NCBI RefSeq assembly: GCF_945859825.1
Contig: NZ_CAMAPC010000001.1
Coordinates: 434,001 to 498,000, forward strand
DNA length: 64,000 bases
Origin: Pseudoalteromonas holothuriae
GTDB taxonomy: Bacteria; Pseudomonadota; Gammaproteobacteria; Enterobacterales; Alteromonadaceae
Direction of reading: 5' to 3'
Below, piece by piece: positions 1-64,000 of this stretch; within the stretch, counting starts at the first letter, position 1; each line of letters starts with the position of its first letter. Under the pieces are notes generated by a model. That model was not told where the DNA came from. It made no database searches and saw nothing but the letters and a program-made list of their open reading frames with translations. Made by a program: the position numbers and the translations under genes.

Positions 1-36
1 ACAACCTGTGGCTGTGGCGCTAGCTTTAGCGTTTAG
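1..36 (+). CDS. erpA: ErpA iron-sulfur insertion protein, C-terminal end only
   Basis: Only the last eleven codons and a TAG stop are in the window. They read TTCGCGASFSV, which closely matches the E. coli ErpA ending (STCGCGSSFSI) and keeps the C-G-C pair that carries the Fe-S cluster in A-type carriers. ErpA delivers [4Fe-4S]/[2Fe-2S] clusters to apoproteins such as those of isoprenoid synthesis. A strong terminator hairpin follows 17 bases after the stop, as expected at the end of a transcription unit. Other A-type carriers (IscA, SufA) share the CGCG core, but the ending is closest to ErpA. The assignment rests on only 11 residues. Confidence 0.75.
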   Translation, partial: TTCGCGASFSV

Positions 37-53
37 GGCATTGATTTATGAAT

Positions 54-80
54 AAAGCCACTTATTACAGTGGCTTTTTT
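54..80 (+). terminator. Rho-independent terminator after erpA
   Basis: The arms AAAGCCACT and AGTGGCTTT pair around a short TATTAC-type loop and are followed by a run of T. It lies just downstream of the erpA stop. The T-run also contains the stop codon of the small gene on the other strand. Confidence 0.85.
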
Positions 81-256
81 TATGCCTGATGAGTGACTTG
101 AATCATTAGTGCAAAGAAACCTAGTACAAAAGTACTGAATGCCAAAATATATAAGAAACCTTTTTTTCCTTTTTTGATGGGCACTCCATTAGTGCGTAAA
201 AAGCAATACCAAGCAAAGCACAGTAAAATTGGTAATAAAAATAGCAATCTGATCAT
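80..256 (-). CDS. Small two-helix membrane protein, unknown function
   Basis: This 58-codon reading frame on the minus strand starts with ATG and reads MIRLLFLLPILLCFAWYCFL, then a short basic stretch (IKKGKKG), then a second hydrophobic helix (about residues 34-53). The pattern of two membrane segments joined by a positively charged loop suggests a small inner-membrane protein with the loop facing the cytoplasm. Its stop lies inside the T-run of the erpA terminator, so the two genes are convergent and end back to back. I do not recognise the family. It is short, so it could be spurious, but the clean hairpin-helix layout argues for a real gene. Confidence 0.5.
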   Translation of the reverse strand: MIRLLFLLPILLCFAWYCFLRTNGVPIKKGKKGFLYILAFSTFVLGFFALMIQVTHQA

Positions 257-581
257 ATATATTCAGCCTAGATTAGTGTTGATCTGTTAATGTTAGACAT
301 AAGTACATAACTTTTAAAGAAAAATAATTTATTATTAAAAGTGGTACATTTTATAAAATATTTGTTAAAGTTATGGGGCTTTATCACTGCGATAAAAATT
401 TTTAAATATATAAAGTTTTAATTAGGTGTTAAAAGAATTATAGTCTATACCTAATTGGGTACATAGGGACAAAGCGAGTTATTCACTCTGTTGTTATGCT
501 ATACAATATAGTATTTCAAATGAGACGGGCACATTTCATTTGAAATTTTTTATTAAAATCATCTAGTAGGAGATGTATAAT
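257..581. other. AT-rich intergenic region upstream of the XRE gene
   Basis: No convincing gene is seen. The region holds long A/T stretches and a near-perfect inverted repeat close to the regulator start (listed separately). A TATACAAT-like -10 element lies at about 500-507, but no clear -35 can be asserted. Confidence 0.5.
514..545. repeat. Perfect 10-bp inverted repeat in the leader of the XRE gene
   Basis: The arms TTTCAAATGA (514-523) and TCATTTGAAA (536-545) are fully complementary around a 12-base loop. A T-run follows directly (545-550), and the start codon of the regulator lies about 36 bases further on. It could be an attenuator-like hairpin or an operator for autoregulation by the downstream HTH protein. 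The sequence does not decide between them. Confidence 0.6.
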
Positions 582-821
582 ATGATGGGAAAAACGGTTT
601 CTTCTGAAGAAAACGGTAAGCTAACAAAATGGCTCAAATCTAAGCGCCACGAGAAAGGCCATACAATGCGCAGCCTTGCACAGGTTTTGGGTACTCCGCA
701 TTCTTTTATTGGAAAAATTGAAAACCAAGAGCGTCGTTTAGATGTGATTGAGTTTTTACGCTACTGTGAAGCACTTGAGGTTGACCCATATGAGGGACTT
801 CACTTGCTAAAAGATGATTAG
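582..821 (+). CDS. XRE-family helix-turn-helix transcriptional regulator
   Basis: A compact DNA-binding protein of about 79 residues made of one HTH_XRE/Cro-C1 domain. The core reads MRSLAQVLGTPHSFIGKIEN, with the typical turn and recognition-helix pattern, followed by a LEVDPYE-type fifth helix. There is no ligand-binding domain. An ATG exists at 573, but the TAGGAG ribosome site ends at base 572, so the ATG at 582 has the proper spacing and is chosen; 585 is also possible. The gene stands alone between the erpA region and the leftward rlmG-ampG operon. An inverted repeat in its leader could be its own operator. No partner toxin or phage genes are visible. Confidence 0.8.
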   Translation: MMGKTVSSEENGKLTKWLKSKRHEKGHTMRSLAQVLGTPHSFIGKIENQERRLDVIEFLRYCEALEVDPYEGLHLLKDD

Positions 822-841
822 TAAAGCTCTTTGATACAGTA

Positions 842-861
842 AGGTGCAGGGATTTGCACCT
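842..861. repeat. Short hairpin between the XRE gene and the ampG-like gene
   Basis: AGGTGCA and TGCACCT form a 7-bp stem with a 6-base loop in the gap between two convergent genes. There is no T-run, so it is not a textbook terminator, but its position fits transcript-end protection. Confidence 0.4.
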
Positions 862-917
862 AGATATTACCTCCAAAGCACTTTATATAACCCTTTAGTA
901 ACATATCTAGACATCGC

Positions 918-2300
918 CTAGTTATTTCTACCATGATATGCATCTTCAATCGCATAAAGTTTATGGCGGATCAGGAATAAAAAAGCCAAAGATGGAATAA
1001 CCATTACAGCAGTTAGAGCAAAAAACAATGCCCAGTTGCCTGCAAACCAATCATCTATCACCACGCCACTGTAACTAGATAATACCGTACGGCCTAAACT
1101 ACTTAAAGAAGCCAGTAATGCGTAGTGGGTTGCACTAAACGCTCTATCACACAACATAGAGATGAAAGCAACCATGGCAACGAGTGACCAAGCCTGCGTA
1201 AAGCCATCAACAATAATAGCAATGGCATAGAGAGATTCTTTTGGTCCTGCAATCGCAATCCATGAAAACATCAAATTAGATGCAGCCATAGCAACCCCAC
1301 TGACAAATAAACCTTTGACGATGCCATAGCGGTGGTTAAATATGCTGCCTAAGAAGGCAAATATAATGGTAATAACGCCCGTGCCCAACTTAGAGTATTG
1401 TGCAATTTGACTGTTACTAAAACCAATCTCCTTATAAAAAACAATAGACATACGGGCTAAAAAGGATTCGCCTATTTTGAATAAAAACACAAAAGCTAAT
1501 AATGCTAGTGCGGTTTTTACGCCATTTTTTCTGAAAAAGCTTCTAAAAGGCTCGAACAGTGTAACGGCTAGCCATGCACTCAATTGGTTGATTTTACCAG
1601 GTGCTAAGTTAGCAAGTTTGTTTTGATAGTCTTGTTCAAGCTGTGCTTGTACGACTTCTCTGTTAGACTCTGGTTCTCTTGCTATTAATGTCACCACTAA
1701 AAGTGCCAACATAATGCCAGCTAGAATAATATATATGTAAGGCCAATCAAAATTAGGTAAATCAGCTAAAAAGAAAGGCATTGCGCCTAGTAAAGCGTAG
1801 CCGGTCCACCACCCTGAGGTTGCCATAGCTGCTGCTGCTGTAGCCTTTTCACTTTCTTCTTCTGGTAAAGAGTCAATACGAAATGCATCTATCGCAATAT
1901 CATGAGTGGCTGATGCAATTGCGATAAGAAAGCACAGTAGAGCCGCTAAAAATAGTTGCTCTTTGAGAATAATGGTCGACATCGATAATGCTGCTCCAGC
2001 AGTAATTACTTGACATAAGGCTATCCAGCTACGCCTTTGTCCAAGCAACTTACCAATGATTGGGAGCTTGATTCGATCAAGTAGTGGCGACCATAAAAAG
2101 TTTATAGTGTAGGCTGCAAATACAATACCAAACAGGCCAATCATACTGCGGCTCAGACCTTCATCTTTTAACCAAGCCGACATAACTGAACCAATGAGTA
2201 CCCACGGGAAGCCACTGCTGATCCCCAACATAAAAATAGTGACTAAGCGTTTATCTTTATAATATCCCAGATATTCGCGTAAACTTGCCTTGAGGATCAT
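918..2300 (-). CDS. ampG: AmpG-like muropeptide permease (MFS)
   Basis: A 460-residue polytopic inner-membrane protein with about 12-14 hydrophobic segments, in line with AmpG of the major facilitator superfamily. The N-terminus contains the characteristic SGFPWVLIGSVMSAWLKDEG stretch followed by a WSPLLDR motif. AmpG imports GlcNAc-anhydroMurNAc peptides for cell-wall recycling and, where ampC/ampR exist, feeds the beta-lactamase induction signal. It is the last gene of a leftward operon (rlmG, yajG-like, cyclophilin, ampG), 15 bases after the cyclophilin gene. The ampG-yajG neighbourhood is also known in E. coli, which supports the call. Substrate preference cannot be read from the sequence. 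Confidence 0.88.
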   Translation of the reverse strand: MILKASLREYLGYYKDKRLVTIFMLGISSGFPWVLIGSVMSAWLKDEGLSRSMIGLFGIVFAAYTINFLWSPLLDRIKLPIIGKLLGQRRSWIALCQVITAGAALSMSTIILKEQLFLAALLCFLIAIASATHDIAIDAFRIDSLPEEESEKATAAAAMATSGWWTGYALLGAMPFFLADLPNFDWPYIYIILAGIMLALLVVTLIAREPESNREVVQAQLEQDYQNKLANLAPGKINQLSAWLAVTLFEPFRSFFRKNGVKTALALLAFVFLFKIGESFLARMSIVFYKEIGFSNSQIAQYSKLGTGVITIIFAFLGSIFNHRYGIVKGLFVSGVAMAASNLMFSWIAIAGPKESLYAIAIIVDGFTQAWSLVAMVAFISMLCDRAFSATHYALLASLSSLGRTVLSSYSGVVIDDWFAGNWALFFALTAVMVIPSLAFLFLIRHKLYAIEDAYHGRNN

Positions 2301-2315
2301 AAACTTCCTTGGAGG

Positions 2316-2939
2316 TTATAAAGGTTGTGGCTCTAACATGCTGACATCAAAAATAATCACAGGTGTTTTAGGGATAAAGGTATAGCCTAATTTGCCGTTA
2401 TAGCCGGTTTCGACTTGCATTATTTTATCTAAAGTTTCATACCCTTCAACAACATTACCAAATACTGCAAAACCCCAATTTCGTCCAGGGTTTAAATGGT
2501 CATTGTCATTCATATTAAAAAAGAATTGACGGGTGCCAGAGTGAGGCTTGTTGTCTTGGTAGGCCATGGCTACCGAGTACATATCATTTTTCAAACCGTT
2601 ACCACTTTCATTAAAAATGGGCTCGCGTTCAAACATGCCGTCATACTCTTTGTCGTAACCCCCACCTTGGATCACAAAATCCGTTTCATTGGCTTCGTCT
2701 CTTTCTACTCGATGAAAAACAGTGCCTTTGTAATCGCCGTTTATCACATAAGTCAGGAAGTTATTTGCTGTTAGTGGCGCACGTGAACGATCAAGCTCGA
2801 TGATGATATCACCAAGACTGGTGACCATTTTTACCCTTGGGAAAAGGTTGTCTTTTTGGATAAAACGACCGTCTTTGTTAGCTGTAAAGCCCGATACTGA
2901 AAACAATAAGCACGATAAAAAAACAATGATATTTTTCAT
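2316..2939 (-). CDS. Periplasmic cyclophilin-type peptidyl-prolyl isomerase
   Basis: A 207-residue protein with an N-terminal signal peptide (cleavage likely near residue 20) and a single cyclophilin domain. Family landmarks are visible: the VFHRV motif with its catalytic arginine, FVIQGGGY, the SGTRQFFFN segment and a WGFAVFGNVVEG stretch. It should catalyse cis-trans isomerisation of prolyl bonds in exported proteins, as PpiA does. It overlaps the end of the lipoprotein gene upstream by one base and is followed after 15 bases by ampG, so it is translated within the same operon. An insertion rich in acidic residues (about 95-115) between the sheets is longer than in E. coli PpiA. Confidence 0.88.
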   Translation of the reverse strand: MKNIIVFLSCLLFSVSGFTANKDGRFIQKDNLFPRVKMVTSLGDIIIELDRSRAPLTANNFLTYVINGDYKGTVFHRVERDEANETDFVIQGGGYDKEYDGMFEREPIFNESGNGLKNDMYSVAMAYQDNKPHSGTRQFFFNMNDNDHLNPGRNWGFAVFGNVVEGYETLDKIMQVETGYNGKLGYTFIPKTPVIIFDVSMLEPQPL

Positions 2940-3490
2940 TATGATCCTTGTAAAAATTTAACTAATTCTTTATCTGACACAATGCGAGTGATCAGCATTT
3001 CAGTCAAGTCATTAAGTTGCCCTTCAACTTTAGCTTGTTCATGTTTTAGTGGCCCATTGAGTTGCGCTTTAGCACTATAACTTTTCTCAAAGCGTCGTGT
3101 TTCTTGAATAATTTCCACGCTAAATTTTGCTTGAGCATGACTTTGGTGTTTTGTGAGTGATTCAGTGACTTGGGCTGTAAACTCGTTGATATGTAAAATA
3201 ACTTGGCTACGCGCCGCGGTGTTAATTTTTGCGCCATTAGTTTGTAATGCTTGGCGTAGTGTCGCTCCAATAGTTTTAGGCAGTGCTGCATCAGGTAAAT
3301 AAAGTGCAGGCTCTTGATCTAATACTCGAATTGTAAAATTGCTCACTCGATTGTCTTCAACGTTCAGTTGAATTGGCACGTTGAATTGACTGATTTTCCC
3401 CGCAGAGTAAATAGGGCTAAGAATGACAGATTTGGGTGCGCTTGCACAACCCGTAAGTAAAACGATAAATAATGTGGTCAATAACTTCAT
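2939..3490 (-). CDS. yajG: YajG-like lipoprotein
   Basis: A 183-residue lipoprotein with a short signal and the lipobox LLTGC, so Cys15 is the likely lipidated residue. The rest resembles the YajG family (uncharacterised outer-membrane lipoproteins): a VEDNRVSNFTIRV-type region early on and a C-terminal half with alternating strand and helix. In E. coli yajG lies next to ampG and bolA; here it sits between rlmG and the cyclophilin gene in the same leftward operon, with bolA about 1.8 kb away. The spacing to rlmG is 3 bases. Molecular function is unknown. Confidence 0.75.
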   Translation of the reverse strand: MKLLTTLFIVLLTGCASAPKSVILSPIYSAGKISQFNVPIQLNVEDNRVSNFTIRVLDQEPALYLPDAALPKTIGATLRQALQTNGAKINTAARSQVILHINEFTAQVTESLTKHQSHAQAKFSVEIIQETRRFEKSYSAKAQLNGPLKHEQAKVEGQLNDLTEMLITRIVSDKELVKFLQGS

Positions 3491-3493
3491 TGT

Positions 3494-4639
3494 TTAACCT
3501 CTTAGCATTGAACTCAAAACAGTAAATTTTTTATTATTACCAATGACTTTGCAGTTACCAAATAAGCGATTGAGCTTATCTTGGTAATCAAGATGGCGGT
3601 TACCTATAATCCTAAGCTCTCCTCCTTTTTTCAGCACCTGTTTAGCTTGTACAAACATTTGCCATGCAATGTGATCGGTTATTGCTTGTGCTTGGTGAAA
3701 TGGAGGGTTACATAACACTAAATCAGCTGAATCTGCGGTGAAGTCGCTAAGGCAGTCGTTTTGTACAAAATGACAGCGTTCTAGTGCGTCAGGTAAATTT
3801 AGGGTGATATTCTCTTTCGCACTGGCGACGGCCATTGCTGACTCATCAACAAAGGTAACCTGTGCATTGGGCATTTTATCTAAACTTATTAATCCAATCA
3901 CACCATTACCACACCCCAAGTCTATTACTTTGAACGGCTTTTTGCCCTGTGGCAGGTAGTTCATAAAAAAGCGTGCGCCAATATCTAATGAATCACGAGA
4001 AAATACATTGGCATGATTAGTTAAAGTAAATTCGGTTTTTTCAAGCGGCCAAGAGACAGGGAATTTGCTTGCTACTGGCTTTGCCGTTGTTTTGCTAAAA
4101 ATAAGACGTGCTTTTTTTACCGCTAAACTGGTTGTTGGCTCACTTAAAAAGTGGTTAAAGCTTTTGAGCGTAGAGGAATGGATCTCTTTTACTTTACCGC
4201 TTGCAATGACTTTGGTCTCACTTGTGAGGCTGCTAAGTAACGCCAATTGGTGCGCTAAAAAGCCTGCATTTTTTGGTATTTTGATTAATATCAAATCAAT
4301 ATTATGCGGATATTCACTTAGACTATCTAAGTAAGTCACTGCGCTATCATTAATTTGGTTATTTGCCAAATTATACTCACATGCTTGATGAGAAACATAT
4401 GAATCATTAACATTAGTTATGTGTCGTTCACTCACGGACATGACTTTTAAAGCGCATGTTAAAGCACCAAAGTTGTCATTGAGTACCAAAATGCGCTGAG
4501 CTTGGTTATGATGTTCGAGCACATAATTGATGAGGTATTCGTCGGCCGCATCCCATGCTTGCAGGCTTCGGTTTTTTTGCTCTAAAGGAAAACGGTGTAA
4601 AGTAAGGTCGTGGCCACCTAATAACGCATCAGTTGTCAT
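3494..4639 (-). CDS. rlmG: 23S rRNA (guanine-N2) methyltransferase RlmG
   Basis: A 381-residue SAM-dependent methyltransferase. The C-terminal half carries the Rossmann SAM site (VIDLGCGNGVIGL at about 238-250) and the NPPFH catalytic motif typical of N2-guanine MTases of the RlmG/RsmC group. The N-terminal half is the degenerate second MTase-like domain found in these proteins. RlmG methylates G1835 of 23S rRNA. The length agrees with E. coli RlmG, and RsmC is the closest alternative; the N-terminal GGHDLTLHRFPLE-type start fits RlmG better. It is the first gene of the leftward operon, divergent from the alkB-like gene with a 39-base gap. Confidence 0.85.
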   Translation of the reverse strand: MTTDALLGGHDLTLHRFPLEQKNRSLQAWDAADEYLINYVLEHHNQAQRILVLNDNFGALTCALKVMSVSERHITNVNDSYVSHQACEYNLANNQINDSAVTYLDSLSEYPHNIDLILIKIPKNAGFLAHQLALLSSLTSETKVIASGKVKEIHSSTLKSFNHFLSEPTTSLAVKKARLIFSKTTAKPVASKFPVSWPLEKTEFTLTNHANVFSRDSLDIGARFFMNYLPQGKKPFKVIDLGCGNGVIGLISLDKMPNAQVTFVDESAMAVASAKENITLNLPDALERCHFVQNDCLSDFTADSADLVLCNPPFHQAQAITDHIAWQMFVQAKQVLKKGGELRIIGNRHLDYQDKLNRLFGNCKVIGNNKKFTVLSSMLRG

Positions 4640-4678
4640 ATGTATTGTGTAACATGTTTAGAATAGGTCAATAGTATC

Positions 4679-5299
4679 ATGACATCACGCCAGCCTGAAC
4701 CGCTCTTACCTCCTGGTTTTGATTATTACCCTCAGGTAATGAGTTTATCTAAAAGTATTGCACTTTATGAGTACCTATGTTCGCGATTAGATTGGCAGCA
4801 ACCGCGCATTCAGGTGTATGGGAAGTCGCATTTAATACCACGTAAACAATGTTTTATTGCTGATACTGATGTCGCTTATAGCTATTCAAACAAAACACTA
4901 GATAACAATCCTTGGCCCGCACCTTTATTGGCGATGCGTAAGCGGTTGCAAAAAAGTTATGGGTATTCATTCAATGCATTATTGGTTAATTGGTATCGAG
5001 ACGGTCAAGATAGAATGGGCTGGCACAGCGATGATGAAATGGAGCTTGGGCCAGCACCTTGTATTGTTTCCATTTCTCTTGGCGCTGCTCGTAAATTTAA
5101 AATTAAACATAAAGTCACTGCTGAGCAGCAAGATATATTACTTGAAAGTGGTAGTTGCTTGGTAATGAATGGCAATAGTCAGCGATATTATCAACATGCT
5201 TTACCTGTACAAACAAAGGTGATGGGTGGGCGAATTAATTTAACTTTTAGAACGGTTGGTCAAGTGCGCACAAAAGCGTATAGTGGCGACCATAAGTAA
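4679..5299 (+). CDS. AlkB-type 2-oxoglutarate/Fe(II) dioxygenase
   Basis: A 206-residue oxygenase of the AlkB superfamily, closest in layout to the ALKBH2/3-like bacterial group. The iron ligands are visible as H116 and D118 (GWHSDDEMELG) and H173 (YQHALP), followed by the 2OG-binding arginine region (GGRINLTFR). Such enzymes remove methyl groups from damaged DNA or RNA bases by oxidation. It is divergent from rlmG and followed after 20 bases by bolA, with which it may be co-transcribed. Whether the preferred substrate is DNA or RNA cannot be told from the sequence. Confidence 0.87.
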   Translation: MTSRQPEPLLPPGFDYYPQVMSLSKSIALYEYLCSRLDWQQPRIQVYGKSHLIPRKQCFIADTDVAYSYSNKTLDNNPWPAPLLAMRKRLQKSYGYSFNALLVNWYRDGQDRMGWHSDDEMELGPAPCIVSISLGAARKFKIKHKVTAEQQDILLESGSCLVMNGNSQRYYQHALPVQTKVMGGRINLTFRTVGQVRTKAYSGDHK

Positions 5300-5319
5300 A
5301 TTTAAAATAAGGGGTTAGC

Positions 5320-5634
5320 ATGTCGATGCAAGCGCAAATTCATGAAAAATTAGCTGCAGCAATTCGCTGTAAACACCTCAATGTGGTAAATGAAAGCCAT
5401 ATGCATTCTCGCGGCGAAGACTCTCACTTTAAAGTTGTGGTCGTCAGTGAGGAGTTCATCGGTAAGCGTTTATTACAGCGACACCGCAAGGTGAATGAAA
5501 TATTAAAAGATGAGTTGACGAATCACATTCATGCTTTGTCAATTCATGCCTACACGCCTGAAGAATATAGTGAAAAGGCAGGGCAAACTCCAGATTCGCC
5601 TAATTGTTTGGGTGGATCTAAGTTAGATAACTAG
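5320..5634 (+). CDS. bolA: BolA family protein
   Basis: A 104-residue BolA protein. The motif SRGEDSHFKVVVVSEEF with the conserved His, and the RHRKVNEIL helix followed by IHALSIHAYTPEEY, match E. coli BolA along its length. BolA proteins bind [2Fe-2S] clusters together with monothiol glutaredoxin and influence cell shape and stress responses. Two ATGs are available (5320 and 5326); the first follows a GGGGTTAG ribosome site by a normal distance. It is preceded by the alkB-like gene and followed by an inverted repeat. Confidence 0.92.
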   Translation: MSMQAQIHEKLAAAIRCKHLNVVNESHMHSRGEDSHFKVVVVSEEFIGKRLLQRHRKVNEILKDELTNHIHALSIHAYTPEEYSEKAGQTPDSPNCLGGSKLDN

Positions 5635-5635
5635 C

Positions 5636-5661
5636 TGATCAGACCTGTATTTGTCTGATCA
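5636..5661. repeat. Perfect 9-bp hairpin after bolA
   Basis: TGATCAGAC and GTCTGATCA pair perfectly around an 8-base loop, starting two bases after the bolA stop. There is no T-run downstream, so termination would be inefficient. It may be a 3' processing hairpin between bolA and fabV. Confidence 0.55.
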
Positions 5662-5704
5662 ACCATTAAACTATGACAGTTTTTGAAAAATTATAGGATT
5701 TATT

Positions 5705-6895
5705 ATGGTCATTAAACCAAAAATTCGTGGTTTTATTTGCACTAATGCACACCCAGCTGGTTGTGCCGCGCACGTGCAAGAGCAAATAGCCTTCGTTAAA
5801 GCACAAGGCCCAGTTGCTAAGGGCCCTAAAAATGTATTGGTTATCGGTGCTTCAACGGGCTATGGCTTGGCTTCTCGTATTACTGCTGCGTTTGGTTCTG
5901 GGGCGAAAACACTAGGCATCTTTTTTGAAAAAGAAGGCACAGAACGTAAAACTGCATCAGCAGGTTGGTATAATACTGCGGCTTTTCAGCAAGCCGCTGA
6001 TGACGCTGGTTTATGGTCAAAAAATATTAATGGTGATGCATTTTCTGATGCAATAAAAGCAAAGACGGTGGAGGCTATTAAGTCAGAAATGGGCAAAGTA
6101 GATTTAGTGATCTATAGCTTGGCCTCTCCGCGTCGAACAGACCCAAAAACGGGTGAAGTTTTTTCTTCAACGCTAAAGCCAATTGGCAATGCTGTGACAA
6201 CCAAAAACTTAAATACGTCAAAACGCGAAATTGATGAAATAACAGTAGAAGCGGCCAATGAAGATGAAATTGCCAATACTGTTAAAGTGATGGGTGGTGA
6301 AGATTGGGAGCTTTGGATTGATGCGCTTAAGCAAGCTGGTGTGCTTGCTGATAACTTTAAAACAACCGCTTATACATATATTGGAAAAGAGCTTACTTGG
6401 CCCATTTACGGCCATGCAACTATAGGTAAAGCGAAAGAAGACTTAGACCGTGCAACCGTTGCAATTAAAGAATCTACAGCTGCTTTAAATGGTCAAGCGT
6501 ATGTTTCTTCTCTTAATGCTGTTGTGACTCAGGCCAGTTCGGCGATTCCAATCATGCCTTTATACATCTCAGCATTGTTTAAAGTGATGAAAGCTGATGG
6601 CACTTATGAGGGGACAATTGAACAAATTAATGGTTTGTTTCGTGAAAACCTCTATGGTGAAACCCCGCGTTTTGATGACGGTGGTCACCTGTTTCAAAAT
6701 TACAAAGAACTCGAAGATGATGTTCAAGCACGTGTGCAGCAAGTTTGGGATAACGTCAAAACTGAAACCATTGATGAGCTAACTGATTACGTAGGTTATC
6801 ACAACGAATTCTTACGCTTGTTTGGATTTGGCATCGATGAGATAGATTATGAGCTTGAGGTTAACCCTAACCTCGCTATCAATAATTTATTATAA
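5705..6895 (+). CDS. fabV: Trans-2-enoyl-ACP/CoA reductase FabV
   Basis: A 396-residue NADH-dependent reductase for the last step of the fatty-acid elongation cycle. It starts with the FabV-specific [20 protein letters not shown], has the cofactor motif [11 protein letters not shown] and the IYSLASPRR stretch. FabV is larger than FabI and belongs to the extended SDR group. FabV enzymes are known to be poorly inhibited by triclosan. It is a single gene here with a terminator directly behind it. No other fab genes are nearby, so it is probably expressed from its own promoter in the 70-base gap after bolA. Confidence 0.95.
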
Positions 6896-6902
6896 AGGTG
6901 AT

Positions 6903-6926
6903 ATGAGCACTTAGAGTGCTCATTTT
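6903..6926 (+). terminator. Terminator after fabV
   Basis: ATGAGCACT and AGTGCTCAT pair around a three-base TAG loop and run into TTT. It begins 8 bases after the fabV stop. Confidence 0.8.
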
Positions 6927-7089
6927 GCTAGATTAAAGATGGTCGATTTTTTACAATAAAAGCCTAGCTGGCTACCTTATCTCTCTATTTTAAAAAAGTA
7001 TTTTGCTGCGATATCATAAATATGCCCTAACTACATCAATTTTTATCTAGCTGTTCAGTTTTTTGTTGCTAACACGGTATGCTTGATAA
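6927..7089. other. Intergenic, no gene seen
   Basis: AT-rich DNA between the fabV terminator and the repeat-like segment at 7090. No reading frame with a ribosome site was found. Confidence 0.5.
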
Positions 7090-7320
7090 TAAATAACCTC
7101 AGGTTTGAATAAAATGCCACTTGTTTAAAGTAATGAGGTTTTGAAACAAGTTCACAATGACGAAATAGGCTCAACCATGCGACTAATTAGGAAGAGGGCA
7201 GTGACCCAGCATATGTCTATAGTCTTCCTGACGAAGGTCAGGATCTTTTAAACGATCTGCATTAAGGTTGGGATAAGGGTTTTGACGTAGTAAATAACCT
7301 TATCCAAAGCTTAAGTTAAA
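7090..7320. mobile_element. Decayed repeat with imperfect terminal inverted repeats (copy A)
   Basis: The left end reads TAAATAACCTCAGGTTTGAA and the right end, reversed and complemented, reads TATTTAACTTAAGCTTTGGA. They agree at most positions, giving an inverted-repeat pair about 230 bp apart. The same motif (TAAATAACCTCAACTTTGGA) occurs at 9290, after the next two genes. Inside the right end there is also an 8-bp inverted pair GGATAAGG/CCTTATCC (7271-7305). No transposase is encoded between the ends, so this looks like a relic or a non-autonomous element. The family is not identified. Confidence 0.45.
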
Positions 7321-7359
7321 TAGGAATACCTAAGCTTTATTGTTACGGAGTATTATCAG

Positions 7360-8286
7360 ATGGAAATGGCTGACCCATTAAGCTTGTTTATTTCTCACCT
7401 TAAACCTAAATGTGAGGTGTTTTCTCATGTAAAACTAAAAGCACCATGGGGTATAGAAGAACAGCAACAATCGAGCTGCTGTTTTAGCTTTATAAAAAAA
7501 GGCCAGTGCGTGGTTGAATTATCTAGTGGGGAAGCAGTTCAGTTGAGCGCAGGTCAGTTACTTTTATTGCCCTATGGTAGTGCACATAAAATAATGAGTG
7601 AGTCAGCCGTGGCGTGCCAAAGTATTGAGCAGTTGTTTTTAGGAAAACCCCGAGCAGATATCGAAAATATGGTGATTGGTGGTCAAGGTGAATCTTGCTC
7701 TGTTATGTGTGGTAGTTTTACATTTTTACCTTTGCAATATCGGCCCTGCACGCAACTCGGTGGAGCATTACCTGAAATTTTGGTTATTGAAGTGCCCGTA
7801 AGTAGTAAGTTAGAAGTAATAGTATCTTGTCTTTACGAAGAGAATAAGTGCTCTACACCTGGTGGACATTTGGCAAGAACTCGGTGGTTAGAGTTGTTAT
7901 TAATAGAAGTACTACGAGGCCTAGATGCTAAGGTATTTGATTTAGGATGGTTAACAGCATTACAAGATAGGTTTTTAGCATCGGTGATGCTTGCTATACA
8001 AAGCAATTTAAACAAAGATTGGAGTGTTGAAGAGCTTGCAAAAGTAGCGGCACTTTCTAAATCGTCGTTGACTAATCGCTTCAAGCGAACAACTGGCCTG
8101 CCACCGTTAATTTTTTTACGTCAGTGGCGGTGTTTAGTTGCAGCAAATTTACTTATTTCATCTAATGATCCGCTAAAGCTCATCGCTGCTTCATGCGGCT
8201 TTCAATCAGATGATGTATTAATCCGTAATTTCCGCCAGTTCCATCATATGACTCCTATTCAATATCGGAAAACCCATAAAAAATAG
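7360..8286 (+). CDS. AraC-family regulator with cupin_6 sensor domain
   Basis: A 308-residue regulator. The N-terminal half (about 10-180) is a cupin of the type found in AraC regulators that govern neighbouring oxidoreductases: VELSSGEAVQLSAGQLLLLP and an LPYGSAHKI stretch. The C-terminal 95 residues are a double HTH: WSVEELAKVAALSKSSLTNR followed by a second HTH with CGFQSDDVLIRNF and HMTPIQYRK. The ATG at 7360 follows a CGGAG ribosome site. The next gene (132 bases on, same strand) encodes an NAD-dependent epimerase/SDR and is a likely target. The pair is flanked by two related repeat-like segments. Confidence 0.85.
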   Translation: MEMADPLSLFISHLKPKCEVFSHVKLKAPWGIEEQQQSSCCFSFIKKGQCVVELSSGEAVQLSAGQLLLLPYGSAHKIMSESAVACQSIEQLFLGKPRADIENMVIGGQGESCSVMCGSFTFLPLQYRPCTQLGGALPEILVIEVPVSSKLEVIVSCLYEENKCSTPGGHLARTRWLELLLIEVLRGLDAKVFDLGWLTALQDRFLASVMLAIQSNLNKDWSVEELAKVAALSKSSLTNRFKRTTGLPPLIFLRQWRCLVAANLLISSNDPLKLIAASCGFQSDDVLIRNFRQFHHMTPIQYRKTHKK

Positions 8287-8346
8287 CTTATCGCAATTAA
8301 AATCGACGTTTTATATTCATTTATCTACATAAACTTTGACCTTTAG

Positions 8347-8380
8347 TAACGGCTATAGCAACAGCTATCATAGCCCGTTA
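8347..8380. promoter_or_regulatory. Inverted repeat between the araC-like and SDR genes
   Basis: TAACGGCTAT and ATAGCCCGTTA pair with one bulged base around a 13-base loop. It lies 40 bases before the start of the SDR gene and could be a regulator-binding site or a leader hairpin. Confidence 0.4.
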
Positions 8381-8418
8381 TGTTGTTGTAACAATTATGA
8401 AAAGCAACGAGGTTACTT

Positions 8419-9273
8419 ATGAACGATACGAAATCAGTTATTATAACAGGTGGAACCGGCAACATAGGCAGTGCGGTTGTTGAAGAGCTGTTATGTCATG
8501 GTTATTGTGTAAAAGTGCTTTGCAGAAGTGCCGATAGCGCCAACAAGGCTAAAAGCATGGGAGCTGAACCAATTTTGGGCTCGTTAATTAAAGCATCTAC
8601 TTGGTTAGAGGAATTAGCTCAATGTGATGCGCTGATACACACAGCTTGCACTTTTGATGAGCATATGGGAGACGTGGATTATAAATTTATGCAAGTGATT
8701 GCAAAACATGCAGCGAACCGTTCAACCCCACTTATTTTGCTTTATACCTCAGGGTGCTGGACTTACGGTAGCCATGAACAAGTTATAACAGAGCTAACCC
8801 CTAAAAATTCATTGTTAGACTACCAATGGATGCTGGAAAGTATCGACTTTCTTTCAAAGTGCAAAAATATAGATTTGCGAGTTGTTAGTCCAGCAAATGT
8901 AGTATGTGAAAAAACGTATTATTTACCTCCAATTCTATCATGGGAAATTGAACGCTGCGGACACCCAACTTTACCTAGAGGTGCGGTTCAGACATGGCCT
9001 TTGGTAGAAAGAAAAAACTTAGCGCAATTATACAGGCTTGTGTTTGAGAGGGGTCAAAGTGGTGATGAATACATAGGCTCTGCAGAGCATAAGGCGCCCA
9101 TAAATAAATTATTGGCGCAGCGAAGCGCAAAAAAAATTGAAGAGTACGCGTTGGCGAAGTGGATTAAACACTATGGAACATGGACAGAAGGCTATAGTTT
9201 GCAACAAGTATTTAGTAGTAATAAAGCCGTGGGGCAATTAGGGTGGCAGCCTAAAAAATTTATTACGGTTTAA
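8419..9273 (+). CDS. NAD(P)-dependent epimerase/SDR-like protein, atypical active site
   Basis: A 284-residue Rossmann-fold protein of the extended/atypical SDR type. The dinucleotide motif GGTGNIG lies at about residues 11-17, and ALIHTAC marks the end of strand 4. At the position where extended SDRs have YxxxK, this protein has Tyr followed by QWML, so the catalytic lysine seems to be missing, as in NmrA-like sensors and other atypical SDRs. It may therefore bind NAD(P) without classical epimerase activity. It lies downstream of an AraC regulator that probably controls it. Substrate unknown. Confidence 0.75.
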   Translation: MNDTKSVIITGGTGNIGSAVVEELLCHGYCVKVLCRSADSANKAKSMGAEPILGSLIKASTWLEELAQCDALIHTACTFDEHMGDVDYKFMQVIAKHAANRSTPLILLYTSGCWTYGSHEQVITELTPKNSLLDYQWMLESIDFLSKCKNIDLRVVSPANVVCEKTYYLPPILSWEIERCGHPTLPRGAVQTWPLVERKNLAQLYRLVFERGQSGDEYIGSAEHKAPINKLLAQRSAKKIEEYALAKWIKHYGTWTEGYSLQQVFSSNKAVGQLGWQPKKFITV

Positions 9274-9289
9274 TTCACTCATAAAGTGG

Positions 9290-9424
9290 TAAATAACCTC
9301 AACTTTGGATAAGAGAGCTTGCCTAATAAAACTATTGCTGAATAAAAGCGAGTTGGTGTTAAACGAAATAACTTTATTGGATGATAAGCAACGTGAGTTA
9401 TTTAGTTCAATACTCTTATCCAAA
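9290..9424. mobile_element. Decayed repeat segment with 12-bp inverted ends (copy B)
   Basis: TAAATAACCTCAACTTTGGA at 9290 matches the end motif of the segment at 7090. Within it, TTTGGATAAGAG (9304-9315) is the perfect reverse complement of CTCTTATCCAAA (9413-9424), giving a 121-bp inverted-repeat unit. The space between holds a short open frame without a convincing start. It looks like a MITE-like or insertion-sequence remnant. Confidence 0.45.
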
Positions 9425-9916
9425 ATAGTTAAGTGAATTGTTTATACATTTAATTTAGACGTAGATTTCCTATTGAATGAGAACATGAAAAATAACAGAG
9501 AGACGTGTGATTTAAGCTTTAGATAGAGCATGTTAAAGTCGCTCACAGTATTAAGGAGTAATAAAACATAGGGTAGAGCAGGTTCTAATAAGGACACTGG
9601 CGTTATTTGAATAATCAAAATTGTGCGTTGAAAGTGCAACAATGCTGAACTGGACGGACTTTCTATTGCTCTACTTTAGTCTATACTGCTGTCAATGCTC
9701 GATATAAAGCCAATGAAAGGCATATAAATTTTGTATTTCCACTCGCATAGTCTGGGTGATTAATGTTAAAATTACAGAAATATGTGAGAACACAACTACG
9801 ATGCTTGTTCGATATTCGTTCAAGTGGCTCTTTGATACTGAATAAATATAAGGCAACCAGCGTCGTGGTAACTAAAGATTTTTCAATTTCTTTCCGTTAA
9901 TGTAATGCAAGTGCCT
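9425..9916. other. Intergenic region upstream of nqrA
   Basis: About 490 bases with no gene that can be supported. Short open frames exist on both strands but lack ribosome sites and recognisable content. This stretch should carry the promoter of the nqr operon; I could not assign -35/-10 boxes with confidence. Confidence 0.5.
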
Positions 9917-11260
9917 ATGATCAACATAAAAAAAGGTCTGGATTTACCTATAGAGGGCGCGCCTCAGCAAGTGATTCATGATGGTTCTGCCGTCAAACGA
10001 GTTGCTGTGCTTGGCGAAGAGTTTATTGGTATGCGTCCAACCATGCATGTTCGTGTGGATGACCAAGTCAAAAAAGGCCAAGTTCTTTTTGAAGATAAAA
10101 AGAACCCTGGCGTCAAGTTTACTGCACCAGCTGCTGGTGTAGTTAAAGAAATTAACCGTGGTGCTAAGCGTGTACTACAATCCGTTGTGATTGAAGTGCA
10201 AGGCAATGAGCAAATCACTTTTGACAAGTTCTCTGCTGCTGATTTAAGCAGTGTAGAGCGTGATAAAGTGATAAAAGTGCTTGTTGATTCAGGTCAATGG
10301 CCTGCGCTAAGAGCACGTCCTTTTAGCAAAGTAGCTGCAATCGATGCCACACCTAGTTCTATTTTTGTGACTGCAATCGATACTAACCCGTTAGCTGCGG
10401 ATCCTGCTGTGATTATTGCTGAAAATGTGGAAGCATTTGAAGCTGGTCTTGCGGTAGTATCTCGTTTAACTGATGGTAAAGTGTTTGTTTGTAAGCATGC
10501 AAGTAGCAAGGTGCCAAGTTCATCACTTTCACAAGTTGAGGTGCATGAATTTGACGGTCTTCACCCTGCAGGCTTAGTGGGTACTCACATTCATCACCTT
10601 GACCCTGTATCTGCCAATAAGCAGGTATGGCATTTAGGTTATCAAGATGTGATTGCTTTCGGTCAGCTATTTTTAACTGGTGAAATTAACGCTGAGCGAG
10701 TTGTTGCTTTGGCAGGTCCTCGTGTTAAAAACCCTCGCTTAGTTAAAACTCAATTAGGTGCCTCGCTAACTGATTTAGTGGCAGGTGAGCTTGAAGACGG
10801 TGATAACCGAGTCATTTCTGGCTCTGTGTTAGCTGGTAAAACAGCAACCGGCCCTCACGCTTTCCTAGGTCGTCACCATGTTCAAGTGTCAGTATTACTT
10901 GAAGGTCGTGAAAAAGAGCTATTCGGCTGGATAGCACCAGGTAGTGACAAATTTTCAGTAACACGTACGTTTATTTCACATTTAGCGCCAAGTCGTTTAT
11001 TTAAAATGACAACGTCGACGGGTGGGTCTAATCGTGCCATGGTGCCAATTGGTAACTATGAACGTGTTATGCCACTCGATATCTTACCAACGCCATTATT
11101 ACGAGATTTAATATCAGGTGATTTGGATAGTGCAATCACATTGGGCGCATTAGAGCTAGATGAAGAAGATTTAGCGCTATGTACTTTCGTATGCCCTGGC
11201 AAGTATGAGTACGGTTCAATCCTTCGCGATTGCCTTACTACTATCGAGAAGGAGGGTTAA
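9917..11260 (+). CDS. nqrA: Na+-translocating NADH:quinone reductase subunit A
   Basis: A 447-residue peripheral cytoplasmic subunit of Na+-NQR, which couples NADH oxidation and ubiquinone reduction to sodium export. The protein begins [16 protein letters not shown] and has [35 protein letters not shown] and the C-terminal [20 protein letters not shown], all as in Vibrio NqrA. An ATG at 9905 would add four residues (MQVP), but the family start favours 9917; neither has a strong ribosome site. First gene of the six-gene nqr operon, with nqrB starting one base after its stop. Confidence 0.95.
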
Positions 11261-11261
11261 A

Positions 11262-12461
11262 ATGGCCTTAAAGAAATTTTTAGAAGACATTGAACCTCAC
11301 TTTGAAGCAGGTGGTAAACATGAAAAGTGGTATGCATTGTATGAAGCAGTTGCAACCGTTTTTTACACACCAGGTTATGTAAATAAAGGTGCAACGCACG
11401 TACGTGATAATATCGACTTAAAACGTATTATGATTTTAGTGTGGATGGCAACATTCCCTGCAATGTTTTTTGGTATGTTCAACATTGGTCACCAAGCTGC
11501 AATGGCACTTGGTAACGGTTTTGAAATTGCCAATACATGGCAAGTTGCGATTTTCCAAGCGCTGGGTGGCGAATTAACTGCCGAAGCTGGTTGGGGCGCT
11601 AAGATGTTCTATGGTGCATGTTTTTACTTACCTATTTATGGAACTGTCTTTTTAGTCGGTGGTTTCTGGGAAGTTTTATTTGCATCAATTCGTAAACATG
11701 AAGTAAACGAAGGTTTCTTTGTGACATCGGTGCTATTTTCATTGATTCTTCCATCAACGATTCCGCTTTGGCAAGCAGCGCTGGGTATTACCTTTGGTGT
11801 TGTTGTTGCAAAAGAAGTATTTGGTGGCACTGGCCGTAATTTCTTAAATCCTGCACTTGCTGGTCGTGCATTTTTGTTCTTTGCCTACCCTGCAGATATT
11901 TCAGGTGACACAGTATGGACAGCAGTAGATTCGTTCTCTGGTGCAACATATTTAGGGCAAGTAGCTCAAGGTGCGTTAGATTTTAACAACATGGTTCTTT
12001 GGTGGGATGCTTTTTACGGTTTCATTCAGGGCTCTATGGGTGAAACTTCAACGCTAGCACTGATTTTAGGTGGTTTTTTCTTAATGTATGTGCGTATTGC
12101 TTCTTGGCGTATCGTACTGGGTGTATTCCTCGGTATGGTTGCGATGGCAAGCTTATTTAATGCATTAGGTTCTGATACTAACGCTGCTTTTGCAATGCCT
12201 TGGTACTGGCACTTAGTGTTGGGTGGATTTGCATTTGGTATGTTCTTTATGGCGACAGACCCGGTATCGGCGTCTTTCACTAATAAAGGGAAGTTTGCAT
12301 ACGGTGCGCTAATTGGCATTATGGTGGTATTAATCCGTGTGGTTAACCCGGCATATCCAGAAGGTATGATGTTAGCAATTCTATTCGCTAATCTATTTGC
12401 TCCACTATTTGACCACTTTGTTGTGCAGTCTAATGTTAAGAGGAGATTAGCACGTGTCTAG
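11262..12461 (+). CDS. nqrB: Na+-NQR subunit B
   Basis: A 399-residue polytopic membrane subunit (about ten helices) that carries covalent FMN and riboflavin in the electron and sodium path. The flavinylation motif SGAT is visible in [11 protein letters not shown]. The start at ATG 11262 is set by a GGAGG ribosome site and by the family start [12 protein letters not shown]; it lies one base after the nqrA stop. Its last bases overlap nqrC by 8. The FMN should be attached to the threonine by ApbE, which is encoded downstream. Confidence 0.95.
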
Positions 12462-13200
12462 TAACAATGAATCTATAGGCAAAACGTTAGGCGTTGTTGT
12501 TGGCCTTTGTTTGGTATGCGCGATTGTTGTATCTTTTGCGTCAGTACAACTTCGCCCACTTCAGCAAGCTAACAAAATTAAAGATGTTCAACGTAATATT
12601 CTCACTGCTGCAGGTTTCAAAGATATAGAAAACGTTGAAGAAACGTTTAAAGCGAATATTGAATCTCGTGTTATCGACATGAAAACCGGTGAGTTTGTTG
12701 ATGTTGACCCACTTTCATTTGATTTTGAAAGTACCAAATACGACGCAGAGCGTAGCTTTGCGCTTGAAAAAGAGAATGACTTAGCTGGTATTCAGCGCAT
12801 GACTTATAACTCTCCTGTTTACCTTGTTAAAGGTGACGGTAGTGATGTTTCAACAGTTATTCTACCAATTCAAGGTTATGGTCTTTGGGGTATCATGTTT
12901 GGTTTCCTAGCAATGGACGAAGATGGTCAAACCATTAAAGCGATTCAGTTCTTTAAGCACAAAGAAACTGCTGGCTTAGGTGGTGAAATCGAGAACCCTA
13001 AGTGGACTGCAACGTGGGAAGGTAAACAACTTCCAATCGATATCGTTAAGGGTACAGCTGGCAACAATGAGCATAAAATTGATGGCTTATCTGGGGCTAC
13101 GTTGACTTCAAACGGTGTAGATAACACCATTGATTTTTGGACTAGCGAAAAAGGGTTTGGTCCATTCCTTGCGAAAGTACGTAAAGGAGCATTGAACTAA
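12454..13200 (+). CDS. nqrC: Na+-NQR subunit C
   Basis: A 248-residue subunit with one N-terminal membrane helix (about 10-30) and a large periplasmic flavin domain. The covalent-FMN motif is [13 protein letters not shown], with the threonine of SGAT as the acceptor. Translation starts with GTG at 12454 behind AGGAG and overlaps the end of nqrB by 8 bases, suggesting translational coupling. Its stop shares a base with the nqrD start. Confidence 0.95.
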
Positions 13201-13832
13201 TGGCTAATACTAAAGAAATGAAAGAAGTCTTGTTTGGACCTGTTTTTGCGAACAACCCGATTGCCCTTCAGGTACTAGGTATTTGTTCTGCATTAGCGGT
13301 AACATCAAGTCTTAAGAATGCTTTGATCATGTCAATTGCTTTGACATTGGTAACTGCATTTTCAAGCTTATTCATCTCAATGATCCGTAATCACATTCCT
13401 TCAAGTGTGCGTATCATTGTACAGATGACTATTATTGCGTCATTGGTAATTGTTGTTGATCAGGTTCTACAAGCGGTTGTTTACTCAACAGCTAAAGAGC
13501 TATCAACGTTCATAGGTTTGATCATTACCAACTGTATTGTAATGGGTCGTGCTGAAGCCTATGCAATGAAGTCACCACCAACGATGTCATTCTTAGACGG
13601 GATTGGTAACGGTTTAGGCTACTCAGTAGTACTACTAACGGTTGGTTTCGTTCGTGAACTATTTGGCGCAGGTACTCTGTTTGGTGCTGAGATCTTACCA
13701 CTTGTTTCTGATGGTGGCTGGTACCGTCCAATGGGTCTACTAATTATGCCATTTAGCTCGTTCTTCTTAGTGGGTATCTTTATTTGGATACTTCGCATAT
13801 ACAAGAAAGACCAAGTAGAAGCGAAGGCGTAA
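13200..13832 (+). CDS. nqrD: Na+-NQR subunit D
   Basis: A 210-residue membrane subunit with six hydrophobic segments. Conserved stretches such as [31 protein letters not shown] and [13 protein letters not shown] identify NqrD and include the cysteine that helps bind the intramembrane Fe-S centre shared with NqrE. The ATG overlaps the nqrC stop by one base. Confidence 0.95.
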
Positions 13833-13842
13833 GGGGAGAGAG

Positions 13843-14451
13843 ATGGAACAATATATTAGCTTATTCGTTAAAGCGGTTTTTGTTGAAAACTTAGCTTTAT
13901 CTTTCTTCTTAGGTATGTGTACGTTTCTTGCTGTATCTAAGAAAGTAACTACGTCGCTAGGCCTAGGTATTGCTGTAATTTTTGTATTGGGTGTGGCTGT
14001 TCCAGTTAACAACCTAGTATATTATGCCGTGTTGGCACCGGGAGCGCTGGAGTGGTTAGGTTTTGTTGAAGCTGATTTAAGCTTTTTACGCTTTTTAACT
14101 TTCATTGGTGTTATTGCAGCACTTGTACAAATCCTAGAAATGGCTTTAGACAAGTTTTTCCCTGCACTTTACAACGCACTGGGCATCTTCTTACCACTTA
14201 TTACTGTTAACTGTGCAATATTCGGTGCGGTTTCATTCATGGTTGAGCGTAATCTTAACTTTGGTGAGTCAGTGGTATTTGGTATTGGTTCTGGAGTGGG
14301 TTGGGCGCTGGCAATCGTATTGCTTGCTGGTATCCGTGAGAAAATGAAATATGCAGACGTGCCAGATGGTCTACGTGGTTTAGGTATTACCTTTATCACT
14401 GTAGGTTTAATGGGCTTTGGCTTTATGTCATTCTCTGGTATTTCACTGTAA
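13843..14451 (+). CDS. nqrE: Na+-NQR subunit E
   Basis: A 202-residue membrane subunit with six helices, paralogous to NqrD with inverted topology. It shows [20 protein letters not shown] near the start and [13 protein letters not shown] in the middle, each with the conserved cysteine. A GGGGAGAG ribosome site precedes the ATG. It is 10 bases after nqrD and 18 before nqrF. Confidence 0.95.
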
Positions 14452-14469
14452 AGGTAGCGAGGAAAAATC

Positions 14470-15696
14470 ATGCTTGAGGTATATTTAGGCGTAGGGATGT
14501 TCATTGCTATCGTTGTTGTCTTAGTTTTAGTGATTATTGCCGCTAAATCTAAGCTAGTAGCAAGCGGTGACATTACAATTGGAATTAATGGTGATACTGA
14601 CAAAGGCATCACTACCTCTGCAGGTAGTAAGTTACTTGGTGCTTTGTCAGATGCTGGTATCTTTGTATCGTCAGCCTGTGGTGGCGGTGGCTCATGTGGC
14701 CAGTGTCGCGTTCACATCAAAGAGGGTGGCGGTGATATTCTGCCAACTGAACTTGACCACATCTCTAAAGGTGAGGCACGTGAAGGCTGTCGTTTAGCAT
14801 GTCAGGTTAATGTTAAGAACGACATGGAAATTGAACTTGAAGAATCAATTTTCGGGGTTAAGAAGTGGGACTGTGAAGTTATCTCTAATGATAACAAGGC
14901 AACTTTCATCAAGGAGCTAAAACTAGCTATTCCTGATGGTGAGTCTGTGCCATTTCGTGCTGGTGGTTATATTCAAATTGAAGCGCCAGCACACCACGTT
15001 AAATATGCAGACTTCGATGTTCCTGATGAGTATCGTCCAGATTGGGAGCGCTTTGGCTTCTTTAATCTTGAGTCTAAAGTGGATGAAGAAACCATTCGTG
15101 CATACTCAATGGCAAACTATCCAGAAGAGTTTGGCATTATCATGCTTAATGTACGTATTGCCACTCCGCCACCAAATAATTTGTCACTACCATGTGGTAA
15201 AATGTCTTCGTACATTTGGTCATTAAAAGAAGGTGATAAAGTAACTATTTCAGGTCCATTTGGTGAGTTCTTTGCTAAAGACACGGATGCAGAAATGGTA
15301 TTTGTTGGTGGTGGTGCAGGTATGGCTCCGATGCGTTCGCATATTTTTGACCAGCTTAAACGTCTTAACTCTTCACGTAAGATGTCTTTTTGGTATGGTG
15401 CGCGCTCTAAACGTGAGATGTTCTACGTTGAAGACTTTGATGGCCTAGCGGCTGAGAATGAAAACTTCGTATGGCACACAGCATTGTCAGACCCACAACC
15501 AGAAGATAACTGGGAAGGTTATACAGGTTTCATCCATAATGTACTTTATGAGAATTATTTAAAAGATCATGAAGCACCAGAAGATTGTGAGTTCTACATG
15601 TGTGGTCCTCCAATGATGAACGCGGCTGTAATTAATTTGCTCAAAGACCTAGGTGTAGAAGACGAAAACATCTTACTAGATGACTTCGGTGGCTAA
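14470..15696 (+). CDS. nqrF: Na+-NQR subunit F, NADH dehydrogenase
   Basis: A 408-residue subunit that accepts electrons from NADH. Domains in order: an N-terminal membrane helix (about 5-25), a [2Fe-2S] ferredoxin domain with [10 protein letters not shown] and a fourth Cys in GCRLAC, an FAD-binding domain with RAYSMANY, and an NAD-binding domain with [12 protein letters not shown] and [10 protein letters not shown]. Length and motifs are standard. It ends the nqr operon and is followed by a strong terminator; apbE comes next from a probable separate promoter. Confidence 0.96.
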
Positions 15697-15742
15697 TTAG
15701 GCTTTCGTGCATGCTCAAAACAAAATTTTGAGATAAAATATA

Positions 15743-15774
15743 AACCCCAAAGCAAGCTTGCTTTGGGGTTTTTT
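15743..15774 (+). terminator. Strong terminator after nqrF
   Basis: A 28-base perfect palindrome centred on AGCT (arms AACCCCAAAGCAAG) is followed by TTTT. It closes the nqrABCDEF operon. Confidence 0.93.
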
Positions 15775-15860
15775 ATTACCTATGACTGAGTTGATATAGT
15801 ATTAGGGTAATAGTTTGTATGGGTTACATAGCCATATTTTAAGAATTTAAGGAAGGGAAG

Positions 15861-16880
15861 ATGGTACGTATTTTTTTACCCATAATCATTTTGGCCACTT
15901 TTGTATTAACTGGTTGTGATAATCATCATGAGAATTCCCCTCAGGCGTTAGTGCTCACGGGAAAAACAATGGGAACAACCTACAATATTAAAGCTTATCC
16001 GCCTGAGCTTGAATTAACGAAAGAGCAGCTACAAAAGCAAATTGATGACACATTAATAGCAGTGAATCAGTCAATGTCTCCATGGGTAAACGGTTCTGAA
16101 ATTAACCAATTTAATGCCTTGTCAAACAATGAAATAATGGTTATTAGTGACGACTTTAGAGCGGTGATTGCTGAATCAATTCGGCTAGGAAAATCTACTG
16201 GAACGCTTGATGTGACCATGGGACCGCTTATCGATTTATGGGGATTTGGCCCTGACAAACGCCCAACTCAGCGACCAACACAAATTCAACTTGATGATAT
16301 GCGTAGCCGCATTGGGGTTGATAAGCTAGTACTTAATGAGCAAGGTTTAGCGAAAACAATAGCAGGCTTAGAGATTTCTTTTTCAGCGACTGCAAAAGGT
16401 TATGGTATAGACAAGGTTGCATCATTGTTAGAGCAGCTAGGTATTGATAATTATATGGTTGAAATTGGTGGGGAGCTTCGAGTTTCGGGGGTTAAACCAA
16501 ATAATAAGCCATGGGTTATTGCTATTGAGCAACCCGATGCGCCAATGGGGCAGCGGCAAGTACATAAAGCATTAAAGCCAGGCAGCAATGGTATTGCTAC
16601 ATCAGGGGATTACCGTATTTTTTATGAAATGGACGGGGAAACTTTTACCCATTTAATTGACCCTGCTACGGGTATGCCTGTCAAGCATGACTTAGTATCC
16701 GTGACGGTATTGCACCCTTCAGCCATGACGGCGGATGGTCTTGCTACGGCGCTGACAGTAATGGGAACAGAGCGTGCTAAAGTTTATGCTGAAAAGCATA
16801 ACCTGGCGGTATATCTAATTAGTAAATCATCTGATGGCTTAGTCACCTATGCAAGTAAGTCATTTAAACCTTATTTGTGA
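15861..16880 (+). CDS. apbE: FAD:protein FMN transferase (flavinylation lipoprotein)
   Basis: A 339-residue ApbE protein with a lipoprotein signal (lipobox LTGC, Cys19). It transfers FMN from FAD onto the threonine of the SGAT motif in NqrB and NqrC. Family motifs include GKTMGTTYNIKAY, LWGFGP, GKSTGTLDVTMGP and the HLIDPATGMP stretch near the active site. The location directly behind nqrF and before nqrM fits its role in pump maturation. It has its own AAGGAAGG ribosome site and lies after a terminator, so it may be transcribed separately. Confidence 0.95.
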   Translation: MVRIFLPIIILATFVLTGCDNHHENSPQALVLTGKTMGTTYNIKAYPPELELTKEQLQKQIDDTLIAVNQSMSPWVNGSEINQFNALSNNEIMVISDDFRAVIAESIRLGKSTGTLDVTMGPLIDLWGFGPDKRPTQRPTQIQLDDMRSRIGVDKLVLNEQGLAKTIAGLEISFSATAKGYGIDKVASLLEQLGIDNYMVEIGGELRVSGVKPNNKPWVIAIEQPDAPMGQRQVHKALKPGSNGIATSGDYRIFYEMDGETFTHLIDPATGMPVKHDLVSVTVLHPSAMTADGLATALTVMGTERAKVYAEKHNLAVYLISKSSDGLVTYASKSFKPYL

Positions 16881-16924
16881 GTGGCGTATAAGCGGGTTAT
16901 AATAGCAAAGTAACAGACCGTCAC

Positions 16925-16951
16925 TGGCTCAGCAACGCTGGGCCAACTTTT
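16925..16951 (+). terminator. Terminator between apbE and nqrM
   Basis: TGGCTCAGC and GCTGGGCCA pair (one G-T wobble) around AAC and run into ACTTTT. It probably reduces rather than abolishes read-through into nqrM, since the nqrM start is only about 20 bases further. Confidence 0.65.
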
Positions 16952-16972
16952 ATCTTATTAGGGGCCAGTTCA

Positions 16973-17185
16973 ATGTCGCTGTTTTTACTTACTTTTGGGT
17001 TACTTATTCTAATTGTTACTGCGATGGCGGTAGGTGTTATTGTACAGAAAAAATCAATGGCCAGTAGTTGTGGTGGTTTAGGTGCTGCAGGTGTGGAAAA
17101 AGCGTGTGATTGTGATGACCCTTGTGATAGACGCAAAAAGCGTTTAGCCAAAGAGCAAGCGTGGAAAGAGAACCAGATTTTATAA
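16973..17185 (+). CDS. nqrM: Na+-NQR maturation factor NqrM
   Basis: A 70-residue protein with one N-terminal membrane helix and a cysteine-rich tail: SSCGGLG followed by CDCDDPCDRRKK. These four conserved cysteines characterise NqrM (formerly DUF539), needed to assemble functional Na+-NQR, apparently by delivering iron to the NqrD/NqrE centre. It completes the nqr-apbE-nqrM set. The length is typical. Confidence 0.93.
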   Translation: MSLFLLTFGLLILIVTAMAVGVIVQKKSMASSCGGLGAAGVEKACDCDDPCDRRKKRLAKEQAWKENQIL

Positions 17186-17205
17186 GTCTGCTTTAATTAA
17201 TATTG

Positions 17206-17230
17206 AATGCGAGCTACGGCTCGCATTTTT
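17206..17230 (+). terminator. Terminator after nqrM
   Basis: AATGCGAGC and GCTCGCATT pair around TACG and are followed by T residues. Confidence 0.85.
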
Positions 17231-17429
17231 GATTGTTCTCTGCTGGTTTATATACAGCAAGCTTGGTACTTTGTTCGTTATGTCCAGCTTCGGGTAACGT
17301 CGTTAATGTAAGAGTGATATGGCAGCAATCGGTTTCAGCCCTCTATGATTAAGCCCTCCTTTAAAGTGTTGTTGCGACTTTGCAGCGCTGTTAATCTGAA
17401 GTACATAGTGCTAAAAAGTTGTTTTTTAG

Positions 17430-17570
17430 ACGTCTAGACAGCATAATAGCGGATTACTTTGCTGGTAATTCTTGGGAATGAGTTGCAAATACTCAACTGT
17501 CCCCGCAACTGTAAAAGTCGCCTCGGTGGCTCAAGTCAGATACCAAGACCAGTAGATACACTCTTAGCGG
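17430..17570 (+). promoter_or_regulatory. Cobalamin (B12) riboswitch
   Basis: The leader of the btu/cob operon contains a CTTGGGAATG stretch (17471-17480), CCCCGCAACTGTAA (17501-17514) and a degenerate B12 box AAGTCAGATACC (17533-17544), in the right order and spacing for an adenosylcobalamin riboswitch. The first gene starts about 100 bases downstream. Binding of the cofactor would lower expression of the transport and salvage genes. The exact 5' boundary is an estimate. The remaining leader (17231-17429 and 17571-17670) holds no gene; a weak stem AGCG/CGCT with TTTTT at 17606-17620 could be the expression platform. Confidence 0.85.
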
Positions 17571-17670
17571 GCGTACTATGAGTCACATTCAATTTATTTT
17601 TAAATAGCGGTCGCTTTTTGATGGCTGTATTGTTTGTGCTTAGCGCCCTCAGTGATGTTTTAAGGTAGGC

Positions 17671-18483
17671 ATGATACAAGCAAGTTCACCACCTCCTATG
17701 TTGAGTGTTAAGCAGCTAGGGCTGAAGGTTAATCAATCCACTATCCTCAATGACATAAGTTTTGATATAAAAACGGGTCAGTTTATAGGATTATTAGGTC
17801 CCAATGGTGCGGGTAAATCGTCTTTGCTGCGCTGCATTTATCGCTATACCAAGCCATCATATGGCTTTATTCAATTGCTTGATAAATCCATTGATGATTA
17901 TTCTCGACAAGCCTATGCTCAACAAGTTGCGGTGGTATTGCAAGAGGTACCTGAGCAGTTTAATCTCGCGGTATTTGATGTGGTTGCAATGGGGTTAACA
18001 CCACACAAACCCTTGTTTTCATCAATGGACCAAGACGATAAAAATTACGTTTATACAGCACTTGAAAAGGTTGGCTTAACACATAAGAACACACAAATGT
18101 TTTGCTCTTTATCTGGTGGAGAAAAGCAACGAGTAATGATTGCCAGAGCAATGGTGCAACGCCCTAAACTATTAATAATGGATGAACCTACAAGCCATCT
18201 TGATGTGAAGTATCAAATTCAGATTATGGAATTGGCAAAATCTTTAGGCGTGAGTGTGCTGGCTTCTTTTCATGATCTTAACCTTGCTTGTGCCATCTCA
18301 GATAGCTTACTGGTGTTACACCAAGGCAGTTTGAAAGCGCAGGGTAAACCTCAAAGTGTACTTACCTCTCATTTGCTTAGTGATGTATTTGGTGTTTGCG
18401 CAGATGTAAGCTTGGTGCAAAGTGCAAGCGATATCCATAATGTTGTACCTCATATTCGCTACCATTATGGTTATGTAAAATGA
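17671..18483 (+). CDS. btuD: Vitamin B12 ABC transporter ATPase
   Basis: A 270-residue ABC ATPase. Visible motifs: Walker A GPNGAGKSS, signature LSGGEKQRV, Walker B LLIMDEPTS and the switch histidine in SFHDLNLA. It belongs to the FecE/HmuV/BtuD group that energises corrinoid, haem or siderophore uptake. The riboswitch upstream and the btuC, cobQ, btuR and btuF genes downstream make corrinoid import the likely role. It overlaps btuC by 4 bases. Confidence 0.9.
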   Translation: MIQASSPPPMLSVKQLGLKVNQSTILNDISFDIKTGQFIGLLGPNGAGKSSLLRCIYRYTKPSYGFIQLLDKSIDDYSRQAYAQQVAVVLQEVPEQFNLAVFDVVAMGLTPHKPLFSSMDQDDKNYVYTALEKVGLTHKNTQMFCSLSGGEKQRVMIARAMVQRPKLLIMDEPTSHLDVKYQIQIMELAKSLGVSVLASFHDLNLACAISDSLLVLHQGSLKAQGKPQSVLTSHLLSDVFGVCADVSLVQSASDIHNVVPHIRYHYGYVK

Positions 18484-19478
18484 GTCGATTAGCATTACTT
18501 TGCACCTTTGTATTACTGACTTTGGTTAGCTTTATAGGGGCCTTGAGCTTAGGTGCAATCTCGATAGACTTACTCGATGTGTGGCAGGCTTTATTATCAT
18601 ACGATAGTCGTCACCTTGAGCAAAAAGTAATCGTTGAGTTGCGTTTACCTCGTACAATTTTGGCTTTTTTAGCAGGGTGTGGGTTGGCTATGGCTGGCCT
18701 GATTTTGCAAACCGTTACTCGAAACCCTCTGGCCGATCCGTATCTATTCGGGATCTCGTCAGGTGCCTCATTAGGTGTGGTGGTATTATTTACATTAACG
18801 GGGGTTCAAGCCGGTTTGGCGCTATCTGGCGCTGCATTTATTGGTAGTTTACTGGCAATGACTGCGCTCATTGTTATCACCCGTACACAGATGAGCAACC
18901 AAGTAGAGTCTTTGGTGTTAGCAGGTGTGGCGTTGTCGTTTTTGTTTAGTGCTTGTACCAGCTTATTATTATATTGGAGTGACCCACAAGCAATCAGTGC
19001 GATTGTATTTTGGACCTTGGGTAGTTTTTCGCGGGCCGATTGGCAAACGTTATGGCTGCCTGCCTTGGTTGTCAGTTTATGTATTGCCTGTATGCTACTT
19101 TTTCGTCGCACACTCAATGCATTATTACTCGGAGATGAAAATGCAACAACGCTGGGTGTGCATGTTACCAAACTACGTTTAGGCATGTTGCTATTAAGTT
19201 CGCTGTTAACGGCTGTGCTCGTTGCTATATGTGGTGGTGTGGGATTCGTAGGGTTAATGGTACCACACATAGTGCGGTTTTTTATCTCTCAAGCGAGTAC
19301 CGCAGGCTTGCTCGCAACCGCTTTCTGTGGCGGCCTATTTATGATCTGGGTTGATGTCATTGCACGTTCAGTGCTAGATAACCAAGAACTGCCTGTTGGT
19401 GTTATTACTGCTGCTGTAGGTAGTGTATTTTTCTTATTACTGTTGGTGCTACGTAAGCGCAGCTCGCCATCAATGTAG
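18480..19478 (+). CDS. btuC: Vitamin B12 ABC transporter permease
   Basis: A 332-residue FecCD-family permease with about ten membrane helices. Typical stretches are [39 protein letters not shown] and [11 protein letters not shown]. As a BtuC homologue it forms the corrinoid channel with BtuD and receives substrate from BtuF. It overlaps the btuD stop (ATGA) and precedes cobQ by 38 bases. Confidence 0.9.
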
Positions 19479-19516
19479 AGCAATATGATGGCAGGTTTAC
19501 CACTGAAATTAAAATA

Positions 19517-21013
19517 ATGGGAACTAAATTGAAAACTCTTATGGTGCAAGGCACAACCTCTGATGCGGGGAAAAGTACTTTAGTTGCTGGCTTGTGTCGG
19601 GTATTGGCACGAAGAGGTATGAATGTTGCGCCGTTTAAACCGCAAAATATGGCACTCAATAGTGCGGTTACTCCCTGTGGTGGCGAAATCGGTCGAGCAC
19701 AGGCACTACAAGCGATTGCGGCAAAGGTTGAATTAAGCACTGATTTTAATCCTATTTTGCTTAAACCAAACAGTGATACGGGCGCGCAAGTGATCATTCA
19801 TGGTCGCTCCATCAGTAATATGGAAGCGGCCAAATACCATGATTACAAAAAGGTTGCGATGCAAGCGGTGCTGCAATCTCATCAGCGCTTGGAAAGTCAG
19901 TTTGAGGTTGTGTTAGTTGAAGGGGCGGGCAGCCCTGCAGAAATTAACTTGCGTGAAAATGACATTGCTAATATGGGCTTTGCGTGTGAAGTGAACTGCC
20001 CTGTGATAATTATTGCCGATATTGATAAAGGTGGCGTATTTGCACATTTGGTTGGCACGTTGGCGTTACTAAGTGAGGCAGAACAGGCATTAGTAAAAGG
20101 TTTTGTGATTAACCGTTTTCGTGGTGATATCAGCTTGCTGCAATCGGGTTTAGACTGGTTAGAGCAATACACGGGTAAGCCTGTAGTAGGTGTATTACCG
20201 TATTTGCACTCATTAAACCTTGATGCCGAAGATGCGGTTACGCTTGATAATCATGTGACTGATAGCATGCTATCTATCAGCGTGCTATTAGTGCCTCATA
20301 TTAGTAATCATACTGACTTTGATAGCTTACGCTTACACCCAAATGTAGATTTACGTTATGTACGTCATGGTGAGCAAATTGCAGCTACTGATCTAATTAT
20401 TATTCCTGGTAGCAAAAATGTGATTGGTGATTTAGCTTTTATACAAAACGAGAGCTGGCAAGGCGAGATAATTCGGCACTTGCGCTTTGGCGGTAAAGTG
20501 CTGGGCATTTGTGGTGGATTGCAAATGCTAGGTAAAGCCATTTATGACCCTAGCGGCATTGAGTCGAGTCAAAAAGAGATACAAGGGTTAAATTTAGCAG
20601 ATTTTACGACCACGTTGATGCACAGCAAAACCCTAACGCAAATAACTGGAGAGTGTTTGTTAGGCAAAACACCTATTGCTATTAGCGGCTATGAAATTCA
20701 TTGTGGGGTAAGTGAAGGTGATGCTTTGGCCAATCCGTTTATACGTTTTACAGCGCACCCAAATGGTATAAGCCATGATGGTTTTATTTCAGAAGATAGG
20801 CAAATAGCAGGTACTTACTTACATGGTCTGTTTGATAGCCCTGATGCGGCCAAAACAATATTGGATTGGGCCAGCGATGGACGTTTGCAAGCGCCCGCGT
20901 TTGATTTGGTCACCCACCGAGAGCAGCAGCTAGAGCGTTTGGCAGATAGTTGTGAGCAATACCTTGATATGGATAAAATTCTCGCCTTAATGTTAAATAA
21001 TGAAATTGAATGA
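19517..21013 (+). CDS. cobQ: Cobyric acid synthase
   Basis: A 498-residue CobQ/CbiP amidotransferase that amidates adenosylcobyrinic acid a,c-diamide at side chains b, d, e and g. The N-terminal half is a dethiobiotin-synthetase-like P-loop domain ([20 protein letters not shown], then [11 protein letters not shown]). The C-terminal half is a class I glutamine amidotransferase with the nucleophile Cys332 in [11 protein letters not shown] and the His of YLHGLFDSP. In this operon the remaining corrin-ring genes are absent from the window, which suggests salvage of incomplete corrinoids or genes located elsewhere. Confidence 0.94.
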
Positions 21014-21020
21014 GGAAGCT

Positions 21021-21632
21021 ATGAGCGATTCACACGATAATAAAAGCCAAGAAAAACATCAAAAAAGGCAACAAAAAGTAAAAGATCAGGTTGATGCCAA
21101 AGTTGCAGCCGCTGACAAAGTTCAGGGTATTTTTCAAGTTATCACCGGCAATGGCAAAGGTAAGTCTACTTCAGGCTTTGGTACAGTTGCTCGTTGCGTA
21201 GGTCATGGTCAAAATGCCGTAGTTGCACAGTTTATTAAAGGTATGTGGGAGTGTGGAGAGCGTAACTTACTTGAAAAGGCAGGTGTCCCTTTTGCAGTAA
21301 TGAAAACAGGTTTTACATGGGAAACACAAAATCGTGAAACAGATACCCAAGCTGCACAACAAACTTGGCAACAAGCAAAGGCGTGGCTTGTTGATGAAAG
21401 CATAGACCTCGTTCTATTAGACGAGCTGACTTACATGGTGACGTATGATTACATTGACTTGGATGAAGTATTGGATGCACTGACCAATAGGCCAAAAATG
21501 CAGTCAGTGATTGTGACCGGGCGTGGTGCTCATCGCAAGCTAACAGAGCTGGCTGATACCGTCAGTGAAGTGCGTAATGTAAAACATGCTTTTGAAGCGG
21601 GCGTTAAAGCGTTAGAGGGCTTTGATTACTGA
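21021..21632 (+). CDS. btuR: Cob(I)yrinic acid a,c-diamide adenosyltransferase
   Basis: A 203-residue BtuR/CobO protein that adds the 5'-deoxyadenosyl group to cobalt. It shows the P-loop GNGKGKSTSGFGT, QFIKGMWECGERNLLE, the GFTWETQNRETDT stretch and LLDELTYM, all as in E. coli BtuR. A longer version starting at 21000 is possible, but the ATG at 21021 follows GAGGAAG and matches the family start (MSD...). It starts just after cobQ and its stop overlaps the btuF start. Confidence 0.93.
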   Translation: MSDSHDNKSQEKHQKRQQKVKDQVDAKVAAADKVQGIFQVITGNGKGKSTSGFGTVARCVGHGQNAVVAQFIKGMWECGERNLLEKAGVPFAVMKTGFTWETQNRETDTQAAQQTWQQAKAWLVDESIDLVLLDELTYMVTYDYIDLDEVLDALTNRPKMQSVIVTGRGAHRKLTELADTVSEVRNVKHAFEAGVKALEGFDY

Positions 21633-22474
21633 TGCAATTTCGTTACTTTGCTTGTATATGTATCTTGTTTGCTGGTTGTGTTGTTCAGGCAAAAGAAGCA
21701 CAACGTATCATTGCGCTAGCCCCACACATTGTTGAAAACCTTTTCGCCATTGGCGCTGGAGAGCGTATTGTAGGCACTGTTGAATATGCAGATTACCCTC
21801 AAGAAGCGAGCGACATTGTGCGTATTGGTGGCCACAATGGCATTGCGCTTGAAAGGGTGCTTGCGCTGCAACCTGATCTTGTGATTGCTTGGCAATCAGG
21901 TAATAAAAAAGCCGATTTAGATAAGCTTGAAAAGCTAGGTATCAAAGTTATTTATAGTAATACAAAAGATATTACTAAAGTAGCTGACGAGCTGCGATTA
22001 TTTGGTCGCTTAACAGGGCAAAATCAACAAGCCAAAAGGCTCGCGGAGCAATTTACAGCGCGCTTACAGGCGCTAAAAACACAATACAAAAATAGCGCGT
22101 CACTGCGTGTATTTTATCAATTGTGGCCCGAACCTATGATGACGATTAATAATAATACCGTAGTGCATCAATTGCTCGACGTGTGTGCTGTCGAAAACGC
22201 ATTTGCCGATAACGCCACAGACTACCCACAAATTAGTATTGAAAATGTATTGCAAACCAACCCTCAAGTGATTGTATTACCAGTTGAAAAAAGTAAAAAA
22301 GTGATGCCGACTATTGATTGGCAAGCTTGGCCTGAGATCCCCGCAGTGAAGCACAAACAATTTATTGAAGTGGATGCCGATTTACTGCATCGGTTCAGCA
22401 CTCGGGTCCTTGATGGGGTAACCGACATGTGTGATAAATTGCAGCGCGCACGCACCCACTATCAACAACAATAA
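21632..22474 (+). CDS. btuF: Periplasmic cobalamin-binding protein
   Basis: A 280-residue class III (helical-backbone) periplasmic binding protein with a signal peptide ending near VVQAKEA. It shows [29 protein letters not shown] and LVIAWQSGN, typical of BtuF. It delivers corrinoids to BtuCD. The ATG overlaps the btuR stop (TGATG), so translation is coupled. A Cys in VVQ-preceding LFAGC could suggest lipidation, but the lipobox is weak. Confidence 0.87.
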
Positions 22475-22485
22475 AGGATAGCTCC

Positions 22486-23145
22486 ATGACAACGTGGCAA
22501 GACTTACTAAATCAGCAAAAACAACAACCTTACTTACAAGAAACACTCAACTATGTGGCTCAGCGTCGCGATGAAGGTGTAACAGTATATCCGCCACAAT
22601 CACAAGTGTTTGGTGCATTTGAGGTGACGCCTTTTAAGCAAGTGAAGGTTGTTATTTTGGGACAAGATCCTTACCACGGACCTAATCAAGCGCATGGTCT
22701 ATGCTTTTCGGTGTTGCCGGGCGTTAAGCCACCCCCATCGCTGGCGAATATGTATAAAGAGTTAATGCAAGATATTAACGGTTTTAGCATTCCAGATCAT
22801 GGCTACTTACTGCCTTGGGCAGAGCAAGGTGTTTTGCTACTCAATACGGTATTAACGGTTGAACAAGGTGCAGCACATTCACATAAAAAGTTAGGCTGGG
22901 AGCGTTTTACCGATGTGGTGATTGAGCAGTTAAACCAACATGGTGAGGGCATTATATTTTTACTGTGGGGCGCGCACGCGCAGAAAAAAGGTAAAAATAT
23001 TGACAAGCAACGTCACCATGTATTACACGCACCACACCCTTCTCCTTTATCAGCGCATCGTGGGTTCTTTGGCTGCCAGCACTTTTCTAAAACCAATGAG
23101 CTGTTAAACACGATGGGCAAGCAGCCAATTAACTGGCAGCTCTAG
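22486..23145 (+). CDS. ung: Uracil-DNA glycosylase
   Basis: A 219-residue family 1 UDG that removes uracil from DNA at the start of base-excision repair. The water-activating loop GQDPYHG (Asp61), the LLLNTVLTV stretch, and the [14 protein letters not shown] loop with its catalytic His and minor-groove wedge are all present. It lies 11 bases after btuF, so some read-through from the cobalamin operon is likely, although the functions are unrelated. Confidence 0.96.
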
Positions 23146-23163
23146 TAATATCTGGCTTGAAGC

Positions 23164-23188
23164 GCTAGTAATCTACTAGCCTTTATTT
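23164..23188 (+). terminator. Probable terminator after ung
   Basis: GCTAGTA and TACTAGC pair around ATC and are followed by CTTTATTTAT. A modest but well-placed signal. Confidence 0.6.
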
Positions 23189-23331
23189 ATAACTTCTATT
23201 CCAGCTTCACGTCACCTAATGTTTTAGATGCGGCTTTAAAATACTAATGAATGATGCTCTAAGGTTATATAGAAAATAGGGATTATAATCGGTATACTCG
23301 CTTGTTCTAATTTTTGGAACGGAAAAGCAAA

Positions 23332-25182
23332 ATGTTGAAAGTCGGAATATTACTTCCCCTTTTACTGCTTCTAGCAAGTTGCGGTGGTGGCTCATCGGAT
23401 AAAGAAATAGTTGAGCAAAATACTGCACCTCAGATATCGGGTGCAAGTCAAGTTGAAGTAAAGGCATTAGATGAAATGTCTTTTGAGCTGTCTGTGGTTG
23501 ATAATGAAAATGATGAGATCTCATTTAGTATTGATAATAAGCCACAATGGTTAAGTGCCTCTAAAGAAAGTGGCGCTATTAAGTTTGTTGCCACGCCTGA
23601 CTTTTTAGATATTGCGACATATGACCTAACGGTGTCAGTGTCTGATGGTAAATCGACAACAGCACATGATTTTACTGTTGATGTGCAAGATAACCCAGAT
23701 AAGTGGTCATTTATAGATGTCACTCAAGACGATATTTTGGGTGGTTGGTATAGCGATGAGCAAGATTTAGCATTTACGTTTGATAAGCAAAATACAGGCT
23801 CACTGCTTTTTTCGGAGCAGCGAGGCTTCTTGCGTTATGACTTTGCCGATGGTGTTGTGATATCGGCGAGCGTTCGCACCAGAGGTGATTCGTACAATTA
23901 TAGTCATGAGGATATTAAACTCCAAGCTGTAGCTAAGAGCATAAACAAGCTGCGTGTTGTAATGACTCAATCTGAGCAAGTTTATAGTTACACTCTACAT
24001 CGTATGCAACCGCCAGAAGAGCTTCATTATACGACTGATGTTGAAAGCAATGACTATAGTTACGATCCAGTAAGCTCAGACACTACAATAAAACTATTTT
24101 CACTGAATATGAATGAGTTAGATTCATCAATGGATGTTAATAGAATTGAGTATGGATCCACAGGTATCTTGGGGAAATATGATGGTCAAACAGGTGTGTT
24201 CACAAGTGCTTCTCCGGGTTATACATTTTATAGTGGCCATATGAGTTCTGGCACACTAAACTATGGATGGGTTTTTTTACAGGCTGATGTTAAAGCTCAG
24301 ATACTTGGTATGTTCAAAGGGCACCTGTTCTACACAACTGAACATACAGTCTCTATTGCAGAGGAAACCGAAGAAGATTACTCAACTCCTGAGCTAGAAG
24401 CTTTTTTGCAACAATCTCCATTCTTTGACTCCATTGTCAAACGTATTAAACCGTTGGAGCGAGTTAGTGCGCCAGAGTTAACATTAGGCAATACATATAC
24501 GGGGTTAAGGCTTTGGTATGAGAGCAACTCAGGTGAAGAGCCTTATGGGGTTTATTATGGCTCTACTTTTCAAGCGTTTGATGAGCAAACAATCAAAGCA
24601 TACAGACGTAACATTGAGCCTTTCAATGAACAAGTTGCTGAATATCAATATATTTTAGAAAATAATGAGCTTAAACTAACAAGAAATGCTGAAGTGACAC
24701 ATCATCGGTTTTATAAAATGCCCAGTGGAAAAATAGGAATATCTTCAGTCAAAAGGTATGACAATATATATTATGAGAGACTTTCGTTGTTCAGTGAAGT
24801 TAAAGAGCATTACTCGCAAGAGGACTATTTTGGTACATATCAGCTTACTTATTATGATAATGATTATTACAATGAATTTGATTTTATGTTTTCGATTCAG
24901 TTGGAGCAAGACTATGCAATTAGGTCTAGAGGGAGCGAAGTTGGTGAACAGCGCGACTTTGTACGCTGGGAAAGCGATGGCAGTATCACCGTCCTTGAGG
25001 GCTATTGCCCTGATGCTACGGATTTTGAAACATGTAGGCAGGCTTCAAATAATAGCTCATTTGTGTTTAGTAATTATAAGTTGCTTGATAAAAACGATGA
25101 ATACAGTTTGTTTTTACGTCAATTTTTCTTTGAAGATGATAACTTCTATGGGCATAGCATCCAACGCCTTAAACATAAATAA
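23332..25182 (+). CDS. Large lipoprotein with N-terminal Ig/cadherin-like domain, unknown
   Basis: A 616-residue lipoprotein. The ATG at 23332 follows GGAACGGA and gives a compact signal with lipobox LASC (Cys17) and a GGGSS linker. Residues about 28-120 form one cadherin/dystroglycan-type Ig domain (NTAPQISG, then a DNENDEISFSI stretch and TYDLTVSVSDGKS). The remaining 490 residues are rich in Tyr, Asp, Glu and Ser with repeated short GxY/W strands, probably beta-rich, but I do not recognise the family. Gly at the position two after the lipidated Cys rather than Asp suggests outer-membrane targeting. It stands alone, flanked by terminators. Confidence 0.7.
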   Translation: MLKVGILLPLLLLLASCGGGSSDKEIVEQNTAPQISGASQVEVKALDEMSFELSVVDNENDEISFSIDNKPQWLSASKESGAIKFVATPDFLDIATYDLTVSVSDGKSTTAHDFTVDVQDNPDKWSFIDVTQDDILGGWYSDEQDLAFTFDKQNTGSLLFSEQRGFLRYDFADGVVISASVRTRGDSYNYSHEDIKLQAVAKSINKLRVVMTQSEQVYSYTLHRMQPPEELHYTTDVESNDYSYDPVSSDTTIKLFSLNMNELDSSMDVNRIEYGSTGILGKYDGQTGVFTSASPGYTFYSGHMSSGTLNYGWVFLQADVKAQILGMFKGHLFYTTEHTVSIAEETEEDYSTPELEAFLQQSPFFDSIVKRIKPLERVSAPELTLGNTYTGLRLWYESNSGEEPYGVYYGSTFQAFDEQTIKAYRRNIEPFNEQVAEYQYILENNELKLTRNAEVTHHRFYKMPSGKIGISSVKRYDNIYYERLSLFSEVKEHYSQEDYFGTYQLTYYDNDYYNEFDFMFSIQLEQDYAIRSRGSEVGEQRDFVRWESDGSITVLEGYCPDATDFETCRQASNNSSFVFSNYKLLDKNDEYSLFLRQFFFEDDNFYGHSIQRLKHK

Positions 25183-25190
25183 GCACTCAT

Positions 25191-25216
25191 AAAAAAGGCT
25201 CCTCGGAGCCTTTTTT
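25191..25216. terminator. Bidirectional terminator
   Basis: AAAAAAGGCTCC pairs perfectly with GGAGCCTTTTTT around TC, giving an A-run and a T-run on both strands. It separates the lipoprotein gene and the convergent DUF3545 gene. Confidence 0.93.
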
Positions 25217-25237
25217 AATTTATATGAGTTAGGCGGG

Positions 25238-25429
25238 TTAGATAAAATCTAAATCATCTAAATCTAAGTTGTCTGCGAAGTAATCCAGTTCCTGTAGTTC
25301 TTTACGAAGACGCTGTTTATCTTTTAGCGCTTCAATTTCACGCCACTTTCGTTTTTGCTTTTTTTGAGAGGTTCGCTTTGTTGTTTCAGGACCTTCTAAT
25401 ACTGCAATAATATCGTCTAGGCTATCCAT
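25238..25429 (-). CDS. DUF3545 family small protein
   Basis: A 63-residue soluble, highly charged protein. The central basic segment KKQKRKWREIEALKDKQRL followed by RKELQELD and an acidic tail is the signature I associate with DUF3545, a family found in marine gammaproteobacteria. It is probably helical. Function unknown. It has an AGGAG-type ribosome site on the minus strand and its own terminator shared with the convergent lipoprotein gene. Confidence 0.75.
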   Translation of the reverse strand: MDSLDDIIAVLEGPETTKRTSQKKQKRKWREIEALKDKQRLRKELQELDYFADNLDLDDLDFI

Positions 25430-25593
25430 GAATTTCTCCTATTGATTATTAACCTCAATAACGCTCTCGCACATAAAACCGCGCTGCAAGCAACTTTGGT
25501 ATACCATAACGAGTGTGAAAATAAAACAATAATGTGTCGGTTAGGTTAGAGATAAGTGACAGTTTGATTACAATCAATAAAAGGAGGTGAAAT

Positions 25594-25618
25594 AAAAAAC
25601 GCCGCAAAAAGCGGCGTT
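25594..25618 (-). terminator. Terminator of the transaldolase gene
   Basis: On the minus strand AACGCCGC and GCGGCGTT pair around five bases and run into a T-stretch. It lies 26 bases after the tal stop. Confidence 0.88.
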
Positions 25619-25644
25619 AATAGGGATGTGATTTAGGTAGAGGC

Positions 25645-26595
25645 TTATAGGGCTTTAAAGCGTGCTTCTAACTCTTCTTGCGCTTTAGCAAATGCGCGAA
25701 TACCTTCAGCTAGTTTTTCGGTTGCCATGGCATCTTCATTGTGTAACCAACGAAATTGTGCTTCGCTTAATGGTGCAGGCTTTGCCTCTACTGGGTAGTC
25801 ATTGTCTAATAGATACTCTTGCGCATCAGTTAACTGACCAAGCTCTTCAAGTAGTCCAGGGCTAATGGTGAGTTTGTCACAGCCTGTGAGTGCAATGATC
25901 TCACCGGTGTTACGAAAACTTGCACCCATTACTACGGTTTTATAATCGTGACGTTTATAAAATTCGTAAATAGTACGCACTGACTGTACGCCTGGGTCGT
26001 TTAATGGGTCAGTTGGTTTTTCAAGGCCATTAGCAACGTGCCAGTCTAAAATTCTGCCCACAAAAGGCGAAATTAAAAATACCTTGGCATCGGCGCAGGC
26101 TCTTGCTTGTGCTTGGCTGAACAATAACGTTAGATTACACTTAATGCCTTCTTGCTCTAATTGCTCTGCAGCTTTGATACCTTCCCACGTTGAAGCAATC
26201 TTAATGAGGATTTTATCTTGGCTAACACCTTCTTTTTGGTACAGCGATAGCAACGTTTTTGCTTTTGCAATCATCGCTTGCGTATCGAACGACAATCGAG
26301 CATCTACTTCGGTCGAAATATAACCAGGTACAATATCCGCAATCTCTTTGCCAATCAGTACTGCAAAATAGTCACAAGCCAGTTCTAGCTGCTTGTTTTC
26401 ATCCGTTTCAACACTTTTAGCATAATCCCAAGCGCGTTGCAGATAGGCTTGATATGCAGGCATTTCGCTTGCTTTTAGAAGGAGTGACGGGTTTGTTGTC
26501 GCATCTTCAGGTTGGTGTTTGCGAATGGCTTCTATGTCGCCTGTGTCAGCAACAATCGAAGAGTGTTGTTTTAGCCTATCTAGTGCTGATGTCAT
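25645..26595 (-). CDS. tal: Transaldolase
   Basis: A 316-residue class 1 transaldolase of the pentose-phosphate pathway that moves dihydroxyacetone units between sugar phosphates. The Schiff-base lysine is Lys132 in [11 protein letters not shown], the same number as in E. coli Tal[13 protein letters not shown] and [11 protein letters not shown] are also conserved. It is monocistronic and divergent from yaaA, echoing the yaaA-talB neighbourhood of E. coli. Confidence 0.96.
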
Positions 26596-26861
26596 GGGTA
26601 TTCCTCATTCCTATTTTGCAGCAAAAATTATTAAAAATTTTAGTATTACTATGTTGCAGTACCATGACGACCTTTAATAGGTCAATTGTCCGTATTTACT
26701 CGGATAACATGCTTGTTAGGTGCTAATGGACTGCAACGCAAGAAGTACTTTGATTAAATTGTAGTTACCCCTTATAAATTCAAGGGTTATTCTGTACTTG
26801 AAGTAAACAAAGGATAGTGTTGAAATTGACACTAAACATATTTTAAGTCAATAGGCGCGCT

Positions 26862-27641
26862 ATGATCACGGTAATCTCACCTGCAAAAAACTTGGATTTT
26901 GAAACTCCCGCTAATGTATCAACGTATTCGCAACCTGAATTGCTAGAACACAGTGAAGAATTAATGACAGTGTGTCGTACATTGTCTTCTCAACAAGTTG
27001 CTAGTTTGATGAAAATAAGTGACAAATTGGCAGGGTTAAATGTGGCACGCTTTAGTGAGTGGTCGCAGCCTTTTACCACAGGTAATGCTAAACAGGCTGT
27101 ATTGGCTTTTAATGGTGATGTCTACACAGGACTTGAGGCAACCACTTTAAGTGATAAAGCACTTGAGTACACACAGCAGCATTTACGAATTTTATCGGGC
27201 CTCTACGGTGTACTAAAGCCACTTGATTTAATGCAAGCGTATCGATTAGAAATGGGCACCAAATTAGAAAACAGTCGAGGCAAAAATCTGTATGAATTTT
27301 GGGGCTCAATCATAGCGCAAAAGCTCAACGAAACGGTAGCGCAAGCTAATACAACTCAGTTGGTTAATTTAGCCTCAAATGAATATTTTAAAGCGGTGGA
27401 TAAAAAAGTATTAAATGCAGACATTATCACGCCTATTTTTAAAGACTGCAAAAATGGCCAATACAAAGTCATTAGCTTTTATGCCAAAAAAGCCCGTGGC
27501 ATGATGGCTCGATATATTATGGAGCAACAAGTATCGTCACTTGAGTCTTTAAAGCAATTTGATGTAGCTGGGTATTACTTTAGTGAAGAGGCGACCAGCA
27601 AAGCCAATGAGCCAGTGTTTTTAAGAGCTGAGCAAAATTAA
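26862..27641 (+). CDS. yaaA: Peroxide stress protein YaaA (UPF0246)
   Basis: A 259-residue YaaA protein. The conserved start [14 protein letters not shown], the [14 protein letters not shown] stretch, the YRLEMGTKL motif and the [10 protein letters not shown] segment identify the family, which in E. coli lowers free iron and limits oxidative DNA damage. The gap of 266 bases to tal holds an ACCC/GGGT-type inverted stretch near 26771 but no gene. The ribosome site is weak. Confidence 0.92.
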
Positions 27642-27687
27642 TTTTACAATACTGGTCTGATAAGTCAGCAAAAACAACGGAAGTAGT

Positions 27688-28857
27688 ATGAATAAAAATG
27701 TATTGTTGCTGGCGACTTGTCAGGGGTTGATCACCACAGGAAATATTTTACTGGTTACAATAGCGGCGCTAGTAGGACAAGCTCTTAGCCCAAGTGCAGG
27801 GTTCACGACCTTTCCTGTTGCAACTCAAATGATAGGTTTACTATTGACCACGATTCCAGCATCGTTAATTATGGCAAAAGTTGGCCGAAAGGTGGGGTTT
27901 TCTTTTGGTAATTTGATTGGCATTAGTGGCACACTTTTAGGCTTTTGGTCGTTAACTGCAAGTGATTTTTGGCTGTTTAGCTTAGCGACTTTTTTGATTG
28001 GTATTGGTATTGGCTTTGCGACTTTATATCGGTTTGCTGCTATTGAAGCCAGTGATAACCCAGCTACTGCGATTGCAACAGTAATGGCAAGTGGGGTTGT
28101 AGCCGCTATATTAGGGCCAAATATTGCGGTTTGGGTGAATGCACATTTTGCGTCTATAAACTATGCCAATGTATTTATCGCATTATCAGCATTATATTGT
28201 GTGGCTTTGTGCTTATTGCAACTGGTTACTTTTAATGAAATAAATCATACAATAAAACAACTTACTCCACGCCCTCTTAAGCAAATAATTGCCCAACCTA
28301 AGTTTATTACTGCGGTGCTAGTGGCAATGACCAGTTACACCACCATGAACCTTTTGATGACCGCAACCCCGTTAGCAATGCACCGTCATGGCTTTGATTT
28401 AAGTGCATCGGCATTAGTGATTGAATGGCATGTGCTTGGCATGTTTGTTCCCTCTTTTTTTACAGGCAAGCTCATCGCCCGATTTGGGCAGTCAACTGTG
28501 ATGGCTTCAGGGGCGTTAGTGGTACTCGGGTGCTGCGTCGTTAATTTGTTAGGTGTAACTCACTGGCATTTTTTGTTGGCTTTGTCTTTATTGGGAATTG
28601 GTTGGAATTTTATGTTTATTGCAGCGACTCATATGGTCAGCGAAACATATCAAGATCATGAGCGTGGTAAAGCTCAAGCGAGCAATGAGTTTTTGGTATT
28701 TAGTATGGTTGCTATTTCCTCTTTAGCGGCGGGTTGGTTAGAGTCGGAAATAGGCTGGCAAGCATTAAATATTGCAGCTATGCCAATGATGATATGCACA
28801 CTATTGATTGTTGCCATCTACCAATTTACTCAAAAAAGGCTAGAAATATCAATTTAA
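27688..28857 (+). CDS. MFS transporter, substrate unknown
   Basis: A 389-residue membrane protein with about 12 hydrophobic segments. The loop 2-3 motif ASLIMAKVGRKVGFSFG is the classic MFS signature, and a second version occurs in the C-half as TGKLIARFGQSTVMASG. It follows yaaA by 46 bases on the same strand and may be co-transcribed. No adjacent catabolic genes point to a substrate. The short length and single ancestral motifs suggest a drug:H+ or small-solute exporter. Confidence 0.8.
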   Translation: MNKNVLLLATCQGLITTGNILLVTIAALVGQALSPSAGFTTFPVATQMIGLLLTTIPASLIMAKVGRKVGFSFGNLIGISGTLLGFWSLTASDFWLFSLATFLIGIGIGFATLYRFAAIEASDNPATAIATVMASGVVAAILGPNIAVWVNAHFASINYANVFIALSALYCVALCLLQLVTFNEINHTIKQLTPRPLKQIIAQPKFITAVLVAMTSYTTMNLLMTATPLAMHRHGFDLSASALVIEWHVLGMFVPSFFTGKLIARFGQSTVMASGALVVLGCCVVNLLGVTHWHFLLALSLLGIGWNFMFIAATHMVSETYQDHERGKAQASNEFLVFSMVAISSLAAGWLESEIGWQALNIAAMPMMICTLLIVAIYQFTQKRLEISI

Positions 28858-28997
28858 CTGAGTAGTTCTTGTTGTAGCGCCTTATTTTTTAACGGGCACT
28901 TGTTTGTATGGGGTTCTGTCAAATATCTTTGTGTCACCTATACTTGGAGAAAGTGAATGAGAATGCGTTAAAAAAATGCGTTTTTTAAGGACATATT

Positions 28998-30284
28998 ATG
29001 ACAGGCAAACCTTTGCGTTATGGCATTGATCAAGGCAAACGGAAGTTACTTAAACAAGCGGCAGGTATAGGCGTATGCGCAGCACTGGGCTTTAAAGCGC
29101 CTTATGTTTTTGCTAAAAAAACATACACTGTAAGGGTACTGGGTACGCATGTGACTTTGCAACCTGCGCTCAAAGAGCAAGCTCAAAAAGATTTAGGGAT
29201 AAATTTAGAATTTGAACCCAGAGGTAGTGCAGCAGTATTACAAAAAGCAGCAATGGCACCAGAGTCATTTGATTTGTATGAGCAATGGTCAAATAGTATT
29301 AATGTGTTGTGGTATTCAGGTTCAATACAGCCTATCGAAAAAAAGCGCCTTACATACTGGGATGAAATCAACGCATTAACTAAAACTGGACGTATTCAAC
29401 CCAGTGCTGGTATTGGTGCCGGTGATGCTCCCTATAAATTACTTCATGTGCAAGAGGACTTAACACTCTCTGATGCGCAGAGTGATTTTATTAGCTATTT
29501 ACCCTATGTACACAACGTAGATTCATTTGGCTACAACACGCAGGTAATTAAACCGGGCGTACCTTATGAAACAGAAAGTTGGGGGTGGCTTCTTGAACAG
29601 CAGTACAGAGGTAAAGTGGCAGTGGTGAACGCACCTACAATTGGTTTGTTTGACTTAGCATTGGCAGCGCAAGCGCAGGGTTTGATGCGTTTTTCAAACA
29701 TAGGCAACATCACTAATAGTGAGCTCGATCAACTTTTTAAAATATTGAGCGAATTCAAGCAGCAGGGCCACTTCAGTGGCTTTTGGACATCGGTTCCTGA
29801 ATCTGTTGATTTTATGAAAAGTAATCGCGTGGTCATAGAAAGCATGTTCTCACCAGCAGTTTCTGCTCTTAACGGCCAAAATGTCCCCGTTATTTATGCT
29901 GCGCCGAAAGAGGGTTATAGAGGATGGCATGGGGTTATGTGCTTGTCTTCTGCGACTCAAGGGTCAGTGAAAGATGCTGCTTATGATTATATGAACTGGT
30001 GGTTATCAGGCTGGCCTGGAGCATTTATCGCCAGGCAAGGCTATTACATATCTAATCCTCAGCGCGCAAAAAACTTTTTGTCAAAAGCTGAGTGGGACTA
30101 TTGGTATGAAGGTCTACCTGCAGCACATAATTTAACGGGTACGGATGGAAAACTGTCGGTTAAAAAAGCAGAAGTGCGCACAGGTGGCAGCTATCTTAAA
30201 CGTTTTAGTAATGTGGCAGTGTGGAACACTGTTATGCCTAGTTATGACTATAGCTTACAAAAATGGTATGAGTTTATTAGCTAG
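28998..30284 (+). CDS. Periplasmic substrate-binding protein paired with a sensor kinase
   Basis: A 428-residue extracellular solute-binding protein of the family-1/PotD type. The N-terminus (GKRKLLKQAAGIGVCAALGF) resembles a Tat or Sec signal with a KR rather than RR pair. The body has two-domain binding-protein features such as FDLYEQWSN and YVHNVDSFGYNTQV. No permease or ATPase is next to it; instead, 9 bases on, a hybrid histidine kinase begins. This suggests that the protein senses a ligand and presents it to the kinase, by analogy with TorT-TorS and LuxP-LuxQ. The ligand is unknown; polyamine is one possibility because of the fold and the polyamine genes 10 kb away, but this is weak. 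Confidence 0.75.
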   Translation: MTGKPLRYGIDQGKRKLLKQAAGIGVCAALGFKAPYVFAKKTYTVRVLGTHVTLQPALKEQAQKDLGINLEFEPRGSAAVLQKAAMAPESFDLYEQWSNSINVLWYSGSIQPIEKKRLTYWDEINALTKTGRIQPSAGIGAGDAPYKLLHVQEDLTLSDAQSDFISYLPYVHNVDSFGYNTQVIKPGVPYETESWGWLLEQQYRGKVAVVNAPTIGLFDLALAAQAQGLMRFSNIGNITNSELDQLFKILSEFKQQGHFSGFWTSVPESVDFMKSNRVVIESMFSPAVSALNGQNVPVIYAAPKEGYRGWHGVMCLSSATQGSVKDAAYDYMNWWLSGWPGAFIARQGYYISNPQRAKNFLSKAEWDYWYEGLPAAHNLTGTDGKLSVKKAEVRTGGSYLKRFSNVAVWNTVMPSYDYSLQKWYEFIS

Positions 30285-30293
30285 GAGAAGTGC

Positions 30294-32933
30294 ATGAGTT
30301 TTTATCGCTCCTTAACATTTCAACTTAGCTTAGGCCTGCTTTGTATAGGTGCTTTAATTTTAACATCGGCTTATTTAACGAATGTGAGTTATCAATTACT
30401 TGAGCAACGTGATGATGAAATAGCCAGTGCGGCACAGTTGGCAGAAACAGGGTATTTGCTTGAGTCGTCTGTTATTGACTTACAGCGCAACGTTCTAATT
30501 TATAAACAGTCTGCGAGTGTTGCTGCAATAAATCGCAGTAATGAGCTAATTGAGAAAATACAGGCTGCCTTAGCAGAAATAAACCAAGCGTCATATCGCA
30601 GTGAAGAAGCCGTTGATATGGTAACGCGAATGCAAAACCATTTGACTGACTATAAAGAAAACTTACTTGTGGCGGTTAACGGTCGAGAAAAGCGCCAAGC
30701 ATTGTATCAAAATGACCTATTAGTTTTAATCAATGCTGCGCAAAAAGACATAAATAATGAACAAGGTGTTGAGGGTAAGACTGCTGCTTCTTTGCAGCTG
30801 ACCAAAGCACACAACGCTGTATTAGCTTATTTAATGACACAAAATGCAGCGCATGTGAAAGAGTTTAACCAACATATGTCAACTATTCGAGCACAGTTTG
30901 CAAAACGTCCCATTGCTAGTCAATTCAACGCTATTAGCATGTCTTTTAGAAGGCTTCACCAAACCATAAGAGGGTACTTATATTTAACCAATGTTGTTTT
31001 ACCGGGCACAGCCAATGAAATATTACACTTATCTTCGAGGCTTAGGGTTTATGAAGAGCAAGGTATGCAGGCAAAGTTAGTTAAAGCGAAAGAAGTGACT
31101 AGTTCTTTGCAAGCACGTAGTGAGCTATTTATTTTACTGAGCATAGTGCTGGTAGTGATTTATGCAGCGTTTTTAATAATAAGAGTAATTAGTCCTATTA
31201 GATCGCTTACTGCGCTATTTAAACGCTTAAGCAATAATTTACATGTTGAGCATATTCCATATCTAAAACGAGAAGATGAAATTGGCCAGCTGTCTGTGGC
31301 GGCCAGTGTATTTCATAATAAAAATCTGCAAACAAATGACTTGTTAGAACGTACAAAAGAGCTAGTGATTGAACAAAAAGAGCTAAATAAAGAACTAGAA
31401 GTCAAACGTAATGAAGCTGAGCAAGCTACGGTATCAAAAAGCTTGTTTTTAGCGAATATGAGCCATGAGATACGAACGCCAATGAACGGCATTATTGGTT
31501 TAGTTGAATTGCTAAAAGGCTCAAATTTGGCTGCGGAACAACAAGAGTGCATTGATAAAATTAGTTACTCAAGTGGTGTATTATTGGCCGTAATTAACGA
31601 TATTTTAGATTTTTCAAAGATTGAAGCGGGTAAACTTGATATAGAAGAAAAAGAGTTTGCACTGGGTAAAATGCTTGACAATGTATTAGCCTCGGTGAGC
31701 TTACGGGCGGCGGAAAAAAACTTATATTTTCGGTGTATAAGCCCTGTTGGGTTAACACATTTAGTTGGAGATGAGGTTAGGATAACTCAGATAATTTTAA
31801 ACCTATGCAATAACGCCATTAAGTTTACGGCCTTGGGAGGCGTAGAGCTGCGTATATCGGTAAATGATAGCGCCACTGGAGAGATCATCTTAAATATAGA
31901 TGTGGAAGATACCGGAATTGGTATGACACAGGAACATCAAAACGATGTGTTTGAGCAATTTTCTCAGGCGGACGTCTCGACCAGCAGACGGTTTGGTGGA
32001 ACGGGGCTAGGATTGGCTATTGTGAAGCAGCTATGTGAGTTGATGAACGGAAGTGTGAGCGTGCATTCACAAAAAGATAAAGGTTCTACATTTTCTGTAT
32101 TTCTTCGCTTAAAGCATGCAACGGAGCGTGCTCAGCATAAATTACCTGAGGGCCAACCATTCGCGATTTCAATTTTGACCTGTAATCGTTCAAACAAGAC
32201 TACGCAGATTTTAGCAAGCTATTTAAAGGCGAATAAATGTGTAATTAATTACCTTAACATTAAAGAGCTAAGTGAAAAAAAACAGCAAGACAAAAGTTGC
32301 TGCATGTTATTGCTGTTAGATCATGAAATGTCTCAGCAACTAACGATATCTGATATTGCGTTATTGCAGCGTGACAATGTAGATTTATGCGTTGTGCTAG
32401 ATAAACGAGATTCAGTGTTGCTTACACGAGTTGGAATTTCTAAAGATATTCTGGTGTTAGAAATGCCATTCACTTACGGTACTTTTTACAGCCAAATATG
32501 CAAACTGTTTAAATATGACAGTGGTGGTGAGCAAGCTTTAGCTGAATCTGAAATAACATTGAACTTACAAGGTCGTGTGTTATTAGTAGAAGACAATGCG
32601 GTGAATCAAATGGTTGCTGAGAAACTTCTTAGCTCATTAGGGTTAGAAACAGATATCGCTGAAGATGGGCGTCAAGCTGTTGATAAGCTGAGTAATACAC
32701 CTTATGCGTATGATTTGATATTTATGGATGTGCAAATGCCAGTAATGGATGGTTTTAGTGCCACGCTCTTTATTCGGAATGAGCTCAAATTAGAGACGCC
32801 CATTTGTGGTTTGTCAGCAAACGCAATGTCAGAAGACTTTGATAAAGCTATAGCCCATGGGATGGATAATTTTATCACGAAGCCAATTGCAATGGACAAG
32901 TTAAAGGCGGTATTGGAGCAATATTTAGGGTGA
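30294..32933 (+). CDS. Hybrid sensor histidine kinase
   Basis: An 879-residue membrane kinase. Order: TM1 (about 10-30), a long alpha-helical periplasmic region (about 31-277), TM2 (about 278-299), HAMP (about 300-350), a coiled coil, HisKA with His391 in NMSHEIRTPMNG, an ATPase with DTGIGM and FGGTGLGLAI, a degenerate receiver-like module (about 620-740) that has lost the phospho-acceptor context, and a C-terminal receiver with Asp812 in IFMDVQMPVMDG. No Hpt domain or response regulator is encoded nearby, so output must pass elsewhere. It forms an operon with the binding protein 9 bases upstream. The periplasmic helical bundle is TorS-like in layout. Confidence 0.9.
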   Translation: MSFYRSLTFQLSLGLLCIGALILTSAYLTNVSYQLLEQRDDEIASAAQLAETGYLLESSVIDLQRNVLIYKQSASVAAINRSNELIEKIQAALAEINQASYRSEEAVDMVTRMQNHLTDYKENLLVAVNGREKRQALYQNDLLVLINAAQKDINNEQGVEGKTAASLQLTKAHNAVLAYLMTQNAAHVKEFNQHMSTIRAQFAKRPIASQFNAISMSFRRLHQTIRGYLYLTNVVLPGTANEILHLSSRLRVYEEQGMQAKLVKAKEVTSSLQARSELFILLSIVLVVIYAAFLIIRVISPIRSLTALFKRLSNNLHVEHIPYLKREDEIGQLSVAASVFHNKNLQTNDLLERTKELVIEQKELNKELEVKRNEAEQATVSKSLFLANMSHEIRTPMNGIIGLVELLKGSNLAAEQQECIDKISYSSGVLLAVINDILDFSKIEAGKLDIEEKEFALGKMLDNVLASVSLRAAEKNLYFRCISPVGLTHLVGDEVRITQIILNLCNNAIKFTALGGVELRISVNDSATGEIILNIDVEDTGIGMTQEHQNDVFEQFSQADVSTSRRFGGTGLGLAIVKQLCELMNGSVSVHSQKDKGSTFSVFLRLKHATERAQHKLPEGQPFAISILTCNRSNKTTQILASYLKANKCVINYLNIKELSEKKQQDKSCCMLLLLDHEMSQQLTISDIALLQRDNVDLCVVLDKRDSVLLTRVGISKDILVLEMPFTYGTFYSQICKLFKYDSGGEQALAESEITLNLQGRVLLVEDNAVNQMVAEKLLSSLGLETDIAEDGRQAVDKLSNTPYAYDLIFMDVQMPVMDGFSATLFIRNELKLETPICGLSANAMSEDFDKAIAHGMDNFITKPIAMDKLKAVLEQYLG

Positions 32934-32941
32934 AATATGGC

Positions 32942-32975
32942 ATATGACCTTAAGTGAGCTATGCGTCATATTTTT
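32942..32975 (+). terminator. Possible terminator after the hybrid kinase
   Basis: ATATGAC and GTCATAT pair around a 16-base loop and are followed by TTTT. The stem is AT-rich and therefore weak. Confidence 0.45.
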
Positions 32976-32987
32976 ACTATTGTATCG

Positions 32988-33252
32988 CTAGGGCGTGTTG
33001 AATTTTGAGGTATGAACTTTTTTAAATCAAAGGCTTTCAATGTTAGGAGTGGCTATGTTGCATAGTGATCTATGTTAATAGCCCATGACAACGCAGTTAA
33101 GCCTTTGGTTGAATCCTTTGGGCAGTGACAATCGGGCATTCTTCTACGTTATTACCTGACTTACATAGAATAACTATGCGCGCAGGTTCTGCATTGGGAA
33201 GGCACCCGAATGCCTGCTGCAAAAACACACAGCAAAGATCAACACGCTCTAG
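32988..33252. mobile_element. MITE-like element, 265 bp, copy 1
   Basis: The left end CTAGGGCGTGTTGAATTTTG and the right end, reversed and complemented (CTAGAGCGTGTTGATCTTTG), agree at 17 of 20 positions. The inner sequence is about three-quarters identical to a second, inverted copy at 62090-62297. The element encodes no protein. An internal hairpin AGGCA/TGCCT lies at 33200-33215. This is a dispersed, non-autonomous repeat with terminal inverted repeats. Confidence 0.7.
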
Positions 33253-33305
33253 AGCCGAGCAGCAACGAAAGGCGATATATTTAACAGGTTTGCAATTATA
33301 CATCG

Positions 33306-34148
33306 ATGATATCTATCAGATTATTTGTGAACATATTGATTTATGTGGTTTGTGCTAAAATTACAAACAACAGTACAAATAAGGTTGGGTTAGTTATTTC
33401 TTCTTATTATGCTTTAGTTAAATTCGTTTATTTATTTCCTTTTTTAGCGACTGTGATGAGCCATGTAGCTTTTGCGAATGAGCCATTAACGGTTGCGTTT
33501 GGTCAAAGTCGCCCACCCTATGTCAATGAATCTTCACAATCAGGTATTAGTGTTGAGTTGTTTGACACGATTGCTAAAACTTTGAATTGGCAGTATCACC
33601 CCATTTTTGTCTCGAATAAACGTATGGTTAGGTTACTGGCAAAGGGTAAGGTAGACATTGCGGTTGAAGTTCAAAATAGCGATAAGCACATGTACTACTC
33701 AATGCCATTTATTTCGTACAGTAATTATGCTATCCATAATCGTCACTCTGAGTTTAAGCTCAGCTCAATGAGCGAGCTGTTAAAATATAGTGTGTGCGCG
33801 TGGCAAAATGCCGCAGAGCACCTTGTTTTGGATAAAGCTTTTAAAGATAAAGAAGATTACAGTGAGTATTCAAAGCAACAAGAACAAGTGATTGATTGGT
33901 TGTCAGGTCAGTGTGAAGTCATTTTAATTGATGATACGTTATTAAACTGGCATTTAGCCCACCTTAAAGAGGGTAGATATCAATATTCTCCTGAAAATTG
34001 GGGAAAAGCACTGTTGCCTGCAGTTAATAACCCACTGTGGTTTTATGTTGGGTTTCGCAATGAGGCACTGAGAAGTAGTTTTAATTTCGGGTTACAACAG
34101 CTAAAAGCATCGGGGCGCTATGAGCAGCTGCGTTTACAGATCAAATAA
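33306..34148 (+). CDS. SBP_bac_3-type periplasmic binding protein, start uncertain
   Basis: A protein of the transporter substrate-binding (family 3) fold. After a signal-like helix (FVYLFPFLATVMSHVAFA), the mature part begins NEPLTVAFGQSRPPYVNESS and contains SGISVELFDTIAKTL, typical of amino-acid-binding proteins. It lacks transporter partners and ends with a helical ASGRYEQLRLQ tail, like many orphan sensors of this fold. The 280-codon frame from 33306 has about 35 extra residues before the hydrophobic core and no ribosome site; a later start is likely but no ATG is in frame before Met51. The upstream MITE-like element ends only 53 bases before. Confidence 0.7.
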   Translation: MISIRLFVNILIYVVCAKITNNSTNKVGLVISSYYALVKFVYLFPFLATVMSHVAFANEPLTVAFGQSRPPYVNESSQSGISVELFDTIAKTLNWQYHPIFVSNKRMVRLLAKGKVDIAVEVQNSDKHMYYSMPFISYSNYAIHNRHSEFKLSSMSELLKYSVCAWQNAAEHLVLDKAFKDKEDYSEYSKQQEQVIDWLSGQCEVILIDDTLLNWHLAHLKEGRYQYSPENWGKALLPAVNNPLWFYVGFRNEALRSSFNFGLQQLKASGRYEQLRLQIK

Positions 34149-34170
34149 CTCTTTATAAAAATTTGCTTTG

Positions 34171-34191
34171 AAAAAGGGCGCAATGGCCCTT
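34171..34191 (-). terminator. Terminator of the GDPD gene
   Basis: On the minus strand AAGGGC and GCCCTT pair around six bases and are followed by TTT. It is placed just beyond the GDPD stop. Confidence 0.65.
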
Positions 34192-34201
34192 CACATAAAA
34201 C

Positions 34202-35536
34202 TTATATACTTGGTGTCATGCCCATGCAGCTGGCATAGAATGTGGTTGTTGCTGGCCAGTCACTAAATACACCGATTACGCCGACTTGTTTAGCAAGTAC
34301 ATCGAGTAAAACGAGTGCGTCAGCATCGTTATCAATGGCATCAGAAATAGACTGATAATACCAGCCCCCCCCTGTTGTAAGTGGACCTGAACGCTCTAGT
34401 GTCCACGTTATAATATCAAGTCCAGCGGCTTTTGCTGCCTTAGCATATTCAGAAGGTACGATGTTTTTATCATTATCTAAGGTGACTAACATCCAAAGTG
34501 GTGGAGCAATGATTTTTACACCATCATTGCTAAGCTCAGCCATGGTTGGTTGCCATGTGTCAGGGTTATTTGGGTTAAAGCCTGCAACATCGTATCGATC
34601 ATCTAAGTAAACCGCTTGAGCACCAAAGTCAGCTTCGTTGTTTACCCAATATTTTACATCGTCTAGGTTAAATGATTGGGCAAAAACGTCTTTGGCTGCA
34701 ACACCCGCCGCCTTGTACTCATCAATCATTTTCTGTGCATACATAGCTTGGCTCATTCCCTCATAAGGCATATCTACACTGGCAGATTTTAACTCCGGAG
34801 TCATTTTTACATTCAGTGATTTAAATAGCGCGATACTCTCTGTGTGGGTAAGCAAAGTACCTTGAGTTGAATATAAGTCCGTACGCCAATCAGCAGTACC
34901 TTTAAGGTATTCTCCTACGGTTGTTGCATTAGGGTTTGCACCATCCATTTTACCTTTTAACTGCCTAAATTCAGCGAGAGTGATGTCTGAGGTACAGCAT
35001 TGTGCACTAGCAGGTGTGCCGCTAGCAGCATCTGCTGGAGTGAACGGTTGCGAGCACTTAGCAGCTAACTCTTCAATGGCCAAAATATTAGTCGTTGTAT
35101 GCAAGTCGCATTGTGAGTGGCGACAAACTAATTCTTTGTCTTTTGTAAAAGTTACATCGCACTCTAAAATGCCCGCACCCATTTTAGCTGCAGCTATGTA
35201 AGACTCTTTGGTATGTTCTGGGTATTGCATTGGTGCACCACGGTGACCAATTGAAAAGTCGGTTTTATAAAAGGGACCATCCTGACAGGCTTGTAGTTTT
35301 GTTTTTAGTTCGCTTTGTGGGAGTTGGTTAACTAAAAACTGTACGCGTGTACCCAGTTGCACATCGTTAGCGCTACCTTTAGGTACTTCGACAATTACGG
35401 GTACTTCAACCTTTTCAATGATGGTGACTGGTTTTTCAACCACCACCTCTTTGGTTACTTCTTTTATTTTAGTGTCATCACCACAGCCGCTTAAAGCGAA
35501 CAAGGTCGTCATAGAGAGTAATATTTTATACTTCAT
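34202..35536 (-). CDS. Glycerophosphodiester phosphodiesterase lipoprotein
   Basis: A 444-residue lipoprotein with lipobox LSGC (Cys18), a charged Val/Glu/Lys-rich stalk (about 25-55), and a GDPD TIM-barrel domain. Metal and catalytic motifs are visible: [19 protein letters not shown] and the VCRHSQC histidine. It should split glycerophosphodiesters to glycerol-3-phosphate and an alcohol at the cell surface or in the periplasm (GlpQ-like). The cysteine-containing insert around CSQPF...QCCTSD is longer than in E. coli GlpQ. It is a single gene with no glp transporter beside it. Confidence 0.88.
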
Positions 35537-35621
35537 GTTAGTACATCATCTGTTTTTATAAGGAAAACAAATGTTAATTAAGTTACGTGAAGGAAAAATG
35601 ATAACACTATGACAAGTAACA

Positions 35622-35655
35622 CATTAGAGCGAGTGTTAGAACACTAGCTCTAATG
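35622..35655. repeat. Long hairpin downstream of cysZ
   Basis: CATTAGAGC, one mismatch, then AGTGTT pair with AACACT, a mismatch, and GCTCTAATG, leaving a two-base AG loop. This gives a 15-bp near-perfect stem between the GDPD and cysZ genes, likely a transcript end without a T-run. Confidence 0.55.
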
Positions 35656-35672
35656 ATTGTTTATCAATTGGA

Positions 35673-36410
35673 TTAACGATAATTTGTACGATAGTTGTCT
35701 ACCCACAAGCGTGTAGCGCCACATACAGCGACTGGCATAACGATTAGGTTTACAATTGGAATAGAAGTTAGCACAAATACCGCAAAACCAAACCCGTAAG
35801 ATAACCCTTGCTTGCTTTTTAAATCATCTTTCATTTGCTTGAAATGAATCTTATGATTATCAAAAGGGTAGTCGTTATATTGCACGGTGTACATCCAGCA
35901 AGTGAACATGACCCACAGTATTTGGCCCACAAGCGGTAAAATCCATAGCAAAATAAAAAAGCCGAGCGCTCTGGGTAGGTAATAACATAATTTAGTCCAT
36001 TCTCGGCCTAGCATACGAGGCACATCTTTGAGTAAGTCAGCCAAAGAATCATCATTAATTTTTTGGCCTGTTAAGTGAAGCTCTACTTTTTCACTTAATA
36101 AGCCATTGAATGGTGCCGCGATAAAATTGGTGATTACCGTAAACACCATGCTATAGCTAAACAAAATCACCATGATAGCAATGGGCCACATTAACCACTC
36201 CAACCAACTTAGCCAGCTAGGTAAAAGGTTATTTAAATAATCAAACCCTTGGATTAACCAATCATATAAAAAGAATAATGAGCTACCAAATAGTAGAATG
36301 TTGATCAGTAATGGAATAAAAACAAAGCGTTTTAATCCTTTTTGAGTGATCAGAGAAAAACCAGAGAGAAAATACTCTATACCTTGCGTTAACTGCACCA
36401 CAAACCCCAA
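35673..36410 (-). CDS. cysZ: Sulfate transporter CysZ
   Basis: A 245-residue membrane protein of the CysZ/EI24 family that imports sulfate for cysteine synthesis. It shows the family motif FIAAPFNGLLSEKVE and the C-terminal GFAVFVLTSIPIVNLIVMP followed by VCGATRLW, with about four helices and two hemipenetrating segments. It is monocistronic with a hairpin behind it. No cysK or other cys genes are adjacent. Confidence 0.9.
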   Translation of the reverse strand: MGFVVQLTQGIEYFLSGFSLITQKGLKRFVFIPLLINILLFGSSLFFLYDWLIQGFDYLNNLLPSWLSWLEWLMWPIAIMVILFSYSMVFTVITNFIAAPFNGLLSEKVELHLTGQKINDDSLADLLKDVPRMLGREWTKLCYYLPRALGFFILLWILPLVGQILWVMFTCWMYTVQYNDYPFDNHKIHFKQMKDDLKSKQGLSYGFGFAVFVLTSIPIVNLIVMPVAVCGATRLWVDNYRTNYR

Positions 36411-36657
36411 ATTAATACGTTAAATTTTTACCACAGTATACGCTGGGCTAAACCTGCGTATAAACCAAAATACGTAACAAACTATTGCTGATTGCCCATC
36501 TATTTTTCAATCTAGCATAAATTTTTTAAAAAATATATTTTAACCTTATGATTTAGTTTGATTTATATGTGTTGCTAAGTCCGGTGGTTGAGATACAATT
36601 GCTCGCTTTTTGACTAATTCATAAAGTAGTAACCAATTTTTACTGGAGAACCGATAA

Positions 36658-37953
36658 GTGGCCGAGTTGCTTGGGATTGTGTGTTTAATTTTGATTAGTG
36701 CTTTGTTTGCTATGTCTGAGATTTCGATTGCAGCTGCGCGAAAAATTAAGCTAAAAATAATGATGGATGAAGGGCATCATGGTGCGGAGCAAGTGCTCAA
36801 ACTGCAAGCGCAACCAGGGGCGTTTTTTGCCATGATCCAAATCGCTTTAAATGCCATCGCAATTTTGGGTGGAATTTTGGGTGAGCAAGCCATTACTGAA
36901 TCGGTAAGCTACTACATTAGCTTGTTTTATCAAGGGCCTTTACTTGGGCAAGTGAGCTTTGTTATCTCATTTGTAATTATCACCTCGTTGTTTATTTTAT
37001 TTGCAGATTTACTGCCTAAGCGTATCGCCATGATCATGCCTGAAGCGGTTGGGGTTCGAGTGGTTGGGCTGATGAATGCAGTTACGATTGCATTTAAGCC
37101 TATGGTACTGTTTTTTAATGGTGTTACAAATCTACTGTTAAAGCTATTTGGCTTGCCAACAGAGCGCAAAGATGAAGTTACCACAGAAGAAATTGTGGCA
37201 ATGATGGATGCGGGTGCAAAAAGTGGTTCTTTGCAAGCACAAGAGTATCAGCTAATTGGTAATGTCTTAGAGTTAGAGTGTCGTACTTTGCCTATGGCAA
37301 TGACAACACGTGAGTCAATCGTATTTTTAGATATTGACGATGATAGTAGCGTTATAAGTCAAAAAATATTAGGCAATCCTCATAACCAGTTTTTGGTATG
37401 TGATGGCCATTTAGATAAGCTGATTGGATTTGTTGATACCAAACAAATACTCAAACAATTGCTGCGTGGCGAAGCCATTCATTTAAACGAGCAAATAATT
37501 GAAAAAGAAATTTTTTATTTGCCAGAAACGCTGACCTTATCCGAAGCTCTAAATGCGTTTAAATCAGCAAGTGAACAATTTGCTGTGGTGGTAAATGAAT
37601 ATGCCTTGACTGTTGGGCTTGTCACTATCAAAGATTTAATGAGCAGTTTTATGGGAGACTTAGTTACGTTTTATGACGAAGAGCAAATCGTGCAACGTGA
37701 TAATGAATCTTGGTTAGTAGATGGTGCTACACCCATAGTTGATTTATGCCGTGTTATTGATTGGCAAGAACCGCCAGAGGCTAATCAGTATGAAACCGTT
37801 GCTGGTTTTTTAATTTATCGGTTAAAGCGTCTGCCAAAGCGAGCTGACCATATTATTTGTAATGGGTTTAAGTTTGAAGCAATCGATATTAAAGGAGTGA
37901 GAGTAGAGCAGCTATTAGTGAGTCGCGTCAATGGCGGTGCGGCAGAGTTGTAA
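36658..37953 (+). CDS. paeA: CNNM/CorC-type transporter, PaeA (YtfL) polyamine exporter homologue
   Basis: A 431-residue inner-membrane protein. Order: DUF21/CNNM membrane domain (about 1-180, with SALFAMSEISIAAARKIKLK and FADLLPKRIAMIMPEAV), a CBS pair (about 210-340), and a CorC_HlyC C-terminal domain. It aligns closely in memory with E. coli YtfL, renamed PaeA for its role in putrescine and cadaverine efflux. The GTG start at 36658 follows TGGAGAA. The speA-speB genes for putrescine synthesis lie 1.2 kb downstream on the same strand, which supports a role in polyamine balance. Other CNNM proteins move Mg2+/Co2+, so transport specificity is inferred. Confidence 0.85.
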   Translation: MAELLGIVCLILISALFAMSEISIAAARKIKLKIMMDEGHHGAEQVLKLQAQPGAFFAMIQIALNAIAILGGILGEQAITESVSYYISLFYQGPLLGQVSFVISFVIITSLFILFADLLPKRIAMIMPEAVGVRVVGLMNAVTIAFKPMVLFFNGVTNLLLKLFGLPTERKDEVTTEEIVAMMDAGAKSGSLQAQEYQLIGNVLELECRTLPMAMTTRESIVFLDIDDDSSVISQKILGNPHNQFLVCDGHLDKLIGFVDTKQILKQLLRGEAIHLNEQIIEKEIFYLPETLTLSEALNAFKSASEQFAVVVNEYALTVGLVTIKDLMSSFMGDLVTFYDEEQIVQRDNESWLVDGATPIVDLCRVIDWQEPPEANQYETVAGFLIYRLKRLPKRADHIICNGFKFEAIDIKGVRVEQLLVSRVNGGAAEL

Positions 37954-37991
37954 CTTTACACTTGATAATTTTAAATCATGCCCATACACTA

Positions 37992-38026
37992 AAGTTAGGC
38001 ACTGGTAGTTTTTGCCTAACTTATTT
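37992..38026 (+). terminator. Probable terminator after paeA
   Basis: AAGTTAGGCA and TGCCTAACTT pair perfectly over 10 bp around an 11-base loop and run into ATTTT. Confidence 0.65.
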
Positions 38027-38036
38027 TGGAGTCTGA

Positions 38037-38318
38037 ATGCGTTTTAGTCAGTGGTTTGTCATATCTTGTTTGTGTGTGTTGTTCCTATCTGTGATCAACG
38101 CGCCGATGAGTTATGCAAAAGTTGAAAATCACTACGAACAGCAACAAAGTGTTTTTATAGATTCAGACCCAATTGACCACGACCCTCAAGAACTGATAGT
38201 TGGATCCGTAAACTATCAGTTAGAGACGGCTAGTACTTCTTGTGTTGAGCAAGGTGCAAAGTCTCCTCGCGTATCACAATACCTACAATTAAGCATTCGC
38301 GCCCCACCTACCGTATAA
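38037..38318 (+). CDS. Small secreted protein, unknown
   Basis: A 93-residue protein with a clear signal peptide (hydrophobic residues 8-24, likely cleavage after MSYA). The mature part of about 66 residues is acidic in its first half (FIDSDPIDHDPQ) and has a single cysteine. A TTGGAG ribosome site precedes the ATG. It lies between paeA and the CBS gene and behind a terminator. I do not recognise the family. Confidence 0.55.
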   Translation: MRFSQWFVISCLCVLFLSVINAPMSYAKVENHYEQQQSVFIDSDPIDHDPQELIVGSVNYQLETASTSCVEQGAKSPRVSQYLQLSIRAPPTV

Positions 38319-38365
38319 GCATATAAAAAAAACTTTTTTTCGTCAGCTTATATAAAGGTGTTCTT

Positions 38366-38956
38366 ATGTCTAAATACCAAACAATTGGCAGCCAAGCGCT
38401 TGCCATAGATACTCATTTTGATATTACGCTTAATAATAGCGTAATAATTTCCCTTGATAGCCCAGCTCGTGAAGTGATGCATGGCTTTGCTCAAGTACCA
38501 CCACAGCTCATTGATAGCAATACTGTGTTAGATGATGCTTTATTAATTATGCAGCAAACGCATATGCGTATCAGCTTTGTTGTAGATGCACATAATAATA
38601 TGCTGGGTCTCATTTCAAAAGCGAGGCTATCTAGTAGCTATGTACTTAAAATATCAGCTAAAAAAGGCATTCCTCGTGCAGATATGACGGTATCTGATGT
38701 CATGACTCCCTTATCGTCTTTAAATAGTGTGAATGAACTTGCCGTGGGGAGTGCGCGTGTTGGAGACATAGTAGAAAGTATGGAAATGGCCGGTCACGAA
38801 CATTTGCTGGTGGTCAGTCAAACTCCACAGCAGATATGTGGCTATTTTGATTTGATTGATATTAGTCGTATGACGGGGTCTTCACTAAATCAAGTGAAGT
38901 CTGCAAATTCATTTAGTGAAATTGTTGATAGCTTATTGCATCATGCTGAGATTTAA
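38366..38956 (+). CDS. CBS-domain protein
   Basis: A 196-residue soluble protein built around a CBS pair (about 40-175): ALLIMQQTHMRISFVVDAHN with MLGLISKARL in the first repeat and MEMAGHEHLLVV with GYFDLIDISRM in the second. CBS pairs bind adenine nucleotides or SAM and act as energy sensors; no effector domain is attached. It precedes speA by 229 bases, with a terminator between. A link to polyamine metabolism is only suggested by location. Confidence 0.8.
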   Translation: MSKYQTIGSQALAIDTHFDITLNNSVIISLDSPAREVMHGFAQVPPQLIDSNTVLDDALLIMQQTHMRISFVVDAHNNMLGLISKARLSSSYVLKISAKKGIPRADMTVSDVMTPLSSLNSVNELAVGSARVGDIVESMEMAGHEHLLVVSQTPQQICGYFDLIDISRMTGSSLNQVKSANSFSEIVDSLLHHAEI

Positions 38957-39027
38957 CTAATTCCAATCACTTTGATTGATAAGTCAGAGTAATTTGATGT
39001 TTCTGTAAAATAAAGTTAATGAAAACC

Positions 39028-39050
39028 AAGGCACCGAAAGGTGCCTTTTT
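39028..39050 (+). terminator. Terminator after the CBS gene
   Basis: AAGGCACC and GGTGCCTT pair around a GAAA tetraloop and run into TTT, a textbook signal. Confidence 0.92.
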
Positions 39051-39184
39051 CGTGCGCAATTTTTGTTGTTAATGAGTGATTTTATTGCTCTAGACGAGTG
39101 AAATATTTCGTTAGACATACGAGCGTGAATTTATTTTAATGCGCAAAAATAAGTATCGAATACTTTACCTTTTAAGGAACGTTA

Positions 39185-41098
39185 ATGACCAAAGATATTT
39201 CTTCTGAACACGTGCGTGATTGTTATAACGTGCGCCACTGGAGCCAAGGTTTCTTTGGCATTAATGAGCAAGGAGCGGTTACCGCAATGCCTAAACTGGC
39301 GCAGCCAGAGCATGCCGTGACTTTAGAAAGCATCGCTCAGCAGATTCAGTCGCAAGGGTATACTTTACCGGCTTTGATACGTTTTCCTCAAATTTTAAGC
39401 CAGCGTGTACATAGTATTTGTGATGCATTTAACCAAGCAATTGCGAATTATCAATATCCTGAAGACTACTTGTTGGTATATCCAATTAAAGTTAATCAAC
39501 AACGTGAGGTTGTTGAAGGACTTATAGCGAGCCAAGCCAAAGCATCAAAAAAACAATTAGGCTTAGAGGCTGGTAGTAAGGCTGAGCTATTAACTGTGCT
39601 TGCCATGAGTGAACAAACTTCCGCAGTTATCGTGTGTAATGGTTATAAAGATAAAGAATATGTGCGTTTAGCGCTGCTAGGTGAGAAGCTTGGTCACCAA
39701 GTTTATATTGTTTTAGAAAAACGCTCAGAGTTAGATATTGTTATGGCGCAAGCCAAAGCGATGAACGTAACACCACGTTTAGGGCTGCGCGTTAGATTAG
39801 CTTCCCAAGGTAAAGGCAAGTGGCAAGCTAGTGGTGGAGAAAAGTCTAAGTTTGGTTTATCTGCGTCTCAAGTATTGACGGTGATAAATCAGCTAGCGCA
39901 GGCTAAGTTGTTAAGTGCATTACAATTAGTGCATTTTCACCTTGGCTCGCAAATGGCCAATATTAGAGATGTAAGGGTTGGTGTGGGCGAAGCTGCACGC
40001 TTTTATTGTGAATTGCGCCGTTTGGGTGCCAAGTTACAATGCTTAGATGTGGGTGGTGGGCTTGCAGTTGATTACGATGGAACTCGAAGCCAATCACATA
40101 ACTCGATGAATTATAGTTTGGCGGAATATGCCAATAACATCGTGCATACCATAGGTGATACATGTAAACAGTACCAGCAACCGATGCCAAAGATTATCTC
40201 TGAATCAGGACGTGCGCTTACGGCACATCATGCGGTACTGATCACTGATGTGATTGATACAGAGAGTTATCAGCCTGAAGTGATGGTTGCGCCAGTTCAA
40301 GACGCCCCTCATTTGTTACATAATATGTGGACATCATGGCAGGCGCTGAATGGACAGCGTGATGACCGTGCTTTGATTGAAATTTATCATGATACACAAA
40401 GTGATCTAACCCAAGCTCATGATCAATTTGCTATGGGGCTATTGAACTTAGAGCAGCGAGCGTGGGCTGAGCAAGTTAACCTCAGAGTATGTTATGAACT
40501 TAATATGCGTATGGATAACAAAAATCGTTTTCATCGTCCAATCATAGATGAACTCAGTGCTAAGTTAGCTGACAAGTTTTTTGTTAACTTTTCATTATTT
40601 CAATCTTTGCCGGATGCATGGGGTATTGAGCAGGTTTTTCCTGTATTGCCATTAAGCGGTTTAAATATCCTGCCTAAAAAGCGTGCAGTACTATTGGATA
40701 TAACGTGTGACTCTGACGGTGCTATCGAACATTATGTAGATGGACAAGGTATTGAAAGTACATTACCAGTGCCTGAGTACCATGCTAGCCAGCCCTTCTT
40801 ACTTGGCTTTTTTCTAGTGGGTGCCTACCAAGAGATACTGGGTGATATGCACAACTTATTTGGAGATACGCATACGGTCGTTGCAACACTAGACAATGAT
40901 GGTTTGTTACACTTAGGCGAAGTAGATGTTGGTGATAGTGTTGCTGATATGATGAGGTATGTGCACTTAGATGTCGCACAGTTTAAAGCTAACTTTGCGA
41001 AGTTGGTAAAAAGCAAATTACCTAAACATGAGCAAACTATTTATCTTGCTGAGCTTGAGCACGGGCTTGATGGGTATACTTATTTAGAAGGTGTGTAA
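39185..41098 (+). CDS. speA: Biosynthetic arginine decarboxylase
   Basis: A 637-residue PLP enzyme of fold III that converts arginine to agmatine. The PLP lysine sits in [14 protein letters not shown], with [11 protein letters not shown] nearby; the glycine loop is [14 protein letters not shown] and the C-terminal active-site Cys lies in LDITCDSDG. Length and motifs agree with E. coli SpeA. An AAGGAACG ribosome site precedes the ATG. speB follows after three bases, so both steps from arginine to putrescine are encoded together. Confidence 0.96.
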
Positions 41099-41101
41099 CT
41101 T

Positions 41102-42025
41102 ATGAGCCAGCTATTTGATCATACCGATCATTCTTTATATTCAAATGGCATGACATTTTTACGCCAGCCGATGGTGCGTGATATGACCAATATTAACACC
41201 GATGTTGTGGTACTAGGGTTACCATTTGATTTAGCAACATCGGGTCGTCCGGGAGCGCGCCTCGGGCCTGATGCGATTCGTCGAGCCTCAGTACATTTAG
41301 CATGGGAGTCGAGGAAATACCCTTGGAATTTTTCATTGTGGGATAAACTGAGTGTGTCTGATGCGGGGGATTTTACTTATCCTGTAGGTGATCCTGAATA
41401 TTTTACCGCTCAGCTTGAACTGGCAGTGCAGCAAATAATACAACAAGGTAAAGCGTTGTTGGGGTTAGGTGGAGATCACTTTGTAACTTTACCACTGTTG
41501 CGAGCGCATCATAAAGTCTATGGGCAAATGGCATTGGTTCATTTTGATGCACATACTGATACTTATAGTCAGGGCTCACGCTATGATCATGGCACCATGT
41601 TTTATCATGCACCAAAAGAAGGCCTAATAAGCGCAGAGCATTCAGTGCAAATTGGTATACGTACCGAGTACAATCAAGATAATCATGATTTTGATGTTAT
41701 TGATGCGATGCAAGCAAATGATTTAAGCGCGACTCAAATAGCGCAACTGATTAAATCACGAGTGGGGGATTTACCTGTATATGTAACGTTTGATATTGAC
41801 TGTTTAGACCCCGCTTTTGCGCCAGGTACTGGCACGCCGGTGTGTGGAGGGTTAAGTAGCGACAAAGTATTAAAGATTTTACGTGCTCTACCAGGGGTTA
41901 ATATCATAGGTATGGACGTTGTTGAAGTTTCACCAGCATACGATCAAAGTGAGTTAACAGCAATTATGGCTGCGACCATTGCATATGAGTTATTGCACCT
42001 TTGGGCTATAAAACATCGACCCTAA
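41102..42025 (+). CDS. speB: Agmatinase
   Basis: A 307-residue ureohydrolase that splits agmatine to putrescine and urea. The Mn2+ ligands are visible in GGDHFVTLP, HFDAHTDTY and FDIDCLDPAFAPGTGTP. It is the second gene of the speA-speB operon. Arginase and related enzymes share the motifs, but the partnership with speA makes agmatinase the natural call. An AT-rich hairpin follows. Confidence 0.95.
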   Translation: MSQLFDHTDHSLYSNGMTFLRQPMVRDMTNINTDVVVLGLPFDLATSGRPGARLGPDAIRRASVHLAWESRKYPWNFSLWDKLSVSDAGDFTYPVGDPEYFTAQLELAVQQIIQQGKALLGLGGDHFVTLPLLRAHHKVYGQMALVHFDAHTDTYSQGSRYDHGTMFYHAPKEGLISAEHSVQIGIRTEYNQDNHDFDVIDAMQANDLSATQIAQLIKSRVGDLPVYVTFDIDCLDPAFAPGTGTPVCGGLSSDKVLKILRALPGVNIIGMDVVEVSPAYDQSELTAIMAATIAYELLHLWAIKHRP

Positions 42026-42030
42026 CCATT

Positions 42031-42065
42031 TAATAAATGTCGAATGACATGTTTGGCATTTATTA
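42031..42065. terminator. AT-rich hairpin after speB
   Basis: TAATAAATG and CATTTATTA pair over 9 bp around a 17-base loop. It lies between convergent genes and overlaps the stop of the minus-strand gene. No clean T-run, so it is only a possible terminator. Confidence 0.45.
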
Positions 42066-42359
42066 GCGACTAGGAAAAGGTAAGTGGTAACGCTTGGCGT
42101 ACCAGATAAATAGTGGAACTTCGAGAGCAATAAAGGTGACCAGTGTAAACCAAAACCAATTCATATCAGTAAATATAAAGCTAAAGCGTGCGTCACTGTG
42201 ATAAAAAACTGACCCGACAACGGATAAAGATACACTCGCAGCTATCGCATCTTGCAATGATATTTTTTTCAGTGTGTTGGCGCAATAAGGATAAATAAGC
42301 CCATACGCAATACTAAGCACGATCATATTTAATATGATCACATTAAACTCAATCCCCAT
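42063..42359 (-). CDS. Small integral membrane protein, unknown
   Basis: A 98-residue protein with three hydrophobic segments (about 5-25, 37-52, 66-88) and a basic C-terminal end (YAKRYHLPFPSR). It converges on speB. I do not recognise a family. Coding status is supported by the helix pattern and reasonable length, but there is no strong ribosome site. Confidence 0.5.
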   Translation of the reverse strand: MGIEFNVIILNMIVLSIAYGLIYPYCANTLKKISLQDAIAASVSLSVVGSVFYHSDARFSFIFTDMNWFWFTLVTFIALEVPLFIWYAKRYHLPFPSR

Positions 42360-42752
42360 ACTTATTTAGCCTACATTTTTTCATTATAACCACATACACC
42401 AATTTGCTGTGTAATGTTTATCACGACAAAAAGAATATCGTAATCATCCACTCATACTTTAGTTAAATCGGCCGTGAGAGAGTTTACTTTAATAAAAATT
42501 TATTAGTTTTAGGAGCCGATGTTTAAAGAATAATAATTTATGTATGGTTTGTTAAAAAAAAGTTCAAAATTTTTATTGTCTTTTTTTTTCTAAATTCATG
42601 ATGTAAATGATTTTATTGTTTTTTTATAAAATATGATTCAATTGGTTATAAAACATAATATTTACATATAAGTGGATTTTGTGTAGCTTGAAGATACACG
42701 GGAACAGCATAGGCATAGGTTTAATATGCCACTCAGTATAGTAGGAACGAAT
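42360..42752. other. Very AT-rich leader upstream of csgD
   Basis: About 390 bases with long A and T runs and no gene. Such stretches upstream of csgD in other bacteria bind global regulators (H-NS, IHF and others). No specific site can be named from this sequence. Confidence 0.5.
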
Positions 42753-43448
42753 ATGGGCAAAGTAAATTGTAAAGCGACGATAGTAACCCGAACTGCTGTA
42801 TGTAGATCGGATGAAAACCTTGATAGCATTAGAAGTTTACTTAAACTTTTAAATATAACTGCCAATGTACTTCAATGCGACAAAACACTGATGGAGCTTC
42901 CCATTGAGCAAATGGTTTTTGTAGACTTAACCGGCTTTTCATGTGAAGAAGTATATTCTTTTGATATGGCAGTACTAGCTAAAAGAAAGTCACTTATCTT
43001 ATTTAACGCCTCGGAAGGTCTGGTTGATGAACGCCGAGCGTTGTTAGCGGGCGTTAAAGGGGTTATTTATGCCAAAGATGAGCCGGATATAAAACTAAAA
43101 GGCATCAAAGCGATGAAAGAAGGTGAGCTTTGGTTTCGACGCAGCATTATCAGTAGCACTTTTTCTGAGCTATTAATAGAACATGCTATCTTCAGCAGTC
43201 CATCGCCGGCACCGCAACTTGAAGATGGCACCTTTAACTTAACTAAACGTGAGAAAACTATCGTTAAGTTAATTGCTGAAGGGGCGCAAAACAAAGAGAT
43301 CGCTAATCGATTACATATTAGCGATCATACTGTAAAAACTCATCTCTATAGCGCTTTTCGAAAAACTAAATCAAGAAACCGTATAGAGTTGCTTAACTGG
43401 GCGAGACAATTTTTTCCTGATGCGTTGACTCGGTCTTATTCTGAGTAA
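42753..43448 (+). CDS. csgD: CsgD-like LuxR-family curli regulator
   Basis: A 231-residue regulator with an N-terminal receiver-like domain lacking the usual phospho-acceptor pattern and a C-terminal LuxR HTH (LTKREKTIVKLIAEGAQNKE, then LHISDHTVKTHLY). CsgD activates curli genes in enterobacteria. The ATG at 42753 follows TAGGAAC and matches the CsgD start better than the one at 42726. Unusually, the gene converges on csgG and the two coding regions overlap by 56 bases at their 3' ends. Other LuxR regulators exist, but the csg context makes CsgD the best call. Confidence 0.85.
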   Translation: MGKVNCKATIVTRTAVCRSDENLDSIRSLLKLLNITANVLQCDKTLMELPIEQMVFVDLTGFSCEEVYSFDMAVLAKRKSLILFNASEGLVDERRALLAGVKGVIYAKDEPDIKLKGIKAMKEGELWFRRSIISSTFSELLIEHAIFSSPSPAPQLEDGTFNLTKREKTIVKLIAEGAQNKEIANRLHISDHTVKTHLYSAFRKTKSRNRIELLNWARQFFPDALTRSYSE

Positions 43449-44235
43449 GGGGGCGGGCAGACCAAATGCCTTTATCTATGCCGCTATGGATAAGATCTAC
43501 TAATGCTTTTTCGATAGCTTGCTTTACACAGATATGCATAGGCTCGTTATTAGTATAACCCCCTTCAACTTCAGCAAGTCGTTTGTAGCTGACATATCTA
43601 AAAAAACCAGCTCGTACTTCAAAGCTTAACACGGTTTTTGTTGTTGCAACGGAGGTCAACACAACACCTGTGCGTACATCTACTGCTCGCATATAGATAG
43701 AAATCACATCCTCTCGATATAGCTCAGATAAGCCAATGCCAAAGTATTCAGCACCCAAACCTCCGGTTTTAGTGTTTGAGTCGTAACTAATAATACCGCC
43801 TTCGAGAATAATTTTAGCCGTTTTAAGTGGCGGGAGTTTATCACTTTCATTGCCATTACTGTCTTGCGCTGCACGGATGATTTTTCTCTCCGTGAGAATA
43901 TTTTGCAAACCTTCACGTTCAACGGGGACAAACCATGGCGTTTCACTGAGTGCTTGCACCAGTATCGCAGAGGCACCTTGTGTCACCGCAGTAGAAAATG
44001 AACTAACGTTGGCAATTGGTTTGTATTGGCCAGTTTGATCGCGAAATGAGTAAACGGAAACAGGAATGCTGCCCATCGGTTTTGGTAATGACTTGAGATC
44101 CTCATAGGTATCTGTTGGTGCTAATGTTTGCGCTTTAGTTATTTCTGGCGGTAGGGTATTTGCGATATGAGAGCAACCGCTTGAAATTAAGGCTATGAAA
44201 AATAAACTAATATATTGTATTTTATGGAAGCGCAT
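43393..44235 (-). CDS. csgG: Curli secretion channel CsgG
   Basis: A 280-residue outer-membrane lipoprotein (lipobox ISSGC) that forms the nonameric curlin export channel. It shows the family landmarks VSVYSFRDQTGQYKP, FVPVEREGLQNILTERKII and an ILEGGIISYDSNTKTGG stretch. A TTG at 44241 is possible, but the ATG at 44235 has a GAGGT ribosome site. The start lies inside the end of csgF, suggesting coupling. The C-terminal tail overlaps the end of csgD on the other strand. Confidence 0.93.
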   Translation of the reverse strand: MRFHKIQYISLFFIALISSGCSHIANTLPPEITKAQTLAPTDTYEDLKSLPKPMGSIPVSVYSFRDQTGQYKPIANVSSFSTAVTQGASAILVQALSETPWFVPVEREGLQNILTERKIIRAAQDSNGNESDKLPPLKTAKIILEGGIISYDSNTKTGGLGAEYFGIGLSELYREDVISIYMRAVDVRTGVVLTSVATTKTVLSFEVRAGFFRYVSYKRLAEVEGGYTNNEPMHICVKQAIEKALVDLIHSGIDKGIWSARPLTQNKTESTHQEKIVSPS

Positions 44236-44644
44236 TAGCAAACCTCGGGATCTCTATTGTGGTCACTTCCCCAGAGATAAGGTTCGTAATCTCTATTGTA
44301 ATACTATCGGGATTACTGGTTAGCATTCTAATTTGATGGTCCCCGCTGATAAATGTTGAATCCTGACCAAAAACGTTTTCGTCAGAACTTTCACCAAATG
44401 CTAAATCAGTTACTTCACGTACAATTCTATTGATATAGGATCGCTCCAGTGACTCCTGCATTTTTTCAGCATAACTTTTTGGCTCTGTATGCGCTTTGTG
44501 TTTGTTTTGTGCCTGAGCTTTATTCATTAGCATACTAGCATTGAGCGGACTTCCGCCGAAACTAGGGTTGATAGGTGTGTAGACTAGCTCACTGGCGTAG
44601 CTACTTTGGCTTATAGCCAACATAAAGAGTAGGTATTTTTTCAT
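44222..44644 (-). CDS. csgF: Curli assembly protein CsgF
   Basis: A 140-residue secreted factor with a signal peptide ending near SYAS. The mature N-terminus has the CsgG-binding segment TPINPSFGGSPLNAS, shared with E. coli CsgF. CsgF sits on the channel at the cell surface and localises curlin nucleation. It is 2 bases after csgE and overlaps csgG. Confidence 0.93.
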   Translation of the reverse strand: MKKYLLFMLAISQSSYASELVYTPINPSFGGSPLNASMLMNKAQAQNKHKAHTEPKSYAEKMQESLERSYINRIVREVTDLAFGESSDENVFGQDSTFISGDHQIRMLTSNPDSITIEITNLISGEVTTIEIPRFANALP

Positions 44645-44646
44645 AG

Positions 44647-45090
44647 TTATAGACCACTGCTTGATAAGTCATCACTAAACTTGCTGAAGTTATTACTAGC
44701 AAGTACTTTAATTAAAATAAGTGCCGCTTGTTCTACTTGGTCGTCAATGGGTTTTAAACGTCGGCCTAAGTAGGTGGTGTAGACCATCTGATTATTTAGT
44801 TCTACGGTTAAAATTGTTCCAGCTTTGGGTATTAACGTTTCCTTGATAGTCACAGTCGCGCCTGCTGTTGAAGGAATATCTTGCCAAAGGACACTCAACT
44901 GGCGGTAAAACTCATGTCCAGAGCGACTAATGCTTTGATCTAATAAAAAGCCACCAATGTCGGCTGATTTACTCATTGTGCTCATAAGCAAAAACGAACA
45001 CATAATCACGGTCGTGACGAATACACGTATTGACTTGATGAAGAGACTAAAGCGCTCAGGTATTAATTTGCTAATGCACTCTATTGACAT
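44647..45090 (-). CDS. csgE: Curli assembly protein CsgE
   Basis: A 147-residue periplasmic gate-keeper for CsgG with a long N-terminal signal (hydrophobic about 22-42). The mature domain shows IGGFLLDQSISRSGHEFYRQ and NNQMVYTTYLGRR, as in CsgE. It delivers curlin subunits to the channel. It starts about 60 bases after the csgA stop, with a terminator between, and precedes csgF by 2 bases. Confidence 0.92.
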   Translation of the reverse strand: MSIECISKLIPERFSLFIKSIRVFVTTVIMCSFLLMSTMSKSADIGGFLLDQSISRSGHEFYRQLSVLWQDIPSTAGATVTIKETLIPKAGTILTVELNNQMVYTTYLGRRLKPIDDQVEQAALILIKVLASNNFSKFSDDLSSSGL

Positions 45091-45105
45091 TCGTTGTACC
45101 TAGGA

Positions 45106-45128
45106 ATAAAAAGGTGCCCTGAGGCACC
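45106..45128 (-). terminator. Terminator between csgA and csgE
   Basis: On the minus strand GGTGCC and GGCACC pair around TCAG and are followed by TTTTTATT. It lies just beyond the csgA stop and would let most transcripts end after the fibre subunit genes, with limited read-through to csgEFG. Confidence 0.88.
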
Positions 45129-45152
45129 ACTTTTAATTGGTTATATATTAAA

Positions 45153-46673
45153 TTACTGCTGTACGATTGTAGTCGTGTTGTAATCACCGAGTTGGGTCAC
45201 AGATACATCACCGTTTAGCTGAGACATGCTGCCTTCAACTAAGTTACCAGTGCCGTCTTGCACAACATTAAAGCTTAAGTCGTTACCAGCTATTTCAAAA
45301 GCTCCTTGGTTAAGGCCGACAACCATGTTCATGTCACCCGTTTGGGCAATATCAACGCTGTTGTTAGAGCCTTCTATCATCAAGTCGATAGCATTTAGAT
45401 TACCGTCTTGCATCAAATCAATGGTGTTATTTTGACTAGCCACTTCGCTGCTCAAAGTTACACTCACACCATTTTCATTACCATCTTGGGTAGCAGATAT
45501 TGAGTTACCTGTTGTTGCTAAAGCAGTATCAGGGTAAGACGTTTGTATTTGTGCTTTGTTGGTGTCTCCAATTTGGTTAATTGCAAAGGTGTTGTCTGAG
45601 CCATTAAAGTTGGCAATGTGACTGTCATTATTATCACCGAGCTGGATATTGGTAAATTGGTTATTATCACCAATTGTGCCCATATACGCTTTGTTTTGAT
45701 CGCCTGTTTGTGTTGAGTTAAAGGTGTTATCATCCCCTACAATGTCAACTTCTAGCTCATTTAGTTCGCCAGATTGTTGTGCATTGAGGGTATTGTCGGC
45801 ACCTAAAATCATACCGCTGGTAAAGTCATTGTCATCGCCACGTTGTTGAACGATTAATGTATTTTCTTCACCTTCGATAACAGCAAACTCAATTGAGTTT
45901 GTGTTGCCAAACTGCTGCGTGTTGAGGTTGTTGTCATCGCCATTTAATAAATCAATTTGAAAGTTATTGCGGTCACCTTCTTGTTTTATTTCTAGGTCGT
46001 TGTCGTTCCCCGTTAACTCATTAACTTCGACTACATTCCAATAACCCTCTTGCTTAATTTCAAATTCATTGTCTTCGCCAATGATTTCATTAAGTTTTAC
46101 TTCGTGCCATTCGCCGTGCTGATCAATTGTGATTTCATTATTGTGACCTTCTAAGTCATCAATAAATGCCCAATGTCCGCCCGCGCTTTGAGTCACATTG
46201 ACGATATTATCATCGCCTTGTGCCTTTAGCCTTATTTGATTACCAATCCCACCTTGGCCCGCATCGCCGCTTTGCGCAAACGACAACATATTAGCGTCGC
46301 CCGTTAGTTCAATTTTTGTGGCAGCATCGTTACCTGTTTGGTAATTGGTTATATGATTACTTTGCCCGTTAACTTGAGTGAGCTGAACATTGTTATTACC
46401 TTTTTGCTCTGCTGCAATTTGGTTAGCATCACCAGTTACGCTGGTTTGTGCTCCATTGGTTTCACCACTTTGCAATAAGTTAACTTCGTTGCCAATAGTG
46501 GCACCCGCTGTAGAGTTTTGTGTGATTTCTACACGGTTTTGTTGTGCACCAGCCATAAAGTCGCTTTGAATAGTATCTTGCGTATTCTTACTATCAGGCT
46601 GTGCTGCGAAAGCTGCAGTACCATAACCTAGCGCCATTGCAATGGCGCAGGTGATGAGTGATTTTTTAAGCAT
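45153..46673 (-). CDS. csgA: Giant curlin major subunit, CsgA-like, about 20 repeats
   Basis: A 506-residue secreted protein with a signal peptide (cleavage near AAFA). After a short N-terminal segment, the rest (about residues 44-506) consists of roughly 20 curlin-type units of mostly 22-23 residues, each with the core N-x-hydrophobic-x-hydrophobic-x-Q-x-G followed by N, as in QEGDRNNFQIDLLNGDD. E. coli CsgA is 151 residues with five repeats, so this is about four times as many. The repeats are rich in Asp and Glu with few basic residues. It follows csgB and is translated behind AAGGAC. A beta-solenoid amyloid fibre is the expected product. Confidence 0.85.
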   Translation of the reverse strand: MLKKSLITCAIAMALGYGTAAFAAQPDSKNTQDTIQSDFMAGAQQNRVEITQNSTAGATIGNEVNLLQSGETNGAQTSVTGDANQIAAEQKGNNNVQLTQVNGQSNHITNYQTGNDAATKIELTGDANMLSFAQSGDAGQGGIGNQIRLKAQGDDNIVNVTQSAGGHWAFIDDLEGHNNEITIDQHGEWHEVKLNEIIGEDNEFEIKQEGYWNVVEVNELTGNDNDLEIKQEGDRNNFQIDLLNGDDNNLNTQQFGNTNSIEFAVIEGEENTLIVQQRGDDNDFTSGMILGADNTLNAQQSGELNELEVDIVGDDNTFNSTQTGDQNKAYMGTIGDNNQFTNIQLGDNNDSHIANFNGSDNTFAINQIGDTNKAQIQTSYPDTALATTGNSISATQDGNENGVSVTLSSEVASQNNTIDLMQDGNLNAIDLMIEGSNNSVDIAQTGDMNMVVGLNQGAFEIAGNDLSFNVVQDGTGNLVEGSMSQLNGDVSVTQLGDYNTTTIVQQ

Positions 46674-46697
46674 GATATTGTCCTTGTGTATCCAGTA

Positions 46698-47165
46698 TTA
46701 TTTTGTAACGCTGACGTTGAGCACCATCTCATTACCAAGTTGGTTTATCAGCAGTGTTTGTTCACCAAGTTGCGTTAGATTTACGATATTGGCGTCACCT
46801 TGTTGCACTATGGACGTAAAGTTGTTATCGCCATATTGAACCAAGTTAACGCTATTATTAGCGCCTGCTTGTGTTATTTCGGCCAAGTTGTTTGAACCCA
46901 ATTGCACGAGTGACACCAAGTTTAACTCGTTACCTATTTGCTTTATCGTTGCTTTATTGAATGTTCCGTTTTGCTTTATCGTTGCTTGTAGCTGTGCATG
47001 TACTGACAACGAAGGGTTTATACTCAAAGATAAGGGGGACTCTTTTAGGTCTTCAGAGCTTGCAAAAGCGCCATGACAACTTATCAAGGTGGCTAGCATT
47101 ACCACGAGCTTGTTAAAGCGAGTGTGGTGTGATGCTGCTAGGCGAACCCTGTTCTTTGTTATCAT
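46698..47165 (-). CDS. csgB: Curlin minor subunit, CsgB-like nucleator
   Basis: A 155-residue secreted protein with a signal peptide (cleavage near AFAS) and about five curlin repeats in the second half: IKQIGNELN, LVQLGSNN, ITQAGANN, LVQYGDNN and IVQQGDAN. Its position before the larger curlin and its length match CsgB, which nucleates CsgA on the cell surface. It is first in the minus-strand csgB-csgA-csgE-csgF-csgG unit. Which curlin nucleates is inferred from order and length. Confidence 0.88.
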   Translation of the reverse strand: MITKNRVRLAASHHTRFNKLVVMLATLISCHGAFASSEDLKESPLSLSINPSLSVHAQLQATIKQNGTFNKATIKQIGNELNLVSLVQLGSNNLAEITQAGANNSVNLVQYGDNNFTSIVQQGDANIVNLTQLGEQTLLINQLGNEMVLNVSVTK

Positions 47166-47479
47166 ATTGTTTCAATTTTGCGTCACTGATTACCTTGTAC
47201 CCCACATTAGAGAAGAGTACCTAAAGAAGGAATACGAAATTTTAATGAATTAAAATCTAATTTAAAACAATGATTTAAATTGTTTATATGAAATGCTTTA
47301 TAAAAAGCAGTAAAAAAGAATTGGTTTTATTTGAGTTGTTGGAATACTTTATTCATACATTATTGTTAATTTAATGTGCTTTCTTATACTTTTAATCAGT
47401 TTTTGTGATTTTAGACTTACTTGCTTGCACGATGCATGTTTTTGGTGTTTGCTAAGTGCGTTGCTAAATTTTATGTTTG

Positions 47480-47510
47480 AGCACTTTGCTATTGTGCATG
47501 ACAAAGTGCT
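47480..47510. repeat. Inverted repeat upstream of the protease gene
   Basis: AGCACTTTG and CAAAGTGCT pair perfectly over 9 bp with a 13-base spacer, a size suited to a regulator site or a leader hairpin. Confidence 0.45.
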
Positions 47511-47596
47511 AGTAGATTTATTTTATACTCAATTTAAATAAGCGGGAACTCTAAAGTGAGTAGCGTCAATATTTGAAGCTACTTGTTACTTAGGTT

Positions 47597-47613
47597 GTAT
47601 GCGTGTTGCATAC
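47597..47613. repeat. Small hairpin in the protease leader
   Basis: GTATGC and GCATAC pair around GTGTT about 34 bases before the protease start. Confidence 0.35.
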
Positions 47614-47646
47614 GGCTTAATACAATAAACTTAATGGATCCCAACA

Positions 47647-50142
47647 ATGAAATTAAAATTATCAGCTCTAACTCTTGCATTAATCCCTTGCCTTTCACAG
47701 GCTGCTATTCATATTGATAAAGAAACAATAAGTGCTGCTGATGACGCGCTAATCGTTGTTTATAAGAAAAATGCATCAAAAGAGCAGCGTATTTCGGCGA
47801 GAAAGCTAGTTGCAGCTAAAATCAGTGACCTTAATCAAGATGAAATTGATGATGCATATCGACATGTTCTAAAAGGTCGCTTGGCTAAATTTAAATTAGA
47901 CAAAAGTGATGTAAAGGATGCACTTAAAGCTTTAAATAATCATCCAGCAGTTGAATATGCAGAGCCTGATTATAAAGTGAGTGTTCAGGGTATGCCAGAT
48001 GATCCTCGATTTGATGAGCTTTGGGGTTTAAATAATACTGGTCAAACTGGTGGTGTTGCAGATGCGGATATTGATGCACCTGAAGCATGGGATGTGTCTA
48101 TTGGTAGCCGCGATGTGGTGGTTGGTGTTATTGACACGGGTGTTGATCACACGCATCCAGATCTTGCTGCAAATATGTGGATAAACCCTAATGAAATCCC
48201 AGGAGATGGCATCGATAACGATGGTAATGGTTACATTGATGATATCCACGGTATCAACGCGATTACTAATGTAGGCGACCCTATGGATGACCAAGGTCAC
48301 GGAACACACGTATCAGGAACTATTGGTGCAGTGGGTAACGATGCTACAGGTGTAGTCGGTGTGAACCATGAAGTATCCATTGTTGGTTGTAAATTCTTAG
48401 ATGCATCTGGCAGTGGTTCAACCTCTGATGCTATCAAGTGTATCGATTACCTAGTTGGTTTACGTGAGGCGGGTGTTGATGTGCGCGTGTCAAACAATAG
48501 CTGGGGCGGCGGTGGTTTTAACCAAGCAATGGCAGATGCATTAACCGCATCTGAGCAAGCGGGTATTCTATTCGTTGCCGCAGCAGGTAACAGTGCGGTT
48601 GATAATGACGTAAGCCCACATTACCCATCAAGCTATGAGCATGAGTCAGTGTTATCTGTTGCAAGTACTACTGATACCGATGCGATGTCAGGCTTTTCTC
48701 AGTGGGGTTTGGTTAGTGTTGATTTAGGCGCGCCAGGTTCAGCTATTTTATCTACTGTTCCAGGTGGCGGTTATGATACTTATTCTGGTACGTCAATGGC
48801 TACTCCACACGTTGCGGGTGTAGCAGCATTAGCGCTTTCTGTTAATCCAACTTTAACAACGCAAGAGCTTAAAGCAGTACTTATGGACTCTGGTGATGAT
48901 AATGAAGCGTTAAACGGCAAAGTTGTATCAGGTAAGCGTTTAAATGCAGCTAGTGCGCTTGAATATGCCGATCCTGAGCCTGGCTTTAGATTATCTGCAA
49001 GCCCAGCTTCGCAAGAAATTGTTGCTGGTGAAAGTGCCACTTACAACTTTGATGTATTATCAGTTGCTGATTGGACGGGTGATGTTGCACTTACAGTAGA
49101 AAGTGATTTACCAGGTGCTGTATTGTCAACAGATGTTGTGCAACCAGGTCTAAGCTTCTCATTAACAGTACCAACATCAGACGATACCAGCTGGGGAAGC
49201 TATACATTTAATGTAACCGCAACCAGTGGAGAGCTTGTTGAGACTAAACAAGTATCGTTGTTTGTTTATCCTCAAGGATTAAATGAGTTCAACTATAGCA
49301 ATGATACAAGTGTAGACATCCCTGATAATGACCCAACGGCTGTGACTTCAGTTATTAGTGTAAATGATGATGTAGTTGTGTTTGACTCAAGCACTTTCTT
49401 AGATATTACCCACACATATATTGGTGATTTGGTCGTGACATTAACGTCACCTGCAGGTACAACTGCAACGCTTCATAATAAAGCGGGTGGCAGTGCTGAT
49501 GATATTAATGACTCGTTTGAGTCAGATGCGTTCAATGGTGAAAATGCAGCCGGTGATTGGGTGTTAACAGTAGAAGATACTTTTGCGCAAGATACAGGCA
49601 CATTAAATCAGTGGTCATTAACGTTGACAGGTTTGGGTGATGTGTCACCTGCAGAACCTGTGGCAGGCTTTAGCTATGTCGCTGATATGCTAAGCGCGAC
49701 CTTCACAGATACAAGTACTGATGCAAATAACGATATTGCTAGTTGGGCTTGGGATTTTGGTGATGGTAATGCATCAACTGAGCAAAACCCTACACATGAG
49801 TTTGCAAGTGCAGGCACTTATGACGTGACATTGACTGTGACAGATGAAACCGGTCTTACAAGCACTAAAGTGCATTCAGTTACTGTAGTTGACCAAGTAA
49901 TTGAACTTAAAGTTAAGCGTGCAAACAAAACGCGCTTGGATTATGCGCGTGTTGAACTTGCTTATCATGGGGTATCATCAGACAGTATCGATGTTTATCG
50001 TGATGGCGCTAAGGTAGCCACAGCGGATAATACAGGTGTTTATCGTGACTTTATTCGTCAAGCTACACAGCAGCAGTATGTATATAAAATCTGTGTTGGC
50101 GAAAATATCTGTTCAGAAGAAGTGACAGTGACTTTTAGATAA
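47647..50142 (+). CDS. Secreted subtilisin-like serine protease (S8) with P-domain and PKD
   Basis: An 831-residue exported protease. Order: signal peptide (1-20), I9-like propeptide (about 30-115), S8 catalytic domain with Asp163 (VIDTGVDH), His218 (GHGTHVSG) and Ser383 (GTSMATPHVAG), a linker beta domain (about 440-545), a proprotein-convertase P-domain (about 545-665, HTYIGDLVVTLTSPAGT), a PKD domain (about 672-750, WAWDFGDGNAST), and a C-terminal FnIII-like domain with two cysteines. Such enzymes degrade external protein in marine bacteria. It is divergent from the curli operon; a role in curli turnover is speculative. A terminator follows. Confidence 0.93.
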   Translation: MKLKLSALTLALIPCLSQAAIHIDKETISAADDALIVVYKKNASKEQRISARKLVAAKISDLNQDEIDDAYRHVLKGRLAKFKLDKSDVKDALKALNNHPAVEYAEPDYKVSVQGMPDDPRFDELWGLNNTGQTGGVADADIDAPEAWDVSIGSRDVVVGVIDTGVDHTHPDLAANMWINPNEIPGDGIDNDGNGYIDDIHGINAITNVGDPMDDQGHGTHVSGTIGAVGNDATGVVGVNHEVSIVGCKFLDASGSGSTSDAIKCIDYLVGLREAGVDVRVSNNSWGGGGFNQAMADALTASEQAGILFVAAAGNSAVDNDVSPHYPSSYEHESVLSVASTTDTDAMSGFSQWGLVSVDLGAPGSAILSTVPGGGYDTYSGTSMATPHVAGVAALALSVNPTLTTQELKAVLMDSGDDNEALNGKVVSGKRLNAASALEYADPEPGFRLSASPASQEIVAGESATYNFDVLSVADWTGDVALTVESDLPGAVLSTDVVQPGLSFSLTVPTSDDTSWGSYTFNVTATSGELVETKQVSLFVYPQGLNEFNYSNDTSVDIPDNDPTAVTSVISVNDDVVVFDSSTFLDITHTYIGDLVVTLTSPAGTTATLHNKAGGSADDINDSFESDAFNGENAAGDWVLTVEDTFAQDTGTLNQWSLTLTGLGDVSPAEPVAGFSYVADMLSATFTDTSTDANNDIASWAWDFGDGNASTEQNPTHEFASAGTYDVTLTVTDETGLTSTKVHSVTVVDQVIELKVKRANKTRLDYARVELAYHGVSSDSIDVYRDGAKVATADNTGVYRDFIRQATQQQYVYKICVGENICSEEVTVTFR

Positions 50143-50160
50143 CAGCTTTATAGAGAATGT

Positions 50161-50190
50161 AAAAAGCGAGGCTAATTTGCCTCGCTTTTT
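50161..50190. terminator. Bidirectional terminator after the protease gene
   Basis: AAAAAGCGAGGC and GCCTCGCTTTTT pair perfectly around TAATTT. Serves the protease and the convergent small gene. Confidence 0.93.
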
Positions 50191-50208
50191 GTTTTTAGAA
50201 TTTATAGA

Positions 50209-50640
50209 TTAGAAGCCAATTTTGTGCTTCAGTGTTACTTCACATGGTGCGGTATTACTATTAAATCCAGACTGAATAAATAGATGATCGCCAGACTTTA
50301 AGTTCGTTAAAATTTGTATTGTATTATTATAACGACGCTTTGCTATTTGATAAGTAAAGTCTGTAGAGCTATCTCTGTTTACGTCGTAGTTAATCTGGCA
50401 GCCACCTTGAGCACCATCGTTAGTCACCCAAGAGAATGAAACATTATAATTTGTGACATTGTAGCTAAAGTTTGCATTTTGGTTTTGTGAGTACTGATCA
50501 CCAATAACAACGTCAGTCCATCGTGCTTGTGGTACACCCGGTCTTGGTTTTTCTGTGATACTTACACCTAAATTTGAGGCACTTGCGCCTGCTGAAAATG
50601 CTAACGTTGATAGAATTAGTGCAATGCTTGTTTTTTTCAT
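50209..50640 (-). CDS. Small secreted protein, unknown
   Basis: A 143-residue exported protein with a clear signal peptide (MKKTSIALILSTLAFSAGAS). The ATG at 50640 is preceded by AAGGAG; a longer frame adds 12 residues without support. The mature part is rich in Asn, Ser and Thr with alternating strands and two cysteines (GGCQINYD and APCEVTLK) that could form a disulfide, suggesting a small beta-sandwich. Not recognised. It converges on the protease gene. Confidence 0.65.
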   Translation of the reverse strand: MKKTSIALILSTLAFSAGASASNLGVSITEKPRPGVPQARWTDVVIGDQYSQNQNANFSYNVTNYNVSFSWVTNDGAQGGCQINYDVNRDSSTDFTYQIAKRRYNNTIQILTNLKSGDHLFIQSGFNSNTAPCEVTLKHKIGF

Positions 50641-51048
50641 TTTTAAAACTCCTTGTTTAAAATTCGACGTAAACATAACGCCTCTCTAGTCTAGAGTCAA
50701 TGAGCTGGAAAGCTGTTACACTGTTATATTTTTGTTTTTATTTCAGTAATTTAAATAGTGTGAGTGATATTGTGTTTTCCATGACTTGTTTATTTGAACT
50801 TGCACTTCTTTTTGTTTCATTAATTGGGACAATGTATTTTTTATTTTTTATTCGCTGCTTTCATAAAGGATGTTACTAAATCAAATAAATGAGTGAAGTC
50901 TATAGTTGATAAAATTAAATTGTATAAAAATCTGCCCACTTAAAGGTGCAAACCTTCGCTAAATCCCTTAGAGTATTTGACTAAATTTAACATCAGTCAT
51001 TACAAACCATTTTAAAAATATATTTACTTCAATTGTGGGAGAAATAAA
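50641..51048. other. AT-rich intergenic region
   Basis: About 400 bases between divergently read genes; no gene is supported. T-rich runs occur at 50780-50860. Promoters for both neighbours should lie here. Confidence 0.5.
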
Positions 51049-51075
51049 ATGACTGGTGTTTATCATTACATCTAG
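51049..51075 (+). CDS. Possible 8-residue leader peptide
   Basis: A GTGGGAG ribosome site is followed by ATG and the short frame MTGVYHYI, ending in TAG 14 bases before the TTG start of the oxygenase gene. It may be a leader that couples or regulates translation, or chance. Confidence 0.3.
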   Translation: MTGVYHYI

Positions 51076-51089
51076 GCTAAGGAGTCATT

Positions 51090-51815
51090 TTGGCAAAATA
51101 TGTACATACCAAACTAACGGGTAAAGAGGAATTACCAGCGATACCAAACGGGTTTGCCCAGATCCCTTATGAAAAACCAGAGCAAGGTAAAAACTTTTGG
51201 ATAGCGGATGATTTTTTTGAACATGAACAAGCGATGGCTATCCGCAAGCGTTGCCTAAGTAAAACAGATTGGAAGTTAGGTAAGCCTTATACAAAAGAGT
51301 TATGGCCTGGTAGACGTTCACCAAACGCGTTAGTAGATGAAGAGCTTCAGCAAGTTGAGCGATGGGTCAAAGAAAAGTTAGGTAAAGATAAACTGTGGGT
51401 TGCAAAATCTAATCAGGTTGTGGTTGATACTAACACTGCAATTTTAGTTGGAGATGAAGAAGGTGCAGCACGCCCACATGTCGATAATAGGCAGTTGTGT
51501 CGTTATGCGGCTGTGTTGTATTTAACGCCTAAACCAAGAGCTCACTCAGGTACTTCATTTTACCGTTTACGCTATGCAAATCATGCTGCAGGGGGAAATG
51601 CAGTATATGCGCCCTATAAAAACTTAGTCGATGCCTTAAACATAGAGGCTCTGCCAATTAGCGCTTGGTATGAAGATCTTGAGATTGAAAACAGTTTCAA
51701 TCGTTTAGCATTATTTAAAGGTAATTTAGCACACAGTGCCAGTGATTATTTTGGCCATAGCAGTGACGATAAACGTTTGGCGGTGACGTTTTTTTGGATG
51801 ACCGACGACGAGTAA
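51090..51815 (+). CDS. Fe(II)/2-oxoglutarate oxygenase-like protein (DUF6445 type)
   Basis: A 241-residue double-stranded beta-helix oxygenase-like protein. Candidate iron ligands are His130 and Asp132 (ARPHVDNR) and His215 (NLAHSAS), with the RLAVTFFW strand holding a 2OG-contacting arginine. I associate this layout with DUF6445, found near tryptophan halogenase-like genes and TonB receptors in other bacteria; none is present here. Translation starts with TTG behind AAGGAG; no in-frame ATG exists before residue 49. Substrate unknown. Confidence 0.75.
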   Translation: MAKYVHTKLTGKEELPAIPNGFAQIPYEKPEQGKNFWIADDFFEHEQAMAIRKRCLSKTDWKLGKPYTKELWPGRRSPNALVDEELQQVERWVKEKLGKDKLWVAKSNQVVVDTNTAILVGDEEGAARPHVDNRQLCRYAAVLYLTPKPRAHSGTSFYRLRYANHAAGGNAVYAPYKNLVDALNIEALPISAWYEDLEIENSFNRLALFKGNLAHSASDYFGHSSDDKRLAVTFFWMTDDE

Positions 51816-51885
51816 TCTAACACTTCGCGCTCTCGCATTCTGTGCTGCCTCAGGTATAATCCCTTATTCTTCTGCTGGGGTAGCT

Positions 51886-52617
51886 ATGATCTCTAAAAAC
51901 CAATTAAAGTTGTTACGCGCGTTGGCGCAAAAAAAATATCGAAAACAACATGGTCTGTACTTAGTGCAAGGCCAGAAGAATGTGCAGGAACTATTGACCG
52001 CCAATGTCGCAATTGAACAGTTGTTTGCAAGTGCGCAGTTTATCGCTGAACATCAAGCACAATTGCAAAGTATTCAGTATATAGAGACCGACAATGAAAG
52101 TTTGACTAAAGCCAGTACGTTAACCAGCAACAGTGCTGCAATTGCGATAGTCAAATTTCCAGAACCACAAGCCATAAACGAATCAGGGATGATCCTAGCC
52201 CTAGATGGTGTTTCTGACCCCGGTAATTTAGGAACGATTATTCGCGTTGCTGACTGGTATGGCTTTAAACAAATTGTGCTCAGCGATGATTGTGCTGATC
52301 ATTTAAATCCAAAAGTGATCAGCGCAACGATGGGATCATTTGTTCGTATTAATGTTGTACGCACTAATTTGCCAGTGTTTCTCTCACGCTATGATGGCGC
52401 AATTTATGGTGCATTCTTAGATGGGCAAAGCGTTCATACTACGGCTTTTGCAAAGCGAGGTGTGCTGGTTATGGGCAGTGAATCCCATGGTATTCGTGAG
52501 CAAGCTAGCCAATACATAAATACACCAATAACGATACCTGCATTTGGTGGTGCTGAGTCGCTTAATGTGGCAATGGCAACGGGTATAATTTTAGATAATA
52601 TAAAGCGCAGTAGTTAA
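51886..52617 (+). CDS. SpoU/TrmH-family RNA methyltransferase
   Basis: A 243-residue SPOUT methyltransferase. The N-terminal substrate-binding part (RKQHGLYLVQGQKNVQELL) is followed by the knotted SAM domain with LALDGVSDPGNLGTIIRVAD, MGSESHGIR and IPAFGGAESLNVAMA. It methylates a ribose 2'-OH in rRNA or tRNA; the exact target cannot be read. It precedes smc by 55 bases on the same strand. Confidence 0.9.
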   Translation: MISKNQLKLLRALAQKKYRKQHGLYLVQGQKNVQELLTANVAIEQLFASAQFIAEHQAQLQSIQYIETDNESLTKASTLTSNSAAIAIVKFPEPQAINESGMILALDGVSDPGNLGTIIRVADWYGFKQIVLSDDCADHLNPKVISATMGSFVRINVVRTNLPVFLSRYDGAIYGAFLDGQSVHTTAFAKRGVLVMGSESHGIREQASQYINTPITIPAFGGAESLNVAMATGIILDNIKRSS

Positions 52618-52672
52618 TTTTTACTACTTGTTTTGCTATCTTTTTCTATAAGTAGTGAATAAAAATAATAAT

Positions 52673-55600
52673 ATGCGGTTAAGCAGTATCAAGTTGGCGG
52701 GATTCAAGTCGTTTGTTGAACCGACCAAAATACCATTCCCTGATCCCATGACCTGTGTGGTTGGCCCCAACGGCTGTGGTAAATCTAACGTGATTGATGC
52801 CGTGCGTTGGGTGCTAGGCGAAAGCTCAGCCAAAAATTTGCGTGGTGATGCGATGATCGATGTTATTTTTAATGGCTCAACTAACCGCAAAGCAATTTCA
52901 CAAGCCTCAGTCGAGCTTGTATTTGATAATGCTCAAGGGCGTTTACCGGGCACACTTGCAGATAGAAACCAAGTAGCAATTAAACGATTAGTGACTAGAG
53001 ATGGACAGTCGCTATATTTTCTTAATGGCAGCAAATGCAGAAAACGTGATATTACCGATATATTTTTAGGAACAGGCCTTGGGCCGCGTAGTTATGCCAT
53101 TATTGAGCAAGGTATGATCTCGCGTTTAATTGAAAGCAAGCCACAAGAGCTTAGAGTGTTTTTAGAAGAAGCAGCAGGCGTATCAAAATATAAAGAACGA
53201 CGAAGAGAAACGCAGACTCGCATTAAAAGTACCCGGGAAAACCTAGAGCGTTTGTTAGATGTGCGTCAAGAGCTGCAAGTTCAACTAGATAAACTTGCTC
53301 TACAAGCAGAAGAAGCTAAATCGTACCGACAATTAAAAGCCCAAGAGCGTACTTTAAAAGGCGAACTTGCGGTACTTAAGTGGCAAGTGTTGCACCAAAA
53401 GCAATTAGAAAAATCACAGCAAATTGGTCAATTACAACAAGAGCTTAACTTTTTAAATACCGCCCATGGTGGCCATGATGACGTGCTTGCCACTTTAGAG
53501 GGCAAAGTGGCCCATATTAGTGATGAAATAAGTGCCCAGCAAAATAGTATTCATCAAATCCATACTGAGCTGACTCGCACTGAACAGCAAAAGATACACT
53601 TAGTTGATAAGCTACGTAATGTACAGCAAAGCATCGATAAACAACAACAGCTTTATAATGAGGCGGGGCACTTATTAGTCGCACAAAAAGAGCAGGTTGA
53701 ACAGCATCATGATTTATTACAACAAAGCATCGAAGACGTGCTTGTTCATCAAGCGCAACATCAAGAATGTGATGAGCATTATCAATCGTTATTAGAAGGT
53801 TTCACTGAATTAGAAGCGCAGCAACAAACATTACAAACCCAACAAAATAATGCGTTACAAGCACAGCATCAAGCACAACAAAACCTCTCTACTGCACAGC
53901 AGGCTTACACCCATGCGCAAGAAAAGTATCAAGCCATCGATGAGCAGCTATATCAATTAAAAGAACAAAAAATTGCAGCTGAACTTGCTGAACAACGCCA
54001 GTTGTACAGTGTAAAAGCGCAAGATATGGCGCGTTTGCAGTCGCAAGCCTATGAGCTTACAGAACGCTTGACTAAGCTACAGGAACAAAAAGAAGCGCTC
54101 TATAGTGAGTTTCAAGATTGCCAATTAGAATACGCTAACTGTGATGCAAATATTAATGCTCTGAATCAAGTGCTTGGAGAAAAAAATAGTCCGAGCGCAC
54201 AGAGTTATCTAACCGATTTACGTGTGCAGGCCGGTTTTGAGCAGGTTGTTGAACGTGCATTGCTTGGCTTAACACAATTAAAACCAGCGTTGGCATTGAG
54301 CAATGATGCTGTTTGGCCATTGGAACAACCGTGTGTATTGGGCTCTGTGGCCAGTGTGATTGAATCAGGGTGTTACCCTTCGTTATTGAATCATATTCAG
54401 CTTCTTGAGCAAGGACAAGTTTATACCGATAATCAAAAGTGGCTGCTTGCTATAGACATGAATGCTTGCATGTATGGTGCAAATTGGCGCTCAAGTAATA
54501 TAAGTGCAGAGCAAAGTAGCAGTGTGTTGCTACAGCATGCTAAATTGAGAGACCTTGAACAGCAGCTGCCTTTGCTTGAGTTGAAAAAAACTGATTTAAG
54601 TGCGCAGTTAGATGCGTTAGAGCTGACCTATAAAGACGGCAATCATGCTCAGCAACTGAATAAAACACAGGTGCATCAGCTTGCTCAAGAAATGGCAAGC
54701 AGCCAGACTCGTATCGATATGCTGATACAGCAAGTGGCTGTATGGCAAGAAAAACAGCAGGTACTTTCAGAGCAATTATTCAGTACACAAGCAAAGTATG
54801 CGCTTCAAGAACAGCAAATGATACAGTGTCAGCAGTTGTTGGATGACTGCAAGCAACAGCTAACAAGTTTGGCGCAACAGCATGCGCATTTTGATGAGCA
54901 ATTTTCACAAGCAAAACAAGCACTACAAGCTGCATTAAGTGCCAAACAAAAAATGCAGCACCTGTTACATGATGCAAAATTGGCACAGCAACAAGCTAAC
55001 AGTGACTGGCAGTTAAGCGAATCAAAAGCTCAGCATTTAGCGCACAGCCAAACACAAGCTCATGCGCACTTACAAGAGTTATTAGAAGAGCAAATGTTAT
55101 TGCAAGAACCGCAAGCAGAGGCCGATGAGCAAATTGCTTTGTTATTAGCACAACATGAACAGCAGCAAAATATTTTATTGGCGCTACAAGCACAGCTCAA
55201 TGGAGCAAAAACTAAACTACAAGAAAAACAGGCAAGCTTGAAAAGTGCGCAATCTGAGGTTCAGGTGCTCAATGATAAGTTGCAGCAGTTAAAATTAGAC
55301 GAGCAAGGGTTAATGATTAAAGCTCAAGGCGCTTTAGAGCCATTGCAAGAGCTACAGCAAAATTTAAAATCGGTGTTAGAGCAGCTAGCAAGTCAAGCAA
55401 CACCAAGCGAACATCAGGCGCGATTAACTAAAGTAAGCCAAAATTTGTCTCAATTAGGGGCTGTCAATTTAGCTGCAATTGACGAATTTGAACAAACTAA
55501 AACGCGCAAAGAATACCTTGATACTCAATTAGCTGATTTAACTGCCGCACTTGATACCCTTGAAGGGGCAATAAAGAAAATAGACAGAGAAACTAAAACG

Positions 55601-56068
55601 CGCTTTAAAGCTACATTTGAGCAAGTTAATGAAGACTTAGCCGAGTTATTTCCAAAAGTATTTGGTGGTGGTAGTGCCTACCTGGAATTAACCAGTGATG
55701 ACTTACTAGAAAGTGGTGTTTCTATCATGGCCAGACCACCAGGTAAGAAAAACTCGACAATTCATCTGTTAAGTGGTGGAGAAAAAGCGCTGACCGCATT
55801 ATCATTGGTGTTTTCTATATTTAGACTTAATCCGGCACCATTTTGTATGCTTGATGAAGTTGATGCGCCGCTTGATGATGCCAATGTTGGACGATTTTGT
55901 CGTTTGGTTGAAGAAATGTCACAAACGGTGCAATTTATTTATATTAGCCACAATAAAATAGCCATGGAAATGGCTGGTAGGTTGACGGGGGTAACTATGG
56001 CAGAACCTGGGGTTTCGCGTATGGTTGCCGTTGATATTGAACAAGCAGTGCAGATGGCACAAGCGTAA
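52673..56068 (+). CDS. smc: Chromosome segregation ATPase Smc
   Basis: A 1131-residue SMC protein. N-terminal head with Walker A (GPNGCGKSN, about 32-40), a first coiled coil (about 165-480), a hinge (about 500-640), a second coil (about 650-990), and the C-terminal head with LLSGGEKALTAL and Walker B CMLDEVDAPLDDANV. It condenses and helps segregate the chromosome with ScpA/ScpB. A GTG at 52655 would add six residues, but MRLSSIKLAGFKSFVE is the family start. The gene heads an smc-zipA-ligA block. Confidence 0.95.
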   Translation: MRLSSIKLAGFKSFVEPTKIPFPDPMTCVVGPNGCGKSNVIDAVRWVLGESSAKNLRGDAMIDVIFNGSTNRKAISQASVELVFDNAQGRLPGTLADRNQVAIKRLVTRDGQSLYFLNGSKCRKRDITDIFLGTGLGPRSYAIIEQGMISRLIESKPQELRVFLEEAAGVSKYKERRRETQTRIKSTRENLERLLDVRQELQVQLDKLALQAEEAKSYRQLKAQERTLKGELAVLKWQVLHQKQLEKSQQIGQLQQELNFLNTAHGGHDDVLATLEGKVAHISDEISAQQNSIHQIHTELTRTEQQKIHLVDKLRNVQQSIDKQQQLYNEAGHLLVAQKEQVEQHHDLLQQSIEDVLVHQAQHQECDEHYQSLLEGFTELEAQQQTLQTQQNNALQAQHQAQQNLSTAQQAYTHAQEKYQAIDEQLYQLKEQKIAAELAEQRQLYSVKAQDMARLQSQAYELTERLTKLQEQKEALYSEFQDCQLEYANCDANINALNQVLGEKNSPSAQSYLTDLRVQAGFEQVVERALLGLTQLKPALALSNDAVWPLEQPCVLGSVASVIESGCYPSLLNHIQLLEQGQVYTDNQKWLLAIDMNACMYGANWRSSNISAEQSSSVLLQHAKLRDLEQQLPLLELKKTDLSAQLDALELTYKDGNHAQQLNKTQVHQLAQEMASSQTRIDMLIQQVAVWQEKQQVLSEQLFSTQAKYALQEQQMIQCQQLLDDCKQQLTSLAQQHAHFDEQFSQAKQALQAALSAKQKMQHLLHDAKLAQQQANSDWQLSESKAQHLAHSQTQAHAHLQELLEEQMLLQEPQAEADEQIALLLAQHEQQQNILLALQAQLNGAKTKLQEKQASLKSAQSEVQVLNDKLQQLKLDEQGLMIKAQGALEPLQELQQNLKSVLEQLASQATPSEHQARLTKVSQNLSQLGAVNLAAIDEFEQTKTRKEYLDTQLADLTAALDTLEGAIKKIDRETKTRFKATFEQVNEDLAELFPKVFGGGSAYLELTSDDLLESGVSIMARPPGKKNSTIHLLSGGEKALTALSLVFSIFRLNPAPFCMLDEVDAPLDDANVGRFCRLVEEMSQTVQFIYISHNKIAMEMAGRLTGVTMAEPGVSRMVAVDIEQAVQMAQA

Positions 56069-56085
56069 TAATAAAAAGGTGAGTG

Positions 56086-56826
56086 ATGGCCACAGAATTG
56101 AGATGGGCGTTAATCGTGATCAGCGCATTAGTGATTGGTGGATTGCTGATCCATGGACTTTGGTCAGTGCGTAAAAAGAATAGTGATGAACAACCACAGC
56201 CTAGAGTGCAGCCAGATAGTCATAAATCAAAACCGAATGATGAGCATGGCACAGCAACGCTTGATGATGAGCCTGATATTGGCGAATTGAGTTTTGCCGC
56301 AACCGATGATGAGCCTCACCATGATACTTCTGATTCAGTAGAGTTGGCAGAGCATGATGAAACGGGTGACGATCTAAGCGCCAGCAAAGTTGATGACGCA
56401 AATAGTGATGTCCCACAAGCCCAAGAGTTTATCATTTTGCACATTGAAATGCCGCAAGGGTTAACAATGGCGGGTTCTCGCTTATTGCCATCGGTGTTGA
56501 GTCTGGGCTTTAAATACTCGGATGAGGGCTTTTTTAATCGTCATGTAGAGCCTTCGGGTAATGGTCCGGTACTATTTAGGTTAGTAAATATGTTTAACCC
56601 AGGTACGTTTGATATTGATAATATGGAACAATTTAGTACTGCTGGGGTGAGCTTGTTTATGACGTTACCATGCGATGGTGATGGCTTAGCTGCATTTAAC
56701 ATGCTCCACGGTGCTGCGAAGAAGTTGGCTGATGAATTTGGTGCAACTGTATTAGATAGCCACCGTGAACCATTGAGTGTAAGTACCGTACGCGCTTATG
56801 TAGAAAAGGTACGTGAGTTTTCATAA
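56086..56826 (+). CDS. zipA: Cell division protein ZipA
   Basis: A 246-residue inner-membrane protein with an N-terminal helix (about 7-27), a charged Pro/Asp/Glu-rich linker (about 28-110), and the C-terminal FtsZ-binding domain (about 114-246: EFIILHIEMPQGLTMAGSRL, MFNPGTFDID). It anchors FtsZ to the membrane at the division site. The ATG at 56086 follows AAAGGTGAG; a GTG at 56083 is too close. It lies 17 bases after smc, an arrangement also found in related genera. Confidence 0.93.
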   Translation: MATELRWALIVISALVIGGLLIHGLWSVRKKNSDEQPQPRVQPDSHKSKPNDEHGTATLDDEPDIGELSFAATDDEPHHDTSDSVELAEHDETGDDLSASKVDDANSDVPQAQEFIILHIEMPQGLTMAGSRLLPSVLSLGFKYSDEGFFNRHVEPSGNGPVLFRLVNMFNPGTFDIDNMEQFSTAGVSLFMTLPCDGDGLAAFNMLHGAAKKLADEFGATVLDSHREPLSVSTVRAYVEKVREFS

Positions 56827-56848
56827 GCCAAAAGGCTAAATTAATTTT

Positions 56849-58914
<2,066 letters not shown>

Positions 58915-58998
58915 GTTTGACCGCAGACAACTAGCACGTTTCAAGCATCTGTATAATATGCGTTTAATCTGCTTCTAAAAAGTAAACTAACGGAATAA

Positions 58999-59030
58999 GG
59001 CGGAGCATACATAAGCTCCGCCCAAGTTTT
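58999..59030. terminator. Terminator between ligA and the convergent lipoprotein gene
   Basis: GGCGGAGC and GCTCCGCC pair around 8 bases and run into CAAGTTTT on the plus strand. Confidence 0.8.
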
Positions 59031-60270
59031 ATTGTGTCATGGTGCGTGTATAAAGTGTTAAGTCATCACACTGATCAATTGAACCTTCTTGCCAGCAAAG
59101 ATTAACTGACACACCATCGCCACTGAGCATACGACGTAAGTTATCGAAATTATTTTGATTAATTGTATGGCCATTTATTTTGGTCACAATAGTACCCACT
59201 TGAAGGTTTAATTTTAAGGCATGAGAGGCGTTATCTATTTGTTTTATTATGCCTCCAAGCTTGTGAGGTTCTAACACTAAACCACTTCTATCTAACAAAG
59301 AGTGCTTATCAAACAGTTTGCCTTTGCGAACAGCTACAAAGCCTTGTTGATAATTAAAGTGGATATCAAAGTTTTTTAACAATCCACTGCCTATCATACC
59401 AATGCCTTTATCATCTTTTAATTTAGGTAGGTTGTGGGCTGTCATATTTGTAAAGTGTTCAAAAAATAAATTGAACTGTTCAAGTTGGCCTGTTTCTATT
59501 TGTTGCATACCTTCAAAGTTTTCAAATTTGCTTTGATAAACGGCAGCAGGAAACTTAATGTTTTGTGCAAGCGCTTTATTTAAATAAATATAATCAGGCG
59601 CACCTGTGTCAAGCACGAATTTGTAGGATGAGGTAGAGCCAGTTTGATTACTGATATTTGCACTAACATAGGGGAGCCTGCCGTGTATCGACAGTGGATA
59701 CTGTTGCCAAGACTGAGTCAGTGGAATGTTGCTTTGAGGTTTACTAAAAACAACCGTGTTATCACTATAAAGTATCGTAATATTATAGTGATTAAACAAG
59801 TCGTATCCAATAGCGCCGTCAAAGTATGCGCTATCAAAATCATCAAATAAAGGGTTTTGATTGATAGGCACATGAATTAAGGTTAAATCAGATAACTTGA
59901 TGTTGCCTACAGATACTTTGGCATTATTAACAATATTAATTTTCTTTTCGCTGAGATTTAGCTGACCTTCTATATTTAAATGCATAGGCTGTGATCTGGG
60001 GGTTTCAAACAGAACAGTGGCTGATGCGGCGGAATCAAGGGCAAATCGCAAAGGTTGACTGTCGTTTATCGCCAGCTCAATGATGATATGTCCATCATGC
60101 CAAACAAAGGGCAATGAGAACTGTTCGTTGCTGCCTTGCCATTGTTGTGAAGCCAATAAATTACCGCTTTGCAAGTTTATGATCCCTTTTGCCTGACAAC
60201 CGCTTAGCAGCCAAATAAGGGCACAACTTGCTAGCAGTTTGGCAATAATTAAATGATACTGGGTGTTCAT
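59029..60270 (-). CDS. Aspartic-protease-like lipoprotein with PDZ domain
   Basis: A 413-residue lipoprotein with lipobox LSGC (Cys25 of MNTQ...). It contains two retropepsin-like modules: the first (about 60-190) has FALDSAASA, where the usual D-T/S-G reads D-S-A; the second (about 200-320) keeps FVLDTGAPDYIYL. A PDZ-like domain closes the protein (about 335-405, LNLQVGTIVTKINGHTINQ). The ATG at 60270 follows GGAGAG. The family (aspartyl protease/PDZ) is widespread in marine gammaproteobacteria with unknown targets. The damaged first motif suggests only one active Asp site per chain, as in retropepsins that dimerise. Confidence 0.8.
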   Translation of the reverse strand: MNTQYHLIIAKLLASCALIWLLSGCQAKGIINLQSGNLLASQQWQGSNEQFSLPFVWHDGHIIIELAINDSQPLRFALDSAASATVLFETPRSQPMHLNIEGQLNLSEKKINIVNNAKVSVGNIKLSDLTLIHVPINQNPLFDDFDSAYFDGAIGYDLFNHYNITILYSDNTVVFSKPQSNIPLTQSWQQYPLSIHGRLPYVSANISNQTGSTSSYKFVLDTGAPDYIYLNKALAQNIKFPAAVYQSKFENFEGMQQIETGQLEQFNLFFEHFTNMTAHNLPKLKDDKGIGMIGSGLLKNFDIHFNYQQGFVAVRKGKLFDKHSLLDRSGLVLEPHKLGGIIKQIDNASHALKLNLQVGTIVTKINGHTINQNNFDNLRRMLSGDGVSVNLCWQEGSIDQCDDLTLYTRTMTQ

Positions 60271-60364
60271 GTTTCTCTCCAATTTGTACTTTGCGATATA
60301 GTAATCATAAAACACTGAAAAAAATTGAACGATATTGCGGTCGCTACCTCTAGGAGTAGGCTTA

Positions 60365-61174
60365 ATGGGTAAAAATACGAGCTGGATAAAGCGCGCAAAA
60401 GATGGCTCTGGTCGTATAGAAGAGTATATGAGCGACTTTGCGTATGCACCTCATAAGCATGCGACTTATGCTTTGGCAATTACCACGCTAGGCGTTCAGC
60501 ATTTCAACTATCGTGGCCAATTGCGCCATGCGTTACCAGGAGAGGTAGTGATACTTCACCCTGATGAAGTTCATGATGGGCAAGCTTTGCCAGGAAGGCC
60601 TTTTGCTTATCGAGGCATGACGATTGAGCCCTATCAAGTACAAGACATTTTACAAGGTGCTAGTTTGCCGTTTCTAGAGTCGGGAGTAACCAAATTACCT
60701 GAATTTGTGCTACTGGCGAAAGCATTTTTAGCTGATTTTGAGCAACCATTTGATACGCTTGAATATCAAGATTTGCTTTATAGCTTTGCAACTTGTTTAC
60801 AGCGAGCAACTAATAATAGCAAATACCATAAAACCACTAACTATCAAGCTATGAAGTTGGTTAAAGAGTATCTAGACGATGAGTTACATGCACAGCATAT
60901 CGCTTTCAGTGCTTTCAACTTAGATAAGTTAGCGTGCATTGCAAACTATAGTAAATGGCAAGTTACCCGAGATTTTAGAGCGCTTTATGGCACTACACCT
61001 TATCACTATGTAACACTTAAGCGAGTACATAAAGCAAGAACACTGATAGAGCAAGGTGTTACTTTGACCGATGTTGCAATGCAGTGCGCTTTTGCTGATC
61101 AAAGTCATATGAACAGGCAATTTAAAAAGTGCTTTGGTTTTACACCAAAAATGTGTGTGAAGCTGAGCCTATAA
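60365..61174 (+). CDS. AraC-family transcriptional regulator
   Basis: A 269-residue regulator. The N-terminal AraC-binding cupin (about 15-90) has YAPHKHATYALAITT and LPGEVVILHPDEVHDG; the C-terminal double HTH shows FNLDKLACIANYSKWQVTRD and VTLTDVAMQCAFADQSHMNR followed by FGFTPKM. The ATG at 60365 lies 9 bases after AGGAG. It resembles regulators next to LysE-type exporters, but here the neighbours are the aspartic-protease-like gene (divergent) and a GNAT gene (convergent). Confidence 0.88.
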   Translation: MGKNTSWIKRAKDGSGRIEEYMSDFAYAPHKHATYALAITTLGVQHFNYRGQLRHALPGEVVILHPDEVHDGQALPGRPFAYRGMTIEPYQVQDILQGASLPFLESGVTKLPEFVLLAKAFLADFEQPFDTLEYQDLLYSFATCLQRATNNSKYHKTTNYQAMKLVKEYLDDELHAQHIAFSAFNLDKLACIANYSKWQVTRDFRALYGTTPYHYVTLKRVHKARTLIEQGVTLTDVAMQCAFADQSHMNRQFKKCFGFTPKMCVKLSL

Positions 61175-61194
61175 TAGCGTTGTGACCAAGCTCA

Positions 61195-61617
61195 TTATAA
61201 ATGTTTTACCAAAAAGTAGCTGGTGTGCTCTGGCGGGGTGTTTTCGAGGATACCATAAACGCTAAAACCTAATTTTTCATAAAATGGCTTGGCTTGAAAA
61301 TCGAGCGTTTCAGTGCGAATTTGATGTAGCTTATGTTCATGGGCAAACACCTCTAATTGTTGCATTAATTGCGAACCTAAACCTGAACCTCGGGCACTTT
61401 CATTCACCCATAACAGCTCCAAAACACAATGGCTCCACACTATGCTTGCCTGTAGACCACCTATTATTTCATCACCATTTTGCGCGGTTATCACAAATTT
61501 ATGTCCAGTGCCATGTGGGGTGTCATTTGGCAAAAACGGTGCATTAAAATCAGCTATTCCTTGATGGATAGCTGCGAGCTGTGTTTGGGTGGGGGAAGTT
61601 GAAAGTATTATTTTCAA
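61195..61617 (-). CDS. GNAT-family N-acetyltransferase
   Basis: A 140-residue acetyltransferase. The acetyl-CoA loop reads RGSGLGSQLM at about residues 81-90 and ELLWVNESARG precedes it; a FYEKLGFSVYG stretch near the end is typical of small GNATs. The substrate cannot be inferred. It converges on the AraC gene. Confidence 0.88.
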   Translation of the reverse strand: MKIILSTSPTQTQLAAIHQGIADFNAPFLPNDTPHGTGHKFVITAQNGDEIIGGLQASIVWSHCVLELLWVNESARGSGLGSQLMQQLEVFAHEHKLHQIRTETLDFQAKPFYEKLGFSVYGILENTPPEHTSYFLVKHL

Positions 61618-61700
61618 ATGTTGTTCCTAAAGTAGCTAATCGTTTTGGTAATATAAGTCATTCCATTGTTTAAATTAAATATTTGGTCAATTATAGGCTC

Positions 61701-61744
61701 CCAACAAGTTTGCCTGATGAAGCTGATGTAAACAAGCTTGTTGG
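61701..61744. repeat. Inverted repeat upstream of rebB
   Basis: CCAACAAG and CTTGTTGG pair over 8 bp with a 28-base spacer that can fold further. It lies about 100 bases before rebB. Confidence 0.4.
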
Positions 61745-61840
61745 TCGAGTGCTGTAATAGTATGTAATCGTTTTTTTTGCCATTTTACTTAATACTCATC
61801 AGAAGACTTGATTAATACGACATAAAATAAGGTGAATGCT

Positions 61841-62089
61841 ATGCCAGTGAATGAACAAATAACAGACTCAGTAACACAAGTAAATACAAAAGTAGTGGGA
61901 GAAACGCCAGCAATGGCTATGGGAAATTTGTTAATGGCTAGAAGTCAGGCTTTGAGTTATAACGCTCATAATGCGATATCGGCTCAGCAGCAGGCTCAAA
62001 TTACGATGCAAGCGGCAACAGTGCAGGGTGTTAATGCGCTGAGCACTGTTGGCTTAATGGCACTCGTTAAGCAAAATAATAAGAAATAG
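61841..62089 (+). CDS. RebB-family (R-body) protein
   Basis: An 82-residue protein matching the RebB family from memory: MPVNEQITDSVTQVNTKV, then PAMAMGNLLMARSQALS, NAHNAISAQQQAQITMQAAT and a short QGVNALSTVGL end. RebB proteins polymerise into R-bodies, insoluble coiled ribbons that extend on a pH drop in Caedibacter and have homologues across proteobacteria. No rebA, rebC or rebD and no second rebB copy are in the window. An ATG at 61841 follows AAGGTGA; a GTG at 61832 would add three residues. A repeat element begins right at its stop. Confidence 0.85.
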   Translation: MPVNEQITDSVTQVNTKVVGETPAMAMGNLLMARSQALSYNAHNAISAQQQAQITMQAATVQGVNALSTVGLMALVKQNNKK

Positions 62090-62297
62090 CCTTGTTTCCT
62101 CAAGGCAGAGCTTGCGTCGCATATTCTATGTAAGCTCGGTGATAATGTAGAAAAAATACCTAAAAGGTTCAACCAATGGATTACACTGCGTTGTCATGTG
62201 TTATTAACATCAATTACTATGTTACACAGCCCATACCTAGCATTGAAAGCTCTTGATTTGAAAAAAAGTTCATATCTCAAAGAATCACAGCCCCTAG
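62090..62297. mobile_element. MITE-like element, copy 2, inverted and truncated
   Basis: Read on the minus strand from the CTAGGGG at 62297, this segment follows copy 1 at 32988-33252: TGAACTTTTTT, GCTTTCAATG, CATGACAACGCAGT, TTGGTTGAA and CTTACATAGAAT occur in the same order. The far end with the second CTAG terminal repeat is missing; instead it stops at a hairpin GCCTTG/CAAGGC (62090-62106) that touches the rebB stop codon. Confidence 0.65.
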
Positions 62298-62600
62298 AAT
62301 TTGTGAGCAGAAATAAATGTGCATTGTATAGTGCTTTTTAGGCAATGTAGGGGAAAGTACATAATAGTAACAAACATTGCGTTTGAGTGTTTTTTAATAC
62401 CTTATCAAAGTCATCAGGTATTACTTTATTTGAGCTAATAAGCGGCAAGTTGGGCTAATTTCAAGTAACCTAAACGATAAGCCTTGAATCTATGCCAGCT
62501 AAACACCATGATACATAGAATATGAACAATATGGTTCTAACTGCTCTTAACTTCGAGTAAATACGATTATAGCTAAAATGAGCCCGTTTGGAGTAGAACA
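62298..62600. other. Intergenic, no gene seen
   Basis: About 300 bases between the repeat and the DUF2919 gene. No supported reading frame or clear regulatory motif was found. Confidence 0.5.
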
Positions 62601-63086
62601 ATGAAGCAGTATGGCCCAGAATATTGGGACAAATATGGTGTGTATCGTACACCTATCGGGTTTAATCTTACTTTGATCGTACTTCTAAGGGCTTATCTGT
62701 TATGGGTTTTTTCAGCGGTTGCTCGGCGTCCTGACTTAGATTTAATGTCATTGTTTTTTCAGTCAAAGACGCATTTTTTTGTGGCACTAGGTATTGGTGC
62801 TGTCGCGTTAATACCGACCATTGTGTTTTCATTACGCAGACCAACGAGCTCACAAAAGTTAGCAACGTATTGGCGTTATATGCGCTGGCCACTGTTAGCG
62901 ACAGCGGTTGCTGATTTAACATGGCTGAGTATGCAGGCTGCGCAAAGTCATTATCAGTTTTCGATGTTTATTGCGATACAAATGGTGATGCTGTTATGGG
63001 TAATTTTATATTTGCTAAAGAGTAAATATTTAAGCTGCTTCTTTAATGATTGGCCTGAGCCTGAAGAGCAAAGCAAAGTTAAATAA
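62601..63086 (+). CDS. DUF2919 (YfeZ-like) membrane protein
   Basis: A 161-residue inner-membrane protein with four hydrophobic segments (about 24-42, 58-76, 92-112, 118-138). The start KQYGPEYWDKYGVYRTPIGF and the LRAYLLWVFS stretch are what I recall of DUF2919, a family of unknown function. A GGAG ribosome site precedes the ATG. It is 9 bases before msrB and probably co-transcribed with it. Confidence 0.75.
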   Translation: MKQYGPEYWDKYGVYRTPIGFNLTLIVLLRAYLLWVFSAVARRPDLDLMSLFFQSKTHFFVALGIGAVALIPTIVFSLRRPTSSQKLATYWRYMRWPLLATAVADLTWLSMQAAQSHYQFSMFIAIQMVMLLWVILYLLKSKYLSCFFNDWPEPEEQSKVK

Positions 63087-63095
63087 GGTACTACT

Positions 63096-63536
63096 ATGTT
63101 AAAATGGAAAGACATTTTAAATTTTGCGGCTGATGGTAGCCTTAAGCCTACCTTTCGAGTCGAGAAAAGCCCACAGCAGTGGCAGAATGAGCTCAGTGAT
63201 GAGGTTTACTTTGTTACACGTGACAAAGGTACAGAAAGGCCTTATAGCAGCGCTAGTTGCAGCTTATTCGAACCAGGGAAGTATGCATGTGCCTGTTGTG
63301 ATAATGTATTATTTGACGCGCATGAGAAGTTTGAGAGCGGTTCTGGCTGGCCTTCTTTTACACAACCTGTGCAGGATAATGCGATAGCTTATATTAGCGA
63401 TAGCTCAGCGGGTATGCAGCGCATAGAAATCATTTGCAACGCATGTGATGCGCATTTAGGGCATGTATTCCCCGATGGTCCACCGCCAAGTGGGTTACGT
63501 TATTGTGTTAATGCATTATCAATGGTCAAGCTCTAA
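63096..63536 (+). CDS. msrB: Peptide-methionine (R)-S-oxide reductase
   Basis: A 146-residue MsrB that repairs R-form methionine sulfoxide in proteins. The zinc-binding pairs CACC and CNAC are present, together with SGSGWPSF and the catalytic Cys137 in RYCVNALS. The resolving Cys/thioredoxin scheme is standard. It follows the DUF2919 gene closely and its stop overlaps that of the convergent TPR gene by 4 bases. Confidence 0.95.
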   Translation: MLKWKDILNFAADGSLKPTFRVEKSPQQWQNELSDEVYFVTRDKGTERPYSSASCSLFEPGKYACACCDNVLFDAHEKFESGSGWPSFTQPVQDNAIAYISDSSAGMQRIEIICNACDAHLGHVFPDGPPPSGLRYCVNALSMVKL

Positions 63537-64000
63537 TCGATTGACAAACCTAGCTCTTGTATGTGTGCGAGCAATTTTGCAAAACGTTCATGTTGCTCTG
63601 CATCAAGGGGCATTGTACTTAAAGTTTGATAACATTTTTTTGCAAGTGCGGAGTTAAACGTGCCACCACTTTTGCCGGTGTGATCTAACATGCATTGGAG
63701 TAAGTTAAGTGCAATACTGGTGTTTCGAGGCATGATCCTAAAAGCCTGAGTAAAAGCTTCCATTGCCACCTCTAATTGGCCTCGTTTAAATTGGTTGACT
63801 GCATGGTTATTTAGTTCTTTAGGACCCATGGTGATATCTCTACGTTCTTGTTGCTGCTGCTCAATATAGCGCATCGTAATTGGGTCACTAACTTGCTTAT
63901 GATGCTTACAGTGCTCAATGATTTGTGTAAACAAATGTTGTGCCTTATTTTGAAAGCCAAGTTCGTGAAAGGCTTTTGCCTTATCTAAAGCAGCATCCAC
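63533..64000 (-). CDS. C-terminal part of a TPR-containing protein, cut by the window
   Basis: The last 155 or so residues of a longer protein; the frame is still open at the window edge. It contains TPR-like helices (ELNNHAVNQFKRGQLEVAME, MPRNTSIALNLLQCML). Similar C-termini occur in response regulators with TPR tails in Shewanella and Pseudoalteromonas, but the N-terminal part that would decide this is outside the window. Confidence 0.6.
   Translation of the reverse strand: MDAALDKAKAFHELGFQNKAQHLFTQIIEHCKHHKQVSDPITMRYIEQQQQERRDITMGPKELNNHAVNQFKRGQLEVAMEAFTQAFRIMPRNTSIALNLLQCMLDHTGKSGGTFNSALAKKCYQTLSTMPLDAEQHERFAKLLAHIQELGLSID

Follow-up and report, generated by a model that had tools for sequence, protein, structure and literature searches.

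The long, acidic CsgA of Pseudoalteromonas holothuriae and its counterparts in the genus, family and order

Curli are amyloid fibers of bacteria that give cohesion to biofilms, and their major subunit, the curlin CsgA, varies considerably in size. Outside Enterobacteriales it has been described as reaching 529 residues and 22 repeats, with CsgB staying short (available text of Dueholm et al., 2012, PMC3521004), and curlins with up to 62 repeats were published in 2023. According to the same text of PMC3521004, the size of CsgA leaves the size of CsgG unaffected, which was taken to suggest that the subunits are secreted as natively unfolded chains. That text also raises the idea that some species might produce fimbriae without a nucleator; in the part of Sleutel et al. 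(2023, PMC10192328) available to us, cell-bound curli are stated to need CsgB in the native context. A review from 2025 (PMC12822426, accessible part) presents curli as a flexible scaffold in which the repeat number varies across lineages.

The locus described here lies in a 64,000-nucleotide stretch of the Pseudoalteromonas holothuriae genome (the window; all positions refer to it). The initial annotation of this DNA placed a 506-residue curlin at the csgA position, and the open reading frame on the minus strand indeed matches the Pfam family Curlin_rpt with an E-value of 3.4e-29. The features are as follows.

45153..46673, minus strand: csgA, major curlin, 506 aa, ATG start; Curlin_rpt match and phmmer match to PDB 8c50
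45594..46208, minus strand: regular core of csgA (residues 156-360), made up of nine 22-23-residue units with Asp/Glu at arc and outward positions and with Trp168, Trp189 and Trp212
46698..47165, minus strand: csgB, minor curlin/nucleator, 155 aa; five QxGxxN motifs and an SPLSLS motif common to other CsgB
44647..45090, minus strand: csgE, 147 aa; Pfam CsgE, E 2.4e-27
44222..44644, minus strand: csgF, 140 aa; Pfam CsgF, E 1.7e-25
43393..44241, minus strand: csgG, secretion pore, 282 aa from a TTG start, with an ATG two codons further in; Pfam CsgG, E 1.8e-80
42726..43448, plus strand: csgD-like LuxR-type regulator; GerE, E 2.8e-16; its 3′ end overlaps the 3′ end of csgG

The order csgB-csgA-csgE-csgF-csgG on the minus strand, with the csgD-like gene beyond csgG on the plus strand, links csgA to the export genes csgE, csgF and csgG, which were recognized by Pfam matches in the adjoining frames. 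The csgD-like regulator scores 90.3 bits (E 1.2e-25) with the NCBIfam CsgD model, which is under the cut-off of 250. Upstream of the operon, a subtilase with a proprotein-convertase P-domain and a PKD domain (47647-50142, plus strand) is divergent from csgB at a distance of 481 bases. It is followed by a gene for a 155-aa protein (50209-50676, minus strand) whose start resembles a signal peptide by eye and which has no above-cut-off family match in Pfam or NCBIfam.

Repeat anatomy and predicted structure of CsgA

Searching CsgA with the curlin-repeat model, a check proposed in the initial annotation, gave 100.9 bits, with eight stretches passing at an E-value limit of 1. With the NCBIfam CsgA equivalog of E. 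coli type (NF007470) the protein scores 81.3 bits, well under the curated cut-off of 160 bits. Its N-terminus reads Lys-Lys, a hydrophobic run and AFA-A, a putative Sec signal peptide. The motif QxG occurs 19 times, QxGxxN 16 times and NxxxxxQ 21 times; the count varies by motif, and the earlier figure of about 20 units is a fair description. In the mature protein there are 16 copies of QxGxxN and 13 of the joined motif NxxxxxQxGxxN, whereas 2000 shuffles averaged 0.7 copies (at most 4) and 0.1 copies (at most 3), respectively. Curlin repeats are tandem units of about 23 residues with the pattern NxPsixPsixQxGxxN, and their content in this protein is thus far above chance.

Nine regular units of 22-23 residues span residues 156-360, and the spacing is irregular before and after. 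Beyond residue 360 there are units of 29, 26 and 22 residues, followed by a degenerate stretch of 61 residues. The annotated irregularity of units 1-7 is therefore seen, but regularity does not simply continue from about residue 170, as both ends of the array are irregular. Within the nine units Asn, the alternate hydrophobic positions and Gln are kept in 9/9 and Gly in 8/9. Asp and Glu are found mainly at the arcs and outward positions, with position 9 acidic in six of the nine units and the last position in six of the seven units of 23 residues. The protein was correctly described as rich in Asp and Glu: the mature chain has 15.1% D+E and 2.7% K+R with a net charge of -60, and its most acidic part, residues 156-293, reaches 22.5% D+E. 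Isoelectric points from Biopython were discarded since they took the floor value of 4.05 for every protein. The octamers QHGEWHEV and QEGYWNVV, cited earlier as examples of several units with Trp or Tyr, are present, but Trp occurs just three times in the whole protein, at residues 168, 189 and 212.

In the AlphaFold model of the full protein, rungs of strand-turn-strand type begin at about residue 49 and extend to residue 505, making about 18 such pairs in total; the mean pLDDT is 79.5, with low confidence for residues 1-47. The segment 151-374 modeled alone gave regular rungs with a pLDDT of 94.9. The alignments behind these models held six close sequences only. Searching PDB with Foldseek yielded no match at E ≤ 0.001 for the full model or the segment; 8c50 came 10th for the full model (E 1.6, TM 0.16) and was absent among the best 50 matches listed for the segment. 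Nothing in a viral library matched the segment at E ≤ 0.001 either, although five phage proteins named "Curlin associated" were among the best 50 matches listed (best E 8.9e-3). As Foldseek found no match to solved curli, the fold assignment rests on sequence: phmmer connects CsgA to the Pontibacter korlensis CsgA (PDB 8c50) with an E-value of 3.1e-30, the best stretch being residues 151-374, and to E. coli CsgA (PDB 8enq) with 8.4e-5. We consider a regular β-solenoid, of either handedness, likely from the models. The expectation of a taller solenoid per monomer is thus matched by the prediction, but not by a significant structural match to a solved curli fiber.

CsgA among relatives in the genus, family and order

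Curlin_rpt was present in 86 of 108 Pseudoalteromonas genomes, as were CsgE and CsgF (86/108 each). CsgA was recovered from all 86 curli-bearing genomes (the window and 85 further loci), with start codons in the relatives chosen by a crude hydropathy rule. The lengths range from 478 to 574 aa with a median of 504, and 75 of the 86 proteins fall within 495-515 aa. The acidity is equally ordinary, as D+E in the genus has a median of 14.5% (range 12.9-16.6) and 15 of the 86 proteins exceed the 15.1% of the window. Comparing repeat number across the genus had been set as the test for the claim of unusual length. With the long form in 86/86 curli-bearing genomes, that claim is wrong: the length and acidity of the window CsgA are the normal state of the genus. 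The word "giant" holds against E. coli-sized CsgA, but not within the genus and family, where such length is the norm. The closest records found, by best-segment identity, are Pseudoalteromonas sp. S16_S37 (76%), P. byunsanensis (70%), P. sp. T1lg23B (69%), P. amylolytica (68%) and P. caenipelagi (61%); this search may omit records very close to the window.

For the rest of the family, 40 csgF loci were fetched from 23 other genera. CsgA had 461-517 aa in 37 of these 40 loci (20 genera), where the starts were picked by rule and the shortest values (461 and 464) may be clipped. The other three (L164, L190 and L193) were without a CsgA of this type and were excluded. At two of them, L164 and L190, a long ORF (800 and 712 aa, respectively) with one QxGxxN each was seen, and the usual CsgA was not found there. 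On a tree of CsgA, four rows of the genus (L073, L042, L050 and L122) group with other genera of the family, for which either genus limits or operon transfer could account.

A further 40 loci were sampled from other families of the order. The largest curlin has 285-614 residues in 26 of them, and six loci of one family (f18) carry curlins of E. coli size, 149-162 residues (one of 204). The five-repeat form is thus the smaller group in this sample. Seven of the 40 (L200, L201, L202, L227, L229, L238 and L239) had no curlin ORF within the fetched stretch; in addition, L211 is a short contig with a 180-aa ORF only, and an 838-aa opposite-strand frame with two motifs in L210 was left uncounted. 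Three neighboring curlin-like frames of 368, 495 and 291 aa were also noted in a Prolixibacteraceae MAG (L159:3805-7508).

Individual rungs can be followed through the family. At the variable positions, identity between units that occupy the same place as in the window CsgA is 30% within the genus and 26% for the other genera, as compared to 13% for shifted units. The best match was the unit of the same register in 578 of 1470 cases in the genus and in 180 of 603 in the other genera, where about 1 in 18 is expected by chance. Several residues are specific to one rung. Glu191 and Asp430 are found in 86/86 genus and 37/37 other-genera rows (123/123 family members), and Trp168, encoded by window positions 46170-46172, in 86/86 and 36/37 (122/123). 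Tyr330 and His352 are both invariant in the genus (86/86 each) and occur in 28/37 and 18/37 rows of the other genera, respectively. Trp189 is present in 69/86 and Trp212 in 35/86 genus rows, the latter being Tyr or Phe otherwise. To see whether the Trp168 rung extends beyond the family, 27 long curlin ORFs from the order were examined; it is clear only in the two f16 sequences, with a possible Trp in the two f15 sequences, and a 285-aa ORF (L237) below the motif filter was omitted from this test. Judged by these alignments, the CsgA array is old and length-locked, with rungs that are orthologous by position, not interchangeable, and of which some have their own conserved residue. This differs from the flexible-scaffold picture drawn in the accessible part of PMC12822426, as the length of CsgA is near constant in the family members examined and conserved residues are unit-specific.

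csgB distribution and readings of the long CsgA

The window genome has csgB, and csgB adjoins csgA in 20 of the 86 genus loci, namely in the window and 19 of those fetched; a complete reading of the frames upstream of csgA covered 14 of the 86. Whole genomes were searched with a profile of 26 CsgB sequences. The 20 csgB-bearing genomes, several of which are profile rows, gave 181.8-211.2 bits, with 183.8 bits for the window protein, itself among the 26. No CsgB was found by this search in the other 66 curli-bearing genomes, where the best match was at most 43.1 bits and the matches listed are frames of 484-706 residues, which is the size of csgA (with stop read-through in some). One of the 66 (G073) has csgA at a contig edge, where an assembly gap is possible. 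Genus loci such as L040, L044, L059 and L094 lack csgB but retain csgA and csgF, and so do five rows from other genera (L165, L166, L187, L191 and L192) with 36.1-39.5 bits. On the CsgA tree, a gene tree from a short search, the absences correspond to two changes, a clade of 66 (SH-aLRT 98) and a clade of 5 (100).

The csgA gene is intact in the csgB-less genus genomes, with 478-516 residues. Its median pairwise dN/dS is 0.049 for 91 csgB-less pairs vs. 0.066 for six pairs with csgB; the pairs are not independent and were restricted to 80-98.5% identity and dS of 0.05-1.2. CsgE and CsgF are kept in all 86 curli-bearing genomes. Comparing CsgF consensus sequences by eye (20 with csgB, 65 of the 66 without, one CsgF being unrecovered), we found that the groups differ, with no difference attributable to csgB. 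A CsgA-CsgB fusion as source of the extra length was rejected, since the CsgA medians are alike (504 in csgB-less and 504.5 in csgB-bearing genomes). In one genome (G060, C1:2932921-2933704) two short frames of 128 and 113 aa that lie outside the csg operon have CsgB-like matches and perhaps belong to a second curlin locus. We found no published report of csgB loss in Pseudoalteromonas in the open-access literature as far as its text was available. The loss of csgB is possibly more interesting than the length of CsgA.

Taken together, we take the window protein to be the ordinary CsgA of Pseudoalteromonas and its family, with a probability of roughly 0.93. This reading is based on a long, intact curlin-repeat protein, a complete csgBAEFG operon and a similar length in the relatives examined, and the steps of its pathway are borrowed from the established curli system. 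CsgA would be exported by Sec and would pass unfolded, assisted by CsgE, through the CsgG-CsgF pore. Outside the cell it would fold, on CsgB or on the fiber end, into a two-sheet β-solenoid of about 18-20 rungs, and at 4.8 Å per rung (spacing from the available part of PMC10192328) a monomer would be about 9-10 nm long. End-to-end stacking would then give biofilm fibers, with CsgB as the nucleator in the window strain, and the acidic residues, mostly at arcs and outward positions, would coat the fiber surface and make it negative. The initial annotation saw a difficulty in moving so long a chain through a CsgG pore built for short ones. There is no such paradox, given that CsgG is reported to be unaffected in size by CsgA (PMC3521004, as available).

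Two other readings start from the protein itself. An exceptional CsgA, newly expanded in the window strain through duplication of repeats, is hardly credible. Whole units can be gained, as a three-unit insertion of 69 columns in the regular core of P. caenipelagi csgA (L156:5001-6722) represents a gain of whole rungs and as four relatives attain 551-574 aa. However, the presence of the long form in every curli-bearing genome of the genus already refutes a recent expansion, the units are orthologous by position and not fresh copies, and no tandem repeat was found in the csgA DNA, which has one weak family of 23-nt direct repeats only. These three lines, namely the survey of the genus, the register of the units and the missing tandem DNA repeats, led us to reject recent repeat expansion. 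It is also improbable, if less so, that the main role of the long acidic array is to present a surface that binds divalent cations or mineral, with fiber building secondary. The net charge, the acidic residues 156-293 and the regular placing of Asp and Glu at arc position 9 and at the last position of the units would fit such a role, but CsgA is no more acidic here than in its relatives, and the exported proteins of marine bacteria are commonly acidic. According to the accessible text of PMC10192328, Ca2+ increased the fibrillar aggregates of the acidic Pontibacter curlin (20% D/E), which also acquired a mineral crust, hypothesized to be calcium phosphate, but its fibers formed in EDTA too. 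By analogy, cation binding by the window CsgA is plausible and not a new idea.

The remaining alternative concerns nucleation, and we regard it as a minority possibility that the long CsgA of the family starts its own fibers, so that CsgB would be dispensable in the window strain too. The gap between at most 43.1 bits in 66 of 86 genomes and the scores where CsgB is present, the five similar rows from other genera, the intact csgA with its low median dN/dS and the retention of CsgE and CsgF all point this way. On the other hand, an unrelated, unrecognized nucleator may stand in for CsgB, and the dN/dS pairs are not independent. Moreover, csgB is kept in 10/10 rows of the window's own clade on the CsgA tree, which argues that CsgB is still used there. 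Along the same line we tentatively propose, at odds clearly below even, that the CsgA of the family may be a fixed-length machine whose rungs, about 20 in number and orthologous by position, would jointly be able to nucleate; some of them would carry a conserved surface residue of their own (Trp168, Glu191 and Asp430). Such built-in nucleation would explain how csgB could be lost at least twice with csgA left intact under purifying selection. If this is true, the csgB-less species are natural nucleator-free curli systems. If they make cell-bound curli, the CsgB requirement given in the available text of PMC10192328 does not hold generally, and built-in nucleation would best be sought in the long CsgA. 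For the window strain, the ordinary CsgA working with CsgB remains the reading we prefer.

Comparison with known curli systems

E. coli CsgA (PDB 8enq) has the same type of unit as the window CsgA and belongs to an operon with the same functions, but the available text of PMC3521004 gives it about 152 residues with 4-5 repeats, and its operon layout is unlike that of the window. CsgC also sets the two apart: PF10610 was detected in the E. coli control and in 0 of 107 Pseudoalteromonas genomes.

The Pontibacter korlensis CsgA R15.5 (PDB 8c50) is, according to the accessible part of Sleutel et al. (2023, PMC10192328), long and acidic with units of about 23 residues, like the window CsgA. It differs in being highly regular with 20% D/E, whereas the window protein is irregular at both ends, carries Trp rungs and has 15.1% D/E.

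The closest likeness is found within Alteromonas and Pseudoalteromonas. The available text of PMC3521004 describes for them one csgBAEFG operon followed by csgD in reverse orientation, from which the window shows no material difference; that text contains no report of a length lock, of rung-specific residues or of csgB-less species of Pseudoalteromonas. The P. tunicata genome paper of 2008 (PMC2536512, accessible part) likewise describes the csg genes as an uninterrupted operon, downstream of which csgD lies in reverse orientation, and has no figure for the length of CsgA. The window CsgA is thus another member of the published long-CsgA type.
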